NCBI RefSeq assembly: GCF_003585765.1
Contig: NZ_CP021235.1
Location: 1-64,000 of the forward strand
Direction: 5' to 3'
DNA length: 64,000 bases
DNA from: Pontibacter actiniarum
GTDB taxonomy: Bacteria > Bacteroidota > Bacteroidia > Cytophagales > Hymenobacteraceae
The translations under genes and the position numbers were made by a program. The notes below the pieces were generated by a model. It was not told the origin of the DNA and searched no databases. It saw only the letters and a list, made by a program, of their open reading frames with translations. Positions 1 through 64,000 of this stretch are shown here, one piece after another. Each line of letters starts with the position of its first letter. The first letter of the stretch is position 1.

Positions 1-1425
1 ATGATCAAAGACTGTTCAACTGTATGGAATAACTGCCTGCAGGTGATCAAGGAGAATATTGGCGAACAGAGTTTTAAGACTTGGTTTGAGCCGATTAAGC
101 CTGTATCCCTGCGCGACAGCGTACTGACCATACAAGTGCCTAGCCAGTTCTTTTACGAGTGGCTGGAGGAGCACTATGTGCAGCTTCTGAAAAAGGTCAT
201 TTACCAGGAACTCGGAAGTGAGGGCCGCCTAGAGTACTCTATTATTGTTGACAGGGGCAACGACGGCAACAAACCGCAGACGGTCAACATCCCGACCAAA
301 CGCATACCTGCCGCGGTCGTGAACTCCTATAAACCGGAGCAAAGCTTTATCAAGAGCCCGTTCGAGTCGAAGACCATCGACCGCAACTTCCTGAACTCGC
401 AGCTCAACCCGGCTTATACCTTCGAGAACTACATTGAGGGAGACTGTAACCGTTTGGCCCGCTCGGCAGGTTATGCCGTGGCCAATAAACCGGGTACCAC
501 CTCCTTTAACCCGCTCATGATCTACGGTGGGGTGGGCCTTGGCAAAACGCACCTGGTGCAGGCCATCGGCAACAACATCAAGAACAGCAACCCGGAGAAG
601 TTTGTCCTCTACGTTTCGTCTGAGAAGTTCGTGAACCAGTTCATCGAGTCTGTAAAGACAAATAATGTACAGGACTTCGCCAACTTTTACCTGCTGGTGG
701 ACATCCTGATCATTGATGACGTGCAGTTTCTGAGCGGGAAGGACAAAACCCAGGAGATGTTCTTCCACATTTTTAACCACCTGCACCAGTCCGGCAAGCA
801 AATTGTAATGACCTCTGACTGCCCGCCGCGTGACTTGAAAGGACTGGAAGAACGACTGCTATCCCGCTTTAAGTGGGGCCTGACGGCAGACTTGCAGAGC
901 CCGGACTTCGAAACGCGTATGGCCATCATCCAGAAAAAGATGCAGGGCGACGGCATTGACATTCCGGATAACGTGGTGGAGTACCTGGCATACAGCGTAG
1001 ATACGAACGTGCGTGAGCTGGAAGGCGTATTGATTTCTTTGATAGCGCAATCATCGCTGAACCGCAAGGAGATTGACCTGGAACTTGCCAAACAAGCCCT
1101 GAAACATATAATAGAGGATGTGGAGACGGAGGTGAACCTCGACTTCATCCAGAAAACCGTAGCAGAGTACTTCCAGGTAAGCCTGGACTCGCTGAAAGCC
1201 AAAACGCGTAAGAAAGAGATTGTGACGGCGCGCCAGGTGGCCATGTACTTTGCCAAGGAGTTCACCAGCCACTCGCTCAAATCCATTGGCTACCACTTCG
1301 GCGGCCGCGACCACAGTACGGTTATCCACTCGGTGCAAACAGTTTCGGACCTGATTGATACAGATAAGAAGTTTAAAGCCAGCATACAGGAGCTCCAGAA
1401 GAAGTTTAAGACCAAAGCCGGCTGA
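1..1425 (+). CDS. dnaA: Chromosomal replication initiator protein DnaA
   Basis: DnaA is the AAA+ ATPase that binds DnaA boxes and melts the chromosomal origin. The 474-residue protein is full length. Domain I covers about residues 1-80, a variable linker follows, and domain III carries Walker A GGVGLGKTH (176-184) and Walker B IIDD (237-240). Domain IV ends with the DnaA-box-binding signature GRDHSTVIHSV (about 435-445). The ATG is base 1 of the window, so the sequence was probably rotated to dnaA; the upstream region, and any origin there, lies outside. A strong bidirectional hairpin terminator follows at 1443-1490. Confidence 0.98.
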   Translation: MIKDCSTVWNNCLQVIKENIGEQSFKTWFEPIKPVSLRDSVLTIQVPSQFFYEWLEEHYVQLLKKVIYQELGSEGRLEYSIIVDRGNDGNKPQTVNIPTKRIPAAVVNSYKPEQSFIKSPFESKTIDRNFLNSQLNPAYTFENYIEGDCNRLARSAGYAVANKPGTTSFNPLMIYGGVGLGKTHLVQAIGNNIKNSNPEKFVLYVSSEKFVNQFIESVKTNNVQDFANFYLLVDILIIDDVQFLSGKDKTQEMFFHIFNHLHQSGKQIVMTSDCPPRDLKGLEERLLSRFKWGLTADLQSPDFETRMAIIQKKMQGDGIDIPDNVVEYLAYSVDTNVRELEGVLISLIAQSSLNRKEIDLELAKQALKHIIEDVETEVNLDFIQKTVAEYFQVSLDSLKAKTRKKEIVTARQVAMYFAKEFTSHSLKSIGYHFGGRDHSTVIHSVQTVSDLIDTDKKFKASIQELQKKFKTKAG

Positions 1426-1442
1426 TCCGGTAAAATAGCTAT

Positions 1443-1490
1443 AAAAAAGAGCGGCGGCCATACTTGCAAGTATGGCCGCCGCTCTTTTTT
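1443..1490. terminator. Bidirectional terminator between dnaA and the convergent membrane-protein gene
   Basis: A near-perfect inverted repeat (GCGGCGGCCATACTT / AAGTATGGCCGCCGC around GC) is flanked by an A-run on the left and a T-run on the right, so it can stop transcription from both sides. Its stem carries an inverted pair of AAGTATG, a one-base variant of the AAGTATA heptamer that is overabundant in this window. Confidence 0.85.
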
Positions 1491-1515
1491 TGCTGTATGT
1501 CTTAATTACAGGGGG

Positions 1516-2025
1516 CTAGATTCTGTTGCCCATCGTGTCTGTCAGTTCATAGTTGTGTAGCTCAGCCAGGTCGCGGATCTTGTTTTTGATCTTGTCGAGG
1601 TCGCGCTTTTTGCGCACCTGCTTCAGGTCCAAGTACACCTGGGAGCCATCCTGCAGGGTGAGGCGCAGCGCCAGCGGCGTGATGTGCACGGCGGCAATAT
1701 CCGGGATCTGGATCAGGTGTTTGGTGCGGAACACGCCGAACTTCTGCACAATGTACTGCTGCGTTACCTCAATGTAAGACTGCACCCCGAAAACCGATGT
1801 GTTTTGCAGAATCACATAAAAGAGGAAAACAATAGCCAGTCCAAAGAAAGCATAGTACAGGTAGTCCTGCGCATAGGCCCGCTCAGCGGAAAAAAGAAGC
1901 ATAGACGCCCAGGCTAGCCAGAACAGCGTGAGCACGAGCTGCACGGTAAAAGATAGTTTTGCATTTCGCGTTGGGCTTAGCTGCACAATTAACGTCGATC
2001 GTGCATTACTACCAGATGCTGCCAT
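1516..2025 (-). CDS. Small integral membrane protein, PH-domain-like
   Basis: Function unknown. From the ATG at 2025 (MAASGSN) the protein has about 169 residues. Two hydrophobic helices (QLVLTLFWLAWASML and YYAFFGLAIVFLFYVIL) precede a soluble C-terminal part of about 90 residues with alternating hydrophobic strands (YIVQKFGVFRTKHLIQIPDI... LRLTLQDG), a layout seen in bacterial PH-like membrane proteins. A 12-codon upstream extension is open, but it lacks hydrophobic character and is less likely used. The gene is convergent with dnaA and shares its terminator. The PH-like reading is an inference from the pattern only. Confidence 0.6.
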   Translation of the reverse strand: MAASGSNARSTLIVQLSPTRNAKLSFTVQLVLTLFWLAWASMLLFSAERAYAQDYLYYAFFGLAIVFLFYVILQNTSVFGVQSYIEVTQQYIVQKFGVFRTKHLIQIPDIAAVHITPLALRLTLQDGSQVYLDLKQVRKKRDLDKIKNKIRDLAELHNYELTDTMGNRI

Positions 2026-2354
2026 TATAAAAGGGTTTCGTGAAACATAGGGGACCAGCATAATGGACCTCCCGCAATATACTCATTTATTCGACAAGTT
2101 TGGCCTGTAAAGTTGCGCCTGGCACCCCTGTTCTGGCCGTTGCGGCCAGCGTTTCCGGGGGAGGGCGTTTTTCCTCTGGTGCCAGCGATACTTACCTGCG
2201 CCAGCCAGCCGTTTTCACTAGCAAGGTATAAATGAATGGCGTAGGCAGAGGTTTTCAGGGGCTTAAAGTGAAACCTGGCAATGAGAAGGAGGTTGTTTTA
2301 GTATGGCATTGCAGCATTATCTGGTTATCTTTACCTGCCACTAAAAATAACTGT
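2026..2354. other. Intergenic region between divergent genes
   Basis: This 329-bp spacer separates the leftward membrane-protein gene from the rightward GH3-like gene and should carry both promoters. It holds a short inverted repeat (TGGCC-gttgc-GGCCA, near 2141-2155) and GC-rich sequence. No convincing TAnnTTTG box, RNA gene or ORF was seen. Confidence 0.5.
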
Positions 2355-3854
2355 ATGGGTGTAAAAGCATTGTTGAGCAAGCCGCTGGCGGCTTATGTGC
2401 ACAGGAAGCACCAAAACTGGATAGAGCATCCGGTAGAGGCACAGAAAGCTGTTTTTGAGCGTATCATTCAGAAGGCGCAGGGCACAAAGTTTGGCCGTGA
2501 CCACGGCTTTGCAAGTATAAAAACGCACGCCGATTTTGTGAAGGCCGTGCCCGTTCGTGACTATGAGGGGCTGGCGCCGTACTTCGGCCAGGTAAAGGAG
2601 GGCGAAAAGGATGTGCTTTGGCCCGGAAAGCCGCTCTACCTGGCGAAAACCTCGGGCACTACCTCCGGAACCAAGTATATCCCCATCACCCAGGACTCTA
2701 TCTCGAACCACATCAACGGTGCCCGCGATGCCTTGTTGGCCTATGTGCACGAAACTGGAAAGGCTCAGTTTCTGGACGGGAAGATGATCTTTCTGTCCGG
2801 CAGCCCGGAACTGGAGGAAGTGGGCGGCATTAAAACCGGCCGCTTGTCAGGTATCGTCAACCACCACGTGCCGGGGTACCTGCGCACAAACCAGCTGCCG
2901 AGCTACCAGACCAACTGCATTGACGATTGGGAGGCAAAGCTCGATCAGATTATTGAGGAGACCCTGGACGAGAACATGACCCTGATCTCGGGGATTCCGC
3001 CCTGGGTGCAGATGTACTTCGATAAGCTGATCCAGCAAACCGGCAAACCCATCAAAGACATATTCCCGAACTTCCAGCTGTTTGTGTACGGTGGCGTTAA
3101 CTTTGAGCCGTACCGCAAGAAGCTGTTTGAGTCGGTGGGTAAAAAAGTAGACTCCATTGAGCTGTTTCCAGCCTCCGAGGGCTTCTTTGCCTATCAGGAT
3201 AAACAAAATGACCCTGGGCTGCTGCTGTTGCTGGATGCGGGCATCTTCTACGAGTTTATACCTTCGGAAGAGTACTTCAACGAAAACCCTACGCGCCTGA
3301 CAATCGGAGAGGTGGAGCCCGGCGTGAACTATGCGCTGGTGGTGAGCAGCAATGCCGGCCTGTGGAGCTACTCCATCGGCGATACCGTTAAGTTCACCTC
3401 TACCAAGCCCTACAAGTTGGTTGTAAGCGGCCGCATCAAGCACTATATCTCCGCTTTTGGCGAGCACGTGATTGGGGAGGAAGTGGAGAAAGCCATGAAA
3501 CGGGCGATGGTGAGGTTCCCGGAGGTGGAGCTGATAGAGTTTACCGTGGCTCCGTTTGTAAGCCAGGACAACGGCCAGTCGTACCACGAGTGGCTGGTGG
3601 AGTTCGCAAAGGAGCCGCTGAACAAGGCTGCGTTTGCAGAGGAGCTGGACAGGCAGCTGCGTACGTTCAACGCTTACTACGATGACCTGATTACAGGGAA
3701 CATCCTCCAGAAGCTAAAGCTTACAGCACTTCCCAAAGGCACTTTTCAGAGCTACATGAAATCGCAGGGAAAGCTGGGCGGGCAGAACAAAGTGCCAAGG
3801 CTAAGCAACGACAGAAAGTTAGCGGATGGGTTAATAGAAGTGAGTAAGTGTTGA
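2355..3854 (+). CDS. GH3-family acyl-adenylating enzyme
   Basis: The protein belongs to the GH3 auxin-responsive family, a branch of the ANL adenylating superfamily that activates a carboxylate with ATP. In plants these enzymes conjugate hormones to amino acids; bacterial substrates are unknown. Visible hallmarks are the phosphate loop TSGTTSGTKYIP, the middle motif VYGGVNFEPY followed by ASEGFFAYQ, and YSIGDTVKFT / SGRIKHYISAFGEHV before the C-terminal lid. The start MGVKALLSK gives 499 residues, the usual size; a 41-codon upstream open extension has no homolog-like features. The gene stands alone, followed by a repeat-rich spacer. Confidence 0.88.
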   Translation: MGVKALLSKPLAAYVHRKHQNWIEHPVEAQKAVFERIIQKAQGTKFGRDHGFASIKTHADFVKAVPVRDYEGLAPYFGQVKEGEKDVLWPGKPLYLAKTSGTTSGTKYIPITQDSISNHINGARDALLAYVHETGKAQFLDGKMIFLSGSPELEEVGGIKTGRLSGIVNHHVPGYLRTNQLPSYQTNCIDDWEAKLDQIIEETLDENMTLISGIPPWVQMYFDKLIQQTGKPIKDIFPNFQLFVYGGVNFEPYRKKLFESVGKKVDSIELFPASEGFFAYQDKQNDPGLLLLLDAGIFYEFIPSEEYFNENPTRLTIGEVEPGVNYALVVSSNAGLWSYSIGDTVKFTSTKPYKLVVSGRIKHYISAFGEHVIGEEVEKAMKRAMVRFPEVELIEFTVAPFVSQDNGQSYHEWLVEFAKEPLNKAAFAEELDRQLRTFNAYYDDLITGNILQKLKLTALPKGTFQSYMKSQGKLGGQNKVPRLSNDRKLADGLIEVSKC

Positions 3855-4125
3855 CAGTTAAGCCCTTAGCTAGCTTTTCGCCTCGCCGGCTGGGCCTTAC
3901 TTTTCTCCTTGATGAGAAAAGTAAGCAAAAGAATCAAGACGATTTTGAACTCGCTGACCGCTCGGACAAAAAATCATCGTTGTGCACCTGGCAAAAGTTT
4001 CTGCTCTGTAGCCATTGTGGATTATGTACAATTTTAGGGGCTAAAGTTGTTATAGGTATGACCATACTTCGTTAGGGAGACGGTTTTTTTGATCGAAGGA
4101 AAAATTTTTCCAGTTTTTCTAGGAG

Positions 4126-4235
4126 GCGCCTCGAGAGTTTCCGGTGACGAGCGATAGTGAGGCAGACCGAGGCACGAGGGCAGGAAAGGAAAGCAGCGCC
4201 GAGTAGGAAAACGAGTCCTCGCGGGCTCGGAGCGC
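4126..4235 (+). repeat. Dispersed repeat family A, copy 1
   Basis: This segment shares a 28-nt identical block at its 5' end and the block ACGAGTCCTCGCGGGC near its 3' end with 18320-18448, in the same orientation. The interior is similar (GAGGCAG, CGAGGCA, GAGGGCAGGAA, AAAGCAGCGC) apart from a short variable loop. The ends can pair (GCGCCTCGAG with CTCGGAGCGC, imperfectly), suggesting a folded transcript or a hairpin-type mobile repeat. No ORF is shared between the copies. Confidence 0.75.
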
Positions 4236-4292
4236 AAGTAACTAGCAATGAAAAAGGCCGGAACTGAAGCCGTAGATAAGCTACACCTATGC

Positions 4293-4300
4293 TAACTTTG
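4293..4300 (+). promoter_or_regulatory. Possible -7 promoter box for dxr operon
   Basis: TAACTTTG fits the Bacteroidota -7 consensus TAnnTTTG. No clear TTTG -33 element is present, and the box lies about 90 bp before the dxr ATG, leaving a leader that contains the ATAAAAGCTTTTAT palindrome. Confidence 0.35.
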
Positions 4301-4389
4301 ATAGGTAGTAACCACGACAGCTCAAGCCAACATATATAATAAGACTATGATTGTAAAAGCATAAAAGCTTTTATCATAAAGGAAACAAA

Positions 4390-5541
4390 ATGAAAAGAAT
4401 CGCCATACTTGGCTCCACAGGCTCCATCGGCACACAGGCCCTGGAAGTAATCAAGGCCAACCCGGATAACTTTGAGCTGGAGGTGATCACAGCCTACAGT
4501 AACTCCGACCTGCTGATACAGCAGGCGCTGGAGTTTAAGCCAAACTCCGTGGTGATTGGTCGCGAAGACCTCTACGAACAGGTGCAGGAGGCGCTGCAGC
4601 AGGAAGATATCAAAGTATACACCGGCAGCAAAGCTCTCTGCTCAGTGGTGGAAATGGCTACAATCGACATGGTGCTGACGGCTATGGTCGGCTATGCCGG
4701 TTTGCTGCCTACCATCCACGCCATCAAAGCTGGCAAGCAAATTGCCCTGGCTAATAAGGAGACGCTGGTGGTGGCCGGCCAACTGATCACAGACCTGGCC
4801 CGGGAGTACGGGGTGAACATATACCCCGTGGATTCGGAGCACAGTGCTATCTTCCAGTGCCTGGCCGGTGAGTTTCACAACCCGATCGAGAAAATTATCC
4901 TGACGGCCTCAGGAGGACCGTTCAGGGGCAAAAGCGCCGCTGAGCTGGCCGCAGTAACCAAGGCACAGGCCCTAAAGCACCCCAACTGGGACATGGGCGC
5001 CAAAATCACTATTGACTCTGCCTCGCTGATGAACAAAGGGCTGGAGGTAATAGAGGCGAAGTGGCTGTTTGGCCTCAGGAACGAGCAGATCGAGGTGGTT
5101 GTGCATCCGCAGTCTATTATCCACTCGCTGGTGCAGTTTGAGGATGGCTCTATCAAAGCACAGCTGGGTTTGCCCGATATGAAGCTGCCGATCCAGTATG
5201 CGCTGGGCTACCCGCAGCGCCTCAGGTCAGACTTTCCGCGTTTCAGCTTCCTGGACTACCCGCAGCTGACCTTTGAGCAGCCGGACCTGGAGACGTTTCG
5301 CAACCTGCAGCTGGCCTTCGACGCCATGGAGCGTGGCGGGAACCTGCCCTGCATCCTGAATGCGGCTAACGAGGTGGCCGTCAGTGCGTTTATGCGCGAT
5401 GAGGTGGGCTTCCTGCAGATGTCAGACATCATCGAAAGCTGTATGGCAAAAGTTGCGTATATTGCGAATCCTTCTTACGAGGACTATGTTAGTACCGACG
5501 AGGAGGCTCGTAAACGTGCTGCAGAGCTGTTAAACAAGTAA
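4390..5541 (+). CDS. dxr: 1-deoxy-D-xylulose 5-phosphate reductoisomerase
   Basis: Dxr converts DXP to 2-C-methyl-D-erythritol 4-phosphate using NADPH and a divalent metal, the committed step of the MEP isoprenoid pathway. The protein has 383 residues, normal for the family. The N-terminal NADPH loop GSTGSIG (8-14) is clear, as are the metal/substrate motifs PVDSEHSAIFQ, LTASGGPF, and MNKGLEVIEA, and the C-terminal NAANEVAV. It is followed 57 bp later by rseP and then a LysM gene on the same strand, probably one transcript. Confidence 0.97.
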   Translation: MKRIAILGSTGSIGTQALEVIKANPDNFELEVITAYSNSDLLIQQALEFKPNSVVIGREDLYEQVQEALQQEDIKVYTGSKALCSVVEMATIDMVLTAMVGYAGLLPTIHAIKAGKQIALANKETLVVAGQLITDLAREYGVNIYPVDSEHSAIFQCLAGEFHNPIEKIILTASGGPFRGKSAAELAAVTKAQALKHPNWDMGAKITIDSASLMNKGLEVIEAKWLFGLRNEQIEVVVHPQSIIHSLVQFEDGSIKAQLGLPDMKLPIQYALGYPQRLRSDFPRFSFLDYPQLTFEQPDLETFRNLQLAFDAMERGGNLPCILNAANEVAVSAFMRDEVGFLQMSDIIESCMAKVAYIANPSYEDYVSTDEEARKRAAELLNK

Positions 5542-5598
5542 ACAATTAGCTGTTACGGTAAGTTGTAGCAGCGTTAAAACCGAAATTTTCTTTTTTAG

Positions 5599-6912
5599 AT
5601 GGATATATTGATCATGGTAGGCCAGCTCATCCTGGGCCTTACAATCTTGGTGGGATTACACGAGCTGGGGCACATGCTGGCGGCCAAGTGGTTTGGGATG
5701 CGTGTGGAGAAATACGCCATCGGCTTCCCTCCGAAAGTTTTCGGTAAGAAAATAGGCGAGACGGAGTACATGCTGGGGCTGATCCCGCTGGGCGGTTTCG
5801 TTAAGATCTCCGGTATGGTGGACGAGTCGATGGACACAGAGGCGCTGAAAGAAGAGCCGAAGCCATGGGAGTTTAGAGCCAAGCCAGCCTGGCAGCGCCT
5901 GATCGTGATGATGGGCGGTATTATCGTGAACGTGATCACGGGTATTGTTATCTATATCGCCCTGACCTATAACTACGGCGAAAGCTACCTGCCTGCCTCT
6001 GAGGCGAAGTATGGTGTTATCGCCAACGATATTGGCGAGGATATCGGCTTCCAGACCGGCGATAAAATCGTGGCTGTTAACGGCCAGAAGCTGGAGAAGT
6101 TCGACGATGTGTACTCTATGGATGCGCTGCTCGGCCGCGATTCTTACTACACCATCGACCGTAACGGGCAACTGATTGACCTGAAAGTGCCAGTGGACCT
6201 GATGGACAGGCTGGCGGACCGTGAGGACCGCATGCTCTTCGTGCAGCCGCGCCAGCCGTTTAAGGTAGGCCAGGTAGCCAAGGGAAGCGCCGCCGATAAA
6301 GCCGGTTTGCAGGAGGGCGACTTCATTACCATGATAAACGGCAAGAGCGTAATGTTCTTCCACGAGCTGCAGGAGGCACTGCATGCCAATAAGGCCAAGC
6401 CTGTGACCATGACCATCGAGCGCGGGGGCAAGCCTATTAAGCTACAGGCGCAGGTAAGCGAGGAAGGCACCATCGGGTTTATGCCGGTGATACTCCTGGA
6501 GTCGGCCACGAGGCAGTTTAGCCTGGGCGAGTCCATACCGCTGGGAACGGAGCAGGCCTTTGGCGTGATCACGGCGAACCTGAAGGGCTTCGGCAAGATC
6601 TTCCGTGGCGAGGTGTCTGCCTCTAAGTCGTTGAGCGGCCCGATTGGCATTGCGCAAATCTTCGGCGACACGTTTAACTGGTACAAGTTCTGGAGCATCA
6701 CCGCCATGCTCTCCATGGTGTTGGCCTTTATGAACTTCCTGCCGATCCCGGCATTGGATGGGGGCCACGTTGTGTTTTTGACTTATGAAATGATCAGCGG
6801 GCGCAAGCCGTCTGATAACTTTTTGGAAAATGCCCAGAAAGTGGGTATGGTTTTATTGTTAGGTTTAATGGCTTTCGCTATCTTTAACGATGTATTCAAG
6901 ATAATCTTTTAA
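5599..6912 (+). CDS. rseP: RIP metalloprotease RseP (site-2 protease)
   Basis: This is an inner-membrane zinc protease that cleaves transmembrane segments, typically anti-sigma factors and remnant signal peptides. The 437-residue protein has the catalytic HELGH (H21, E22, H25) in the first membrane helix, the third zinc ligand in LDGG (D387, within PIPALDGGHVV), and two PDZ-like regions in between (about 130-215 and 220-300, the second with GLQEGDFITMINGK). A C-terminal membrane helix ends the protein. The dxr-rseP order is common in bacteria because both sit in envelope/isoprenoid gene clusters. Confidence 0.95.
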   Translation: MDILIMVGQLILGLTILVGLHELGHMLAAKWFGMRVEKYAIGFPPKVFGKKIGETEYMLGLIPLGGFVKISGMVDESMDTEALKEEPKPWEFRAKPAWQRLIVMMGGIIVNVITGIVIYIALTYNYGESYLPASEAKYGVIANDIGEDIGFQTGDKIVAVNGQKLEKFDDVYSMDALLGRDSYYTIDRNGQLIDLKVPVDLMDRLADREDRMLFVQPRQPFKVGQVAKGSAADKAGLQEGDFITMINGKSVMFFHELQEALHANKAKPVTMTIERGGKPIKLQAQVSEEGTIGFMPVILLESATRQFSLGESIPLGTEQAFGVITANLKGFGKIFRGEVSASKSLSGPIGIAQIFGDTFNWYKFWSITAMLSMVLAFMNFLPIPALDGGHVVFLTYEMISGRKPSDNFLENAQKVGMVLLLGLMAFAIFNDVFKIIF

Positions 6913-6927
6913 CCAAAGATTCCTCTC

Positions 6928-8055
6928 ATGAGAGCCATCGTAAGACTAACTTTAACAAACTTACTTTTTCTAGTACTAGTTGCACTAAGCCAAGTTGAGG
7001 CCGCCCCGGCCGTAAAGCTTGAAAATATAAACCAGCACGCTATCGCCGCTCAGAGCGATAGCGTGTACCTGGTAAAGCAGGGCGATACATATTACAGCCT
7101 TGCACGCCGCTTCCAGATCCCGCTGGACTCCCTGCAACGATGGAATAACAACACGCTGCAGATCGGCCAAACCCTGTATCTCACCAGCCCTAAAAAGAAA
7201 AAAGCAGTAGCGGCAGCCACCGCTAAGCCGGCTCCGAAAACGGCGCCAAAGGCCTCCGCCCCGGTGGCAAAGTCCTCGGCTGCCTCTACTCCCAAGCGAG
7301 CCGTAGAAAGCTCTTCTGCGGCTCCGGCCCCAGCGCCTAAACCGGCAGCGTACAAAACCAAAAGCCGTGTGCTGGTTATCCCTTTCGACCCGCACCTATA
7401 CTTCTCTGACTCTGACTATGAGATTGCCCGGCAGTCTAAGATTCCGCGCCAGAACGTGCGCCATGTTTTCCGTGGCCGCCTGAACGCCATGCTGGCACCG
7501 GACGGGTATGAAACCATTCACCTGCTGGGCGGCGTGTACCGCGATAGCGTGAGCGAGTTGAGCCGCATCTACGGTTCGCTGCGCTACGACTACCAGGATA
7601 ACAAGCAGTCACGGTTCAACCACCAGCCGGTGGTAAAAGAGGAGAAGGGCAATGTGCTGAGCTGGGTAAAAGAGCAGAAAGAGAAGCTGGGATCCAGAGG
7701 CGAGCCGGCTACACTGCCTGTAGCCCAGGACCCGGACAAGCACTTCGGCGTAACCGTAAAAGACCCGGAGTTCTTTAGCTACTTCAACAACCAGTACGGC
7801 ATCGACTACTACGTGTTCATCAATCAGTTTGAGGTAAAGACCATTTACGAGAACTGCCTGGACCGCGCCGCCATGAACTACGAGCGTGACTTTACCGTGC
7901 ACTACAGCATTTACGACAGCAAAGGAGAGCTGGTATCGGGCAACAAGGTTAAGGTACCGTACCACTCCAACATCAACAATGTGCAGCGCATCGTGAGTGA
8001 CAGCATGCCGAATATGGCCCAGCGTGTGCTGGCTGATTTGCCGAACGGGAAGTAA
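6928..8055 (+). CDS. Secreted LysM-domain protein
   Basis: The protein has 375 residues. An N-terminal signal peptide (LTNLLFLVLVALSQVEA) is followed by one LysM peptidoglycan-binding domain (VKQGDTYYSLARRFQIP... LQIGQTLYL, about 49-87). Next comes a low-complexity Ala/Pro/Lys/Ser linker of about 55 residues, then an unrecognised C-terminal domain of about 230 residues. It probably anchors a periplasmic function to the cell wall. It begins only 15 bp after rseP and is likely cotranscribed with it. No catalytic motif was recognised. Confidence 0.85.
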   Translation: MRAIVRLTLTNLLFLVLVALSQVEAAPAVKLENINQHAIAAQSDSVYLVKQGDTYYSLARRFQIPLDSLQRWNNNTLQIGQTLYLTSPKKKKAVAAATAKPAPKTAPKASAPVAKSSAASTPKRAVESSSAAPAPAPKPAAYKTKSRVLVIPFDPHLYFSDSDYEIARQSKIPRQNVRHVFRGRLNAMLAPDGYETIHLLGGVYRDSVSELSRIYGSLRYDYQDNKQSRFNHQPVVKEEKGNVLSWVKEQKEKLGSRGEPATLPVAQDPDKHFGVTVKDPEFFSYFNNQYGIDYYVFINQFEVKTIYENCLDRAAMNYERDFTVHYSIYDSKGELVSGNKVKVPYHSNINNVQRIVSDSMPNMAQRVLADLPNGK

Positions 8056-8071
8056 TTTCAGGAACTGGTAC

Positions 8072-8079
8072 TAACTTTG
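8072..8079 (+). promoter_or_regulatory. Possible -7 promoter box before the DUF6702 gene
   Basis: TAACTTTG matches TAnnTTTG and lies 35 bp upstream of the ATG at 8115, a good distance for a Bacteroidota promoter. The -33 region shows only TTTC. Confidence 0.4.
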
Positions 8080-8114
8080 CTTCTGTTCTCCTGTCTAACG
8101 ATTTCTCCCTGCTG

Positions 8115-8621
8115 ATGAAGTATAAGTTTCTATCGCTTTTGTTGCTGCTCCTGGCTTTTGGCGTGGCTCGCCCCGCCTTTGCACACGATTACCACGCCAG
8201 TATTGCTGATGTGCGCTTTAACCCGCGCTCGCAGGCGCTGGAGGTAGCCGTTAAAGTGTTTATGGATGACCTGGAGGATGCCCTCTCGCGCCGCAACAAG
8301 ACCAAAGTAACCTACAGCAGCACTTCCGAGCAGGTAAAGAAATACCTTGCCGACTACCTGAATGCCAACCTGGTGTTTGAGGTAGAGAAGGGAAAGCCGC
8401 TGAAGCAGCGGTTTGTAGGCTCCGAAGAAGATGCCGATGTGGTCTGGATGTATGTGGAAGTACCGGTAAAGCAGGCCACCGTGCCGCAACTGTACGTAAC
8501 GAACGCGGTGCTTACAGAACTCTTCTCCGACCAGATGAATATTGTGAATATCAATTACAAGGGCGAAACAGAAAGTGTGCTGCTACAGCGCAATGAGACA
8601 GTGAAGAAGGTTTCGCTTTAA
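8115..8621 (+). CDS. DUF6702-like exported protein
   Basis: The protein has 168 residues with a signal peptide (MKYKFLSLLLLLLAFGVA, cleavage near PAFAHDYH). The mature part begins HDYHASIADVRFNPRSQALE, the pattern of the Bacteroidota-specific DUF6702 family of unknown function. Family assignment is from recall of the pattern. It is followed by a terminator and stands convergent to the OmpA-family gene. Confidence 0.7.
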   Translation: MKYKFLSLLLLLLAFGVARPAFAHDYHASIADVRFNPRSQALEVAVKVFMDDLEDALSRRNKTKVTYSSTSEQVKKYLADYLNANLVFEVEKGKPLKQRFVGSEEDADVVWMYVEVPVKQATVPQLYVTNAVLTELFSDQMNIVNINYKGETESVLLQRNETVKKVSL

Positions 8622-9049
8622 GAGTTTCATACTTAAAATAGCAAGGGCTGAGCTGCAGTAGTAGTTCAGCCTTTTTTGTGCACTCCAAAAAGCCTCGTAG
8701 AGCCTTCAGCTAATTCTGGTGGGGTGATTGAGCGGGTTTTATACTTGTATCCTCGGTGCCGCACTGCTCTGCTGTGGCGTATACATCGGCCACAAACGGG
8801 AAGGGATGGTTGAGAGATGGAGCAGCTTTATACTTGTCTGTACCTGCTTGTTTCCTGCTGCCATCCAAAAAGGGTTTTGGTGACGGGGCGCGAAAGTGGT
8901 TGCGGCTCGCACATAATATCTTTTCAGGAACGCAAGAATGATATGCAATAATGCAACACTCAGCTATTCAGAATAACCTATTCGCTCACTCATTCACTCA
9001 TTCAAAATCCTAACCAGAAGCTGCTGAGTCTACTAAGAAGGCTGCCTAG
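8622..9049. other. Intergenic region between convergent genes
   Basis: This 428-bp spacer begins with a terminator (8646-8677), then holds two TATACTT heptamers (8740, 8829) and, near 8990-9010, a short tandem of TCACTCAT units (the reverse of TGAATGAG). No gene is supported; the short open frames here have no protein-like composition. Confidence 0.5.
8646..8677 (+). terminator. Rho-independent terminator
   Basis: GGCTGA pairs with TCAGCC across a 14-nt loop, followed by six T residues. It ends the DUF6702 transcript. Confidence 0.7.
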
Positions 9050-11023
9050 CTACTGTTTCTTCGGCTTCGTAACGATAAACTCTACGCGCCTGTTAATGCG
9101 GCGGTCTTCCTCGGTGTGCTCCTCCCGGATAGGCTTCCGGCTGCCATAGCCGATAGCATCAATGCGGGTGTCCTCAATGTTTACCTTGCGCTCAATGTAC
9201 CGCTTAATGGCATCGGCACGATCTTGGGAGAGGGAGAGGTTAAAGTCCGGGTCGCCGGCGCCGTCTGTGTGGCCGGCAATCTCCAGCCGGTACGTTGGAT
9301 GGTCGATCATAAAGTAAGCCACCTCATCGAGCACGGCCTCCATTTCGGGCTTAATGGCCGATTGGTTCTGGTCAAACTCAATGTTCTGGAACACCAGCGG
9401 AATGCTGTAGTCGATCACCGAGGTCATCACCTGCAGCGAGGCGTCGCCGCGCAGATCCAGTTCCCGCTCAATGGTGAAGAAGTCCGGGCTCTGGATAAGA
9501 ATCATGTACCTGGTGTCGTCAATCAGATCAAACTCAAACGAACCGTCCGGCCGGATGTACTTGCTCGATATCTCGATGCCGTTTTCCATGTCAATGATAG
9601 AGATAACCCCCGAAAGCGGCTTATGGGTGACGGAGTCGGTGAGGGTGCCCTCCACCTTGGTCACCGCGAGCGGGTGCGCCTCCATGGGCAGCGGGAACGA
9701 GTACAGGTCCAGGTTCTGGAGGTCGTCTGCCTCTGAGCGGGCGTAGTACAGGTTGCGGGAGGCGCCATCGATGGTAAAGTAGTACTCGCTGCCGCGCCCG
9801 TTTACCAGCGGACCGATGTTGCGCGGCTCCTGCCAGTGCCCCTGCACCTCGTATGTTTTGTAGATGTCGAAATCGCCGAAGTTGTTCAGTTGGCCACGGG
9901 AGCTAAAGTACAGCACCTGGTACTTGGGGTGCAGGAACGGGCTAACCTCGCTCTCGCGGGTGTTGATAACAGGCCCCATGTTGCGCGCCGGTGCCCACTT
10001 GCCGCTGCCGTCTTTGTGGGTGTAGTAGATGTCGGAGAGGCCAAAGCCGCCCAGGCGGTCGGAGGCAAAGTACAGCGTGTCTTCCTGTTTGGAGAGGGTC
10101 GGCTGCGAGTCCCAGGCGGGGCTGTTTACGTTGGCGCCCAGGTTCTGGATCTGGCCCCAGCTGCCGTCGCTCTGCCGCGTGGCGACGTAAATATCGCAGT
10201 TGCCGTAGCCGTCCGGAGCCTCGCAGCGGGCAAAGTACAGGGTGTTGCCGTCGCGGCTCAGGCAGCCTGAGCCTTCGTTGTAGATGCTGTTGATAGGCTT
10301 CCCAAACGACTGCGCCTCCTCCCAGAAACCGTTATTCTGCTTGCTGTAAAACAGATCCTCGTTTGAGCGGTTCTTTAGGTCATCCACGTGGCGCTTCGAA
10401 GTATAGATGAACAGCTCGTTCTCATCGCTCAGGGTGGGGCCGTAATCAGCGTAAGGCGAGTTGATGGCGTTGCCCATGTTCAGGTACACGCCTTTGGGCG
10501 GCTTAAACGAAACGATGGACTTACGGTACTCCACCAACTCATAGTAGTAGTCGAGCGGCACGTAATAGTCCTTGGTGTTTTGCTCCAGGGAGTCGTAGTA
10601 GGACTTGACGCGGCGAACATCCGTGCGGTGGTGCTTCAGCACGAGGCGGTACAGCGCTTTGGCTTTTTCCGTGTTCCCCTGCCGCTCCAGCAGCTGCGCC
10701 AGGCGCCACAGAAGGCTCGTGTCGGTGTAAAAGTTCTGTATCCCGAAGCGGTGCACGTAGCCCTCCAGCAGGGGGAGCACCTTATCGTACTGCCGGCGCT
10801 TCTCCAGCTTTTGGATAAGTGCGAGCTGCTTCCGGTCGTGATAGTACGGAATTTTGTTTAAATTGGGAAAGTCGAGGTGGAGCTCCGGGTTAGGCTGTAC
10901 TTTTTTGACCTGGAGTCCCTTTTCAGGCTGGTTAAGCTCTACGTGTTTGTACTGCTGCGCCTGCAACGGCACAAAGTGCAGCAGCGCGAGCAGGAAGGGA
11001 GTCAACAGGAACAAGCGTTTCAT
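9050..11023 (-). CDS. OmpA-family protein with PD40 propeller (PorE-like architecture)
   Basis: This is an outer-membrane/periplasmic protein of about 657 residues. Domains in order: signal peptide (MKRLFLLTPFLLALLHFVPLQA), an N-terminal TPR-like helical part, six or so PD40/WD40-like propeller blades (repeats such as LYFASDR, LSRDGNTLYFAR), a carboxypeptidase-type regulatory beta domain (VEGTLTDSVTHKPLSG), and a C-terminal OmpA peptidoglycan-binding domain (IAGHTDGAGDPDFNLSLSQ). This order is that of PorE of the type IX secretion system, but Bacteroidota encode several paralogs of this shape, so orthology is unproven. The ATG at 11023 is chosen over a TTG at 11044 because the signal peptide starts there and a promoter box lies between. 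Confidence 0.88.
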   Translation of the reverse strand: MKRLFLLTPFLLALLHFVPLQAQQYKHVELNQPEKGLQVKKVQPNPELHLDFPNLNKIPYYHDRKQLALIQKLEKRRQYDKVLPLLEGYVHRFGIQNFYTDTSLLWRLAQLLERQGNTEKAKALYRLVLKHHRTDVRRVKSYYDSLEQNTKDYYVPLDYYYELVEYRKSIVSFKPPKGVYLNMGNAINSPYADYGPTLSDENELFIYTSKRHVDDLKNRSNEDLFYSKQNNGFWEEAQSFGKPINSIYNEGSGCLSRDGNTLYFARCEAPDGYGNCDIYVATRQSDGSWGQIQNLGANVNSPAWDSQPTLSKQEDTLYFASDRLGGFGLSDIYYTHKDGSGKWAPARNMGPVINTRESEVSPFLHPKYQVLYFSSRGQLNNFGDFDIYKTYEVQGHWQEPRNIGPLVNGRGSEYYFTIDGASRNLYYARSEADDLQNLDLYSFPLPMEAHPLAVTKVEGTLTDSVTHKPLSGVISIIDMENGIEISSKYIRPDGSFEFDLIDDTRYMILIQSPDFFTIERELDLRGDASLQVMTSVIDYSIPLVFQNIEFDQNQSAIKPEMEAVLDEVAYFMIDHPTYRLEIAGHTDGAGDPDFNLSLSQDRADAIKRYIERKVNIEDTRIDAIGYGSRKPIREEHTEEDRRINRRVEFIVTKPKKQ

Positions 11024-11048
11024 CAGCGATGCAATTTTGCCCAAAGCC

Positions 11049-11056
11049 CAAAGATA
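11049..11056 (-). promoter_or_regulatory. -7 promoter box for the OmpA/PD40 gene
   Basis: Read on the minus strand this is TATCTTTG, a full TAnnTTTG match 25 bp before the ATG at 11023. It supports that start, since a TTG at 11044 would leave essentially no leader. Confidence 0.5.
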
Positions 11057-11238
11057 TTATTTTTGTGCTAAATTCTGATAAATGTACCCGCACTTGGCGC
11101 TACTTTTTGGGGCATCGGGCCAATTTACGACAATTCAACAGTTCTGCTGCCCTTGGCACAGGACTTGACATAACTATACAAGTATAGGAAGACCGGGGGA
11201 AATAAGCGTTTTCCTGTCAAAATGGCATTGATCTACAT

Positions 11239-13728
11239 ATGAACCACACACTAGAGCATTTTCTACAAAACCTACTACTGAGCAGTATCTCCGATGATGA
11301 AAGCATAGAGCTTATTCCGGTGATTACGGCTGATGCAGAGGACGATATAAAGCAAGAAGACCTTCCGGAAGAGCTGCCGATACTGGCCGTTCGCAATACC
11401 GTGCTGTTCCCGGGAGTAGTGCTGCCAATTACCGTGAGCCGCAAAAAGTCTGTCAAGCTGGTGCGCAAGGCACACAGCGGCGGGCAGGTGATCGGCGTGG
11501 TGGCACAGAAAAACACAGGCTCGGACGATCCTACGGCAGAAGACCTGTACGACATCGGCACCGTAGCCAAGATCCTGAAGATGCTCGTGCTGCCGGACGG
11601 AAACACGACCATCATTATCCAGGGGCAGAGCCGCTTCAAAATTGAGGAGGTAACGCAGGAGGAGCCTTACCTGGCAGCGCGCGTGAGCCTTTGCCAGGAA
11701 ACGCCGATGGACAAGAGCAAGAAAGAGGTGAAGGCGCTGGTGCAGTCGCTTAAAGACGCGGCCGCCAAAATGCTGAAGCTCAACCCGGAGATTCCGCAGG
11801 AGGCACAGGTGGCGCTCGACAATATCGACAGCCCGAGCTTCCTGACGCACTTCCTGTCGAGCAACCTGAACGTGGAGATGGCGCAGAAGCAGGAGCTGCT
11901 GGAGGTGAACGACGGCAAGGAGCGCGGTACGTTGCTGCTCGAGCTCATGCTGCGCGAAATCCAGCTGCTGGAGCTGAAGCAGGAGATCCACTCCAAAGTG
12001 CATACCGACATTGACCAGCAGCAGCGCGACTACTTCCTGCGGCAGCAGATAAAGGTGCTGCAGGACGAGCTGGGGCAGGAGGGACCGGACCAGGAGATAG
12101 AGCGTTTCCGGGAGCGCGCCAAGAAGAAGAAATGGCCGGAGGCGGTGGCGCAGCACTTCAAGAAAGAGATAGATAAACTGGCCCGCCTTAACCCGCAGGC
12201 GGCAGAGTACCCGGTGGCTGTCAACTACCTGGAGTTCCTGCTGGACCTGCCCTGGGACGAGCACACCAAGGATAACTTCAACCTGAAGCGCACTAAAAAA
12301 ATACTGGACGCCGACCACTACGGGCTGGAGAAGGTAAAGGAGCGCATTCTGGAGTACCTGGCGGTGCTCAAACTGAAGAACGACATGAAGGCGCCTATCC
12401 TGTGCCTTTACGGGCCTCCGGGCGTGGGTAAAACCTCGCTGGGCCGCTCTATTGCCAAAGCCTTAGGCCGTAACTATGTGCGGATGTCGCTGGGCGGCGT
12501 GCGCGATGAGGCCGAGATCCGCGGCCACCGCCGTACCTACGTCGGCGCGATGCCGGGCAAGATCATCAGCCAGATCAAGAAAACAGGTTCCTCAAACCCT
12601 GTTATCATACTTGATGAGATCGATAAGCTGGCCTCTGATTTCCGTGGCGACCCGTCTTCGGCTTTGCTGGAGGTGCTGGACCCGGAGCAGAACCACACGT
12701 TTATGGATAACTACCTGGATGTGGAGTACGACCTCTCGAAGGTGCTCTTTATAGCCACGGCCAACTCGCTGGAGACCATTCAGCCGGCCCTGCGCGACCG
12801 TATGGAGATTATCGAGCTGACGGGCTACACCCTGGAAGAGAAAACCGAGATAGCCAAGCGCCACCTGGTGCCGAAGCAGGTGGAGGAGCACGGCCTGGAG
12901 CCGGAGGATGTGAAGGTGCCGAAGCCAACAATCCATAAGGTGATCGAAGACTATACCCGCGAATCGGGCGTTAGAAGTCTGGAGCGCAAGATTGGGCAGC
13001 TGATGCGCAACACGGCCAAGCAGAAGGCGATGGACGAGGAGTTCGTTAAAACCATTAAGCCGGATGATGTGGTGAAAATCCTGGGCTCGGAGATTTTCGA
13101 CAAGGAGATTTACCAGGATATCGATACGGCCGGTGTGGTAACAGGCCTGGCCTGGACCTCGGTGGGTGGCGACATCCTGTTTATCGAAAGCATACTGAGC
13201 CGTGGCAAAGGCAAACTGACGCTGTCGGGCCAGTTGGGTGATGTGATGAAGGAGTCGGCCATGACGGCGATTTCTTACCTAAAGGCACACGCCGAGCTGC
13301 TGGACATTGACTACCGCCTCTTCGACCAGTACGACCTGCACATCCACTTTCCGGAAGGCGCGGTGCCGAAAGACGGTCCGTCGGCGGGTATTGCCATCTT
13401 CACCTCCATTGCCTCTGTGTTTACGCAACGCAAGGTAAGGCCGAGGCTGGCGATGACCGGGGAGATAACGCTACGCGGCAAGGTGCTGCCGGTAGGAGGC
13501 ATCAAAGAGAAGATTCTGGCGGCGAAGCGTGCCGGTGTGACCGACATCATCCTGTGCCAAAAGAATAAAAAGGACATCAACGAGATTCCGGAGCAGTACA
13601 TCAAGGGCCTTACCATCCATTACGTAGACCGCGTGGACGATGTCGTGAAGATCGCCCTGCTGAAGGAAAAGGTGAAGTACCCGCTGAAACTGGAGGTGAA
13701 GGAAGAGAAAGCTGACGCTGAGAAATAA
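11239..13728 (+). CDS. lon: ATP-dependent endopeptidase Lon
   Basis: Lon unfolds and degrades damaged and regulatory cytosolic proteins. The 829-residue protein has the N-terminal substrate-binding domain ([19 protein letters not shown]), a coiled-coil region, the AAA+ module with Walker [10 protein letters not shown] (from G392), and a C-terminal peptidase domain with the Ser-Lys dyad S715 (PKDGPSAG) and K758 (GGIKEK). The extended acidic N-terminus and C-terminal Lys/Glu tail are typical of Bacteroidota Lon. Monocistronic by context. Confidence 0.97.
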
Positions 13729-13949
13729 TTTCGAATGATTGACTTTCGAATGATTGAATAAATCTCCTTTGTCATCTTTAAAAGATCTTGTGGGCGTAAC
13801 TCTAAAGCAGTTGCGGCTTGCCCACGAGAGCCTTCCAGGATGACAGCTAGGGAGAGTAGAAGGAGTACCAAGTCAAAATTCACTCAATCACTCATTCAAA
13901 ACTAAATGTTCAGTTACTAAAGAGTCAGTTATTCATAATTGAAACGCCC
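13729..13949. repeat. Spacer with GAATGATTGA-type simple repeats
   Basis: Just after lon, CGAATGATTGA occurs twice in direct repeat (about 13733-13758). Near the other end ATTCACTCAATCACTCATTC (about 13878-13897) is roughly its reverse complement, so the spacer can fold on itself. A related TCACTCAT tandem is near 8990. No gene is seen. Confidence 0.5.
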
Positions 13950-14993
13950 ATGAAAACCGCCGCCCTTATACTTAGCATCTTGCTGGGCTTTTCGCTTACG
14001 GCGCGGGCGCAGGTGGGAGGGCAGCGTGGTTTTCCGTTCCTGGAGTTGCCTGGCAGTGCCAAGCAGGCGGCCTTGGGCGGCGTAAACGTAACGGCAGGAG
14101 CCCATGATGTGAACATGGTAACAGCCAACCCGGCGCTGCTAAGCGAGGAGATGGACGGGCAGGTGAGCCTGAGCTATGTGGGCTACCTGGCCGACATCAA
14201 GCAAAGCCATGCGGTGTATGCGTTTAACTCGGAGAAGCTGGGGCGCTGGGCGGCAAGTATAAACTACCTGAATTACGGCGACTTCGTGCAACGCGACGCC
14301 TCCGGTATGGAACTGGGTACTTTTAACGTAAACGACTATACCCTGGCCCTTACCCACGCCCGCGAAATGGAGGCCTTTACCATTGGCGCCACGGCGAAAG
14401 TGGCCGTGTCAAGTATAGCCGGGAACAAAGCCGTAGGTGTACTGGCCGATGCGGGAGCTGTTTTTAAGCACCCCGAGAAAGACTTTACGGTGGGCCTGGC
14501 GTTTAAGAACGTGGGGTACCAGGTAAAGACCTACGACGGGGGCGAGCGGCAGGAGATGCCGTGGGATGCCCAACTGGGGCTGACGTACAAGCCGGAGCAC
14601 ATGCCCGTGCGGCTTTCGCTCACGGCGCACCGCCTCTACCAGTTCGACATCGTGTACCTGGACCCGAACGCACCGGCCAAGCTGGATGAGAACGGAAATG
14701 AAGTGAAGGAGGAGAAGAAGCTGGGGGATAAAATAGCCCGGCATTTTGTGGTAGGCACCGAGTTCGTGTTCAGCAAGAACTTTCAGCTTCGGGCGGGCTA
14801 TAACCACCTCCGCCGCAAAGAGCTCCGCCTGGATAACAAGGCCGGTGGGGCCGGGTTCTCGCTGGGAGCCATGCTGCGTGTGCGGAACTTTGAGCTGAAC
14901 TACGGCAGTGCCTTTTTTCATCCCTCAGGAGCCACACACTACATCACCATCGCGACCAGTACCCGCGCGTTCCTGAAAAAGAAGAGTAGTTAA
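13950..14993 (+). CDS. porQ: Type IX secretion system protein PorQ
   Basis: PorQ is an outer-membrane beta-barrel partner of PorU/PorV/PorZ in the T9SS attachment complex, which anchors secreted cargo to the surface. The 347-residue protein has a signal peptide (ALILSILLGFSLTARAQ) and the family start pattern GGQRGFPFLELPGSAKQAALGG, followed by alternating barrel strands up to an aromatic-rich C-terminus. Length and pattern fit PorQ. It shows that the organism probably has a gliding/secretion apparatus of this type. Confidence 0.88.
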   Translation: MKTAALILSILLGFSLTARAQVGGQRGFPFLELPGSAKQAALGGVNVTAGAHDVNMVTANPALLSEEMDGQVSLSYVGYLADIKQSHAVYAFNSEKLGRWAASINYLNYGDFVQRDASGMELGTFNVNDYTLALTHAREMEAFTIGATAKVAVSSIAGNKAVGVLADAGAVFKHPEKDFTVGLAFKNVGYQVKTYDGGERQEMPWDAQLGLTYKPEHMPVRLSLTAHRLYQFDIVYLDPNAPAKLDENGNEVKEEKKLGDKIARHFVVGTEFVFSKNFQLRAGYNHLRRKELRLDNKAGGAGFSLGAMLRVRNFELNYGSAFFHPSGATHYITIATSTRAFLKKKSS

Positions 14994-15062
14994 TAACCAA
15001 ACGGCCGTGCGGTTGGTACAAAGCTGTAGGCCGGGTTTGATTTATAAACACAAGAAGAAGAC

Positions 15063-16457
15063 ATGTTAGATAATATTGCATCGTTAACGCCAGCCCAGAT
15101 TGTAGCGGAGCTGGATAAATACATCATCGGGCAGAAAGACGCCAAACGCAACGTGGCCATCGCGCTGCGTAACCGCTGGCGCCGCATGAATGCCGACAAG
15201 AGCATCCAGAGTGATATTGTGCCGAACAACATCCTGATGATCGGGGCAACGGGTGTGGGTAAGACGGAGATCGCCCGCCGCCTGGCTAAAATCGCCGATG
15301 CGCCTTTTACCAAGGTAGAAGCCTCTAAGTTTACAGAGGTAGGCTACGTGGGCCGCGACGTGGAGAGCATGGTGCGCGACCTGGTGGAGCAGTCGGTGAA
15401 CATGGTGAAGCAGAAGAAAAAGGAGGAGGTGAAGCAGAAAGCCGCCGAAATGGTGGAAGACATCATCCTGGACGCGCTGATCCCACCGATCCAGGGCCGC
15501 TCCGGTAGCCCGGTTTCTACCACCACGGACCCGAACTCCATGCCCGACAACGATTACGAGCTGAACGAGCGCACCCGCGAGAAGTTCCGTGAGAAGATCC
15601 GCAACGGCGAGCTCGAAGACCGTAAAATCGAAATCCGCGTGTCGCAAAGCGCTATGCCGGGTATGGGCGTAATGGGGCCTGGTATGGATGAGGCGTCGAT
15701 GATGAACATCCAGGAGATGATCAGCGGCATGATGCCGAAAAAGACCAAGAAGCGTAAAGTAACCATCGGCGAGGCGCGTAAGATTCTGCTGGAAGAGGAG
15801 GCGTCTAAGCTGATTGATATGGACGAGGTAAAGGAGGAGGCAATCTTCAAAGCGGAGAACTCCGGCGTTATCTTTATCGATGAGATAGACAAAGTGGCCA
15901 GCGCCAGCAACAAAGGCGGTGGCGGCCCGGATGTGAGCCGCGAGGGAGTGCAGCGAGACCTGTTGCCGATCGTGGAAGGTTCCACGGTGAACACCAAGTA
16001 CGGCATCATCACCACCGATCATATCCTGTTTATCGCAGCCGGTGCGTTCCACGTGGCCAAGCCTTCCGATCTTATTCCGGAGTTGCAGGGCCGCTTCCCG
16101 ATCCGTGTGGAGCTGGACAGCCTGACCAAGGATGACTTCTACCAAATCCTGAAGTTCCCGAAAAACGCGCTGACCAAACAGTACGAGGCGCTGCTCTCTT
16201 CCGAAGACGTGGAGCTGACGTTTAACGACGAGGCCCTGGACGAGATCGCTTCGATTGCCTACGAGGTGAACACGGAGGTGGAGAACATTGGCGCCCGCCG
16301 CTTGCACACTGTTATGAGCCGACTGCTCAACGATATCCTGTTCGACGTGCCGGATAAGATCGGTGCCAACGCGCACATCCTGGTAGACCGTGCCATGGTG
16401 CAGGAAAAACTGTCGGGCATGGTGAAAAACCGCGACCTAAGCCAGTACATTCTTTAA
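15063..16457 (+). CDS. hslU: ATP-dependent protease ATPase subunit HslU
   Basis: HslU is the AAA+ unfoldase of the HslVU (ClpYQ) protease. The 464-residue protein has Walker [10 protein letters not shown] (61-69), a charged I-domain insertion (about 110-245), Walker [10 protein letters not shown], the sensor region [11 protein letters not shown], and the C-terminal tail ending LSQYIL that docks into HslV. It is full length. No hslV is adjacent on either side. An AAGAAG purine run precedes the ATG. A terminator follows at 16549-16593. Confidence 0.96.
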
Positions 16458-16488
16458 GAATGATGAATTCTGAATTATGAAAGACTGC

Positions 16489-16513
16489 TGGCGCGGAAGT
16501 TTCTTCCGCGCCA
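16489..16513. other. Perfect hairpin downstream of hslU
   Basis: TGGCGCGGAAG pairs with CTTCCGCGCCA around a TTT loop, an 11-bp stem. It has no T-run on the plus strand, so it is more likely a 3'-end stabiliser than a terminator; the true terminator lies 36 bp further. Confidence 0.55.
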
Positions 16514-16548
16514 AAGGTATAAAGGCGAGTCTGTGACTCGCTTATAAC

Positions 16549-16593
16549 AAAAAGGCTGGTGTGGCTGCAAAGGCAGGGGCACCAGCCTTTTTT
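16549..16593 (+). terminator. hslU rho-independent terminator
   Basis: AAAGGCTGGTG and CACCAGCCTTT form a strong stem around an 18-nt loop and run into a T-tract. Confidence 0.8.
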
Positions 16594-16691
16594 ATTGTAG
16601 CGAGTTATACTTGGCCCAGGCATCTGTACCTTCTAAGCGCTACAATCCGTATTTTTAGTTTAGGATTTACAACAACTCATCATCCATAATT

Positions 16692-17432
16692 GTGAACGCA
16701 GTGAACATCTACATCATCACCGGAGCCAGCAAAGGCATAGGCAAGGCATTGGCCGAAGAACTGTTGAAAGACGATAGCAACCATGTGGTGGGCGTATCGC
16801 GCACCTGCAGCATCAAACACCCGAACTACCGCCACCAGCCCCTCGACTTCTCGGATGTGGAGGCGGTGGAGCATAACCTGCAGAAAATCTTCCTGCCGTA
16901 TCCGGAGGCGCAGAAGCTGGTGCTGGTAAACAACGCCGGCGTGCTGGGCGACATTGGCTACGTAGGAGAGGACATGCCGAACGAGCGTTTTGAGTTTGTG
17001 TTTGATGTGAACGTGATCGTGCCGGCCATGCTGATGAACACGTTTCTGCAAGTATACCAGCAGCAGCCGGCAAAGAAGGTCGTGGTAAACGTCAGCTCCG
17101 GTGCGGGAAAGTACCCCGTAGACGGTTGGGCCAGCTACTGCGCCTCAAAAGCCGCCATCGACATGCTGTCGCAGACCGTGCAGTTGGAGCAGGATAACAG
17201 GGCGTCTAACGTAAAGGTGTTCTCGCTTTCTCCGGGCGTGGTGGATACCAGCATGCAAGGGCAGATCAGGGAGATAGATGCCAGCCGCTTTAGTACCGTT
17301 GAGAAGTTCCGGCAGTACAAGGCTAACAACGAACTGGCCTCTCCCGAAGAGGTGGCCCGTAAGATGGTCCACTTCCTGCACAACTCAGACAACTACAAAG
17401 AGGTGATTGTGTCGGTGCGGGATATGCCATAG
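16692..17432 (+). CDS. SDR-family NAD(P)-dependent oxidoreductase
   Basis: This is a classical short-chain dehydrogenase/reductase of 246 residues. It has the cofactor loop TGASKGIG near the N-terminus, NNAG (VLVNNAGVLG), the catalytic Ser (NVSSGAGKYP) and YCASK (Tyr-x-x-x-Lys). The sequence style is close to sepiapterin/benzil reductases; the substrate cannot be told from sequence. The start is a GTG at 16692; a second GTG at 16701 is equally possible. A terminator follows at 17460. Confidence 0.85.
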   Translation: MNAVNIYIITGASKGIGKALAEELLKDDSNHVVGVSRTCSIKHPNYRHQPLDFSDVEAVEHNLQKIFLPYPEAQKLVLVNNAGVLGDIGYVGEDMPNERFEFVFDVNVIVPAMLMNTFLQVYQQQPAKKVVVNVSSGAGKYPVDGWASYCASKAAIDMLSQTVQLEQDNRASNVKVFSLSPGVVDTSMQGQIREIDASRFSTVEKFRQYKANNELASPEEVARKMVHFLHNSDNYKEVIVSVRDMP

Positions 17433-17459
17433 CGCCTGCACGAGTTGCTACACCTAGAG

Positions 17460-17486
17460 GCCTCGCCATGATGGTGAGGCTTTTTT
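17460..17486 (+). terminator. Rho-independent terminator
   Basis: GCCTCGCCAT and ATGGTGAGGC pair (one G-T pair) and are followed by six T residues. Confidence 0.8.
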
Positions 17487-17625
17487 ATGGCAGGGGTATT
17501 TGTTGTTAAAACGCTGATGCACAAAGTTATAACTCAGGTATTTGTTTGATGATAATCTTGCTAAATAAGTATATATATGCTAACTTGATATAGTTAAGTG
17601 TTTACTCACTCTGTAAAAGTGGCTT

Positions 17626-18045
17626 ATGAAGCACCCCATCTGCCCCCGCTGTGATAGTCCGGAAGCCGTAAAGAGCGGCATCGTAAATGACCGGCAACGC
17701 TACCGCTGCAAAAAGTGCGGTTACTATTTCACGGTAAACAAGCTGGGCAAGCACATCGACAGCTACTATGTAACAAAAGCGCTGCAACTCTACATCGAGG
17801 GCATTAGCTATCGCGAGATTGAGCGCATTCTGGGGGTGAGCCACGTGTCGGTTATGAACTGGGTGCGCAAGTATAAAATAAAGGCGCCGGAGCAGACAGC
17901 CTACCACCCCACCTATAAAATACTGAACCACGGGGAGCTGGTGGAGTACATCAAAAACGGTGGCAACCTGAAAGGTGCCGGTATGATGATCACAGAACTC
18001 GGCGACAAATACATGATGATTAAGTGGAAGCGTTTCCGGGAGTAA
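17626..18045 (+). CDS. InsA-like zinc-ribbon/HTH protein, orphan
   Basis: The protein has 139 residues. It begins with a zinc ribbon of the IS1 InsA type (CPRCDSPEAVKSG ... YRCKKCGYYF), followed by a helix-turn-helix (ISYREIERILGVSHVSVMNWVRKY). The C-terminal third (NHGELVEYIKNGGNLKGAGM ... ITELGDKYMMIKWKRFRE) is not a transposase catalytic core. There is no InsB-like DDE ORF, no terminal inverted repeats and no target duplication visible, so this is probably a domesticated DNA-binding protein rather than an intact IS. Its neighbours are an SDR gene and a repeat-rich spacer. Target and role are unknown. Confidence 0.7.
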   Translation: MKHPICPRCDSPEAVKSGIVNDRQRYRCKKCGYYFTVNKLGKHIDSYYVTKALQLYIEGISYREIERILGVSHVSVMNWVRKYKIKAPEQTAYHPTYKILNHGELVEYIKNGGNLKGAGMMITELGDKYMMIKWKRFRE

Positions 18046-18283
18046 GGGGGGAGCCATTAACCACCTTCGAAAGCCGCCTGAGTTAAACGTATCGCTTAAC
18101 CACGTTGCCCCTCACTAACTCCGACTGGCTTAAATTAAGGAGGCCAGTAACTGCTTTTTGAAGCATAAGCCTGGCGTCTCCACTGTAAAGCAACACCTAA
18201 AAGCCCTCCTCCAAAGAACCTCTGCTGAAGCGGGTGAAAAGGAAAAAGTTCTATGATAACAGTCTTGGCTACCTGACCTGATC

Positions 18284-18695
18284 CCAGTCCTTGGGTGGGG
18301 GTAGGGGCCCTCGAAAAGAGCGCCTCGAGAGTTTCCGGTGACGAGCGCGAGCGAGGCAGCCCGAGGCAAGAGGGCAGGAAGCGAAAGCAGCGCGATGCCC
18401 TTATCGAGGGGCCATACCCCCAGGACGAGTCCTCGCGGGCATGAGCGCCCCAAAGTATAAAGTGAAACGATAGGTGTGTGGGAGCTGGAGGATGACCGGA
18501 GGCTAGAAAGGGGAGCTCGTTTCAAACTGCGGAAAGCAGCTGCAATGGAAGTATAAGCAGGGGCAGTCTAAGGCACAAGCGGACGCTTGCGCCAGTAAAG
18601 TTGTTAGCGGAGGCCAAAAAGTATGGCTTTGTAAGCCAGTTGAGTCACAGACGCAACATCATAGTCAGACACGTTTGCAAACTCGCGCCAGCAGG
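18284..18695 (+). repeat. Dispersed repeat family B, copy 1 (interrupted by family A)
   Basis: It matches 29935-30186 in order: CCAGTCCTTGGGT (18284-18296), then after the interruption GTGAAAC, GGGAGCTG-n-AGGATGA, GCTAGAAA, AAGTATA-AGCAGGGGC, AAAGTTGT, CCAGTTGAGT, and GCGCCAGC. Similarity is partial and gapped but colinear over about 250 bp once the A element is removed. No shared reading frame is evident. Confidence 0.65.
18320..18448 (+). repeat. Dispersed repeat family A, copy 2
   Basis: It shares the same 28-nt 5' block and ACGAGTCCTCGCGGGC 3' block as copy 1 (4126-4235). The flanking CCCTCGA (about 18308-18314) and interior TCGAGGG (about 18404-18410) can pair. It sits inside a family B copy. 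Confidence 0.75.
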
Positions 18696-18897
18696 AGTAA
18701 TAAAGTATAAATAGAGGCAATCAAGTCACAAGCGGACCTTCGTGCCAGCGAGGGGCTGCAAGAGCAGCTGCTACCAAGTGCACTTTGCCACACACTTAAC
18801 CACCATCCCTTCCCAGGACAAAATCAAGTATACCAAATTAGCAGTAAAGTACATCTGCTAACACTTTTTCTTCACAATTCCATAAAATAGGATAAAG

Positions 18898-18944
18898 ATT
18901 CAGGGAACAGCTGTCCTCTAGTATAAACCTTAAAATTCCTGAAT
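18898..18944 (+). promoter_or_regulatory. Structured leader directly before the porin start
   Basis: ATTCAGG (18898-18904) pairs with CCTGAAT (18938-18944), enclosing the palindrome ACAGCTGT, and ends four bases before the ATG. A further hairpin TTAGCAG/CTGCTAA with a T-run is 40 bp upstream. The arrangement could control translation of the porin; this is inference from structure only. Confidence 0.4.
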
Positions 18945-18948
18945 ATCA

Positions 18949-20298
18949 ATGAAAAAACTGTTACTAAGTGTAGTGGCGGGGCTTGGCCTTTGCTGCTGCG
19001 GGGGGAGCGCTATGGCGCAAGGTTCCTCGCTATATGGTTCGGGGTTAAAGGTGCCCCTGAATGAGGACGGCTCGAAGTACTTCCGGGTGATTTTGTGGAA
19101 CCAGGTGTGGGTGCGCTACAACGAGAATAACACAGGCTCCATCCGGAACGGGGAGCCGACAGACAACACCTTTGATGTCGGCCTGCGCCGCTCGCGTGTG
19201 CTGCTCTATTCCCAGATCAGTCCGCGCTTTCTGATTCTCACGCACTTTGGTATCAACAACCAAAACGCCGTGAGCGGCGGCTACCTCGGAACAGACGGTA
19301 AAAAGCCGCAGCTCTACATGCACGATGCCTGGGTAGACTACAAGGTGTTCGATAACTACCTGCACCTGGGGGCGGGGCTGCACTACTGGAACGGAATCTC
19401 GCGGCTCACGAACGCCAGCACGCTTAACTTCCTGGCCTACGACGCGCCCATCACCAACTGGCCAACCATAGAGGCCATAGACCAGTTTGCGCGCATGCTG
19501 GGCGTTTTTGCCAAAGGCAAGCTCGGGAAGCTGGATTACCGGGTAGCGGTGAACAACCCCTTCCTGACCAATACGGCGGGGGCCGTGTCTTCGGCGGCAA
19601 ACTACAACCCGAACAACAACGAGAAGGTGTACCAGGGTTACTTTAACTTCCAGTTCCTGGAGCAGGAGTCGAACCTGCTGCCCTACATGGTGGGCACGTA
19701 CCTCGGCACTAAGAAGGTGTTTAACATTGGCGCCGGCTTTATGCACAACAGCGACGGCATGTGGCGCGAAGAGGCGGTGGTGGTGCCGGGAGGCACAGTA
19801 AACAGAGTGGTGGAGGAAGACATAGACCTGTTTGGGGTGGATGCCTTCCTGGACATGCCACTGAATGAGGAGAGCGGCACGGCTATCACAGCCTACGCCG
19901 TGTACTACAACTATGACTTCGGCCGCAACCATGTGCGCAACATCGGCATCCTGAACCCGGCCACAGAGGGCGGCGGCCTGCGCGGCAACGCCTTCCCGAC
20001 AGTGGGCACCGGCGACGCGGGCTACGCGGAAGTGGGTTACCTGCTGCCTAAGGGAGCGCTGGGAGAGGAGACGCGGCTGCAGCCGTACGCCGCCTTTAAC
20101 TACGGCCGCTACGACGGGCTGCGCGACAGCGGCGGCGACATACAGTCTGTGAAAGTGCTGGACGTGGGGGCCAACCTGCTGCTGGAGGCGCACCACGCCA
20201 AGATCACGCTCAACTACCGCCACCGCCCGGACTTTACCAACATCAACGACATCAAGTACAGGCCTGAGGTTACGCTGCAGGCCATGATTTACCTCTAA
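18949..20298 (+). CDS. Outer-membrane porin, OprO/OprP-like
   Basis: The protein has 449 residues with a signal peptide (LLLSVVAGLGLCCCGGSAMAQ) followed by a beta-strand-rich barrel. The motifs YFRVILWNQVWVRYNENN, LRRSRVLLYSQISPRFLILTHFG and the C-terminal YRPEVTLQAMIYL fit phosphate-selective-porin-like proteins. In context, directly before a two-gene sodium symporter and acetate-activating enzymes, it probably admits small organic acids. The substrate is inferred from neighbours, not from sequence. Confidence 0.78.
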   Translation: MKKLLLSVVAGLGLCCCGGSAMAQGSSLYGSGLKVPLNEDGSKYFRVILWNQVWVRYNENNTGSIRNGEPTDNTFDVGLRRSRVLLYSQISPRFLILTHFGINNQNAVSGGYLGTDGKKPQLYMHDAWVDYKVFDNYLHLGAGLHYWNGISRLTNASTLNFLAYDAPITNWPTIEAIDQFARMLGVFAKGKLGKLDYRVAVNNPFLTNTAGAVSSAANYNPNNNEKVYQGYFNFQFLEQESNLLPYMVGTYLGTKKVFNIGAGFMHNSDGMWREEAVVVPGGTVNRVVEEDIDLFGVDAFLDMPLNEESGTAITAYAVYYNYDFGRNHVRNIGILNPATEGGGLRGNAFPTVGTGDAGYAEVGYLLPKGALGEETRLQPYAAFNYGRYDGLRDSGGDIQSVKVLDVGANLLLEAHHAKITLNYRHRPDFTNINDIKYRPEVTLQAMIYL

Positions 20299-20336
20299 CA
20301 TCACCAACCTAAACAGAATATCTAACCTTGTAACAC

Positions 20337-20600
20337 ATGGAAAACAACAAACAAAAGATGCAGGAATACTGGAGGCGCAACGTGCGCATCCTGCTCACGC
20401 TGCTCGGGCTCTGGTTCGCGGTGTCGTACGTGTTCGGCATCCTGCTCGTGGAGGAGCTCAACCAGTTCCACCTGGGGGGCTTTAAGCTCGGCTTCTGGTT
20501 TGCCCAGCAGGGCTCCATCTACTGCTTTGTCATCATCATCTTCGTGTACGTGATCCTGATGAACAAGCTGGACAGAGAGTTTGACGTGCACGAAGATTAA
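20337..20600 (+). CDS. DUF4212 small subunit of a sodium/solute symporter
   Basis: The protein has 87 residues with two membrane helices (VRILLTLLGLWFAVSYVFGIL and GSIYCFVIIIFVYVILM) and the family pattern YWRRNVRI ... FGFWFAQQGSI-like. DUF4212 proteins are routinely encoded just before an SSS-family large subunit, as here (27 bp before the next gene). It should form a complex with that transporter in the inner membrane. Confidence 0.88.
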   Translation: MENNKQKMQEYWRRNVRILLTLLGLWFAVSYVFGILLVEELNQFHLGGFKLGFWFAQQGSIYCFVIIIFVYVILMNKLDREFDVHED

Positions 20601-20627
20601 CTTCACTCACTTTAAAAGCAAAACAAA

Positions 20628-22319
20628 ATGAGCATCTTAGCTTGGACATACCTGATCGTGGGCATTACGTTTGCCCTCTACATTGGCATTGCGATCTGGT
20701 CGCGTGCCGGATCAACCAAAGAGTTCTATGTGGCCGGGGGCGGTGTTAGCCCGCTGGCCAACGGCATGGCCACCGCCGCCGACTGGATGAGCGCGGCCTC
20801 CTTTATCTCCATGGCCGGCCTTATCTCCTTTATGGGGTACGACGGCTCTGTGTACCTGATGGGCTGGACGGGCGGCTACGTGCTGCTGGCCCTGCTGCTG
20901 GCGCCCTACCTGCGCAAGTTCGGTAAGTTTACCGTGCCGGATTTCGTTGGCGACCGCTACTACTCCAGAACGGCCCGCCTGGTGGCCGTGGTCTGCGCCA
21001 TCTTTATCTCCTTTACCTACGTGGCCGGGCAGATGCGCGGCGTGGGCATTGTGTTCTCCCGCTTTCTGGAGGTGCAGATCGAGACCGGTGTGATCATCGG
21101 CATGGTGATCGTGCTTTTCTACGCGGTGCTGGGCGGCATGAAGGGCATTACCTACACGCAGGTGGCGCAGTACTGCGTGCTGATTTTCGCCTACATGGTG
21201 CCTGCTATCTTTATCTCCATCATGCTGACGGGCAACCCGATTCCGCAGCTCGGCCTGGGAGGCGATGTGGCTGACGGCACGCCCTTGCTGGCGAAGCTGG
21301 ACGGCATGCTGACAGAGCTGGGCTTTGCGCCCTACACCAGCGGTACCAAGTCTACCATCGATGTGTTCTTTATCACGGCTGCCTTGATGGTGGGCACGGC
21401 TGGCCTGCCCCACGTAATCGTGCGCTTCTTTACCGTGCCGAAGGTGAAGGACGCGCGCAAATCCGCAGGGTATGCGCTGGTGTTTATTGCGATACTCTAC
21501 ACAACGGCCCCGGCCATTGGCGCCTTTGGCCGCTACAACATGATCAACAACATCAGCAACCGCCCTATTGCCGAGATGCCGCGCTGGGTGCAGAACTGGC
21601 AAAAAACGAAGCTGATCAGCATTGAAGACAGAAACGGAGACGGCCGCATCCAATACGTGAAGAACCCGGATGTAAACGAGCTGACCATAGACAAGGACAT
21701 CATGGTGCTGGCGAACCCGGAGATCGCGAACCTGCCCAACTGGGTAATCGCGCTGGTGGCGGCCGGCGGCCTGGCGGCGGCTCTCTCTACGGCGGCCGGC
21801 CTGTTGCTGGTTATCTCTACCTCCATCTCCCACGACCTGCTCAAGAACTCCTTTATGCCGGATATCTCTGAGAAGAGCGAGCTGATTGCGGCGCGCGTAG
21901 CGGCTACACTGGCTGTGGTGGTGGCCGGCTACTTTGGCATCTACCCTCCGGGCTTTGTGGCTGAGGTGGTGGCCTTTGCCTTCGGTCTGGCGGCGGCGTC
22001 CTTCTTCCCGGTTATCATTATGGGGATCTTCTCGACGCGCATGAACAAGCAGGGCGCCATCTGGGGCATGGTGATCGGGCTGCTGTTCACCATTTCCTAC
22101 ATCTCGTACTTCAAGTTCATCAACCCCGATGCAAACCTGCCGGAGAACTGGTGGTTCGGTATTTCGCCGGAAGGCATTGGTACGCTTGGCATGGTGCTGA
22201 ATTTTATTGTATCTTTTGTGATATCAAGAATGACGCCGCCGCCGCCAGCCCACATCCAGGAGCTGGTAGAGGATATCCGTATCCCGCGCGGGGTGGTTGC
22301 TGCCGCTGCAGCGCACTAA
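20628..22319 (+). CDS. Sodium:solute symporter, ActP-like large subunit
   Basis: This is an SSS-family permease of 563 residues with about 13 membrane helices. It starts [19 protein letters not shown], then the family motif [20 protein letters not shown] and [18 protein letters not shown] hydrophilic insert near residues 320-365 is typical of the VC2705/ActP-like branch. With the DUF4212 subunit before it and acetate/propionate-activating enzymes downstream, it probably imports acetate or a similar short-chain acid with sodium. Confidence 0.9.
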
Positions 22320-22347
22320 CACCAAGTACAGAGATGACCGTTTCGAG

Positions 22348-22412
22348 CAAGGTGAGCCGTCCGGGCTGCGTGGTAGTCCGTGTTAAAGATCGCGGCTCCG
22401 GACCTCACCTTG
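22348..22412 (+). promoter_or_regulatory. Long hairpin between symporter and kinase genes
   Basis: CAAGGTGAG-CC-GTCCGG (22348-22364) pairs with CCGGAC-CTCACCTTG (22398-22412): 15 base pairs with a two-base bulge and a 33-nt loop. A clear T-run is missing. It may terminate weakly, stabilise the upstream mRNA end, or set different levels for the transporter and sensor genes. Confidence 0.55.
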
Positions 22413-22438
22413 TTTGGAATGGTACATAACCTTACCCT

Positions 22439-22657
22439 ATGCGTGACCGAGTAAAAGGCAGGCGACTTTTCTTCATCAGCGTGCTCTTCCTGCTGCTGCT
22501 GAACTTCCCGGTGCTCTCCATCTTTAACAAGGGCGGTGTGGTGGCGGGCGTGCCTGTGCTGTACCTGTACCTGATGCTGGGCTGGCTGGGGTGCATTGTG
22601 GCGATAGGGCTGTTTGTAGAGCGTAAGCGCATCCGGAAACCAAAGCAGCGGGCATGA
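22439..22657 (+). CDS. Small membrane protein preceding the sensor kinase
   Basis: The protein has 72 residues with two predicted membrane helices (LFFISVLFLLLLNFPVL and LYLYLMLGWLGCIVAIGLFV) and basic ends. Its last codons overlap the kinase start by four bases (ATGA), so translation is probably coupled. Small proteins in this position beside SSS-type kinases are plausible accessory subunits, analogous to DUF4212, but no family was recognised. Confidence 0.72.
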   Translation: MRDRVKGRRLFFISVLFLLLLNFPVLSIFNKGGVVAGVPVLYLYLMLGWLGCIVAIGLFVERKRIRKPKQRA

Positions 22658-25377
22658 ACTACTGGCTGGTCATCGGGGTGTCTTTTTTATACCTGGCCTT
22701 GCTGTTTGGGCTGGCCTCCTGGGCGGAGCGCCGCTCCGCTGCCGGGAAGAGCTTTGTGGGCAACCCCTATGTATACGCGTTGTCGATGGCCGTTTACTGC
22801 ACCGCCTGGACCTACTACGGCAGTGTGGGGCGCGCCGCCACCTCGGGGCTGGAGTACCTGGCCATTTACGTGGGCCCTACCCTGATGGCGCCGCTCTGGT
22901 GGGTCGTGCTGCGCAAGATCATCCGCATCTGCAAGGTGCAGCGCATCACCACCATCGCCGACTTTATTTCCTCGCGCTACGGCAAGAGCATTACGCTGGG
23001 CAGCCTGGTAACGGTTGTGTGTGTGCTGGGGATCATCCCTTACATCTCCATCCAGTTAAAGGCGATTGCCAGCAGCCTGAGCATCCTCACGGGCACCGCC
23101 ATACAGCAGGAGGCTTTCCCGGACACCTCCTTCTTTATTGCCATCGGCCTGGGGCTGTTCACCATCGTGTACGGCACGCGGCACATAGAGGCCACCGAGC
23201 GCCACGAGGGCATGGTGGCGGCGATCGCCTTTGAGTCGGTGCTGAAGCTGGTGGTGTTTATCCTGGCCGGGGTGTTTGTGACGTACGTTGTCTTTAACGG
23301 CTTTGATGATGTGATGGCCCGTGCGCAGGCGCTGCCGAACTTCAACCGCCTGATGACTTTCAGCGGCGAGGGGGGCTTCGGGGAGTGGTTCTGGATGATC
23401 TTTCTGTCGATGCTGGCCATTCTCTTCCTGCCGCGCCAGTTCCAGGTGGCGGTGGTGGAGAACGTGAACGAGCAGCACCTGAACAAGGCCATGTGGCTGT
23501 TCCCGCTGTACCTCTTCGCCATCAACGTTTTTGTGCTGCCTATTGCCCTGGGCGGCGACCTGCTGTTTGCCCCCGGCGCCTTCGATGCCGACATGTTTGT
23601 GCTGGCCATCCCGTTGAGCGAAGGCCAGAGCCTCCTGGCGCTGCTGGTGTACCTGGGCGGCTACTCGGCCGCCACCAGCATGGTGATTGTGGCCACCATC
23701 GCCCTGAGCGTGATGATGAGCAACAACCTGGTGATGCCGCTGATGATCGGCACGCCATACTTTAAAACAGCCAACCAGGACCGCCTGACGCGCATCCTGC
23801 TCTATAGCCGCCGCCTGTGCATTATGGCGGTGCTGTTGCTGGCCTACCTGTACTACAAAGGCGTGGCAGAGTACTACTCGCTGGTGGAGGTCGGGCTGGT
23901 GTCGTTTGCGGCCGTGGCCCAGTTTGCCCCGGCCATGATCGGCGGGATCTTCTGGAAGGAAGGCACCAAAGGCGGTGCGCTGGCTGGCATTGTGGTCGGC
24001 TCCCTGGTGTGGTTCTATACCTTGGTGGTGCCCTCCATAGTGGGGGTGGGCATGCTGCCGACGAGCGTGATGAGCAACGGGCCGCTGGGCATAGGGTGGC
24101 TCAAGCCCTTTGCCCTGTTCGGGCTGGAGGGGATGGGGTACATCTCCCACGCCATGTTCTGGACGATGTTCCTCAACACGGGCCTCTACATTGGCGTATC
24201 GCTGCTAAGCCAGCAGACTTCGCAGGAGCGGAACCAGGCGGAGGTTTTCGTGGATATTTTCCGCTACTCCATGGTGTACGAGTCCTCTATTGTGTGGAAG
24301 GGCACGGCTTACATCCCCGATATCAAGTCGCTGCTGGTGAGCTTTCTGGGCGAGCAGCGCACCGACAAAGCCCTCAGCTCCTTCCGGCGCAAGTACCCGG
24401 CTCCCGAGGATGCCACCGGCAAGGCAGACCCGAAGCTGGTGACCTACGCCGAGAAACTGCTCTCCGGTGTGATCGGCTCCTCGTCGGCGCACATTATGGT
24501 GGCCTCGGTGGTGAAGGAGGAGGAGATAAGTATAGACGAGGTGCTGAACATCCTGCGGGAGTCGCAGCAGCTGATTAGCATCAACAATGAGCTCAGAAGG
24601 AAATCGATGGAGCTGCGCCGCGCCACGGAGCAGTTGCGCAGCGCCAATGAGCGGCTAAAGCTGCTGGACGAGCTGAAGGACGACTTCCTCTCCACGGTAA
24701 CGCACGAGCTGCGCACCCCGCTTACCTCCATCCGGGCTCTGTCCGAGATACTGTACGACAACCCGGAGATGGAGCGCAGCGACCAGGAGCACTTTCTGCA
24801 CACCATCGTGAAGGAGTCGGAGCGGCTGACGCGGCTGATTACGCACGTGCTGGACCTGGAGCGCTTCGAGAGCGGCCGCCAAAAGCTGAACCTGGAGCCG
24901 GTGCAGCTGAAGGAGGTAATACAGGAGTCGGTGGAGGCGCTGGCGCAGCTGGTGCAGGAGAAGCAGATAGAGCTGGTGGTGGATGTGCAGCACAGTTTGC
25001 CAAGTATAAACGCCGACCGCGATCGCCTGATACAGGTGCTGGTCAACCTTATCTCCAACGCCATCAAGTTCTGCAGCCCGGAAAACGGCCGCATCATCGT
25101 CTCCGCCTACTACATCGACGGAAACGTAAAGGTAAACGTGGTGGACAACGGCAAAGGGATAGACGCGGAGAGCCAGAAGCAGGTGTTCGATAAGTTTTAC
25201 CAGGCCAAGCACCAGAACATCCGCAAGCCCGAGGGCAGCGGCCTGGGCCTGGCCATCAGCAAAAAGATAATAGAGTCGCACCAAGGGCGGCTGTGGGTCG
25301 AGAGCGAGCCGGGCAAAGGAGCCAGGTTCTCGTTTACGCTGCCTGTAAGGGTGGCGGCCCCCGCCGCTAAAGTATAA
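22654..25377 (+). CDS. SSS transporter-histidine kinase hybrid (CrbS/CbrA-like)
   Basis: This is a sensor of 907 residues. The N-terminal about 570 residues are a full SSS-type permease domain with about 13 helices (TAWTYYGSVGRAATSGLEYL near the start). A linker of about 60 residues and a coiled coil (ELRRKSMELRRATEQLRSAN) follow, then HisKA with the phospho-acceptor H684 (STVTHELRTPLTS) and HATPase with the N box (LISNAIKF), G1 (VVDNGKGI) and G2 (GSGLGLAISKKI). It has no PAS domain between transporter and kinase, as far as visible. CrbS-type proteins of this build control acetate utilisation genes; here a receiver protein and the acyl-CoA synthetases follow directly. Confidence 0.9.
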   Translation: MNYWLVIGVSFLYLALLFGLASWAERRSAAGKSFVGNPYVYALSMAVYCTAWTYYGSVGRAATSGLEYLAIYVGPTLMAPLWWVVLRKIIRICKVQRITTIADFISSRYGKSITLGSLVTVVCVLGIIPYISIQLKAIASSLSILTGTAIQQEAFPDTSFFIAIGLGLFTIVYGTRHIEATERHEGMVAAIAFESVLKLVVFILAGVFVTYVVFNGFDDVMARAQALPNFNRLMTFSGEGGFGEWFWMIFLSMLAILFLPRQFQVAVVENVNEQHLNKAMWLFPLYLFAINVFVLPIALGGDLLFAPGAFDADMFVLAIPLSEGQSLLALLVYLGGYSAATSMVIVATIALSVMMSNNLVMPLMIGTPYFKTANQDRLTRILLYSRRLCIMAVLLLAYLYYKGVAEYYSLVEVGLVSFAAVAQFAPAMIGGIFWKEGTKGGALAGIVVGSLVWFYTLVVPSIVGVGMLPTSVMSNGPLGIGWLKPFALFGLEGMGYISHAMFWTMFLNTGLYIGVSLLSQQTSQERNQAEVFVDIFRYSMVYESSIVWKGTAYIPDIKSLLVSFLGEQRTDKALSSFRRKYPAPEDATGKADPKLVTYAEKLLSGVIGSSSAHIMVASVVKEEEISIDEVLNILRESQQLISINNELRRKSMELRRATEQLRSANERLKLLDELKDDFLSTVTHELRTPLTSIRALSEILYDNPEMERSDQEHFLHTIVKESERLTRLITHVLDLERFESGRQKLNLEPVQLKEVIQESVEALAQLVQEKQIELVVDVQHSLPSINADRDRLIQVLVNLISNAIKFCSPENGRIIVSAYYIDGNVKVNVVDNGKGIDAESQKQVFDKFYQAKHQNIRKPEGSGLGLAISKKIIESHQGRLWVESEPGKGARFSFTLPVRVAAPAAKV

Positions 25378-25392
25378 AACTATGCGTAACGT

Positions 25393-25776
25393 ATGAGTAA
25401 GGCGAAAGAGAAGATGAAGGTGTTGGTCGTGGATGATGAGCCTAGTATCCTGATGCCGCTGGAGTTCCTGATGCGGAAGAACGGGTATCAGGTGTTTATC
25501 GCCCGCAACGGCACAGAGGCCATCGAAAGCGTAAACAAAGAGTTGCCGGAGGTGGTGGTGCTGGACATTATGATGCCCGACGTGGACGGCTACGAAGTAT
25601 GCCGCCACATCCGGGGGAAAGAGGAAATGAACGGGGCAAAGGTTATTTTCCTGAGCGCCAAAACCAAGGATGCTGACATTAAAAAAGGCTATGCCGTGGG
25701 GGCGGACCTCTACATCCCGAAGCCCTTCTCCACGCGCTTCCTGATGGAGAAGATCAAAGACCTGACAGCGAGTTGA
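25393..25776 (+). CDS. Single-domain response regulator
   Basis: The 127-residue protein is a stand-alone CheY-like receiver. It has the acidic pair DDE near residue 14, the phospho-acceptor D58 (VVLDIMMPD), the conserved Ser/Thr-Ala region (FLSAKTKD) and Lys-Pro (YIPKPFST). There is no DNA-binding output domain, unlike CrbR, so the signal from the hybrid kinase must act by protein contact or a further relay. It lies 15 bp after the kinase and 24 bp before the synthetase gene. Confidence 0.9.
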   Translation: MSKAKEKMKVLVVDDEPSILMPLEFLMRKNGYQVFIARNGTEAIESVNKELPEVVVLDIMMPDVDGYEVCRHIRGKEEMNGAKVIFLSAKTKDADIKKGYAVGADLYIPKPFSTRFLMEKIKDLTAS

Positions 25777-25799
25777 CGGAAAACTAAAAAACTGGAACT

Positions 25800-28700
25800 A
25801 TGGAGACTTTATCCCCAACACCAAACAACTATGCGGAGGCATACGCCCAAAGTATAGCCGACCCGGAGGCCTTCTGGGGTGAGCAGGCAGAGCAGCTGGC
25901 GTGGTACGAAAAGCCGCAGCAGGTGCTCACCACGGATGAGAACGGCTTCTACCGCTGGTACAAAGGCGGAAAGCTGAACACGGCCTACCTGGCCCTGGAC
26001 TACCACGTGGAGAACGGCCGCGGCGATCAAACGGCCCTCATCTACGATTCTCCTGTAACGGGAACCATAAAGAAGTACACCTACGCGGAGCTGCGCGACT
26101 TTGTGGCCCGCTTTGCCGGCGCGCTGCAGCAGCTGGGGGTAGGCAAAGGCGATACCGTGGTCATCTACATGCCCGTTATACCGGAGGCGATGGTGGCCAT
26201 GCTGGCCTGTGCGCGCCTGGGGGCGGTACACTCGGTGGTGTTTGGCGGCTTTGCCCCACACGAGCTCTGCGTGCGGATCGATGATGCCAAGCCTAAGGTG
26301 GTCATCTCTGCTTCCTGCGGCATCGAGTTCGACAAAGTGATACCCTACAAGCCGCTGCTGGACAAGGCGCTCAACGACAGCACGCACAAGCCGGAGCACA
26401 CCATCATTTTCCAGCGGCCGCAGGTACAGGCGGCAATGCAGCAGGGGCGCGACCTGGATTACGTAGAGGTGCTGGAGCAGGCCGCGCCGGCCGACTGCGT
26501 GCCGGTGGATGCCACGGACCCGCTGTACATACTCTACACCTCCGGCACCACCGGCAAGCCCAAAGGCATCGTGCGCGACAACGGCGGCCATGCCGTGGCG
26601 CTCAAGTACAGCATGAAGGCCGTGTACGACGTAGACCCGGGCGATGTGTTCTGGGCTGCCTCGGATGTGGGCTGGGCGGTAGGCCACTCGTACCTCGTGT
26701 ACGGCCCGCTGATCCATGGCTGCACCTCCATCCTTTTTGAGGGCAAACCGGTGCGCACACCTGATGCCGGAACCTTCTGGCGCATCATCCAACAACATGA
26801 GGTAAAGGTGCTGTTCACGGCTCCCACGGCCTTCCGCGCCATCAAGAAAGAGGACCCGGACGGGCTGCTGAAGAAAAAATACGACACGCCATCTTTAAAA
26901 TACCTATTTTTAGCTGGAGAGCGCTGCGATGTGTCTACCTACTACTGGGCCAAAAACCTGTTGCAGGTGCCGGTGATAGACCACTGGTGGCAGACGGAGT
27001 CGGGGTGGCCGATGGTGGCGAACATGGCTGGGCTGGAGCTGCAGCCGGCCAAACCGGGCTCTGCGGGCAAACCAGTCTGCGGCTACGAGGTGCACATTCT
27101 GAACGAGGAGGGGCAGCAGCTGATACCGAACCAGGAGGGCGTTGTGGCCGTGAAGCTGCCTTTGCCCCCGGGCTGCCTGCCTACCCTGTGGGAGGATGAT
27201 GAGCGCTTCCGGAAATCATACCTGGAGCGTTTCCCCGGCTACTACATGACCGGCGACGGCGGCTACATCGACGAGGAGGGCTACGTGTACATCATGGGGC
27301 GCATCGACGATGTGATCAACGTGTCGGGCCACAGGCTCTCTACCGGTGAAATGGAGGAAATGGTCTCCTCGCACCCGGCAGTGGCCGAGTGCGCCGTAAT
27401 CGGCATCGCCGACGACCTGCGGGGCCAGCGGCCAGTCGGGCTGGTGGTGCTTAAAGACGGGCAAACCATAGGCGAACAGGAGCTGGAGCAGGAACTGGTG
27501 GCGCTGCTCCGGGATAAGATCGGGGCGGTGGCCTACTTCAAAACCGTGGTGCTGGTGCAGCGCCTGCCGAAAACGCGCTCCGGAAAGATACTCCGCCGCA
27601 TCCTGCGCCACATTGCCGACGGCACGCCCTACGCTGTGCCGTCGACCATTGATGACCCGGCTATCCTGACCGAGATACACGACCATCTGAAGGCGCGGCG
27701 CATTGGAAACGCATTCATAAACCTTAAAACTAAATCTAACCAAGAACTACACCTTGCCATGACAAATTATCAAGTAAGCACCTACGACGAGTACCAGGAC
27801 GCCTACAAGCGCAGCACAGAGGACCCCGAAGGGTTCTGGGCCGATGTTGCCGACACCTTTACCTGGCGCAAGAAGTGGGACAAGGTACTGGAGTGGAATT
27901 TTGAGGAGCCAAGCGTAAAGTGGTTCCAGGGCGGGAAGATGAACATCACCGAAAACTGCCTGGACCGCCACCTGAAAACGCGCGGCAATAAACTGGCCCT
28001 GATCTGGGAGCCCAACGACCCGAAGGAGCGCTTTGTCAGGCTAACATACCGTGAACTGCACGAAAAGGTGTGCCAGTTCGCCAACGTGCTCAAGAAGAAC
28101 GGGGCGAAGAAGGGCGACCGCATCTGTATCTATATGCCGATGGTGCCGGAGCTGGCGATTGCCGTGCTGGCCTGTGCCCGTATTGGCGCCATCCACTCGG
28201 TGGTGTTTGCCGGTTTCTCCGCGTCGGCCATGGCCGACCGCATCAACGACGCGCAGTGCAGCATGGTGCTGACCTCGGACGGCCTGAACCGTGGAGCGAA
28301 GCAGATCCCGGTAAAGCGTGTGGTGGATGAGGCCCTGGAGGACTGTACCTCCGTTAAAAAAGTAATTGTAGTGGAGCGCCTGGGCTGGGCCGTGAACATG
28401 GTGGAAGGCCGCGATGTGTGGTACCACGATGAAGTGCAGACTGTCGGGAAAGACTGCCCTGCCGAGGAAATGGATGCTGAGGACATGCTGTTTATACTTT
28501 ACACGTCCGGGTCTACGGGCAAGCCAAAAGGCGTTGTGCACACCTGCGGCGGCTACATGGTGTACGCGCAGTACAGTTTCTGCAACGTGTTCCAGTACCA
28601 GGAGAGCGATGTATACTGGTGCACCGCCGACATCGGCTGGATTACCGGCCACACCTACCTGGTGTACGGCCCGCTGCTGGCTGGTGCCACAACGCTGATG

Positions 28701-29657
28701 TTCGAAGGCGTACCAACTTACCCGGACATGGGCCGTTTCTGGCAGGTGGTGGATAAGTTTGGCGTTACCATCTTCTATACCGCGCCAACAGCCATCCGTG
28801 CGCTGATGGGCGGAGACCTGGACAACGTGCTGTCCTATAGCCTGGACTCGCTGCGGGTGCTGGGCTCCGTAGGCGAGCCGATCAACGAAGAGGCCTGGCA
28901 TTGGTACCACATCCACGTGGGCAAGGAGGATTGCCCGGTGGTAGACACCTGGTGGCAAACCGAAACAGGCGGTATTATGATTTCCACCCTGGCCGATGTC
29001 ACCCCGATGAAGCCGAGCCACGCCGGCCTGCCTTTGCCGGGTATCCAGCCGATACTGGTGGACAGCGATGGGAACGAGATCACTGAGAACGGTGTGGAGG
29101 GCTACCTGTGCGTGAAGTTCCCGTGGCCAAGTATGATCCGGACCACGTACGGCGACCATGAACGCGCCCGCCTGAGCTATTTCTCTACTTACAAAGGCCT
29201 GTACTTTACCGGTGACGGTGCCAAGCGTGATGAGAACGGCCTGTACCGTATCATCGGCCGCGTGGATGATGTAATCAACGTATCCGGCCACCGCTTTGGC
29301 ACAGCCGAGATTGAGGAGGCCATCAACCATAACGAGCACGTGATTGAGTCTGCCGTGGTGGGCTATCCGCACGATGTGAAAGGGCAGGGGATCTACGCGT
29401 TTGTGATCCTGAAGGATAAACCTGAGCGCGACGACTGGTTGCGCGCCGAGATCATCGAAACCGTGGTGGAGAAGATCGGGAAGATTGCCAAGCCGGACAA
29501 GATTCAGATTGTAAGCGGCCTGCCAAAAACCCGCTCCGGCAAAATCATGCGCCGCATCCTGCGCAAAGTTGCCGAAGGAGACACCTCCAACCTGGGCGAC
29601 ACCTCAACGCTCCTTGATCCGGAGGTAGTAGAGGAAATCAAGAACGGTGCACTGTAA
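25800..29657 (+). CDS. Tandem propionyl-CoA synthetase/acetyl-CoA synthetase in one frame
   Basis: The single 1285-codon frame encodes two complete ANL ligases. Module 1 (about 1-640) is PrpE/ACSS3-like (LNTAYLALDYHVENGRGDQ, YTSGTTGKPKG, HWWQTESGW, catalytic K596 in RSGKILRR). Module 2 (from M654, ATG at 27759) is Acs-like (KWFQGGKMNITENCLDRHL, YTSGSTGKPKG, TWWQTETGG, K1248 in RSGKIMRR). Each is normal length. The joint (about 641-653, FINLKTKSNQELHLA) reads like translated spacer: both other frames hit stops within a few codons. Either a natural read-through fusion, or a lost stop/indel in what are elsewhere two genes. Both make acyl-CoA from short acids, ATP and CoA, via acyl-AMP. Confidence 0.88.
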   Translation: METLSPTPNNYAEAYAQSIADPEAFWGEQAEQLAWYEKPQQVLTTDENGFYRWYKGGKLNTAYLALDYHVENGRGDQTALIYDSPVTGTIKKYTYAELRDFVARFAGALQQLGVGKGDTVVIYMPVIPEAMVAMLACARLGAVHSVVFGGFAPHELCVRIDDAKPKVVISASCGIEFDKVIPYKPLLDKALNDSTHKPEHTIIFQRPQVQAAMQQGRDLDYVEVLEQAAPADCVPVDATDPLYILYTSGTTGKPKGIVRDNGGHAVALKYSMKAVYDVDPGDVFWAASDVGWAVGHSYLVYGPLIHGCTSILFEGKPVRTPDAGTFWRIIQQHEVKVLFTAPTAFRAIKKEDPDGLLKKKYDTPSLKYLFLAGERCDVSTYYWAKNLLQVPVIDHWWQTESGWPMVANMAGLELQPAKPGSAGKPVCGYEVHILNEEGQQLIPNQEGVVAVKLPLPPGCLPTLWEDDERFRKSYLERFPGYYMTGDGGYIDEEGYVYIMGRIDDVINVSGHRLSTGEMEEMVSSHPAVAECAVIGIADDLRGQRPVGLVVLKDGQTIGEQELEQELVALLRDKIGAVAYFKTVVLVQRLPKTRSGKILRRILRHIADGTPYAVPSTIDDPAILTEIHDHLKARRIGNAFINLKTKSNQELHLAMTNYQVSTYDEYQDAYKRSTEDPEGFWADVADTFTWRKKWDKVLEWNFEEPSVKWFQGGKMNITENCLDRHLKTRGNKLALIWEPNDPKERFVRLTYRELHEKVCQFANVLKKNGAKKGDRICIYMPMVPELAIAVLACARIGAIHSVVFAGFSASAMADRINDAQCSMVLTSDGLNRGAKQIPVKRVVDEALEDCTSVKKVIVVERLGWAVNMVEGRDVWYHDEVQTVGKDCPAEEMDAEDMLFILYTSGSTGKPKGVVHTCGGYMVYAQYSFCNVFQYQESDVYWCTADIGWITGHTYLVYGPLLAGATTLMFEGVPTYPDMGRFWQVVDKFGVTIFYTAPTAIRALMGGDLDNVLSYSLDSLRVLGSVGEPINEEAWHWYHIHVGKEDCPVVDTWWQTETGGIMISTLADVTPMKPSHAGLPLPGIQPILVDSDGNEITENGVEGYLCVKFPWPSMIRTTYGDHERARLSYFSTYKGLYFTGDGAKRDENGLYRIIGRVDDVINVSGHRFGTAEIEEAINHNEHVIESAVVGYPHDVKGQGIYAFVILKDKPERDDWLRAEIIETVVEKIGKIAKPDKIQIVSGLPKTRSGKIMRRILRKVAEGDTSNLGDTSTLLDPEVVEEIKNGAL

Positions 29658-29680
29658 CAGTATTTAGTTTAGTTGTTTAA

Positions 29681-29713
29681 AGCCCTGTAGCTACTGCTAC
29701 AGGGCTTTTTTTG
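29681..29713 (+). terminator. Rho-independent terminator after the acyl-CoA synthetases
   Basis: AGCCCTGTAG and CTACAGGGCT form a perfect 10-bp stem around a six-base loop, followed by a long T-run. Confidence 0.9.
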
Positions 29714-29934
29714 TTTTTGGTGTTGACGACCATGAAAAGGCTTCAAGATTTTGTAGCATAAGCTGCTGCTTTTCTCCCCAATCTTTACCTAAGAACAGGA
29801 GAGGAAGGCTGTAGTTGAGTTGGCGAAAGGTTAAGCCATATGTCTCCGGTTTTTGCAGGAACACCCCCTTCCCCCTGCAAAGGGAGACTTAGCTTTTGTT
29901 GTATTGCGATGGCTGCGGCTAAAGGATAATATTT

Positions 29935-30186
29935 CCAGTCCTTGGGTTGAGCACTCCAAAGCAGAAGGTGAAACAGTAGGTGCTTGGGAGCTGCAGGATG
30001 AACGGGAGCTAGAAAAGGGCAGCTTGGCTGAAGTTGCAGGAAGCAGAGGCTACGCAAGTATAGCAGGGGCCGTCGCGGGCCAGAAAAGTTGTGAACAGCG
30101 GCAGCAAGTACGGTGTTTCAAACCAGTTGAGTTTACAACTCCACATCATGGTAAGATACGGGTTGGGAACTTGCGCCAGCGGGAAG
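29935..30186 (+). repeat. Dispersed repeat family B, copy 2 (uninterrupted)
   Basis: It is colinear with 18284-18695 but lacks the family A element: CCAGTCCTTGGGT runs on into the GTGAAAC block in about 23 bases. It carries GGGAGCTGCAGGATGA, GCTACGCAAGTATAGCAGG, AAAAGTTGTGA, CCAGTTGAGT and TTGCGCCAGCGGG. Confidence 0.65.
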
Positions 30187-30269
30187 GCAGCCAGAGAAGT
30201 ACCTTAACTCCAAACCCCTTGCACCTCATCCATAAAACGCTTAACTTATACTAGCAAAAGCACTGCCCT

Positions 30270-32201
30270 ATGAAACCCGCCAACGCCATACAAGAGCGCG
30301 TACTGGAGTTCCTGAAACAGTACCCGCCGTTTAACCTGATAGCACAGGATGAACTCCGGCAACTGGCGGGGCAGGTGCGGGTGCAGTACCTGGAGCCGGA
30401 GCAGGTGCTGTTTAAGCAGGGCGACACACCGCATGAGGTGTTTTATGTGGTGCGGCAGGGTTCGGTAAGGCTGGAGCAGGGGCCTGAGGATGAGAGGCGC
30501 CTGGTGGATGTATGCGACGAGGGAGATGTGTTTGGGGCCCGTGCCCTGATCGCTAAGAAAGACTATTCCTCCAGGGCCACGGCTGCTGAAGAAGCGCTGG
30601 TGTACGGCATTCCGACGGCGCTGTTCGAGCCTATCCTGTACCATAACCCGGAGGTGGCTTTATACTTTGCCGCCGGTTTTGCCGCCGGGTCGCCGGTGCA
30701 GCAGGGCAGTATGCAGGAGACCAACAAAGCCCGCCGCGGGCTGAGCACCTACACCCCGCAGCAGCCGCTGCACCTGGAGGATGTGCTGACGCTGGACACC
30801 GACCGCAACAAAGTAACCTGCACCGGCCAGACCTCCATTCGGCTGGCGGCCCAGATCATGAGCGATAAAGACTCCAGCTTTATACTTGTTGTGGATGAGC
30901 AGGAGCGCCCTGTCGGCATCCTGACCGACACGGACCTGCGAAGGCGCGTAGTGGCGGGCCACCTGAGCATCGACGATGCCGTGACGGAGGTAATGTCGGC
31001 ACCGGTAGTGACCATACACCCCAACCCGCACATGGCGGAGGCTCTGCTGCTAATGATGCGCCACCGTATAAAGCACCTTTGCGTGACAGCAGACGGCTCC
31101 GGTGAATCACCTGTGGAGGGAGTTCTGACAGAGCACCACCTGCTGCTTGCCCAGGGCAACAACCCGGCAGTGCTGGTGCAGGAAATCCGGGAGACGCAAA
31201 GCATCGGCAACTTGCCAGCCATCCGCAACCAGGCCGAGGAGCTGCTGCAGAAGTACCTGGAGCAGGAGGTGAGCATCGCTTTCATCGCCAACATTATAAC
31301 AGAGATAAACGATGCGCTGGTGGTACGGGCACTGCGGCACGCCGAAAGTGTACTTGGCGAACCGCCTTTGCGCTACTGCTGGCTCTCCATCGGCAGCGAG
31401 GGGCGCGAGGAGCAGCTGTTGCGTACCGACCAGGACAACGCCCTGGTGTTTGAGGATGCCCATGCGGCACAGGAGAAGGAGGCGCAGGCGTACTTTCTGG
31501 AGCTGGCCGCGCAGGTAAACCAGGTGCTGGAGTCCTGCGGCTTTGAGAGGTGCCCGGCTAACATGATGGCAAGTAACCCTTTGTGGTGCCAGCCGCTGCA
31601 CACCTGGGTGCACTACTTCTACAAATGGATACACCAGCCTACCGAGGAGGCGCTCCTGAACGCCAGTATCTTCTTCGACTACCGCCCAGTTTACGGGGAC
31701 TTTAGCCTGGCAGAGAAGCTGACAAACTATGTTTACGAGCACATACAGCAGGAGCGGATATTCTTGCCTTACCTGGCCAAGCATGCTCTGCAGAGCCCGC
31801 CTCCGCTCAGCTTTTTCCGGAGCTTTATTGTGGAGCGGGGAGGGGAGCACAAAGACCAGTTCGATATAAAGCTGCGCGCCATGGCCCCGCTTGTAGATGC
31901 CGCCCGTGTGCTGACGCTGGATAACCGCGTGGCCGGCGAAAACAATACCTTTAAGCGCTTTGCCAGGCTGGCAGCACTGGAGCCACAAAACGCCGGCCTT
32001 TACCAGGAGGCCGCCATGGCCTACGAGATTATGATGCGCCACCGGGCCCTTAGCGGTTTGCGCAACCACAACTCCGGGCGCTACATCAACCCGGAGCAGC
32101 TCAACAAGCTGGAGCGGCAAACGCTGCGCAATACCTTTAAGCCCATTAGCGATGTGCAGGAGTTGCTGCAGGTGCGCTTCCAGTTAAATTACCTGGGCTG
32201 A
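30270..32201 (+). CDS. cNMP-binding/CBS/DUF294 nucleotidyltransferase-like protein
   Basis: The protein has 643 residues in four parts: an N-terminal cyclic-nucleotide-binding domain (about 15-125, YLEPEQVLFKQGDTPHEVFY), a CBS pair (about 170-290, ILTDTDLRRRVV), a DUF294 nucleotidyltransferase-like domain (GSEGREEQLLRTDQDNALVF, the G-S...D-x-D pattern), and the helical DUF294 C-terminal domain. It overlaps the exonuclease gene by one base (TGATG). The pair DUF294 + DnaQ-type exonuclease often accompanies ActP/Acs genes in proteobacteria; the exact biochemical role is not established. Confidence 0.9.
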   Translation: MKPANAIQERVLEFLKQYPPFNLIAQDELRQLAGQVRVQYLEPEQVLFKQGDTPHEVFYVVRQGSVRLEQGPEDERRLVDVCDEGDVFGARALIAKKDYSSRATAAEEALVYGIPTALFEPILYHNPEVALYFAAGFAAGSPVQQGSMQETNKARRGLSTYTPQQPLHLEDVLTLDTDRNKVTCTGQTSIRLAAQIMSDKDSSFILVVDEQERPVGILTDTDLRRRVVAGHLSIDDAVTEVMSAPVVTIHPNPHMAEALLLMMRHRIKHLCVTADGSGESPVEGVLTEHHLLLAQGNNPAVLVQEIRETQSIGNLPAIRNQAEELLQKYLEQEVSIAFIANIITEINDALVVRALRHAESVLGEPPLRYCWLSIGSEGREEQLLRTDQDNALVFEDAHAAQEKEAQAYFLELAAQVNQVLESCGFERCPANMMASNPLWCQPLHTWVHYFYKWIHQPTEEALLNASIFFDYRPVYGDFSLAEKLTNYVYEHIQQERIFLPYLAKHALQSPPPLSFFRSFIVERGGEHKDQFDIKLRAMAPLVDAARVLTLDNRVAGENNTFKRFARLAALEPQNAGLYQEAAMAYEIMMRHRALSGLRNHNSGRYINPEQLNKLERQTLRNTFKPISDVQELLQVRFQLNYLG

Positions 32202-32899
32202 TGCGCGGCTGGCTGAAAGAACTGCTGTCGGGTAAGCCGCAGGCAAGCCCTGATGATCCTCCCTTCTGGAAAGACTACATCCAGCGCATACATAACCAGG
32301 GCGCTGCAGATACCTCCCTGAGCGAGGCGGACTTTGTCGTTTTTGATACCGAGACAACGGGTTTGGATGTAAAGGCGGACAAGGTGCTGTCGGTGGGGGC
32401 TGTGAGGGTGTGTAAGGGGCAGGTGCTGGTACAGGATAGCTTTGAGTTTGTGGTGCGGCAGGAGGTGGCAGCAGGAAACAAAAGCGCAGAAGTGCACGGC
32501 CTGCTGCGGCAGGAGGTAGGGCAGGGGGTGCCGGAGCCGGAGGTGCTGATGCTTTTCCTTTCCTTCGTGGGCAGCGCCCCTTTGGTTGGCCATCATGTGG
32601 CTTTTGATGTTGAGATGATCAACGGCATGATCCGGCGCTGTGGCATCAACGGCAAGCTGCACAACCCCACCGTAGACACCGCCGAACTGGCCAAACGGCT
32701 GGAGCGCCGCCAGCACTCCCCCGACAGCTACCGGCGCTCCGACTACACATTAGACTCGCTCATCCGCAAGTATAACCTGCCCACCGAATCCCGCCACACC
32801 GCCTCCGGCGACGCCTTTATCACGGCCATACTGCTGCTGAAGCTGCTAGCGCAGGCAAAGCAGCGTGGGATTAGCAAGGTGGGGGAGCTGGTGCGGTAG
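32201..32899 (+). CDS. DnaQ-like 3'-5' exonuclease
   Basis: This is a 232-residue DEDDh exonuclease. Exo I is VVFDTETTGLD (Asp and Glu metal ligands), Exo II is HHVAFDVEMIN, and Exo III is HTASGDAFITA (catalytic His, final Asp). An N-terminal tail of about 40 residues precedes the fold. The family includes the epsilon proofreading subunit, RNase T and standalone nucleases. Its translational coupling to the DUF294 protein suggests it works in the acetate/second-messenger module rather than as the replication subunit. Confidence 0.88.
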   Translation: MRGWLKELLSGKPQASPDDPPFWKDYIQRIHNQGAADTSLSEADFVVFDTETTGLDVKADKVLSVGAVRVCKGQVLVQDSFEFVVRQEVAAGNKSAEVHGLLRQEVGQGVPEPEVLMLFLSFVGSAPLVGHHVAFDVEMINGMIRRCGINGKLHNPTVDTAELAKRLERRQHSPDSYRRSDYTLDSLIRKYNLPTESRHTASGDAFITAILLLKLLAQAKQRGISKVGELVR

Positions 32900-32970
32900 G
32901 TGGCAGGTTGCCTGGCTCGGCTTATTTGTAGATTTGGCAGATAAGCCGAATAGCTATTCCGTTTATCTGT

Positions 32971-32978
32971 TATATTTG
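32971..32978 (+). promoter_or_regulatory. Possible -7 promoter box before the island lipoprotein
   Basis: TATATTTG matches TAnnTTTG, 86 bp before the next ATG and just before the first GTTAGC motif. Nearby are the hairpin CGGCTTAT/ATAAGCCG (32918-32948) and the palindrome GAATAGCTATTC (32948-32959). Confidence 0.35.
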
Positions 32979-33063
32979 GAGTATAGCAGGAATAGGGTTC
33001 CTGTTAGCAATTAGTTGGCGATGATTGTAACTACTAATTTAACCACAACGCAAAAACAATAGC

Positions 33064-33564
33064 ATGAGGAAGTTCAGAGCGATTATGGGCGCTTTTGTTT
33101 TTGGTACTATTTGTATTGGTTGTGAGGGAAAAGGAGAAGGTACTTCTTCGGAGAAAACAGTAGGTGGAACTGAGGCTATTGAGCAAAGCATCCAGACTTG
33201 TGTTAGTGATATAGGAGTAGAACTTGTTCCAGATGATATTGAGGCACCTGATGCTCTTGTTGTTTCTTTTACCAGCACAGATGAAACAGTAAATCAGATG
33301 CTGGAGCAAGGCAACACTGTTACGCTAATAGTATGGAAGGACACTTCAACTGTCATCGAAGATTCCGCAGTGTATACATCAAGAATAGCCAAAATCAGGA
33401 AAGTAAAGGACAGTGAGTTTCAGATATTCTATCCTGGTATGGGATTCACAGACTTAGGCACAAATGAGCTATCGGTGATTTCAAATGAAGAACTGAGGAT
33501 AAACCCCCAAATAACAATCAAAACAAGGGCAGGAAGAGAATGGACTTTCCGCTCCTGCCAATAA
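33064..33564 (+). CDS. Putative lipoprotein, unknown function
   Basis: The protein has 166 residues with a short signal and lipobox ending at Cys21 (AFVFGTICIGC). The rest is acidic with no recognised domain. The coding sequence is clearly AT-richer than the genes to its left (many ATA, AAA, TTT codons), marking the start of a probably acquired segment. A GTTAGC motif is 56 bp upstream and another follows the gene. Confidence 0.65.
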   Translation: MRKFRAIMGAFVFGTICIGCEGKGEGTSSEKTVGGTEAIEQSIQTCVSDIGVELVPDDIEAPDALVVSFTSTDETVNQMLEQGNTVTLIVWKDTSTVIEDSAVYTSRIAKIRKVKDSEFQIFYPGMGFTDLGTNELSVISNEELRINPQITIKTRAGREWTFRSCQ

Positions 33565-33677
33565 AGAAGCTTAACTAGAAGAAAACAACCTTCGCCAATA
33601 AAGTATAGCAGTACTGCTTCGGCTACGCCTCGCAATCTGCTATACCAAGTCCGTTAGCAGAAAGAAATATTAAAAGA

Positions 33678-34238
33678 ATGGATTTCAATATTATTGAATA
33701 TTTAAAGAGAGGTACTCCAAAGCAACAAGAAGCATATAATGTGCTTACTCAATATTCAATAATGGAGTATCTGCAACCTTATTCTCCCATATTGGCAGGG
33801 ACAATTCCTATAGATATTGACATAGAAAACAGTGATTTGGACATTATTTGTTACTGGGAACATGTTGATCAATTCAAGGTTAATTTGCTCAAATATTTCT
33901 CCAGTTATAAAGACTTTCAGTTAGTTGATAAAATGGTTCAAGATCAACGTACCGTAATTGCTAATTTTATAGTTGAAAGCTTTGATATTGAAATATTTGG
34001 GCAGAATACACCTTCGCAAGAGCAGTATGCTTACAGACACATGGTAGTAGAGTACTATCTTCTACTGTCCAAGGGAAATCAGTTCAGGCAAACCATTAGG
34101 GAACTTAAGGAGCAGGGATATAAAACAGAACCAGCTTTTGCTCATGCTCTAGGATGGAAGGGAGATCCATATCTTGAACTTTTAAAATATGAAGAAAAAT
34201 TACAAACCCATCTGCCAACAATAGCTAAAAAGCTTTAA
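33678..34238 (+). CDS. DUF4269-family protein, nucleotidyltransferase-like
   Basis: The protein has 186 residues. The stretch AGTIPIDIDIENSDLDIICY resembles the active-site strand of minimal nucleotidyltransferases, and the C-terminal half (QYAYRHMVVEYYLLL ... HALGWKGDPYLELLKYE) is characteristic of DUF4269. Substrate and function are unknown. It is AT-rich, single, starts 20 bp after one GTTAGC motif and ends just before the next, and its 3' end forms part of a hairpin (CTAAAAAGC / GCTTTTTAG, 34225-34250). This is typical of cassette-borne genes. Confidence 0.78.
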   Translation: MDFNIIEYLKRGTPKQQEAYNVLTQYSIMEYLQPYSPILAGTIPIDIDIENSDLDIICYWEHVDQFKVNLLKYFSSYKDFQLVDKMVQDQRTVIANFIVESFDIEIFGQNTPSQEQYAYRHMVVEYYLLLSKGNQFRQTIRELKEQGYKTEPAFAHALGWKGDPYLELLKYEEKLQTHLPTIAKKL

Positions 34239-34407
34239 ACCGCTTTTTAGCCAAACGTTAGCTGCAACCCAGGCGAAAATCTTCAATAGAATCAAAAGCT
34301 GAAAATAATTTTAAGATTGATTTCTATTGCATACTTTTACTTATAGCGATAGGCTATTTTATTAAAACAAGCACCATTGGACTACCACGGTTTTCAATAA
34401 TCCCTCT

Positions 34408-35481
34408 CTAATTGATTTTTATTTTGTTGATAGTAAATACCATATCGGAAATATCTTCACCCACCTCATTAATTCTGGAATTAGTGAAATATAGGTGTCC
34501 TTCATAAATACTAAAGGTGTCTGCCCATTTCACTTTTTCTCCTTGAACCAAGGTTTTCAGTTTTCCTTCCGGAGTAAGGTAGTCAATCCTATTATGTTCC
34601 AAATCCGCCAGATATAGATTTTGATGTTTGTCGAAAATCATCCCATCCGGAGCCCCCGTTTCGGCTTCTATTTTTACATTGGCTTCTATTTCGGCTTCCG
34701 TTCCGTTAAGCAAGACAGCCGTAGAAACAGAATACAATGTATAACCGGTTAAACTATGAAAGAACAAACGGTTGCTTTTGGGATTTAATGCAATGCCGTC
34801 AGAATGTACCGGTTTACCACCCCATTTTTTCCCATCGAAAGTTAAATAATCGGTTTCGGCTCTGGTTGAAAAGTGGTTGTCAAGAACGCGTCTGCTTTTT
34901 CTCGTAGAAAGATCATAGATAACCAAGGCACCCTCATTGGAATCGGTAAAGTAGATGGCGTTATTTTTTAAATCTACACGCAAATCATTGATGTAAGAGT
35001 TTGGCTTGTAGCTCCCTTCAGAAAGAATCAAAATGTCTTCCAAACTGTTATTCTTGAGATTGAAAACATAAACCCTTGGAGCATCTACTGTACCTTCCCA
35101 AATAGGATTCCGGGTATCCAGCACATAAAGTTTTTTGGCAAATGCCACAACAGACTGAACGCCTATAAAAACGGAATCGGAAACCGCCTGTTCAATATTC
35201 CAACTGTTCCAGTTCTTGTTGGGGTAAGGCTGCAAATTCCCTTCTTTGGAAATTTCAACCACTGAATTTTCCACCGTATTCCGCCACCTGGGAAAATTGA
35301 CGAAAATCCTGCCCTTATCACTAACCGATACACCAGTGACCTGTTGACCCTTAAACTCTGCAACATTCGTTACTTCTGTCTGCTTGGATTTAGGCGAATG
35401 GAAGCAGGAATATATGCCAAAGAATAAAAACGGTAATAATATTAAATGAAAAAGCAGTTTTTTGATTAAGGTTCTAATCAT
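34408..35481 (-). CDS. Yellow/MRJP-like lipoprotein (L-dopachrome tautomerase-related)
   Basis: The protein has 357 residues with a lipoprotein signal (LILLPFLFFGIYSC, Cys26). It shows beta-propeller pattern and the family blocks VYVFNLKNNSLEDIL, YINDLRVDLKNNAIYFTDS, SDGIALNPKSNRLFFHSL and GAPDGMIFDKHQNLYLADL, which fit the Major Royal Jelly/Yellow family. Bacterial members are uncharacterised; an envelope location is expected. It lies 30 bp downstream of the VOC gene on the same strand, likely an operon, with a divergent HxlR regulator beyond. Confidence 0.82.
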   Translation of the reverse strand: MIRTLIKKLLFHLILLPFLFFGIYSCFHSPKSKQTEVTNVAEFKGQQVTGVSVSDKGRIFVNFPRWRNTVENSVVEISKEGNLQPYPNKNWNSWNIEQAVSDSVFIGVQSVVAFAKKLYVLDTRNPIWEGTVDAPRVYVFNLKNNSLEDILILSEGSYKPNSYINDLRVDLKNNAIYFTDSNEGALVIYDLSTRKSRRVLDNHFSTRAETDYLTFDGKKWGGKPVHSDGIALNPKSNRLFFHSLTGYTLYSVSTAVLLNGTEAEIEANVKIEAETGAPDGMIFDKHQNLYLADLEHNRIDYLTPEGKLKTLVQGEKVKWADTFSIYEGHLYFTNSRINEVGEDISDMVFTINKIKIN

Positions 35482-35511
35482 AACATACTGTTTTAAAATC
35501 TCACATTAAAG

Positions 35512-36021
35512 TTATTTAGTGTATGCGCCTGAAGAATACGTCAGTTCATAACTGTGCGTGTAGATTTCAAAAACAATTCCGAATGGGTCTTCTACATAAC
35601 ACATTTTGTAAGGTTTGTCATCTGGATAATACTCCCTGACAGGCATTCTTTGCTTACCCCCGTACAACAGAATTTTTTCTATCAGTTCCTCTATATTTGG
35701 GTCTTGTATGCAAAAATGAAAGAGTCCGGTATTGAATGGGTTAAATTCAGGAGCTTCTTTAATTCCGTTGGGAAAAGAAAACAGTTCAATTCCTATTCCG
35801 TCTGAGGTTGCGAGGTGTGCAATTTCAAATTGTTCCCAACCGTTGCCAAATACATCAATACACATCTGCCCGATGGCGGTGTCTGTTTCTTTTTTGACAA
35901 TGGATGGTTCCATTATAACATACCAGCCCATCACTTCAGAATAGAATTTTACAGCCTCGTGCAAATCAGGAACGGTAATCCCGATATGGGAAAATGTTTT
36001 AGGATACGGTCTCAAATTCAT
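35512..36021 (-). CDS. VOC-superfamily (glyoxalase/dioxygenase-fold) protein
   Basis: The protein has 169 residues with two betaalphabetabetabeta units. Likely metal ligands are H12 (SHIGITVPD), a Glu in GIGIELFSF, a His in GLFHFCIQD and a Glu in GIVFEIYTHS. This suits a glyoxalase-, dioxygenase- or resistance-type enzyme on a small electrophile or phenol; the substrate is unknown. It is first in a two-gene leftward operon and diverges from the HxlR gene across a 111-bp control region. Confidence 0.82.
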   Translation of the reverse strand: MNLRPYPKTFSHIGITVPDLHEAVKFYSEVMGWYVIMEPSIVKKETDTAIGQMCIDVFGNGWEQFEIAHLATSDGIGIELFSFPNGIKEAPEFNPFNTGLFHFCIQDPNIEELIEKILLYGGKQRMPVREYYPDDKPYKMCYVEDPFGIVFEIYTHSYELTYSSGAYTK

Positions 36022-36132
36022 AACAATCTATTTTAGTCCTGCAAAAAAAGTGCATATTAGCTAATTAAACGAGAACTAACCAAAAAGTAATATAGTTACC
36101 AAAAAGAGTATTTTGTTGATAATAAGTAATTT

Positions 36133-36453
36133 ATGGATGAAATAAAAAATAGAATTATATGTCCGCTCGACTTTGCGATGAAACTTATTGGTACTAAATG
36201 GAAACCTTTGGTGTTATTCCATTTGCTGGAAGGTCCTGTGCGGTCAGGTGTATTGCAAAAGCACCTTCCGGATATTTCCAACAAAATGTTTACCCAAACT
36301 ATAAGGGAATTGGAAAAAGACAATTTAGTTGAAAGAATTGTATATCCAGTCGTTCCCCCCAAGGTGGAATACAAGTTAACCAAGAAAGGATATTCACTGG
36401 AAAATATATTAAAAAGTCTGGATGCGTGGGGGCTTGAAATGATGAAGACATAA
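36133..36453 (+). CDS. HxlR-family transcriptional regulator
   Basis: The 106-residue winged-helix protein has the family start CPLDFAMKLIGTKWKPLVLFHL and the recognition region DISNKMFTQTIRELEKDNLV. HxlR regulators often sense aldehydes, quinones or oxidants through a Cys near the N-terminus; here Cys11 is in that position. It most likely controls the divergent VOC/Yellow-like operon. Confidence 0.9.
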   Translation: MDEIKNRIICPLDFAMKLIGTKWKPLVLFHLLEGPVRSGVLQKHLPDISNKMFTQTIRELEKDNLVERIVYPVVPPKVEYKLTKKGYSLENILKSLDAWGLEMMKT

Positions 36454-36557
36454 AGAAAGAGTTCTTGGATAAAGGCATACTTAACGTATAGGCCGAAAAA
36501 GTAAAAAACGAATGAAAATAATAAAAGAAACATTGAGCTAACTACAAAAGGGCAGCA

Positions 36558-36686
36558 GCTAACATTGTAAAAGCATAATGCGGGCTGAATCGCTAAATTT
36601 CAGTATTTTGGCATCTGTCAAAGTTTAGTGCTAGTGGGTAGTGAATCACTCCGAAACCCGCACTACGCTTATACTTGACCGTTAGC
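36558..36686. other. attC-like imperfect palindrome
   Basis: GCTAAC (36558-36563) is matched by GTTAGC (36681-36686). Inside, AAGCATAATGCGGG (36571-36584) pairs with CCCGCACTACGCTT (36657-36670) at 12 of 14 positions; the two exceptions become G-T wobble pairs on the bottom strand, the strand integrases act on. Total size 129 nt with a 72-nt central part, within the attC range. The outer boxes depart from the clinical RYYYAAC/GTTRRRY consensus at single positions. Confidence 0.55.
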
Positions 36687-36695
36687 GGTAATATA

Positions 36696-36908
36696 ATGAA
36701 GAGAAGGAAACATACACCAATAGGGCTAAACGGCCTGTTTATGCTGGTACTTACGGTGTGCCTTATGGATCTATTTTCTTCATTTAAAATAAAGAGCCAG
36801 GCTGTCAAGTCGTTTTCATATGTTGGGCTGCTTGTTCTTTTGCCGGTTTTGCTTGTGTGGCCAAAGGTAAGCAAAGAGGTTAACGAAGCGGGTTTCTGGT
36901 CCTCTTGA
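36696..36908 (+). CDS. Small two-helix membrane protein
   Basis: The protein has 70 residues from the ATG at 36696, starting ten bases after the attC-like GTTAGC box. It has a basic N-terminus (MKRRKHTP) and two hydrophobic helices (LNGLFMLVLTVCLMDLF and VGLLVLLPVLLVWP). No family recognised. A TTG-initiated extension would lie inside the attC-like box and is unlikely. Its position is what a promoterless cassette gene would have. Confidence 0.55.
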   Translation: MKRRKHTPIGLNGLFMLVLTVCLMDLFSSFKIKSQAVKSFSYVGLLVLLPVLLVWPKVSKEVNEAGFWSS

Positions 36909-37044
36909 AAAAGCACACTAGAAGAACATGGTATAAATGCCAACAGCGCCTCCTTTCTCTCTAGTATCAAGCCGTTCTCACCATTAACCGACAGCCTCTT
37001 TTCCCAAAGTTCCCCCACCCATACTGCCACAACCCGCAAACCCC

Positions 37045-37052
37045 TATCTTTG
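37045..37052 (+). promoter_or_regulatory. -7 promoter box for the NUDIX gene
   Basis: TATCTTTG matches TAnnTTTG and lies 21 bp before the ATG at 37074. No clear -33 TTTG. Confidence 0.45.
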
Positions 37053-37073
37053 CACCAGTAAACAGTATAAGCT

Positions 37074-37637
37074 ATGATCGACGAAACCCATAATCCCTGG
37101 ACCACCCTCTCCAGCAAGTCAGTTTACCAGAACCCCTGGATAAAAGTGCGTGAAGACCAGGTGCTGAACCCCAGCGGCGGCGAAGGCATCTACGGGGTAG
37201 TGAGCATGAAGAACAAGGCCATTGGCATCATTCCGATTGATGAGGAGGGATATACGTACCTCATCGGCCAATACCGCTACCCGCTCAACGAGTACAGCTG
37301 GGAAATACCGATGGGCGGCGGCCTGCTGGAGAACGACATTCTGGAGTCGGCGAAGCGGGAGTTGCAGGAGGAAACAGGCTTTACAGCCGCCAAATGGGAA
37401 AACATATGCCGCCTGCACACATCCAACTCCGTAACCGATGAAGAAGGATTTGTTTTCCTGGCCCAGGAACTAACCGCCGGCGAAACCGCTTTTGAAGAGA
37501 CTGAGCAACTGCACATCAGGAAAGTGCCGTTTAAAGAGGCAGTGCGCATGGCCATGAACAATGAAATTACCGATGCCATTAGTGTGGCCGGTATTCTGAA
37601 AGCAGCCTTTCTGCTGCAGGAGCAGGGCAAACTGTAG
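37074..37637 (+). CDS. NUDIX hydrolase (ADP-ribose pyrophosphatase-like)
   Basis: The 187-residue protein hydrolyses a nucleoside diphosphate linked to another group. The Nudix box runs GGGLLENDILESAKRELQEE TGF, with the metal-binding core RELQEETGF intact; the first Glu of the classic box is Asn here. The N-terminal strand region (VREDQVLNPSGGEGIYGVV) and the aromatic-rich QYRYPLNEYSWEIPMGGG before the box are typical of ADP-ribose pyrophosphatases. Single gene, housekeeping-like codon use returns here after the AT-rich island. Confidence 0.88.
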   Translation: MIDETHNPWTTLSSKSVYQNPWIKVREDQVLNPSGGEGIYGVVSMKNKAIGIIPIDEEGYTYLIGQYRYPLNEYSWEIPMGGGLLENDILESAKRELQEETGFTAAKWENICRLHTSNSVTDEEGFVFLAQELTAGETAFEETEQLHIRKVPFKEAVRMAMNNEITDAISVAGILKAAFLLQEQGKL

Positions 37638-37744
37638 CGTACGCTGTACCTCTAGGGGCAGGCGCTGGCTTTTATACCTTGTGCCGGGGCCAGGCAGCAG
37701 GCACAAGAGTTGTACAGTGGTGGATTATTCTTACATTTGAACGC

Positions 37745-38551
37745 ATGAAGGCCATAAAATACCTATCACACAGAATCTACACAACCTGGTGCGTCACCTG
37801 GTTCGTGCTTCCGTTTGTGGTAACGTACCCGTTGCAGGTAGTGCTGCTGCGTAAAAAGCGGTGGCATAGGTATTTACACAATGTAAACAGGTTCTGGTCA
37901 ACATCGGCCCTGCGCATGTTCCTGACGCCGCTGCAGGTGGAGTGGCGCATGAAACTTAACCGCGGGCAGCGCTATGTTTTTACCCCCAACCACAGTTCCT
38001 ATTTAGACATTCCGGTGGTGCTGCATGCCATCCCCGGATTTATTAACTTTGTGGGCAAAAGCGACCTGTGCAAAGTGCCGCTGTGGGGCAAGGTATACGA
38101 GCAGCTGTATATCTCCGTAGACCGGAAAAGCGCCACCAGCAGTGCCAGAAGCTACATAAAGTCAGTGAAAACGCTGGAGGAAGGGCGCAGCCTGGTGATT
38201 TTTCCGGAGGGTACGATTCCGAAAACGGCCGGCAAGGAGCTGATGGCCTTCAAGGACGGCCCGTTCAGGATCGCCATTGAGAAGCAGCTGCCGGTGGTTC
38301 CGGTCACCATGCCCTACAACCAGCACTTTCTGCCTGACCTGGACGGGAAGCTGAAGGTACGCTGGCACCCGCTTAAGATCGTGGTGCACGAGCCGATCGA
38401 GACGAAGGGGCTGACACTGGAGGACCTGCCACAGCTGAAAGAGCAGGTTTCCCGCATTATTCAAACGGAATTAGAAAAACATAATAAAGTACATGTCAAC
38501 AGATATTCAAACCATCCGCAAGATAGCGCACTTAGCGAGGCTAGAGTTTAA
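37745..38551 (+). CDS. 1-acyl-sn-glycerol-3-phosphate acyltransferase (PlsC family)
   Basis: This membrane-associated acyltransferase adds the second acyl chain in phospholipid synthesis. From the ATG at 37745 it has 268 residues. An N-terminal membrane helix is followed by the catalytic NHSSYLD (H-x4-D) and the glycerophosphate motif FPEGTIP. The last 19 codons overlap the gatC start in another frame (38493-38551), so the two are probably translationally coupled. The longer upstream open stretch is rejected as non-homologous. Confidence 0.9.
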   Translation: MKAIKYLSHRIYTTWCVTWFVLPFVVTYPLQVVLLRKKRWHRYLHNVNRFWSTSALRMFLTPLQVEWRMKLNRGQRYVFTPNHSSYLDIPVVLHAIPGFINFVGKSDLCKVPLWGKVYEQLYISVDRKSATSSARSYIKSVKTLEEGRSLVIFPEGTIPKTAGKELMAFKDGPFRIAIEKQLPVVPVTMPYNQHFLPDLDGKLKVRWHPLKIVVHEPIETKGLTLEDLPQLKEQVSRIIQTELEKHNKVHVNRYSNHPQDSALSEARV

Positions 38552-38780
38552 CGAGGAGAAGGAGCAGGAAGTGCTGCAGGACCTGAACAAGATCCTGAAC
38601 TGGGTAGACCAACTGCGCGAGCTGGACACAGAGAGCGTGGAGCCGCTCATCCATATGTCGGAGGAGGTAAACGTGCTGCGTGAGGACGAGGTCCGTAACA
38701 CGATCTCCCACGAGCAGGCCTTGCTGAACGCACCTAAAAAAGACTCTGACTATTTCCGCGTACCTAAAGTGCTGGAGTAA
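38493..38780 (+). CDS. gatC: Asp-tRNA(Asn)/Glu-tRNA(Gln) amidotransferase subunit C
   Basis: GatC is the small scaffold of the GatCAB complex that converts misacylated Glu-tRNA(Gln) or Asp-tRNA(Asn). The 95 residues show the family pattern IRKIAHLARLEFNEEKEQEV near the start, LNKILNWVDQLRELDTE, and the C-terminal LREDEV ... FRVPKVLE. gatA and gatB are not nearby. The start overlaps the acyltransferase gene by 59 bases. Confidence 0.93.
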   Translation: MSTDIQTIRKIAHLARLEFNEEKEQEVLQDLNKILNWVDQLRELDTESVEPLIHMSEEVNVLREDEVRNTISHEQALLNAPKKDSDYFRVPKVLE

Positions 38781-38910
38781 CCTGCTGGCATAGGTAAAGA
38801 GACAGGTCTATCCTGCGATGGCCTCCGGCGTAAAGCGTAGGCAAAGCAGCAAGAAGAAGTATAACCAGAATGTCTTGTGTCTTATGTCTTGATACTTGTG
38901 TCCTACAAAT

Positions 38911-41900
38911 ATGAATAAAATCAAGTTCTGGAAAAGCTGGGATACTCATACCAAGTATCCCTATCTTTTTTTATTTCTGTTGAGCGCCCTGGCGTTGTTG
39001 CTGGGCGTATATCACTATTTTACCGGCGACAACGCCGTTTTTGCCTGGGATAAGATAACGGATCTGCAGGTGGTGCCCATGCCGGTGCATGAGGTAACGC
39101 GCCTGCTGGAGCCCTTTACCCTCTCGGCCGACGGCTACCTGATTTCTGAGCAGTACGATGTGGCCGCGCCGGAGGTAAACACCTGGGTGGCCTCTGTGCT
39201 GCTCGGGATGCTGGCTATCTGCGTCGCCTTCTACACGGCCGCCATCAGCACCATGCGGCAGCTGCCGTACTTTGCCGGCGTCCTGCTGCTGATGCTGTTC
39301 CTGGCTACGTTTAACTTCGATTTACTGGAGATTTTCGGGGGAGGCGCAAGCCAAACCATGCTGCTGCTAAGTATAGCCATGCTGGCCATGGGTAGCTACG
39401 CCTTCCAGGCTTTCTGGCAGAATACCAACTTCGGGCTGCGTGTGCTGGGCATGCTGGTCATTGTAGGGGTGCTGGGGATGCTGCTGTATGCTGAGGCCGA
39501 GTTCCCGGCCGAGCTGGTCACGCTGCACCTGGTCAACTACAGCTCCATCGGTTTGCTGGTGGCCACAGTGCTGTTTATGCTGTGGGTGAGCTACGAGAAC
39601 GTAAATGCCCTGCTTTGGATAAATACGCAGGCTAAAACACCGGAGCGCCGCTTCGGCATGTGGCAGTTTATACTTATCAGCTTGCTGTACCTGCTTAGCC
39701 TGCTGCTGATTTACCTGCGGCACGTGGGGGTTGTCCGCACCGATGTTAGCTATATCAACGCTTACCTTATCCTGCTGCTCTCCACCGTGGCGGGTTTCTG
39801 GGGCATGCGCCAGCGGGAGAAAGTATACGGCGGCCTGTTCCCGTTCCGCCCGACCGGTGCGGTGCTGTACCTGGTGTTTGCCACCATCACCTTCCTGAGT
39901 ATCGGGTACGCCTACGCCACCGCCAACGACTCCCTCACCACGCTGTTTGATGATTTGGTGGTGTACACGCACCTGGCCTTTGGCGTCGGCTTTTTCCTGT
40001 ACGTCATGATCAACTTCGGGCGTTTGCTGGAGCAGCGCCTGCAGGTGTACAAGGTGGTGTATGAGCCGCGCAGCTTCTCGCTGTTCTCTTTCTTTATCAT
40101 GAGTTCGGTGATCTGTGTGGTGATGGTGATGCGTACGCAGTACCGGGTGTACTTCCATGCGCAGGCCGGGTACTACAGCTACCTTGGCGACCTTTACCGC
40201 GCCTCCGGCAACGATATACTGGCGGAGCGCTTTTATGAGGAAAGCGATGTGTACGACAATAACAACGTGAAGGCTAACTACAGCCTGGCGGCCATGTACC
40301 GGCAGGAGCAGCAGCGCAACAACGAGATTCTGCGGCTGAAGGACGCGCTGGAGAAGCGCCCGAACCCGAAGCTGTACGTGCGCCTGGCCAACCTCTACGA
40401 CGAAAAGCAGTTCTTCTTCGAAAAGCTCTATGTGCTGCAGCAAGGGGCAGAGCAGTTCCCGGAAAGCTCGGAGATCTACAACAACCTGGCCCTGCTGTAC
40501 GCCCAAACCAGCGTGCAGGATAGCACCGAGTACTATTTTGACCTGGCGCAGCGCTTCGCTGATAACGACGACTTCGTGCGCAGCAACCGCCTGGCCTACT
40601 ATACAAGGCAGGCGATGCTGGAGCCGGCCAAAACCGTGCTGGAGGAGTCGCTGAAGGGCAAGTATAAAACGCTGCGCAGCAACCAGGCCGTGCTACGCCA
40701 ACTCCTGGGCCTCGATCCACAGGACAAGGAAGACTTTATGCCGGACTCACTGGAGGCCGTGGAGGACTTCGCCCTGTTCTACAACCAAACGATCAGCCGC
40801 CTTAACACAGACGACACTACCCGGTTACAGCCTATCAGCAGGTACCTGAAGTCGCCGGGCAACCAGATCTTCTACAGCGACCTGTACTACCTGAGGGGGC
40901 TGATACACCATTACAACGGGCTGCCGCAGGAAGGCAGAAACGCCCTGGAGAACCTGGCCCTGCAGATGGAGGTGCAGAGCGGCTACTACTACAACGCCTT
41001 AGGGCAGTGGATGCTGGAGGAGGAGAACTACCGGGCCGCGGCCGCATACTTTAAGCAGGCCAAAGACCGTGGCTACCCGCAGGCTTACCTGTCGCAGGGG
41101 TATGCACTGGCACTGGCGCATCAGCCGGAGGCAGCCGTGGCGGCGCTGGAGGAGGTGGCCTATACCGAGAACGAAGCGGCTGTGTCGGTGGCCCAGGAGC
41201 TGGCGGCCCTGTTGCAGAAAGACGTACAGGCGGTGCAGCAGTCCTCTACCGATAAGGAGAAGGTGCAGTACCTGCTGACGTACCTCCCCAAGCTGGCGCC
41301 CGAACAGGTGAATGCGCTGGTGGAGGCAGTGCAGGAGAAAGAGCTGAAGCGACGCGCCCTGGTGGCCAGGGTTGATTACCTGTTGGGCCAGAAGCGCTGG
41401 AAAGCCGCCCTGGATGCCATTACAGAGGCTTCGGGGCAGCTAAAGCCGGAGGGAGAACTGCGCTCTGCACTAAACCTGCAGCAGCTGAAACTGTGGCTTT
41501 ACACCGAAAACTATGACGTGCTGCTGAACAGGCTGGACAAACTCTACCTGACCGACCGGGACAAGCGCATGGGGCTGTACTTTAAGGCACGCATAGCGGA
41601 GGCAAAAGGCCGGATGGAGGAAGCCGCAAGTCGCTATGAGCAAGCGCTTAAGATGCTGGTGTATGACGAGGAGACTGTGCTGGCTGCCGCCGAGTTCTTT
41701 AACAAGTATAAACCCGACGAAGAGGCGGCGTACAACATTCTGCTGAGCGGCGTTACGTATAACCCGTATGCGGCACAGCTCTACAAAGCCTATGCGCTGG
41801 AGAGCCTGGACCAGGGGCTTTACTCGTATGCGGAGCAGGCGTCAGAAACCTTGCAAGGCTTGCTTCCTGCCTCAGAATATACTACATTTATAGAGAAATT

Positions 41901-41952
41901 AGCACAAAAGCGTCAGGAAGTAGAGGCACGCGCCGAAAACTGGCAACTATGA
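38911..41952 (+). CDS. Polytopic membrane protein with large TPR domain
   Basis: The protein has 1013 residues. The N-terminal about 430 residues contain around ten to eleven membrane helices. The remainder is a soluble alpha-helical TPR-type array (repeats such as AGYYSYLGDLYRASGNDILA, SEIYNNLALLYAQ, YYYNALGQWMLEEENYRAAA). Function unknown; the layout suggests a scaffold that holds periplasmic or cytoplasmic partners to the membrane. It is followed ten bases later by an ABC ATPase, and that neighbourhood may be functional. The ATG at 38911 matches the basic, pre-helix N-terminus. Confidence 0.75.
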   Translation: MNKIKFWKSWDTHTKYPYLFLFLLSALALLLGVYHYFTGDNAVFAWDKITDLQVVPMPVHEVTRLLEPFTLSADGYLISEQYDVAAPEVNTWVASVLLGMLAICVAFYTAAISTMRQLPYFAGVLLLMLFLATFNFDLLEIFGGGASQTMLLLSIAMLAMGSYAFQAFWQNTNFGLRVLGMLVIVGVLGMLLYAEAEFPAELVTLHLVNYSSIGLLVATVLFMLWVSYENVNALLWINTQAKTPERRFGMWQFILISLLYLLSLLLIYLRHVGVVRTDVSYINAYLILLLSTVAGFWGMRQREKVYGGLFPFRPTGAVLYLVFATITFLSIGYAYATANDSLTTLFDDLVVYTHLAFGVGFFLYVMINFGRLLEQRLQVYKVVYEPRSFSLFSFFIMSSVICVVMVMRTQYRVYFHAQAGYYSYLGDLYRASGNDILAERFYEESDVYDNNNVKANYSLAAMYRQEQQRNNEILRLKDALEKRPNPKLYVRLANLYDEKQFFFEKLYVLQQGAEQFPESSEIYNNLALLYAQTSVQDSTEYYFDLAQRFADNDDFVRSNRLAYYTRQAMLEPAKTVLEESLKGKYKTLRSNQAVLRQLLGLDPQDKEDFMPDSLEAVEDFALFYNQTISRLNTDDTTRLQPISRYLKSPGNQIFYSDLYYLRGLIHHYNGLPQEGRNALENLALQMEVQSGYYYNALGQWMLEEENYRAAAAYFKQAKDRGYPQAYLSQGYALALAHQPEAAVAALEEVAYTENEAAVSVAQELAALLQKDVQAVQQSSTDKEKVQYLLTYLPKLAPEQVNALVEAVQEKELKRRALVARVDYLLGQKRWKAALDAITEASGQLKPEGELRSALNLQQLKLWLYTENYDVLLNRLDKLYLTDRDKRMGLYFKARIAEAKGRMEEAASRYEQALKMLVYDEETVLAAAEFFNKYKPDEEAAYNILLSGVTYNPYAAQLYKAYALESLDQGLYSYAEQASETLQGLLPASEYTTFIEKLAQKRQEVEARAENWQL

Positions 41953-41961
41953 AATAAGCCT

Positions 41962-42690
41962 ATGAGCACCATTATTGAAACCCACGATATTTCAAAGGTG
42001 TACCGCATGGGTGCGGAGACCATTCACGCCCTTAAGTCTGTGTCTATCACCATAGCGCGCGGCGAGTATGTGGCGTTTATGGGGCCCTCTGGTTCCGGCA
42101 AGTCCACGTTTATGAATATCATCGGCTGCCTGGATACACCAACCGGCGGCACGTACGTGCTGAACGGGCAGGACGTGAGCAACATGACCGACAACGAGCT
42201 GGCGGAGGTGCGCAACAAGGAGATCGGCTTCGTGTTCCAGACCTTTAACCTGCTGCCGCGGCAGTCGTCGCTAGAGAATGTGGCCCTGCCGCTGATCTAT
42301 GCCGGCTACAACAAAAGCCAGCGCGAAGAGAAGGCGCAGCTGGCACTGGAGAGTGTGGGCCTCGGCACGCGCGGCAAGCACAAGCCCAACGAGCTTTCCG
42401 GTGGCCAGCGCCAGCGTGTGGCTATTGCCCGCGCCCTTATCAACGATCCCAGCATCATCCTGGCCGACGAACCGACAGGTAACCTCGATACCAAGACCTC
42501 CTATGAGATCATGGAGCTGTTCGAGAACCTGCACGCCAAAGGCAACACCATCATCATGGTAACGCACGAAGAGGACATCGCCAAGTATGCCCATCGCATC
42601 GTGCGCCTCCGCGACGGACTGGTGGAGTCTGATACCTTGAACACTGATATTGCCACAGCTTCCAAGCTGCAGGCAGAGCAACAGCACTAA
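41962..42690 (+). CDS. ABC transporter ATP-binding protein (LolD/MacB type)
   Basis: The protein has 242 residues with Walker [11 protein letters not shown]-loop VFQTFNLLP, signature [15 protein letters not shown] and Walker [13 protein letters not shown]. The branch is that of LolD/MacB/FtsE-type ATPases, which power lipoprotein release, macrolide export or cell-division proteins. No cognate permease is adjacent, apart from the large TPR membrane protein ten bases upstream. Its stop overlaps the next ATG (TAATG). Confidence 0.9.
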
Positions 42691-43244
42691 TGAAAATTTA
42701 CACTAAGACCGGCGACAAAGGCACCACCGCGCTTATAGGTGGCACCCGCGTAGCCAAATCCCACTTACGCATCGAGGCCTATGGCACCGTGGACGAGCTC
42801 AACTCCTACATCGGGTTGGTGCGCGACCAGGAAGTGAACGCAGCGCGCCTCGACATTCTCAAGGAGATACAGGACAGGCTTTTCACCATTGGAGCCCTGT
42901 TGGCCACCGATCCGGAGAAATCTAAAATGAAAACCCCTGACCTGCACGAGGAGGATGTGACCTTACTGGAGCAGGAGATAGACCTTATGACTGCCGATGT
43001 GCCGCCGCTGCGGGCATTCGTGCTGCCTGGCGGGCACCAGTCGGTGTCGTTTTGCCACGTGGCCCGCTGTGTGTGCCGCCGCGCCGAGCGCCTGGCCATC
43101 AGCCTGCAGGAGGTGGCAGCGGTAGCGGAGGGAGAGCTGGTGGTAAAATATTTAAACAGACTCTCTGACTATCTTTTCGCTCTTTGCCGTAAAATGACCC
43201 AGGAACTGGGCGCTGAGGAGGTAGTTTGGAAACCCAGAATTTAA
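42690..43244 (+). CDS. Cob(I)yrinic acid a,c-diamide adenosyltransferase, PduO type
   Basis: This enzyme transfers the adenosyl group of ATP to cob(I)alamin to form adenosylcobalamin. The 184 residues include the ATP-binding start [18 protein letters not shown], the substrate loop FVLPGG and the helix with CHVARCVCRRAERLA. It is coupled to the preceding ATPase gene by a one-base overlap. It implies use of B12-dependent enzymes, e.g. methylmalonyl-CoA mutase for propionate, which would fit the PrpE-like enzyme upstream. Confidence 0.93.
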   Translation: MKIYTKTGDKGTTALIGGTRVAKSHLRIEAYGTVDELNSYIGLVRDQEVNAARLDILKEIQDRLFTIGALLATDPEKSKMKTPDLHEEDVTLLEQEIDLMTADVPPLRAFVLPGGHQSVSFCHVARCVCRRAERLAISLQEVAAVAEGELVVKYLNRLSDYLFALCRKMTQELGAEEVVWKPRI

Positions 43245-43301
43245 CAACCCATACGATACAACCCAACCTAACCCAACAGGAATCACTAAAACTAACTTAC
43301 T

Positions 43302-44375
43302 ATGTCAATAGATATGCTAACTATACCGGCACAATGTGTCACGGAGTCGCGTATTTCGCAGCTGGATATCAACAATATTGAGTTCGGAAAGCTCTTCTCA
43401 GACCACATGCTGGTGGTTGACTACAAAGACGAGGCTTGGCAGAACCCGGAGATACTGCCTTACGGCAACATAACCATGAGCCCGGCTACCTCGGCCCTCC
43501 ACTACGGACAGGCTATTTTTGAGGGTATGAAAGCCTACAAGGACGCCAACGGCGACATCCTGCTGTTCCGCCCGCTGGATAACTTCCGCCGCCTCAACAT
43601 TTCGGCGGAGCGCATGTGCATGCCGGCCATTACAGAGGACATTTTCATGCAGGGCCTGGAGCAGCTGCTGCGCCTGGATGCTGCCTGGGTGCCGCCAACC
43701 GCGGGCTGCGCACTGTATATCCGCCCGTTTATGTTCGCCACTGATGACTTTATCGGGGTAAGGCCGTCGTCCAAGTACCGCTTCACCATCTTCTCCTGCC
43801 CGGTGGGCGCCTATTACGGCCAGCCACTGAAGGTTGCCATAGAGCCGAACTTTGTGCGTTCTGCGGAGGGCGGTGCCGGCTATGCCAAGGCGGCCGGAAA
43901 CTACGGCGCAGCGCTGCTGCCAGCCCGCAAGATGCAGGAAAAAGGGTATCACCAGCTTATCTGGACAGATGCCAAAGAGCACAAGTACATTGAGGAGTCC
44001 GGCACGATGAACGTAATGTTTGTGATCGACGGAAAGCTGATTACGCCTCCCGTGAGCACGACCATCCTGAAAGGCATCACCCGCGACAGCGTACTGACGC
44101 TGGCCCGCGACCTGGGCTACCCTGTAGAAGAGCGCAAGGTAGCAGTGGATGAGCTGGTGGAGGCCCACAAAGCCGGTACGCTGCAAGAGGCTTTCGGGAC
44201 AGGCACAGCCGCTACCATAGCCCAAATAGCCACCATCCACTACGATAACACAGACATGGAGCTGCCTGCGATAGAAGGCCGCAAAATATCCAATCACCTG
44301 GCTACCGAGCTGGACAAGATCAAAACCGGCCAGGCTCCGGACCCGCACAACTGGGTGTACCGCATCAGCCTGTAA
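43302..44375 (+). CDS. ilvE: Branched-chain amino acid aminotransferase
   Basis: IlvE catalyses the last step of Leu/Ile/Val synthesis with PLP. The protein has 357 residues (group II type). The Schiff-base lysine is K196 in GYAKAAGNYG, with conserved ALHYGQAIFEGMKAY, YIRPFMFATD and EESGTMNVMFV. Single gene, ended by the 44398 hairpin terminator. Confidence 0.95.
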   Translation: MSIDMLTIPAQCVTESRISQLDINNIEFGKLFSDHMLVVDYKDEAWQNPEILPYGNITMSPATSALHYGQAIFEGMKAYKDANGDILLFRPLDNFRRLNISAERMCMPAITEDIFMQGLEQLLRLDAAWVPPTAGCALYIRPFMFATDDFIGVRPSSKYRFTIFSCPVGAYYGQPLKVAIEPNFVRSAEGGAGYAKAAGNYGAALLPARKMQEKGYHQLIWTDAKEHKYIEESGTMNVMFVIDGKLITPPVSTTILKGITRDSVLTLARDLGYPVEERKVAVDELVEAHKAGTLQEAFGTGTAATIAQIATIHYDNTDMELPAIEGRKISNHLATELDKIKTGQAPDPHNWVYRISL

Positions 44376-44397
44376 AGTATTAAGTATAAGTGCAGAG

Positions 44398-44439
44398 ATG
44401 CTGAAGTATAGGCGACAGTTTATACTTCAGCATTTTCTT
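44398..44439 (+). terminator. ilvE terminator built from an inverted AAGTATA pair
   Basis: ATGCTGAAGTATA and TATACTTCAGCAT form a 13-bp perfect stem around a ten-base loop, followed by TTTCTT. The stem is an inverted pair of the overabundant heptamer AAGTATA. Confidence 0.8.
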
Positions 44440-44469
44440 GTTTAAAAGGATGTATAACCAAGTACGCTA

Positions 44470-45547
44470 ATGACAACTGAGCAAGTAAAAGAGTTGAAGG
44501 CCAGAGTAGAGGCCTTGAGGAGGTACCTTTGACTACGATGCCAAGAAAGAGCAGGTAAGGGAGACGGAGGTCGAGACCACTGCCCCTAACTTCTGGGATG
44601 ACCCTAAAGAGGCTGAGAAGATCCTGAAGGAGATCAAGTCGGTAAAAGTATGGACGGACCACTACGAGGAGGTGGAGAAGGCTGTGTCTGACTTTGAGGT
44701 GCTGTTCGACTTCTACAAAGAAGGCGATGTGTCGGAAGAGGACATACAGCAGGAGTATAAAAAGGCCGAAGAAGCCGTAGAGGGCCTTGAGTTTAAGCGT
44801 ATGCTGAGCGGTGAGGAAGACCAGCTAAGCGCCATTGTGGAGATAAACCCGGGCGCAGGCGGTACAGAAAGCCAGGACTGGGCCGAGATGCTGATGCGGA
44901 TGTACATCATGTGGGGCGAGTCGCACGGCTTTAGCGTTAAGCAGCTGAACTACCAGGCCGGTGACGGCGCGGGTATACGTTCTGCCACCTTGGAGATCAC
45001 CGGCGACTTTGCTTACGGCTACCTCAAGTCCGAGATAGGGGTGCACCGGTTGGTGCGTATTTCACCGTTCGACTCCGGTGGCCGGCGGCATACCTCTTTT
45101 GCCTCTGTTTTTGCCTATCCGGTGGTGGATGACACCATCAACATCGAAATCAACATGAGCGATATTGAGTGGGACACTTTCCGCTCAGGGGGTGCCGGAG
45201 GGCAGAACGTAAACAAGGTTGAGACAGCCGTACGCCTGAAGCACAAGCCAACCGGCATCGTTATCGAATGCCAGATTGAGCGCTCGCAGCTCATGAACAA
45301 AGAGCATGCGATCCGGATGCTCAAATCCAGGCTGTACCAGATAGAGCTGGAGAAGCGTAACGCCGAGCGGGACCGCATCGAGAGCACCAAAAAACGCATC
45401 GACTTCGGCTCCCAGATCCGAAACTACGTGTTGCACCCTTACAAGCTCGTGAAGGACGTGCGCACGGGCGTAGAGCGCTCAGACGTACAGAACGTGTTGG
45501 ACGGAGATCTGGACGAATATATCAAAGCTTACCTGATGCAGGCGTAG
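44470..45547 (+). CDS. prfB: Peptide chain release factor 2 with programmed +1 frameshift
   Basis: RF2 terminates at UGA and UAA. The ATG at 44470 opens a 20-codon frame ending AGG-AGG-TAC-CTT-TGA (stop 44530-44532). Slipping one base on CTT-T continues as GAC-TAC-GAT in the long frame from 44531, giving 358 residues in all. The AGGAGG internal Shine-Dalgarno lies at 44518-44523, three bases before CTT, as in the classic RF2 autoregulatory site. SPF (stop recognition) and GGQ (residues 243-245, peptidyl hydrolysis) are intact. The coordinates therefore join 44470-44529 with 44531-45547. Confidence 0.96.
44518..44533 (+). promoter_or_regulatory. Programmed +1 frameshift site of prfB
   Basis: AGGAGG-TAC-CTT-TGA-C: internal Shine-Dalgarno, slippery CTT-T and in-frame UGA followed by C. 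It makes RF2 synthesis depend on RF2 shortage. Confidence 0.95.
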
Positions 45548-46171
45548 AACGCCTGAAGAAAGCTGTAGCAAAGAAGCACCTTACTAGAGGTGCTTCTTTG
45601 CTTTTATACCTGTCTATAAACAATATTTTTTTTGCACTAAATTCTGTGCTTTTTTTAGGTCACTACCCTGCATGGGTTTATGGGTGTTTGAACACTTATT
45701 TTGCTGCAGCTTTTGATAAAGCTGCCCCCTTTAATACTGTAGAGGCCTTCTTTCCCTTCCGAGGCTGGGAAATAGCCACAACGGCAAAGTATACTTTTCC
45801 GTTGTGGCTGATCTTTAGTGGCATAACATTAGGTAAATATTTTTTTCGGGCTATTGTTTTTAATTATGCTTGTGCATATTATTGAACCCGAATAGAGGCA
45901 TATACAGATTTACAGCTATCGAGAATACCCATAGTGTCTGTACGTGTTGCTACCACTCCCGCTCTCAGAGGTGAGGTGTGTCTGTTGTAGAGCACATTTA
46001 CCAAAGAAAGAACAAACTTTTAAGCTTGAATCACCAAGTTGTCACTATCACGGATAGTTGGCTTTCTGTGTGGTGCCTGTTAAAAACACTTGTAAAGGTG
46101 AGTGGCAGCGCTATGTCCTGTGTTCGAAATACAAAATCTTACCAACCAATTTACCTAATCCAACCACTTAC
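45548..46171. other. AT-rich intergenic region before susC
   Basis: This 624-bp spacer starts with the prfB terminator, then an AT-rich stretch with AAAGTATACTTTT (about 45788-45800), a palindromic pair of the AAGTATA heptamer, and a long leader before the SusC start. An open frame of 95 codons (45598-45885) begins inside the terminator and has unconvincing composition. No RNA gene was recognised, and no clear -7 box was found, though the leader is long enough for one. Confidence 0.5.
45568..45606 (+). terminator. prfB terminator
   Basis: GCAAAGAAGCACCT and AGGTGCTTCTTTGC form a 14-bp perfect stem around TACTAG, then TTTT. Confidence 0.9.
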
Positions 46172-49100
46172 ATGAGAAGAGTATTACTTTTGAGTTTTGC
46201 GATGGTGCTCACACTGCTGCAGCAGGTGTATGCCCAAAGCAGAACAGTGTCTGGTACAGTAACCGACCAGGGCACATCACAAGGACTGCCGGGGGTCGCA
46301 GTAATTGTGAAAGGTACCACAGTGGGCACCACGACAGGAGTTGACGGAACTTACTCCATCAACGTTCCCGCCAATGGTAACACCCTTATCTTCCGTTTTA
46401 TCGGCTACAAGACCGTTGAACGCGAGATAGGGAGTGCCGCTACGATAAACGTTAACCTGGGAGTAGACGACAAGCAACTGGAGGAAGTTGTTGTGGTTGC
46501 CTACGGTACGGCAGATAAAGGCTCATTCACTGGGTCAGCCACTCAGATCAGCGCAGAGAAGATAGCGCAGCGACCTGTAACGAACATCACCAACGCCATT
46601 GCCGGACAGGCTGCAGGTGTGCAGACTAACTCTGGTAGCGGCCAGCCAGGAGCAGGACCAGAAATCCGCATCCGTGGTATTGGTTCTATAAACTCATCAA
46701 ACGATCCGCTCTACGTTGTAGACGGTACACCGTACCCAGGTAGTATCGCCAACCTGAATGTGGATGATATCGAAAGCATCTCTATTCTGAAAGACGCTTC
46801 TTCTACCGCCCTTTACGGTGCACGTGCCACAAACGGTGTGGTGATGATTACCACCAAAAAAGGTAAAAAAGGGAGCAACCAGCTGAATGTGAAGATCTCG
46901 CAGGGTGTGAGCGAAAGAGCTATCAAAGAGTATGACCGTGTAAATGCATACGAGTACTATCCTTTGATCTGGGAAGCGCAAAGAAACAGCTTAGTAAACG
47001 CTGCAAAAGACCCTTATTCTTTAGAGGATGCCAATCAAATCGCTTCCGGCTTGAAAAAGCTGAGAGACGGCAAAGACGGTAGCGTTAAAGGTATTCTGGG
47101 GTACAACCCGTTTAACGTGGCAAACGATGCCATTGTTGATGCCAATGGTAACATCAACCCAGAGGCGAAGTTGCTTTATGACGACGTAGACTGGTTTGAG
47201 CCGTTGCAGCGCAGTGGCAGCCGTAGTGACTATGCCCTGAATTACAGCGGAGGCTCTGAGAAGAGCGACTACTTCGTGTCTTTGGGTTACCTGAAAGAGA
47301 AAGGCTATGTGATACGATCTGATTATGAGCGCTTTACTGGCCGTGTAAATGTGAACACACAGGCTACAGACTGGCTGAGAACAGGTTTGAACGTTTCCGG
47401 TACCATTACAGAGTCTAACCAGGCTAGCACAAGCAGCAGCAGCAGCTATGTTAACCCTTTTAACTTTGCCCGTGGCATTGGTCCTATCTACCCTGTTTAC
47501 GCACATGACCCTAGTACTGGTGCCTATCTGCTAGATGAGGATGGCAACAGAATCTACGACTATGGTAACCTGTCTAACCTGGGCTTGCCTAACAGGGGCA
47601 GCAACGCCAGCGTAGGCCGTCACATAGTTGCGGAGACGATGTGGAACGATAACCTGTACAACCGCAATGTTTTAAGTGCCAGAACTTTCGGAGAGGTTAA
47701 GTTCTTGCAGGACTTCAAGTTTACAACAAACCTTAGCGTAGACATTGCAAACTACCTAGCTGCGGAGTACGACAACAACAAAGTAGGCGACGGTGCGCCG
47801 GCAGGTAGAGCTAGCCGCACTAGTACAACCGCTACAACCTACAACATCAACCAGTTGCTGAACTATTCTAAAACGTTCAACGACAGACACTTTGTAGAAG
47901 CTTTGGTTGGCCATGAAAACTACAGCTACGACTACAAGTACATGTACGGAATGCGCCAGGGCGTAATTGTAGAAGACAATACTGAACTAGGTAACTTCAC
48001 TACTACGAACAGCTTAGATTCAAGAACTGATAAGTACAGAGTAGAAAGCTACCTGTCGCGCTTGAACTATACATTCGACGACAAGTACACCCTTTCCGGC
48101 TCTTACCGCCGCGATGGTTCCTCCAGGTTTGCGAAAGATGTACGCTGGGGTGACTTCTGGTCTGTGGGTGCATCTTGGCGCCTGGACAGAGAGACTTTCA
48201 TCAGCATGCCGGAGTGGGTTAACATGCTGAAGCTTAGAGGTTCTTATGGTGAGGTAGGCAACGATGCCCTTCTGAACTCTGATGGAACTGACAGATACTA
48301 TGGATACCAGGAACTGTACACGCTTGGCATGAACAACGCCAAAGAGCCAGGTTTCTTACAACAGGATGTGCTTGGTAGCGCAAACCTGCTGTGGGAGTCT
48401 AACAACAGCTTTGACATCGGCGTGGAGTTTGACCTGTTCAACCGAGTTAGTGGTAGCGTTGAGTACTTCAACAGAGAATCAGAGAACCTGCTGTTCCGCG
48501 TTCCGCTTCCTTTGTCAAGCGGTGTAAAAGAGAAGTGGGAGAACATCGGTACAATGGCTAACACAGGTGTCGAGGTACAACTTTCTACTGATGCCGTTAA
48601 AACGCAGGACTTTACCTGGAATGTTAACCTGAACGTGTCCACCTTCAAGAATGAACTGAAGAAGCTTCCGCAGGAAGAGGTGATCACGGGTACCAAAAAG
48701 TACATGGTGGGCAAATCTATCTATGACTACTGGTTGCGTGACTGGTACGGTGTTGATCCGGCTGACGGAGCAGGCTTGTTCGCTACCGATACATGGGTAG
48801 AAGGCAAGACGCGTGTGATCAACGGCGATACGGTAACCACAGACTCTAACGGTGCCAAGTATCACTATGCAGGCTCTGCAATTCCTGACTTTGCCGGTGG
48901 TATCACAAACACCTTTACTTATAAGAACCTGTCGCTTTCGGTATTGCTGACGTACCAGGTAGGCGGTAAAGTGTACGATGCTAACTACGCCTCTTTGATG
49001 AACGCCGGAACACAAGGTGGTGCACTGCACAAGGACATCCTGAACAGATGGCAGCAAGCTGGTGATGAGACAGACGTGCCACGTATGGACCTGACGACCG

Positions 49101-49366
49101 CAACGCATTACAATGCGCAGTCTGACCGCTGGCTGATCGACGCTTCTTACCTGAACATCAGATCTGTAAACCTGAACTACGTTCTTCCTTCAGAGCTCAC
49201 TTCAAAGGTGTTCCTGAAAAATGCGAGTGTCTTCGCATCAGGTGAGAACTTAGCGCTGTTCTCTAAGCGTGACGGTATGAACGTGAATCAGTCTTACTCA
49301 GGTGTTACTTCTAATAGCTATATCCCTGCTCGTGTTTACACAGTTGGTTTGAACGTTACCCTTTAA
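46172..49366 (+). CDS. SusC/RagA-family TonB-dependent outer-membrane transporter
   Basis: This is a TonB-linked importer of 1064 residues that pairs with a SusD lipoprotein to take up glycans or peptides. It has a signal peptide (LLLSFAMVLTLLQQVYAQ), a carboxypeptidase-like regulatory domain (VSGTVTDQGTSQGLPGV), the plug (YVVDGTPYPGSI, ISILKDASSTALYGARATNG), and a C-terminal barrel ending YTVGLNVTL. The upstream open codons lack a signal peptide, so the ATG at 46172 is preferred. Codon use is more AT-leaning than the flanking genes. No glycosidase or regulator is adjacent, so the substrate is unknown. Confidence 0.93.
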   Translation: MRRVLLLSFAMVLTLLQQVYAQSRTVSGTVTDQGTSQGLPGVAVIVKGTTVGTTTGVDGTYSINVPANGNTLIFRFIGYKTVEREIGSAATINVNLGVDDKQLEEVVVVAYGTADKGSFTGSATQISAEKIAQRPVTNITNAIAGQAAGVQTNSGSGQPGAGPEIRIRGIGSINSSNDPLYVVDGTPYPGSIANLNVDDIESISILKDASSTALYGARATNGVVMITTKKGKKGSNQLNVKISQGVSERAIKEYDRVNAYEYYPLIWEAQRNSLVNAAKDPYSLEDANQIASGLKKLRDGKDGSVKGILGYNPFNVANDAIVDANGNINPEAKLLYDDVDWFEPLQRSGSRSDYALNYSGGSEKSDYFVSLGYLKEKGYVIRSDYERFTGRVNVNTQATDWLRTGLNVSGTITESNQASTSSSSSYVNPFNFARGIGPIYPVYAHDPSTGAYLLDEDGNRIYDYGNLSNLGLPNRGSNASVGRHIVAETMWNDNLYNRNVLSARTFGEVKFLQDFKFTTNLSVDIANYLAAEYDNNKVGDGAPAGRASRTSTTATTYNINQLLNYSKTFNDRHFVEALVGHENYSYDYKYMYGMRQGVIVEDNTELGNFTTTNSLDSRTDKYRVESYLSRLNYTFDDKYTLSGSYRRDGSSRFAKDVRWGDFWSVGASWRLDRETFISMPEWVNMLKLRGSYGEVGNDALLNSDGTDRYYGYQELYTLGMNNAKEPGFLQQDVLGSANLLWESNNSFDIGVEFDLFNRVSGSVEYFNRESENLLFRVPLPLSSGVKEKWENIGTMANTGVEVQLSTDAVKTQDFTWNVNLNVSTFKNELKKLPQEEVITGTKKYMVGKSIYDYWLRDWYGVDPADGAGLFATDTWVEGKTRVINGDTVTTDSNGAKYHYAGSAIPDFAGGITNTFTYKNLSLSVLLTYQVGGKVYDANYASLMNAGTQGGALHKDILNRWQQAGDETDVPRMDLTTATHYNAQSDRWLIDASYLNIRSVNLNYVLPSELTSKVFLKNASVFASGENLALFSKRDGMNVNQSYSGVTSNSYIPARVYTVGLNVTL

Positions 49367-49375
49367 TTTTTGAAA

Positions 49376-50896
49376 ATGAAAAAAGTATTATATAGCTCGC
49401 TTGCTGCCTGCATGCTCATGCTCGCCTCTTGCGACAAAGATTATCTTGAGGTGCAGCCAACAGATGCTGTGGCTGGAGACCTGGCAATTACCACTACTAC
49501 AAATGCCATGGCCGCTCTGAACGGTATTCACAGAGCCATGTTCATGCAGTACGACAACCAGGACCAGGCAGGGCAGGGGTCAGTGATGATCAACCTGGAC
49601 CTGCTGGGTGAGGACGTAGTTATGACTGCTGCTGGTAACGGCTGGTTTAACTCAACCTACAAATGGATGACGCACCGTAACGCGAATGCCGGTACAGTGT
49701 CTTTTGTTTACAGGTTCTACTATAAGATTATTGCTAATGCCAACAAGATCATTGAGGGCATTGACACGGCTGAAGGTACACCGGCAGAGCGTGCAGCAAT
49801 AAAGGGGCAAGCTTTGGCGTACAGAGCCTGGGCGCATCACCAGCTCGTGCAGATCTTTGCTGAGCGCTATGACGCTTCCAAAAGCTCTAACGACCAGCTT
49901 GGTGTGCCGATCATGAACGTTTATACACTGGAAGGGCAGCCTCGGGCAACTGTGGAGCAGGTGTATGCGCAAATCAATAAAGACATTGATGAAGCGATCT
50001 CCTTGCTGCCTGCAAGACGTAACGCTAAGTCGCACTTTAACACAAACGTTGCAAAAGGCATCAAGGCCCGTGTGGCACTCACAATGCAGGACTGGGCTAC
50101 TGCTGCCAAGTTTGCAAATGAGGCAGCGCAGGGTTACAAGCTGATGGGCCAAACGCAGTACTTAGCTGGTTTCAACAACGTTGAAAATGAGGAGTGGATG
50201 TGGGGAAGTGATCAGATATCTGATCAGACCACTTACTTCTACTCGTACTTCGCCTACATGTCTGCTAACTTTAGTTCGTCTAACATTAGAGCGAATCCGA
50301 AGGCAATCAACAGCCAGCTGTACAGCAAGATTCCCAACACTGACGTACGTAAACAGCTGTGGGACCCAACTCCTACGGAAGTGTTAGATGAGACAACCAA
50401 AAAAGTGGTTGGGTACGATGTGAATGGGTATGTTATACCATCAAACTTCTCTCCAAAGCCTTACATGAACAGAAAGTTCCTGGCTGATGGCGGAGCGAGC
50501 AGCGTTGGTGACGTGCCTTACATGAGAGCTGCTGAGATGATGTTGATTGAGGCAGAGGCGCTGGCTCGCATGGGCAATAACTCTGCTGCTGCTGCTTTAT
50601 TAACAAAGCTTGTAAAGGCGCGTGATACGGAAGCCTCAGATATCACACTTGCTGACCAAGCGCTTATTGATGAAATCATGAAGCAGCGCCGTATTGAGCT
50701 TTGGGGTGAAGGCTTCCGCTTCTTTGACCTGAAGCGCACCAACAGCCCACTTAATAGAAACGGAGCTAACCACAGCGCAACTCTTGCCGGTAACGTTCTT
50801 GATGTTGCGGCTGGTGATAACCAGTGGCAATGGCTGATTCCGCAAGATGAGCTGAACTCAAACAATAACGAGGGAATGGTGCAGAATCCGTTGTAG
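49376..50896 (+). CDS. SusD/RagB-family nutrient-binding lipoprotein
   Basis: This is the outer-membrane lid of the SusC transporter, 506 residues, with a lipobox (LAACMLMLASC) and the helical TPR-like fold typical of SusD (AIKGQALAYRAWAHHQLVQIF, YMRAAEMMLIEAEALAR, IMKQRRIELWGEGFRFFDLK). It begins nine bases after susC and ends at a terminator, so the two form a two-gene transcript. Confidence 0.93.
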   Translation: MKKVLYSSLAACMLMLASCDKDYLEVQPTDAVAGDLAITTTTNAMAALNGIHRAMFMQYDNQDQAGQGSVMINLDLLGEDVVMTAAGNGWFNSTYKWMTHRNANAGTVSFVYRFYYKIIANANKIIEGIDTAEGTPAERAAIKGQALAYRAWAHHQLVQIFAERYDASKSSNDQLGVPIMNVYTLEGQPRATVEQVYAQINKDIDEAISLLPARRNAKSHFNTNVAKGIKARVALTMQDWATAAKFANEAAQGYKLMGQTQYLAGFNNVENEEWMWGSDQISDQTTYFYSYFAYMSANFSSSNIRANPKAINSQLYSKIPNTDVRKQLWDPTPTEVLDETTKKVVGYDVNGYVIPSNFSPKPYMNRKFLADGGASSVGDVPYMRAAEMMLIEAEALARMGNNSAAAALLTKLVKARDTEASDITLADQALIDEIMKQRRIELWGEGFRFFDLKRTNSPLNRNGANHSATLAGNVLDVAAGDNQWQWLIPQDELNSNNNEGMVQNPL

Positions 50897-50922
50897 TAAA
50901 TAGTTTTTAGTTGTTAAAGAAG

Positions 50923-50957
50923 GCCCGCCGTCACTTGACTGGCGGGCTTTTCTTTTT
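50923..50957 (+). terminator. susD terminator
   Basis: GCCCGCC and GGCGGGC pair around a 11-base loop (itself TCA/TGA-extended), then a T-rich tail. Confidence 0.85.
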
Positions 50958-50984
50958 GTACTTGCGCCTATACCTTTACAAGCA

Positions 50985-51584
50985 ATGCTTTTACAGAACC
51001 ATAGCGGCTATGCCCTGGAGGCAGGCGTAGATGAAGTGGGGCGCGGTTGCCTGGCCGGACCGGTGGTGGCGGCGGCCGTTATACTTCCCCCGAACTTTGA
51101 GCACCCGCTACTAAACGACTCCAAAAAGCTGACGAAGAAAGTGCGCGAGCAGTTGCGGGAGCTGGTGCTGCAGCATGCTGTGGCCTGGGCGATCGGGGAG
51201 GCGTCTCCGCAGGAAATAGACCAGTTTAACATACTAAACGCCACTTACCTGGCCATGCACCGTGCACTGCAGCAGCTGCAGTCGCAACCGGAGTACCTAC
51301 TGGTGGATGGCAACCGCTTCAAACCTTACCGGGAGGTTCCGCATAGCTGCATTGTGAAAGGAGACGGGAAGTACTTATCGATAGCGGCGGCCTCGGTACT
51401 GGCCAAAACGTACCGCGATGACTTGATGGGCCGGTTGGCCAGGGAGCACAGCCACTACGGCTGGGAGCAAAATGCAGGGTATCCAACAAAGCAGCATCGG
51501 GAGGGAATCGCCAGGTTCGGCGCCACAGTGCACCACCGGCAGTCGTTTACCCTGCTGCCCGCGCAGCAGGAGCTTTTCCGGTAA
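50985..51584 (+). CDS. rnhB: Ribonuclease HII
   Basis: RNase HII removes misincorporated ribonucleotides and RNA from RNA-DNA hybrids. The 199 residues show the metal-binding [19 protein letters not shown] (D16, E17), YLLVDGN and [12 protein letters not shown] with the acidic ligands of the family. Standard length. It starts 28 bp after the susD terminator. Confidence 0.94.
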
Positions 51585-51625
51585 AGCCTTTCTTGTAGGC
51601 GGGGCTACCGCAAAAGAGGGGCGTT

Positions 51626-52060
51626 TTACTTTAGTTTGATCAGGTCGAGGAAAAGGCTGAAGCTGTCGAGGGAGGAGTGGCTATGCTCAAAGCTATCAAA
51701 AGAGAGAGGCTTTACGATGTAGCCAGACACGTTCAGGCGCTGGGCCGCCATGCGGTCCGTCTCCTCGTTCGAAGTGGTCATGATGAAAACGGGAATATGG
51801 CTGAACTCCGGGTCGCGTCGCAGCTCTTCCAGAAACTCCAGCCCGTTCATCTTCGGCATGTTAATGTCCAGCAGAATAACGCTCGGGGCCGGAGATATCT
51901 TTTCCACACCCTCGCCACGCAGCATGTCCAGCGCCTCACGGCCATTGCGTGCTTCGTAAATCGGGTGTGTGATGCCTATCTTTTTCAGCTCTCGCTCCAC
52001 ATTCATGGTATCCAAATAGTCGTCTTCCACTAAGAGGATATTCACTTCTTTCTCGCTCAT
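51626..52060 (-). CDS. CheY-like response regulator (Rcp1 type)
   Basis: The 144-residue receiver-only protein has DD at 13-14, phospho-acceptor D65 (ILLDINMPKMNGLEFLEELR) and the KP signature (GYIVKPLSF). The long alpha-loop with VERELKKIGITHPIYEARNG is typical of Rcp1-type partners of phytochrome-like kinases. It lies 43 bp downstream of a histidine kinase and probably receives its phosphate. No output domain. Confidence 0.9.
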   Translation of the reverse strand: MSEKEVNILLVEDDYLDTMNVERELKKIGITHPIYEARNGREALDMLRGEGVEKISPAPSVILLDINMPKMNGLEFLEELRRDPEFSHIPVFIMTTSNEETDRMAAQRLNVSGYIVKPLSFDSFEHSHSSLDSFSLFLDLIKLK

Positions 52061-52103
52061 TATATCTGGGTACTCTGGTGAGTTGAAACAAAACTATAAA
52101 AAA

Positions 52104-53585
52104 TTATTCAACCTCGCCCGAATCTTTTGGCCAGGTGAAGGTAAAAGTGGAGCCTTTGCCCGGTTCCGAGGACACCGAAATGGAGCCTCCCTGCCATTCC
52201 ACGATCTTTTTCACAATCGTAAGCCCCACGCCTGTGCTTTCCACGGCGTCACGCTCCTGCAGAGTCTGGAAGATCACAAATATACGCTCATGATAGGCAG
52301 GGTCAATACCCGGGCCATCGTCTGAGATAGAAAAAACGTGAAATTTCTCCGTCTCATGGTGGTTTACAGTAATAAACCCACTGTCTTTGTCATGGTACTT
52401 AATGGCATTGCTGATCAGGTTGCTGAACACTTGCTGCAGCTGTATACGCACGGTGTGCAAAGTTGGTAGGCCGTCCTGCACGTCAATCGTGAAGTTCTTC
52501 GGCGGCGCAAGCATATCCACCACCTCTACCAGCAGCAGGTTCACGTCCACGTCTTCCTCTACCTGGCTGGTGCGGCCAATGCGGGCCAGCACCAGGATGC
52601 CGTTGATCAGGTTCTCCATGCGGTGCACGCGCACGCGCATCATCAGCAGGTACTCCTGCACATTCGGGGGAAGCTTGCTGCCCATGTCCTCCTCTACCCA
52701 CCGTGAGGCCACCTCAATCCCGCGCAGCGGCGCCTTCAGGTCATGCGACACCACATAGGCAAACTGGTCGAGCTCCTTGTTCTTTAGGTCCAGCTCCGTA
52801 AAGGTCTCATCAATAGTGGTAGACATGCGGTTGAGGGAGTGCGACAGCTGGCTCAGTTCGTCGTTGCTGGTGTCTACGATACGGGTTTTGTAATCGCCGC
52901 GCGATACCTGCTCGGCCAGCGTCACCATTTTTATAATGCGGTTGGAGATGAGGCGTGTAATGTAGTAAGCCCAGCACAGGCCAAGCATCACAGAGAGAAT
53001 GGTCAGGATCGTGGAGAGCTGCCGGGTGTTGTTTATACTTCTGTTAAGGCGCTCCCGGCGCTCCTCCCGCACCTTGTACTCGTAGGCGTTCAGTTCCCGG
53101 AAGGCGATACGGATAGAGTCCATGATGATTTTCTCGCCCAGCACCAGGCTATCGAGCTTCGCATCGAAGGCACGGTTGTTTACCAGGGTGTCGCCGGTGC
53201 TTTTGAGCTGGATGAGCGGCTCGGCGTAGCTGTTTAGCCAGTTGTTCTTCAGGCTCTGGATCTCGGTGATCTTCTTGATCTGCTCGGGAGAGGCCGATAC
53301 AAAGGTCTTTGTCTCCTGCATGAGGCCCGGCAGCTGGTCTTTGGCCTGCACGTAAGGCTGCAGGAAGGTCTTGTTGCCATTGAGCAGGTACCCGCGCAGG
53401 CCGGTCTCCATGTCAATGATGTTACGCTGGAGCGCGGCAGAGTTGCGCACCATTATCTGTGAGCGCGACACCCACTGCGTGTTTTCGATCACGGCCTCCG
53501 ACAGGCGGAAGTTCACGATGGCCACAGCCGTGAAGAGCACCGATATCAGCACAAAGCCGGCGAAGAGTTTAACGGAAAGTTTCAT
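52104..53585 (-). CDS. CHASE3-type sensor histidine kinase
   Basis: The 493-residue membrane kinase has two membrane helices (about 8-26 and 192-212), with a helical CHASE3-type periplasmic domain between them (WVSRSQIMVRNSAALQRNII, RGYLLNG). A HAMP region, a coiled coil (about 260-275), HisKA with H281 (VVSHDLKAPLRGIE) and HATPase with N box (LISNAIKY), ISDDGPGID and GVGLTIVKKI complete it. HDLKAPLRG is the phytochrome-like HisKA subtype that pairs with Rcp1 receivers, matching its neighbour. Confidence 0.9.
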   Translation of the reverse strand: MKLSVKLFAGFVLISVLFTAVAIVNFRLSEAVIENTQWVSRSQIMVRNSAALQRNIIDMETGLRGYLLNGNKTFLQPYVQAKDQLPGLMQETKTFVSASPEQIKKITEIQSLKNNWLNSYAEPLIQLKSTGDTLVNNRAFDAKLDSLVLGEKIIMDSIRIAFRELNAYEYKVREERRERLNRSINNTRQLSTILTILSVMLGLCWAYYITRLISNRIIKMVTLAEQVSRGDYKTRIVDTSNDELSQLSHSLNRMSTTIDETFTELDLKNKELDQFAYVVSHDLKAPLRGIEVASRWVEEDMGSKLPPNVQEYLLMMRVRVHRMENLINGILVLARIGRTSQVEEDVDVNLLLVEVVDMLAPPKNFTIDVQDGLPTLHTVRIQLQQVFSNLISNAIKYHDKDSGFITVNHHETEKFHVFSISDDGPGIDPAYHERIFVIFQTLQERDAVESTGVGLTIVKKIVEWQGGSISVSSEPGKGSTFTFTWPKDSGEVE

Positions 53586-53912
53586 GAATAGAGGGTCTGG
53601 CTATACACTTAGTCAGGGGGTGCGGCGGAGGCTAAAGCCTGCTATACACCGGGGGCCACGCGCGTGGCGCTGAACAACAATACACAGAAAGAGACGGTTC
53701 GCAGAGCCGGAGCGGCGGCGCGACGTAAAAAAGGGGTAAGCATAGATGTCCTTTGGCTATTGTAGAATATATGGTTCTACGCAAGTATAGTGTTTTTGTT
53801 ATAAAGATCTTCTCCGCAGGGGGAGGAAGTGCAGTGGGCGGGGCGGGATTAAATTTCGGAAGCGGCTGAAATTTACTTATTTTTGCGCCACACTTAGAAC
53901 CGCTAAACCTAC
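53586..53912. other. Intergenic region between divergent kinase and gcvT
   Basis: This 327-bp spacer carries the promoters of both genes, an AAGTATA heptamer (about 53784-53790) and a -7 box at 53878-53885. No ORF or RNA was recognised. Confidence 0.45.
53878..53885 (+). promoter_or_regulatory. -7 promoter box for gcvT
   Basis: TATTTTTG matches TAnnTTTG 27 bp before the gcvT ATG. The -33 region has only TTTC. Confidence 0.45.
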
Positions 53913-55001
53913 ATGGAACTAAAGAAAATAGCTTTAAACGATGTACACGAGGCGCTCGGCGCTAAAATGGTGCCATTTGCCGGCTACAACATGCCCGTGC
54001 GCTACTCCTCTGACATAGAAGAACACAAGACAGTGCGCGAAGCTGTGGGTATCTTTGATGTGTCGCACATGGGCGAGTTTATTCTGCGCGGCCCGAAAGC
54101 TTTGGACCTGATCCAGCGCGTCACCTCCAACGATGCCGCTAAGCTGGACGACGGCAAAGTGCAGTACTCCTGCCTGCCAAACGAAAACGGCGGTATCGTA
54201 GACGATCTGCTGGTGTACCGCCTGTCTGCGGAGGAGTACCTGCTGGTTGTAAACGCTTCCAACATCGATAAAGACTGGAACTGGATAAGCAAGTACAACA
54301 CCGAGGGCGTGGAGATGGAGAACATCTCAGACGAGATGTCGCTGTTTGCCGTGCAGGGCCCAAGAACCGCTGAGGCACTGCAGTCGCTGACGAAGATCGA
54401 CCTGCCGAACATGGTATACTATACTTTTGACAAAGGAGAGTTTGCCGGTGTGCAGGATGTGATCGTTTCGGCTACAGGCTACACGGGGTCGGGTGGTTTT
54501 GAGATCTACGTGAAAAACGAAGACGCAAAAAAAGTATTTGACGCCATAATGGAAGCCGGCAAACCGTACGGCATTAAGCCGATTGGCCTGGGTGCCCGCG
54601 ACACGCTGCGCCTGGAGATGGGCTTCTGCCTCTACGGCAACGACATCAACGACACCACCTCACCGATCGAGGCCGGCCTGGGCTGGATCACCAAGTTCGA
54701 CAAAGACTTTACCAACGCTGCCAACCTGAAGGCTCAGAAGGAGCAGGGCATCAGCCGCAAACTGGTAGGCTTTGAGATGCTGGAGAAAGCCATTCCGCGT
54801 GCGCACTACGAGATTGTGAACGCAGAAGGGGAGAAGATCGGAGAAGTAACGTCCGGCACGATGTCTCCCTCTATGGGCAAAGGTATCGGCATGGGCTACG
54901 TGGCCAAAGACTACAGCAAAGCCGGCACCGAAATCTTCGTCCGCATCCGCAACAAAGACATAAAGGCAGAGGTCGTGAAGCTGCCTATTTATAAAAAGTA
55001 A
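53913..55001 (+). CDS. gcvT: Glycine cleavage system aminomethyltransferase T
   Basis: T-protein releases ammonia and forms methylenetetrahydrofolate from the aminomethyl-lipoyl H-protein. The 362-residue protein has the folate-binding pattern ([20 protein letters not shown] ), [42 protein letters not shown] and the C-terminal [21 protein letters not shown]. Other gcv genes are not adjacent. Downstream is a 23-bp perfect hairpin, then the ComB-like gene. Confidence 0.95.
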
Positions 55002-55012
55002 TTATTGGTGAT

Positions 55013-55066
55013 CCGCCGGTCGTTGCCCGGGAGGGTAAACCTGCCCTCCCGGGCAACGACCGGCGG
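55013..55066. other. 23-bp perfect inverted repeat between gcvT and comB-like gene
   Basis: The left arm (55013-55035) and right arm (55044-55066) are perfect complements around TAAACCTG. The stem is very GC-rich (arms start CCGCCGG and end GGGAGGG). No T-run follows, and the next ATG is 14 bp after the right arm, so it is placed to affect both the gcvT 3' end and initiation of the next gene. Confidence 0.85.
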
Positions 55067-55079
55067 TAAACAAAAAGGT

Positions 55080-55802
55080 ATGGCAAGTATAGATGTGTGT
55101 TTCAGCCCTGAGCTGCTGCACCTGTATGATTTGAAGGGAAAGGCTGTTGTGGCTGTGGATATACTGCGCGCCACCTCTACCATGGTAACCGCTTTTGCAC
55201 ACGGGGTCGCCAATATTTTCCCGGTAATGGACCTGGAGGAGTGCCGCGGTTACGCTGCGCAGGGGTGCCTGACGGCAGCTGAGCGCAACGGCATCAAGGC
55301 AGAGGGCTTTGACCTGGGCAACTCGCCCTTCGGCTACATGGGCGGAAGCGTGCAGGGCCGGGACATTGCGATCACCACCACCAACGGCACCCGCGCGATC
55401 CGTTTGTCAGAGGCGGCAGAGGAGATTATTGTGGGGGCCTTTCTGAACCTGCAGGCCGTGGCCGATTACCTGGCGGCGCTGCAGCTGGATGTGCTGGTGG
55501 TATGCGCCGGGTGGAAAGGGCAGTTTAACCTGGAGGATACGCTGTTTGCCGGGGCGCTGGTGGAGCGCCTGCAGGGCAAGTTCTCAACCGAGAACGACAG
55601 CACCCTGGCTGCGCTGTACCTGTACCAGACAGCTAAAGCCGATTTAGTCGCATTCCTGCGCCAGTCCTCGCACGTACGCAGGCTGGAGCACCTGGAAATC
55701 CACAAAGACATTGAGTTCTGCCTGCGCCACGATGCATTCAACGTACTGCCGGTGTGGCGCCAGGATAGGCTGGTAGACCTGGCCCTGGAACTGGAAAGCT
55801 AA
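55080..55802 (+). CDS. 2-phosphosulfolactate phosphatase (ComB) family protein
   Basis: ComB dephosphorylates 2-phosphosulfolactate on the route to sulfolactate and, in archaea, coenzyme M. The 240-residue protein shows VVAVDILRATSTMV, AAERNGIKAEGFDLGNSP, ITTTNGTRAI and CAGWKGQFNLEDTLFAGALV, the family blocks. The ATG at 55080 follows the hairpin; an open frame through the hairpin is rejected as it would encode the palindrome. The true substrate in Bacteroidota is uncertain; sulfonate metabolism is a possibility. Confidence 0.85.
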   Translation: MASIDVCFSPELLHLYDLKGKAVVAVDILRATSTMVTAFAHGVANIFPVMDLEECRGYAAQGCLTAAERNGIKAEGFDLGNSPFGYMGGSVQGRDIAITTTNGTRAIRLSEAAEEIIVGAFLNLQAVADYLAALQLDVLVVCAGWKGQFNLEDTLFAGALVERLQGKFSTENDSTLAALYLYQTAKADLVAFLRQSSHVRRLEHLEIHKDIEFCLRHDAFNVLPVWRQDRLVDLALELES

Positions 55803-55834
55803 AAGGAGGAGGGGTTGCCCCTCCTCCTTTTTTA
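55801..55834. terminator. Bidirectional terminator between convergent genes
   Basis: AAAAGGAGGAGGGG and CCCCTCCTCCTTTT form a 14-bp stem around TTG, flanked by A- and T-runs. It serves the ComB-like gene and the dtd-mazG pair. Confidence 0.88.
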
Positions 55835-56161
55835 TTACTTCAGCTTCTCGTTTTGCTTATGCCGTTCGCTGTCGCGTTCGGTTTTCTTGTGCAGGTTCTT
55901 CTCCAGCGCCTCCGTCAGGTTTACGCCGGTTTGGTTGGCCAGGCAGATCAGCACAAACAGTACGTCGGCCAGCTCGTCGCCTAACTGCTTGCCTTCATCG
56001 CTCTTCTTAAACGACTGCTCTCCGTACTGCCTCGAGATAATCCGGGCCACCTCGCCCACCTCTTCTGTCAGTATGGCCATGTTCGTTAGTTCGTTAAAGT
56101 AGCGAACCCCGTTTTCTTTGATCCACTTATCTACAATGGCTTGTGCTTCGGCTATGGTCAT
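55835..56161 (-). CDS. MazG-like nucleotide pyrophosphohydrolase
   Basis: The protein has 108 residues, an all-alpha NTP-PPase with the metal-binding EEVGEVARIISRQYGE and KQLGDELADVLFVLICLANQTG motifs. It probably removes non-canonical or excess nucleoside triphosphates. It begins two bases after the dtd stop codon, so the two are one transcript. Confidence 0.88.
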   Translation of the reverse strand: MTIAEAQAIVDKWIKENGVRYFNELTNMAILTEEVGEVARIISRQYGEQSFKKSDEGKQLGDELADVLFVLICLANQTGVNLTEALEKNLHKKTERDSERHKQNEKLK

Positions 56162-56163
56162 GG

Positions 56164-56622
56164 CTAAAATAGGTCTTTCTGTTTGGTGTCCATCACAATG
56201 GTTACGGGGCCGTCGTTCCGCAGCGACACCTTCATGTCGGCTCCGAACTCCCCGGTCTGCACCGGCTTTCCCAGTGCCTGCTCCATCAGTTCCACAAAGC
56301 GCTCATACAAGGGGACAGCAACGGCAGGAGGGGCCGCATAGATATAAGAGGGACGGTTGCCCTTCTTTGTGCTGGCGTAAAGTGTGAACTGGCTGATGAC
56401 AAGCACTTCGCCGTTGACATCTTTTATACTTAGGTTCATCTTATCTTCTGTGTCGGAGAAGATGCGCAGCCCTGCCACTTTACCGGCCATCCATTTCAGG
56501 TCTTCTTCGGTGTCGTCGGCGGTAAAGCCTGCCAGCAGCAGCAAGCCCAGACCGATCTGGCCTTTTACCGTGCCTTCAATCTCTACTGCAGCCTGTGTTA
56601 CCCGCTGAATAACAATTCGCAT
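56164..56622 (-). CDS. dtd: D-aminoacyl-tRNA deacylase
   Basis: Dtd hydrolyses D-amino acids from tRNA. The 152 residues show MRIVIQRVTQAAVEI at the start, VISQFTLYASTKKGNRPS and the cross-subunit NDGPVTIVMD motif. The ATG at 56622 is the family start; nine further upstream codons are not conserved. First gene of the dtd-mazG pair. Confidence 0.94.
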   Translation of the reverse strand: MRIVIQRVTQAAVEIEGTVKGQIGLGLLLLAGFTADDTEEDLKWMAGKVAGLRIFSDTEDKMNLSIKDVNGEVLVISQFTLYASTKKGNRPSYIYAAPPAVAVPLYERFVELMEQALGKPVQTGEFGADMKVSLRNDGPVTIVMDTKQKDLF

Positions 56623-56976
56623 AACATGTTTGCTTTTGGTTCTGGGCAAATATAAGGCGAAGGGGGCAGAGTTATAAGCTTAGAGAGAAGAGTTGTGCTG
56701 TAGCGAGTGCCCTGGCTGTCTTTTTCTGCGTGTTCGGGCAGGCCGTTCAGGCGAACCTCTCCGAGCCCCGCCTGGACATTGCTCGTGAGCCCTGCCTCGG
56801 CTGTGAACGCTTTTCAGGGCGGCAGCTTGGAAGAACAGCTTAGTGCAAGTGGCATCAACAGCAGCTACGCAAGTATAAGCAGTGGCAGCCGGAGGCACAG
56901 GCGGATATCCACGCCACGGGAGAAAGTACAGGCAGATGTGTTGATGCGGTTTTGCCGCCACCTGCACCGGTTGCCG
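56623..56976. other. Intergenic region with repeat B fragment
   Basis: This 354-bp spacer separates dtd and the lipoprotein gene, both leftward. It contains a family B fragment at 56821-56917. No gene is supported. Confidence 0.5.
56821..56917 (+). repeat. Dispersed repeat family B, copy 3 (partial)
   Basis: GGCAGCTTGG, GCTACGCAAGTATAAGCAG, GGCAGCC and GGCACAGGCGGAT align with copies 1 and 2, with ACGCCA at the position of GCGCCAG. About 100 bp are recognisable. Confidence 0.5.
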
Positions 56977-57624
56977 CTAGTCTACATAGCCATCATACTT
57001 GATTCGGCTCACTTTCCCTTTCTGCAAGTAAAAGTGCAGTGTTATAGGCGCGCCTTCACGGTTAGAGGCTACAATCTCGTTGGGGGTCTGCATGATTCTG
57101 ATATCTGATCCCTGGCCTTTCAGGCTTTTCATCAGTTCGGCCTGGCTCATACCCACCCGCAGGTTGTTTCGCAGCGACACGCTGGCGCTGCGAATGTCGG
57201 CGGCCTGCAGGTGCAGGTCCCCTGAGTGGGTCGGCGCGTAAAACTCCATCATTGAGTTGCCGAAGCGGATTGTGTAGATGGTGTCCGTTACGTCAGGGTT
57301 GTGCAGGTTCTCGATGGCATCGGCATCAACGGTGAAATCAGCATCGATGCGGTCGAAGTAGGTGCTCAGGTTGTTGCTCTGCTGGCGGTTGGCCACAAAG
57401 GGGTTGCCCAGCAGGCTGGTGGTGGCGCGCTCCAGCGAGCGGCTGGCAGCGAGTGTGTCGGGCGAGGCGGCGGTGCGGCGTTCGCGCGGCATATCGGTCT
57501 CCTCGTCTGCCGTACTGTCGGTAGAGCAGGCGGAGGCAATAGTATGGACAAGCAACAGCAGCACGAGCAACCGTAGCGTAAGGCTATACTTGTGGCGTAA
57601 GCTGCTGTTTAGGCGGTAAAACAT
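56977..57624 (-). CDS. Putative lipoprotein, unknown function
   Basis: The protein has 215 residues with an N-terminal hydrophobic segment (SLTLRLLVLLLLVHTIASAC) whose Cys suggests lipid attachment, an acidic linker (STDSTADEETDMPRER), and a C-terminal beta-rich part (YTIRFGNSMMEFYAPT ... GAPITLHFYLQKGKVSRIKY). No family recognised. Confidence 0.65.
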   Translation of the reverse strand: MFYRLNSSLRHKYSLTLRLLVLLLLVHTIASACSTDSTADEETDMPRERRTAASPDTLAASRSLERATTSLLGNPFVANRQQSNNLSTYFDRIDADFTVDADAIENLHNPDVTDTIYTIRFGNSMMEFYAPTHSGDLHLQAADIRSASVSLRNNLRVGMSQAELMKSLKGQGSDIRIMQTPNEIVASNREGAPITLHFYLQKGKVSRIKYDGYVD

Positions 57625-57769
57625 AGTGAACGATGTATATTAAAAAAGTGCAGGTATTAACTATACGTACATACGAGTATTTACCGCCCAAAAGTTATAG
57701 TATAAACAGCTGCCGTTGGTTTGCTTAGGCCCGGGATATAGTATAATTTGGCAGCAAAGATGGTAAAAA

Positions 57770-58672
57770 ATGGAAACACAGCAAATAGCGCTCATCACAT
57801 ATAAAAGCACGGGCAACTACACAGGCGTATCCGAGGAAGAAAACAGTAAACTGCTGGGTTTGTTGCAGGAAAAAGGGCTGCATGTGGCGCTCGAAATCTG
57901 GGACGACCCGGCGGTGGACTGGGCGAAGTATGACCTGGTGGTGCTGAAGTCGCCCTGGGACTACTTCGATAAGATTGAAGCCTTTTATACCTGGCTGGAT
58001 AAGCTGGAGGAGCTCGGCGTGCGGGTGCTAAATCCAATCCGGACAGTGCGCTGGAACGCCGATAAGCGTTACCTGGTGGAGCTGCAGGAGCAGGGGGTAA
58101 AGGTGGTGCCAAGCGTGTGGCTGGAGCAGGGAACGCAGCTGGATGTGGCGGCGACCCTCGCGCAGCTGCAGTCGGAGCGGATCATCGTGAAACCGGCCGT
58201 TAGCGGCGGAGCCAAAAATACCTTTGCCCTGACCCGTGCAGAGGCCGGGGCCAAAGCAGAAAGTATAAACGAGCTGTTGCAGCAGGAAAGCTTCCTGGCG
58301 CAGCCTTTCATCCCCGAGATACAGACCCAGGGAGAGTGGTCTTTCCTGTTCTTTAACGGAGCGTACAGCCACACCGTGCTTAAAACCGCCAAGCCCGGCG
58401 ATTTCAGGGTGCAGCACTTCTTTGGCGGCACCGTGCACACGCCGGAGCCACCGGCACACCTGCTGGAGGCGGCCCACAACCTGGTAGACGCCTATGCCTC
58501 CGGCTGCCTCTACGCCCGCGTAGACGGTGTGGAGCTAAACGGAGAACTCGTGCTGATGGAGCTGGAGCTGATCGAGCCCTTCCTGTTTATGGCTACCAGC
58601 GAGGGGGCGTTTGAGCGCTACTACGAGGCGTTGTTAGAGCAGCTGCAGCAACCGTCAGCAAGTATGGCCTAG
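57770..58672 (+). CDS. ATP-grasp enzyme (RimK/glutathione-synthetase-like)
   Basis: The protein has 300 residues with the ATP-grasp fold: VVLKSPWDYFDK near residue 60, an ATP-lysine region (RIIVKPAVSGGAKNTFAL) and the C-terminal metal/phosphate region (GVELNGELVLMELELIEP). It probably ligates a carboxylate to an amine or thiol. Product unknown. Its stop codon shares the CTAG tetramer with that of the convergent Usp gene. Confidence 0.8.
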   Translation: METQQIALITYKSTGNYTGVSEEENSKLLGLLQEKGLHVALEIWDDPAVDWAKYDLVVLKSPWDYFDKIEAFYTWLDKLEELGVRVLNPIRTVRWNADKRYLVELQEQGVKVVPSVWLEQGTQLDVAATLAQLQSERIIVKPAVSGGAKNTFALTRAEAGAKAESINELLQQESFLAQPFIPEIQTQGEWSFLFFNGAYSHTVLKTAKPGDFRVQHFFGGTVHTPEPPAHLLEAAHNLVDAYASGCLYARVDGVELNGELVLMELELIEPFLFMATSEGAFERYYEALLEQLQQPSASMA

Positions 58673-59571
58673 GCCTTTCCAGGGCTGTGGAAAATCAGCA
58701 TCGGCACCTGCATCTCCAGCACGAGCTTTTTACTGAGGCTTGGCTGGAAAATGCTGCTGAGCAGGGAGCGCTGGTGGTTGTTAACGGCGATCAGCTCCAC
58801 TTTCTCCCGGGCCACAAACTCCTGCAGTGCCTCGGCCACATCATCTCCCTGCAGCAATGCGAACTGCAGTGCGTGGTTGGGCAGTTCCTGGTTCAGCCTG
58901 TCTTCCAGTTGCGCCAGCTTTCGGGTGTCCTTTTCCTCGGAGCTGTCGGTGCCGATGTGGGCGCAAACAATAATCGGGTTAAATGCCCGCAGGAGCAGCT
59001 GTAGGGAGGCAAGCGCCTGTGCGTCGGTTTTGTCGAAGTCGGTGGCGTAGAGGATGCGGCGGAGGCTGCGGCCCTGGTAGCTCTCGGGCACGGTCAGCAG
59101 CGGCACCTTAGCGTCATCGATCATCTTGGTGGTAACTGTGCCGAAGAAGGAGCGGACAAAGTTGTCCTCGCCTTTGGTGCCCATCACGAGCAGGTCGGGC
59201 TTAAAGCGTTTGATCTCCTCCGGAATAACGTCTTCCGGCATGCCGTTGATAAAGGCCCGCTTCAGGTGCACATGCTGCCCGTGCGCGTTGGCTTTTGCCT
59301 GCAGCTCCTCGTACAGCTCGTCCAGCCCGGCGTGCTCGTCTGTCTGGTTGCGATGCAGCACGCGGTCTGTCACCTCCTCGGAGCCGGGGCTAAGCGGGCT
59401 GCGGCCGGTGTCGGAGAAGGGGTTCTCGAGCTCGGGCTCCAGCAGGTAATCGCTGAAACAGTGGAGCAGCAGCAGCTCGGCTTCCGGTGCGGCGGCGGCC
59501 ACGTGCATGGCATAGTCGCAGGCGTTGGAGGAGCTGGCGGTTAAATCTACGGGTAGGAGTATTCTGAACAT
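58669..59571 (-). CDS. Tandem universal stress protein
   Basis: The protein has 300 residues and two Usp folds. The first starts FRILLPVDLTASSSNACDYA and contains the ATP-type GTKGEDNFVRSFFGTVTTK; the second starts LRRILYATDFDKTDAQALAS. Such proteins bind ATP or AMP and rise under stress. The ATG at 59571 is chosen; the upstream open codons (rich in Arg/Ser) lack family character. It ends in the same CTAG tetramer as the ATP-grasp gene. Confidence 0.85.
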   Translation of the reverse strand: MFRILLPVDLTASSSNACDYAMHVAAAAPEAELLLLHCFSDYLLEPELENPFSDTGRSPLSPGSEEVTDRVLHRNQTDEHAGLDELYEELQAKANAHGQHVHLKRAFINGMPEDVIPEEIKRFKPDLLVMGTKGEDNFVRSFFGTVTTKMIDDAKVPLLTVPESYQGRSLRRILYATDFDKTDAQALASLQLLLRAFNPIIVCAHIGTDSSEEKDTRKLAQLEDRLNQELPNHALQFALLQGDDVAEALQEFVAREKVELIAVNNHQRSLLSSIFQPSLSKKLVLEMQVPMLIFHSPGKA

Positions 59572-59683
59572 GTGTCTTGTTTTTAGGCTTGGCTGTTGTA
59601 TACGTGGCGAGGTAGAAAAGGAGTTGTGCCGGGTGCGGGCAGCCTTATCCAACAGAGGCTCGGGGAAGTTCCAAAAATTACAT

Positions 59684-59691
59684 TAGTTTTG
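59684..59691 (+). promoter_or_regulatory. -7 promoter box before the 906-residue protein gene
   Basis: TAGTTTTG matches TAnnTTTG, 19 bp before the ATG. Confidence 0.45.
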
Positions 59692-59710
59692 TAGCTCGAA
59701 AACGCTTGGC

Positions 59711-62431
59711 ATGCCAAAACGCATCGTATTCTTCTTCATCGGCTTTGTTATACTTGCCTCGCTGGCCTACTATGGCTTTAACCGCTGGAAGGGCTCCAGG
59801 GAGAAGGTAGACCTATGGACGCTGGTGCCTGACGATGCGGCGCTGGTGCTGGAAACCCAGAACCACCAGGAACTGATGGAGCATTTGCAGGAGACGGAGC
59901 TGTGGCAGAGCTTTTCGCTGCTCCCCTTTGCCCAGCGCTTCGAGGAAGACATGGCCTACCTCGACAGCATATCTCCCGGAAGCCAGCGCCTCACCCGCTT
60001 TCTGAACGAAAAAAACATACTTACCTCCCTGCACGTGACAGGCAAGACGGAGGTGGCCTTTGTCTTCTATGTGCCGGTCAGCTCTGTGGGGGAGCACCGC
60101 TTTCTGCGGACGCTCTCGGAGAACATCAACAAGAGCGATATTTTTGAGGAGGACTCGCGGGATTACCAGGGCATGCTGCTCACCGACATAAAGAACAACC
60201 GCAACGGCAGAAGCTTCACCTATTTTACCTACCATAACAACATCATCCTGAGTGAGTCCCCGGTGCTGGTGGAGGAGATTGTGCGGCGCATTACCAGGGG
60301 CAAGCCCAAATCTATCGCAGCCGAGTTCCAGAACACGAACTACCTGAACCAGCCCGAGGTGTACGCCAACGTTTTTGTGAACTACCGTGCGCTGCCCGAC
60401 CTGCTGGGGCTGTTCCTGGAGGAGAAGCTGATGCCGGAGGTGCGTTACCTGTCCACGCTCTGCCAGAACGGAATGCTGGAGCTGAAACTGGAGCGGAACA
60501 AGATATTTTTGAATGGATTCTCCACCCCCGAGTTGCTCAAGAACTCGCTGCACCGGGAAATGGAGCCACAGAAGCCGCAGCCGCTGGGCGTAAGGGCGTA
60601 CTTGCCCAACCGCACGGCTATGCTGCTGCACTTCGGGCTGCAGGAGATAGAGCGCCTGCGCCAGCAGCAGGCAACCAACAAGTCCGTTTACGCGGCCACG
60701 CTGGACAGCCTGGCCCAGACGCTCAGCGATGAGGCGGCGCTGGCTTACATGGAGTCCAGCAGCGTTAGCCAGAGCCCGGAGAAGGTAGCCTACGCGCACA
60801 TGGCCAACCCTGCGCTGGCACAGCGGCTACTGGATAAACTGAGCGCGCAGGTGGCCGGCGCCAAAAAGCAAAAACCGTTTGTAGAGAAGTACGGCAGCTA
60901 CACCATTCAGCTGGTAAACGTGCCGGACCTGCCGCAGCAGCTGCTTGGCCGGGTGTTCCAGGGCTTTGAGCAGAGCTACGTGGTGCAGGTGGACGATTAC
61001 CTGCTCATTGCCGAGGAGATGACGACCCTGCGGCAACTCTTGGATGATATCTCGGATGAGAACGTGTGGGGCAAGTCGGTGGCGCAAAAAGCCTTTCTGG
61101 AGGAGACCCTGCAGGAGGCGAACCTCAGCCTGTTTCTGAACACCGTCAATGCCTGGTACTTGCTTAACCGCTACACCACGGACGAGGACCGGGAGAACCT
61201 GCTGCAGAATGCCACCCTCATCAAAAGGTTTTCGCAGGTGAGCCTGCAGTTCTCCATTGTAGAGGGCCGCTATTACACCAGCCTGGTTATCCGGAGGCCG
61301 GACCAAAGCAAGGCAACCGGGCAGCAGGCGTTTGAGGAGGAGAAAAGCATTGTTTTCGATAAGCGGCTGGACACCCGTCCGTTCCCGGTGCAGAACGCCG
61401 TGGACCGAAGCCGCGAGGTAGTGGTGCAGGACTCGGCTAATGTGCTCATCAACGTAACGGCGTCCGGCCAACGGGGCTGGGTAGACTCGGTGGGCACCTC
61501 GCTGCGCAGCGGTATCAAGCAAATCGAGTACGGGCCGGATAAAAAGCTCCGCTTCCTTTTTATCACCGCCAACCGCATTCACGCCGTTAACAACCAGGGG
61601 CAGTCGCTGGAGAACTTCCCGTTTAACGTACCCGACTCTCTGAGCCTGCAGCACCTGGCGGTGTTCGACTACGAGAACAACGGCAACTACCGCCTGCTGG
61701 TAGACGACAACATGGGCAACCTCTACATGTACAACATGCAGGGGGCAGCTGTGCAGGGCTGGCAGCCGCGCCGCATGGACTATCGCCTGGCGGCGGAACC
61801 GCAGCATCTGCGGGTAGGCGGCCGCGATGTGATCCTGGTGCTGTTGGAGAACGGCTACGTGTACGCCCTGAACCGCGAGGGGGAAACCTACCCCGGCTTC
61901 CCGATCAACCTAAAGTCTCCGCTCACTTCCGGGGCTGTCGCTAAAGTAGGGGCAGACCTGAAGCGCACCGAAGTTACCGCCGTGACACGCTACGGCAGTG
62001 TGATCACGTTTAACCTGCAGGGCAGGGTGCTAAACCGGGAGCAGCTGCTGCGCCCAAGCAAGCGCGCCATGTTTGAGCTGGTGCCGGAGAGCAGCAACGG
62101 CCGCTCGTTTATTATCGTGCGGCAGGAGCAAGGCAAAGTGGCCGTCTTCGACCAGGACCTGAAAGAGGTGTTTGAGAAGCGCTACGTTACCTCCGCCTCC
62201 AAAATAGTGCAGTACTTCCACTTCGGGGGAGACCACAAGGTATACGCCATCACGGAAACCGGCCCGCAGAAAACATACCTCTACAATGCGGAGGGAAGCC
62301 TGATCGGCAACCGCACGCTGGAGAACAACCAACCGGTCACCATCTACTACAACGAAACGGCCAACAATTACACGTTGTACCTCACATCAGGCAAGCAGCT
62401 CAAGAAAATGCAGTTTCGCGTGGGGGAGTAG
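59711..62431 (+). CDS. Membrane-anchored 906-residue protein with propeller-like C-terminus
   Basis: Unknown function. A short N-terminal anchor (IVFFFIGFVILASLAYYGF) is followed by a large periplasmic part. The first about 550 residues (PDDAALVLETQNHQELMEHL, ADYLDSIS...) resemble the style of DUF3352-type proteins. The C-terminal about 320 residues have blade-like repeats (LRFLFITANRIHAVNNQGQS, YRLLVDDNMGNLYMYNMQG, VILVLLENGYVYALNREGE, VITFNLQGRVLNREQ) as in PQQ/FG-GAP beta-propellers. No enzymatic motif. Encoded alone. Confidence 0.72.
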   Translation: MPKRIVFFFIGFVILASLAYYGFNRWKGSREKVDLWTLVPDDAALVLETQNHQELMEHLQETELWQSFSLLPFAQRFEEDMAYLDSISPGSQRLTRFLNEKNILTSLHVTGKTEVAFVFYVPVSSVGEHRFLRTLSENINKSDIFEEDSRDYQGMLLTDIKNNRNGRSFTYFTYHNNIILSESPVLVEEIVRRITRGKPKSIAAEFQNTNYLNQPEVYANVFVNYRALPDLLGLFLEEKLMPEVRYLSTLCQNGMLELKLERNKIFLNGFSTPELLKNSLHREMEPQKPQPLGVRAYLPNRTAMLLHFGLQEIERLRQQQATNKSVYAATLDSLAQTLSDEAALAYMESSSVSQSPEKVAYAHMANPALAQRLLDKLSAQVAGAKKQKPFVEKYGSYTIQLVNVPDLPQQLLGRVFQGFEQSYVVQVDDYLLIAEEMTTLRQLLDDISDENVWGKSVAQKAFLEETLQEANLSLFLNTVNAWYLLNRYTTDEDRENLLQNATLIKRFSQVSLQFSIVEGRYYTSLVIRRPDQSKATGQQAFEEEKSIVFDKRLDTRPFPVQNAVDRSREVVVQDSANVLINVTASGQRGWVDSVGTSLRSGIKQIEYGPDKKLRFLFITANRIHAVNNQGQSLENFPFNVPDSLSLQHLAVFDYENNGNYRLLVDDNMGNLYMYNMQGAAVQGWQPRRMDYRLAAEPQHLRVGGRDVILVLLENGYVYALNREGETYPGFPINLKSPLTSGAVAKVGADLKRTEVTAVTRYGSVITFNLQGRVLNREQLLRPSKRAMFELVPESSNGRSFIIVRQEQGKVAVFDQDLKEVFEKRYVTSASKIVQYFHFGGDHKVYAITETGPQKTYLYNAEGSLIGNRTLENNQPVTIYYNETANNYTLYLTSGKQLKKMQFRVGE

Positions 62432-62506
62432 GATAAAGAGCAGAAAAAGCTTAGCTTACACTAGGCTTCTTAACTTACGCAATACCTTATCCCTACAACC
62501 CACTTT

Positions 62507-63283
62507 ATGCAAAGACCTGTACTTTTACTCTTTATCATCGGCATATTAGTATGTAGCTGTTCCAGGTCCGATACGCCGGCGCCTGTAGCCTTTGCTGACT
62601 TCAAAACAGTTGCTCATTCACATCTGATAGACATAGAAGAGCATACAGCAGACCGAACTGTAGGTGGAGCCGCTGATTTTGTGTACAAGGGAGGAAAACC
62701 ATTGAAGCGGATAGGGGGAGGCGTACAGATGGGGGGTGTGCTATGGAGACATTCTGGCTTTTATGACACGGTCATGTACACCGCTCCAAACCTCATCACC
62801 ATCGTCTCAAAAGAGAACCTTGATGATTACAACGGGCACCCGAATAAAAGGGAAATTATACTTGAAAACGGACTTGTAAAGCAAAAGATCACGTATGATG
62901 ATGCTTACTTCTGGTCATACACAGACACAATAGACTATTACTACGACGCCGCACGACGGCTGCAACGCACCCGGCAGCGCACGAAACACTACGTTATAGA
63001 AAGAAACTATGCTTTTGACGCTAAGGGTAACCTGAGAAGCATACTGGGTGAAAAGAAGGACAGGTACGATAACACTGTCGTTGGAACAACCGAGGAGCAT
63101 TTTGGCGGTTACGATGATAAGCCCAACCCCTTAAAGGGAATATGTTTGTGGCAGGACCTGCTGTACCTTACCTTGTCTGCCAACAACTTCACGTCCTATT
63201 CCTACAGGGGAGATAAAGGCTTCAGGGATATCACCTGGACCTTAGCCTATGATGAGAACGGCAACGCGGACTTCTCAAAGTAG
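62507..63283 (+). CDS. Putative lipoprotein, unknown function
   Basis: The protein has 258 residues, with a lipobox (LLFIIGILVCSC). The mature part is beta-rich, with YD/KG-type strand repeats (YYYDAARRLQRTRQR, YAFDAKGNLRSILGE, TLAYDENGNADF) that resemble RHS-like or DUF4595-like strands. The function and family were not determined. Base use is a little more AT-rich than the preceding gene. Confidence 0.65.
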   Translation: MQRPVLLLFIIGILVCSCSRSDTPAPVAFADFKTVAHSHLIDIEEHTADRTVGGAADFVYKGGKPLKRIGGGVQMGGVLWRHSGFYDTVMYTAPNLITIVSKENLDDYNGHPNKREIILENGLVKQKITYDDAYFWSYTDTIDYYYDAARRLQRTRQRTKHYVIERNYAFDAKGNLRSILGEKKDRYDNTVVGTTEEHFGGYDDKPNPLKGICLWQDLLYLTLSANNFTSYSYRGDKGFRDITWTLAYDENGNADFSK

Positions 63284-63312
63284 CACCGCAACCCTAACCA
63301 AAAGTAAGCCCG

Positions 63313-64000
63313 TCAAAAGCTCCTGAACCAGCCCTTTTTGTAGAAGAAGTACAGCTGCAGCAAGATAAGTGTGCTCATCAGGCTCAGCAGGATGGGGTAC
63401 GAGTACGGCTCGTACAGCTCCGGCATGCTGTACGGCATCACGTGTCCAGTCTCCGGGTTCTCCCGCGAAAAGTTCATCCCGTAGAGCCCTACAATAAAGC
63501 TTAGCGGGATAAAGATGCTGGAGATAATGGTCAGCACCTTCATGATCTCGTTCATGCGGTTACTCACCGTGGACATGTACAGCTCCACCAAACTGGAGGT
63601 CATTTCCTTGTGGTTGTCCACCAGGTCTATGAGCTGCACGGCATGGTCGTAGGCATCGCGGAAGTAGACCTTCATGCTGTCGGGAATGGTGTCTTCGTCC
63701 ATGCGCAGCAGCTCGTTCATCAGGTCGCGCTCGGGCCAGCTGATGCGGCGCAGCTTCACCAACTCGCTTTTCAGGTCCAGGATCTGGGTGAGTGTAGCCT
63801 TAGAAGGCTCGCGGAGCACCTGCGTTTCCAGGTCCTCGATGTACATGCCGATGTCCGCCATTACCGGGAAGTAATAATCAAGCACCACATCGAGTATGGC
63901 GTAGGCCATGTACATGGTGGGCCGCTGCCTGATAACGCCCCTGCCTATGCGGATGCGCTCACGCAGCGGGTCCAGGCAGTCGCCGTAATCGCTCTGCAGG
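63313..64000 (-). CDS. corA: CorA-family magnesium/cobalt transporter (5' end beyond window)
   Basis: The C-terminal part of a CorA channel. The open frame continues through the window edge, so the true N-terminus lies outside. The long helix region (LRRISWPERDLMNELLRMDE ) leads into the first membrane helix (IISSIFIPLSFIVGLYGMNF) with the selectivity motif GMN and the second helix (YPILLSLMSTLILLQLYFFYK). The basic C-terminus KKGWFRSF is normal. Cation import across the inner membrane is the expected role. Confidence 0.92.
   Translation of the reverse strand, partial: LQSDYGDCLDPLRERIRIGRGVIRQRPTMYMAYAILDVVLDYYFPVMADIGMYIEDLETQVLREPSKATLTQILDLKSELVKLRRISWPERDLMNELLRMDEDTIPDSMKVYFRDAYDHAVQLIDLVDNHKEMTSSLVELYMSTVSNRMNEIMKVLTIISSIFIPLSFIVGLYGMNFSRENPETGHVMPYSMPELYEPYSYPILLSLMSTLILLQLYFFYKKGWFRSF

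Follow-up and report, generated by a model that had tools for sequence, protein, structure and literature searches.

An AT-rich island in the genome of Pontibacter actiniarum is, to judge from its sequence and with a probability of roughly 0.8, a satellite cassette cluster, made up of an attI-like site, three cassettes and a probable truncated fourth, whose cassettes were most likely inserted by a 548-aa tyrosine recombinase. The island lies in the 64,000-nucleotide stretch of DNA analysed here (hereafter the window), part of the main contig of a 4.97-Mb genome of two contigs, and looks like a satellite of a new integron variant. In the proposed mechanism, circular cassettes would enter by a crossover that falls between the G and the TT of GTT, the recombinase encoded 2.2 Mb away being the most likely catalyst. 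The cluster probably formed when cassettes were placed, in trans, into an attI-like site that stood on its own.

Cassettes of the AT-rich island

A first-pass annotation of this DNA had described the island as resembling a run of integron-type cassettes bounded by four copies of GTTAGC. Its base composition was as described, 37–39% GC at 33–37 kb against 51–58% on either side, and all four copies (33003, 33653, 34257 and 36681) were found on the plus strand. GTTAGC alone was rejected as evidence, its 26 copies in the 64-kb window being fewer than the 36.4 expected and thus no enrichment; the whole attC-like site, unlike the bare hexamer, exceeded chance, as judged by matches to R1, a covariance model built from 19 gaps of the genome's main cassette array without any window sequence. 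R1 matched the window at 33591–33661, 34211–34265 and 36555–36689, the third match being weak, and past 36689 it found nothing above 3.7 bits. An Rfam scan of the window gave no match. The features of the locus are as follows.

32201–32899, plus strand: exonuclease gene, the left flank, kept in relatives
32935–33019, plus strand: attI-like docking site (R2 matches, see below), a pair of neighbouring inverted repeats with ...TTAGTTGGC at the end
33015–33653, plus strand: cassette 1, supported by homology to a copy in relative G029; start against own attC R'', 5/5
33064–33564, plus strand: cassette 1 ORF, 166 aa, lipoprotein-like by eye, without a Pfam match
33591–33661, plus strand: attC-like site 1, with R'' TCGCCAAT, stem GTATAGCAG/CTGCTATAC and R' GTTAGCAG (R1 38.6 bits, E 2e-7)
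33654–34257, plus strand: cassette 2; start against own attC R'', 4/5; gene near attC-like sites in G030 and G068
33678–34238, plus strand: DUF4269 protein, 186 aa (PF14091, E 3e-58)
34211–34265, plus strand: attC-like site 2, overlapping the end of the DUF4269 ORF (R1 27.7 bits, E 1e-4); stem covaries between species copies
34258–36681, plus strand: cassette 3, 2.4 kb, unusually long, genes on both strands; start against own R'', 5/5 (9/9 over the whole box)
34408–35481, minus strand: MRJP/Yellow-like beta-propeller protein, 357 aa (PF03022, E 6e-18)
35512–36021, minus strand: VOC/glyoxalase protein, 169 aa (PF00903, E 1e-14)
36133–36453, plus strand: HxlR-type regulator, 106 aa (PF01638, E 1e-29)
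36555–36689, plus strand: attC-like site 3, long form, 135 nt (R1 18.0 bits, E 0.05, weak alone)
36682–36908, plus strand: probable fourth cassette without an attC of its own, with a 70-aa ORF at 36696–36908; starts like array cassettes
37074–37637, plus strand: NUDIX gene, the right flank, kept in relatives

The gene content agreed with the earlier description (a 166-aa lipoprotein-like protein, DUF4269, MRJP/Yellow-like, VOC/glyoxalase and HxlR proteins and a 70-aa ORF), and the fourth unit is probably a truncated cassette. Counted against the satellite-cluster reading are the weakness of site 3, the modest scores of the attI-like matches and the length and mixed gene orientation of cassette 3.

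A cassette would move as a circle opened between the G and the TT of GTT, so that the bases at its start would once have been joined in a single site to the R'' box of the attC it carries. This rule was examined on 105 sites from ten arrays or array pieces by comparing R' of each site with R'' of the next at five variable positions. The 95 neighbour pairs from the genus matched on average at 4.6 of 5 positions, 72 of them perfectly, against 2.1 of 5 for the two halves of one site and 1.93 of 5 for random pairs, and none of 10 000 draws scored as high. The three links in the window scored 5/5, 4/5 and 5/5, given a left edge of GTTGGCGA at 33014, and the R'' box of site 3, GCAGCTAAC, is the exact complement of the unit start GTTAGCTGC at 34257. 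With GTTAGC at 33003 as left edge the first link fails. In the alignment of cassette 1 with its G029 copy, homology starts at AGTTGGCG (window position 33013) and ends at the GTT of the attC. A boundary at 33003 was therefore rejected, since homology starts at 33013 and 33014, not 33003, complements the R'' of the cassette 1 attC; the GTTAGC copy at 33003 falls within the attI-like site. Together, the R'/R'' links and the start of the cassette 1 alignment define the cassettes as 33015–33653, 33654–34257 and 34258–36681. Of the four proposed boundaries, those at 33653, 34257 and 36681 thus stand, and on the left the correct edge is the GTTGGC at position 33014, with a crossover that would fall between G33014 and T33015.

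Comparison with relatives, which had been suggested as a check on the island, showed that it is not conserved. In 18 relatives the exonuclease and NUDIX flanks were both kept, 0.4–4.1 kb apart, and none of these carried the window's cassette genes at this locus. Other attC-bearing DNA was present there instead in four of the relatives, with three sites in G004 and one each in G003, G011 and G012, so cassettes have been gained or lost between relatives, as seen in this comparison of species. The DUF4269 gene of cassette 2 was found at another locus between two attC-like sites in G030 and beside one attC-like site in G068, and a copy of cassette 1 with its attC-like site was found in G029. The VOC/HxlR pair of cassette 3 occurs in other members of the genus (L070–L072), and sites 73–77% similar to attC-like site 3 are present in G014, G019 and G034. 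The earlier reading of integron-type cassettes lacking a local integrase thereby gains support from the attC-like sites, from the circular-cassette rule, from the occurrence of cassettes 1 and 2 at other loci in sister species and from the lack of conservation of the island here.

attC-like and attI-like sites of the genus

The gaps of the main array have a common plan, in which a GCYAAC-type box is separated by a short spacer from a stem, its loop often like TTCGGCTACGCC, and a further spacer leads to a GTTRGC-type box. In the R1 alignment, 76.8% of cells were paired, compared with 59.1% after shuffling and 24–35% when the structure was slid, and the covariation score of the stem was 0.457 against 0.160 for shuffled alignments. 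The window sites have the layout of attC, short R boxes (RYYYAAC and GTTRRRY-like) round a variable hairpin, with site 3 a weak case. The genome contains 40 R1 matches, and its main array stands directly behind the gene for the 548-aa recombinase; a strict GCTAAC..CGTTAGC pattern occurs at only five places in the genome. R1 sites were present in all 21 genomes of the genus that were tested and in none of 14 genomes from other genera. Folding favoured the bottom strand in 71 of the 73 sites compared, with a mean advantage of 2.8 kcal/mol, as is expected of attC; such a bias would fit a folded bottom-strand substrate but does not reveal which strand recombines.

Downstream of the integrase genes of the genus, and running up to the first cassette, is a conserved sequence that usually has the form CACATAGTGCAGATA-(inverted repeat)-TAGTT, the conserved site lying about 150 bp past the integrase stop throughout the genus. 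At the level of the genome, a candidate attI thus stands between integrase gene and first cassette, as in a complete integron. From 19 such integrase-proximal sites only, we derived a second model, R2, which uses sequence only because RNAalifold predicted no base pairing in the alignment of these sites. R2 matched the window at 32937–32967 (18.3 bits) and 32983–33019 (17.5 bits), both modest scores. Across the genome it matched the main attI and, a short way before almost every dispersed attC cluster (that of the window among them), a further site. Nearly every dispersed cluster has an attI-like start and no integrase gene; cluster 2326421–2329689 had no R2 match. A match at 3992848 that at first seemed an orphan has attC-like sites behind it, and one at 2455337 has a weak attC-like site behind it. 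Similar attI-like elements head clusters in relatives. Arrays of attC-like sites with attI-like sites were also seen at L208, L209 and L211 in two genomes (G006 and G032) without a full-length integrase match.

The window cluster could alternatively be the remnant of a complete integron whose local integrase gene was deleted. An integrase relic does exist at one small cluster of the same genome, where 22 aa (aa 72–93, 73% identity; L094:1718–1783, near C1:913.7 kb) are encoded about 140 bp before the attI-like site, which counts against filling in trans as the sole route, and relatives carry several integrase copies and fragments. No such relic was found, however, at the window locus or at the genome's other clusters, and in four species (that of the window, G004, G003 and G011) the attI-like site holds a common position, immediately past the exonuclease stop, where the cassettes that follow differ and no integrase is present. 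This arrangement speaks for a fixed docking site that received its cassettes in trans, and we regard loss of a local integrase as rather unlikely.

The candidate integrase

The recombinase that would have filled the satellite cluster is encoded at C1:2252497–2254143. Behind it come an attI-like site and an array with 22 attC-like sites, where small ORFs stand in a row on the same strand with short gaps between them. The array of this main integron (L009/L010, C1:2237404–2252392) includes an IS3-like transposase pair (L010:1862–2946, by eye). The nearest named relative of the recombinase is from an uncultured Pontibacter (95% over the core). The catalytic core PF00589 is present and conserved through the recombinase family. 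As the first-pass annotation had noted, there is no integrase in the window: the integron-integrase profile TIGR02249 had no match there, and its first match in the genome was at 180.7 kb. No canonical IntI above the cut-off was found in the genome, where the profile's best place was the 548-aa recombinase itself, with 194 bits against a cut-off of 265.

The recombinase shares with IntI the tyrosine recombinase core, superposition of the fold and a C-terminal SP-x-D-x-L motif (present in both by eye), but differs from it in scoring below the cut-off and in lacking the additional domain, TIGR02249 positions 179–241 (about 61) being skipped with some 19 aa in their place. The interval from KDR to the RH box was 69–77 residues in 50 of 54 relatives scanned, the motif not being found in the other four; canonical IntIs of the phylum retain the additional-domain stretch. 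By sequence, the nearest solved structures are archaeal Xer proteins, which aligned without a large insertion. The recombinase resembles archaeal XerA and XerC/D in this respect and in having no additional domain, but Xer-like genes are present separately in its own genome. The role of Xer proteins is to resolve chromosome dimers, and no function of theirs in cassette arrays is known. In a tree of the recombinases the deep order of IntI, Xer and the array-associated family was not resolved, and array-bearing members fell in several subclades.

The additional domain has been used for recognising integron integrases (PMC2426708), and IntI activity is described as requiring it (Messier and Roy, 2001, cited in PMC2426708; PMC8138268). 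In an AlphaFold2 model of a Rufibacter homologue (mean pLDDT 85), 255 residues can be superposed on IntI4 (2A3V) at 3.4 Å, and two tandem modules are seen at the N-terminus. The structural alignments cover mostly residues 210–475; that none of them matched these modules to a solved fold does not point to a new fold. The 548-aa protein itself has an N-terminal extension that consists of a tandem pair of modules, which resemble HARP in relatives. In this region the gathering score of HARP (PF07443) was reached by 2 of 27 family members (L157 and L158) and not by the recombinase of the window's own genus. That the N-terminal extension replaces the missing domain in hairpin recognition is a guess.

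Association with arrays and relation to known integrons

Most members of the genus have a full-length or fragmentary integrase. At 19 integrase loci (L018–L036, about 1.5 kb of flank), an attC-like site lay downstream on the same strand in 15. Genomes G006, G014 and G032 have attC-like sites and no full-length integrase match, which counts against the satellite-cluster reading and indicates that the link to the integrase can be lost. Other families of the order contain relatives of the recombinase (42–49% identity) with same-strand arrays downstream, built from different attC types with similar linkage (L108, L109 and L116). A scan of 54 loci gave 19 links downstream on the plus strand, against 1–3 in each other direction and 0.7 after shuffling; these came from Rufibacter (9), Bacteroidetes GWF2_41_31 (4), Algibacter (2), a Sphingobacteriales genome (2) and two Flavobacterium (1 each). 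Many relatives of the recombinase had no array within the flank examined, which also counts against that reading; since many contigs end soon after the recombinase, the number of links may be a lower bound.

Could the cassettes instead derive from a canonical IntI in another host and now be inert, the 548-aa recombinase being unrelated? Canonical IntI is frequent in the phylum's other classes (84 of 296 genomes above the cut-off, with one listed in the window's class), but the lack of any above the cut-off in this genome, the confinement of R1 sites to the genus among the genomes compared, and the position of the recombinase directly before an array and attI-like site across the genus, repeated in other genera with other site types, make such an origin improbable. 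A normal island with ordinary terminators or REP-like repeats in place of attC hairpins would fit the location of the hairpins after genes and the lack of GTTAGC enrichment, but is contradicted by the R'/R'' linkage of neighbouring sites, by the stop of cassette 1 homology at GTT and by the cassettes and attC-like sites at other loci, and can be dismissed with near certainty.

The satellite-cluster reading relates only in part to described classes. Like a CALIN as defined in IntegronFinder (PMC9024848), the window cluster combines at least two attC-like sites and their cassettes with the lack of an integrase gene nearby; unlike one, it has an attI-like start, a genus-specific attC type recognised with a home-made model and a recombinase that is not a canonical IntI. 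The earlier label of a plain CALIN holds for the missing local integrase, but the cluster also has an attI-like site, which such a group does not have to contain, and a candidate (non-canonical) integrase lies elsewhere in the genome. Sedentary chromosomal integrons such as that of Treponema (PMC3607928) likewise have an integrase, an attI and a long array of small unrelated genes, with the integrase gene reading into attI, the same way as the cassettes; the system in Pontibacter differs in its recombinase without the additional domain, its long N-terminal extension and its many satellite attI-like sites.

A review counts Bacteroidota among the integron-bearing phyla (PMC8618304), and the complete Bacteroidetes integron named with IntegronFinder 2.0 is that of Salinibacter (PMC9024848), the only one in the literature searched. 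Among the papers searched, chiefly open-access journal articles, there was no report of integrons in Pontibacter or Cytophagales or of arrays with integrases lacking the additional domain. We tentatively suggest, as a possibility at somewhat less than even odds, that Bacteroidia own a widespread integron type missed by current tools, with a recombinase that mobilises hairpin-attC cassettes, lacks the additional domain and has tandem HARP-like N-terminal modules instead, and in which one integrase serves a dozen attI-like sites dispersed over its own chromosome. If true, this would represent a second way of handling folded attC DNA, without the additional domain, could explain the apparent near absence of complete integrons in Bacteroidetes and would give access to many cassette genes that are as yet uncatalogued; satellite attI-like sites would offer a testable origin for CALINs.

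Two further arrangements of integrase genes were observed among the relatives. The 9-Mb genome of G040, from the same order, encodes several near-identical 326-aa recombinases (L110 and L111), three of which are followed, about 1.5 kb further on, by an attC-like hairpin (AGGGTTCATGG..CCATGAACCCT, GTTGGC); these are perhaps cassettes that carry their own integrase. In the two-contig genomes G002 and G020, the integrase also lies on the second contig (C2), possibly a second replicon, in a frame with one TGA.
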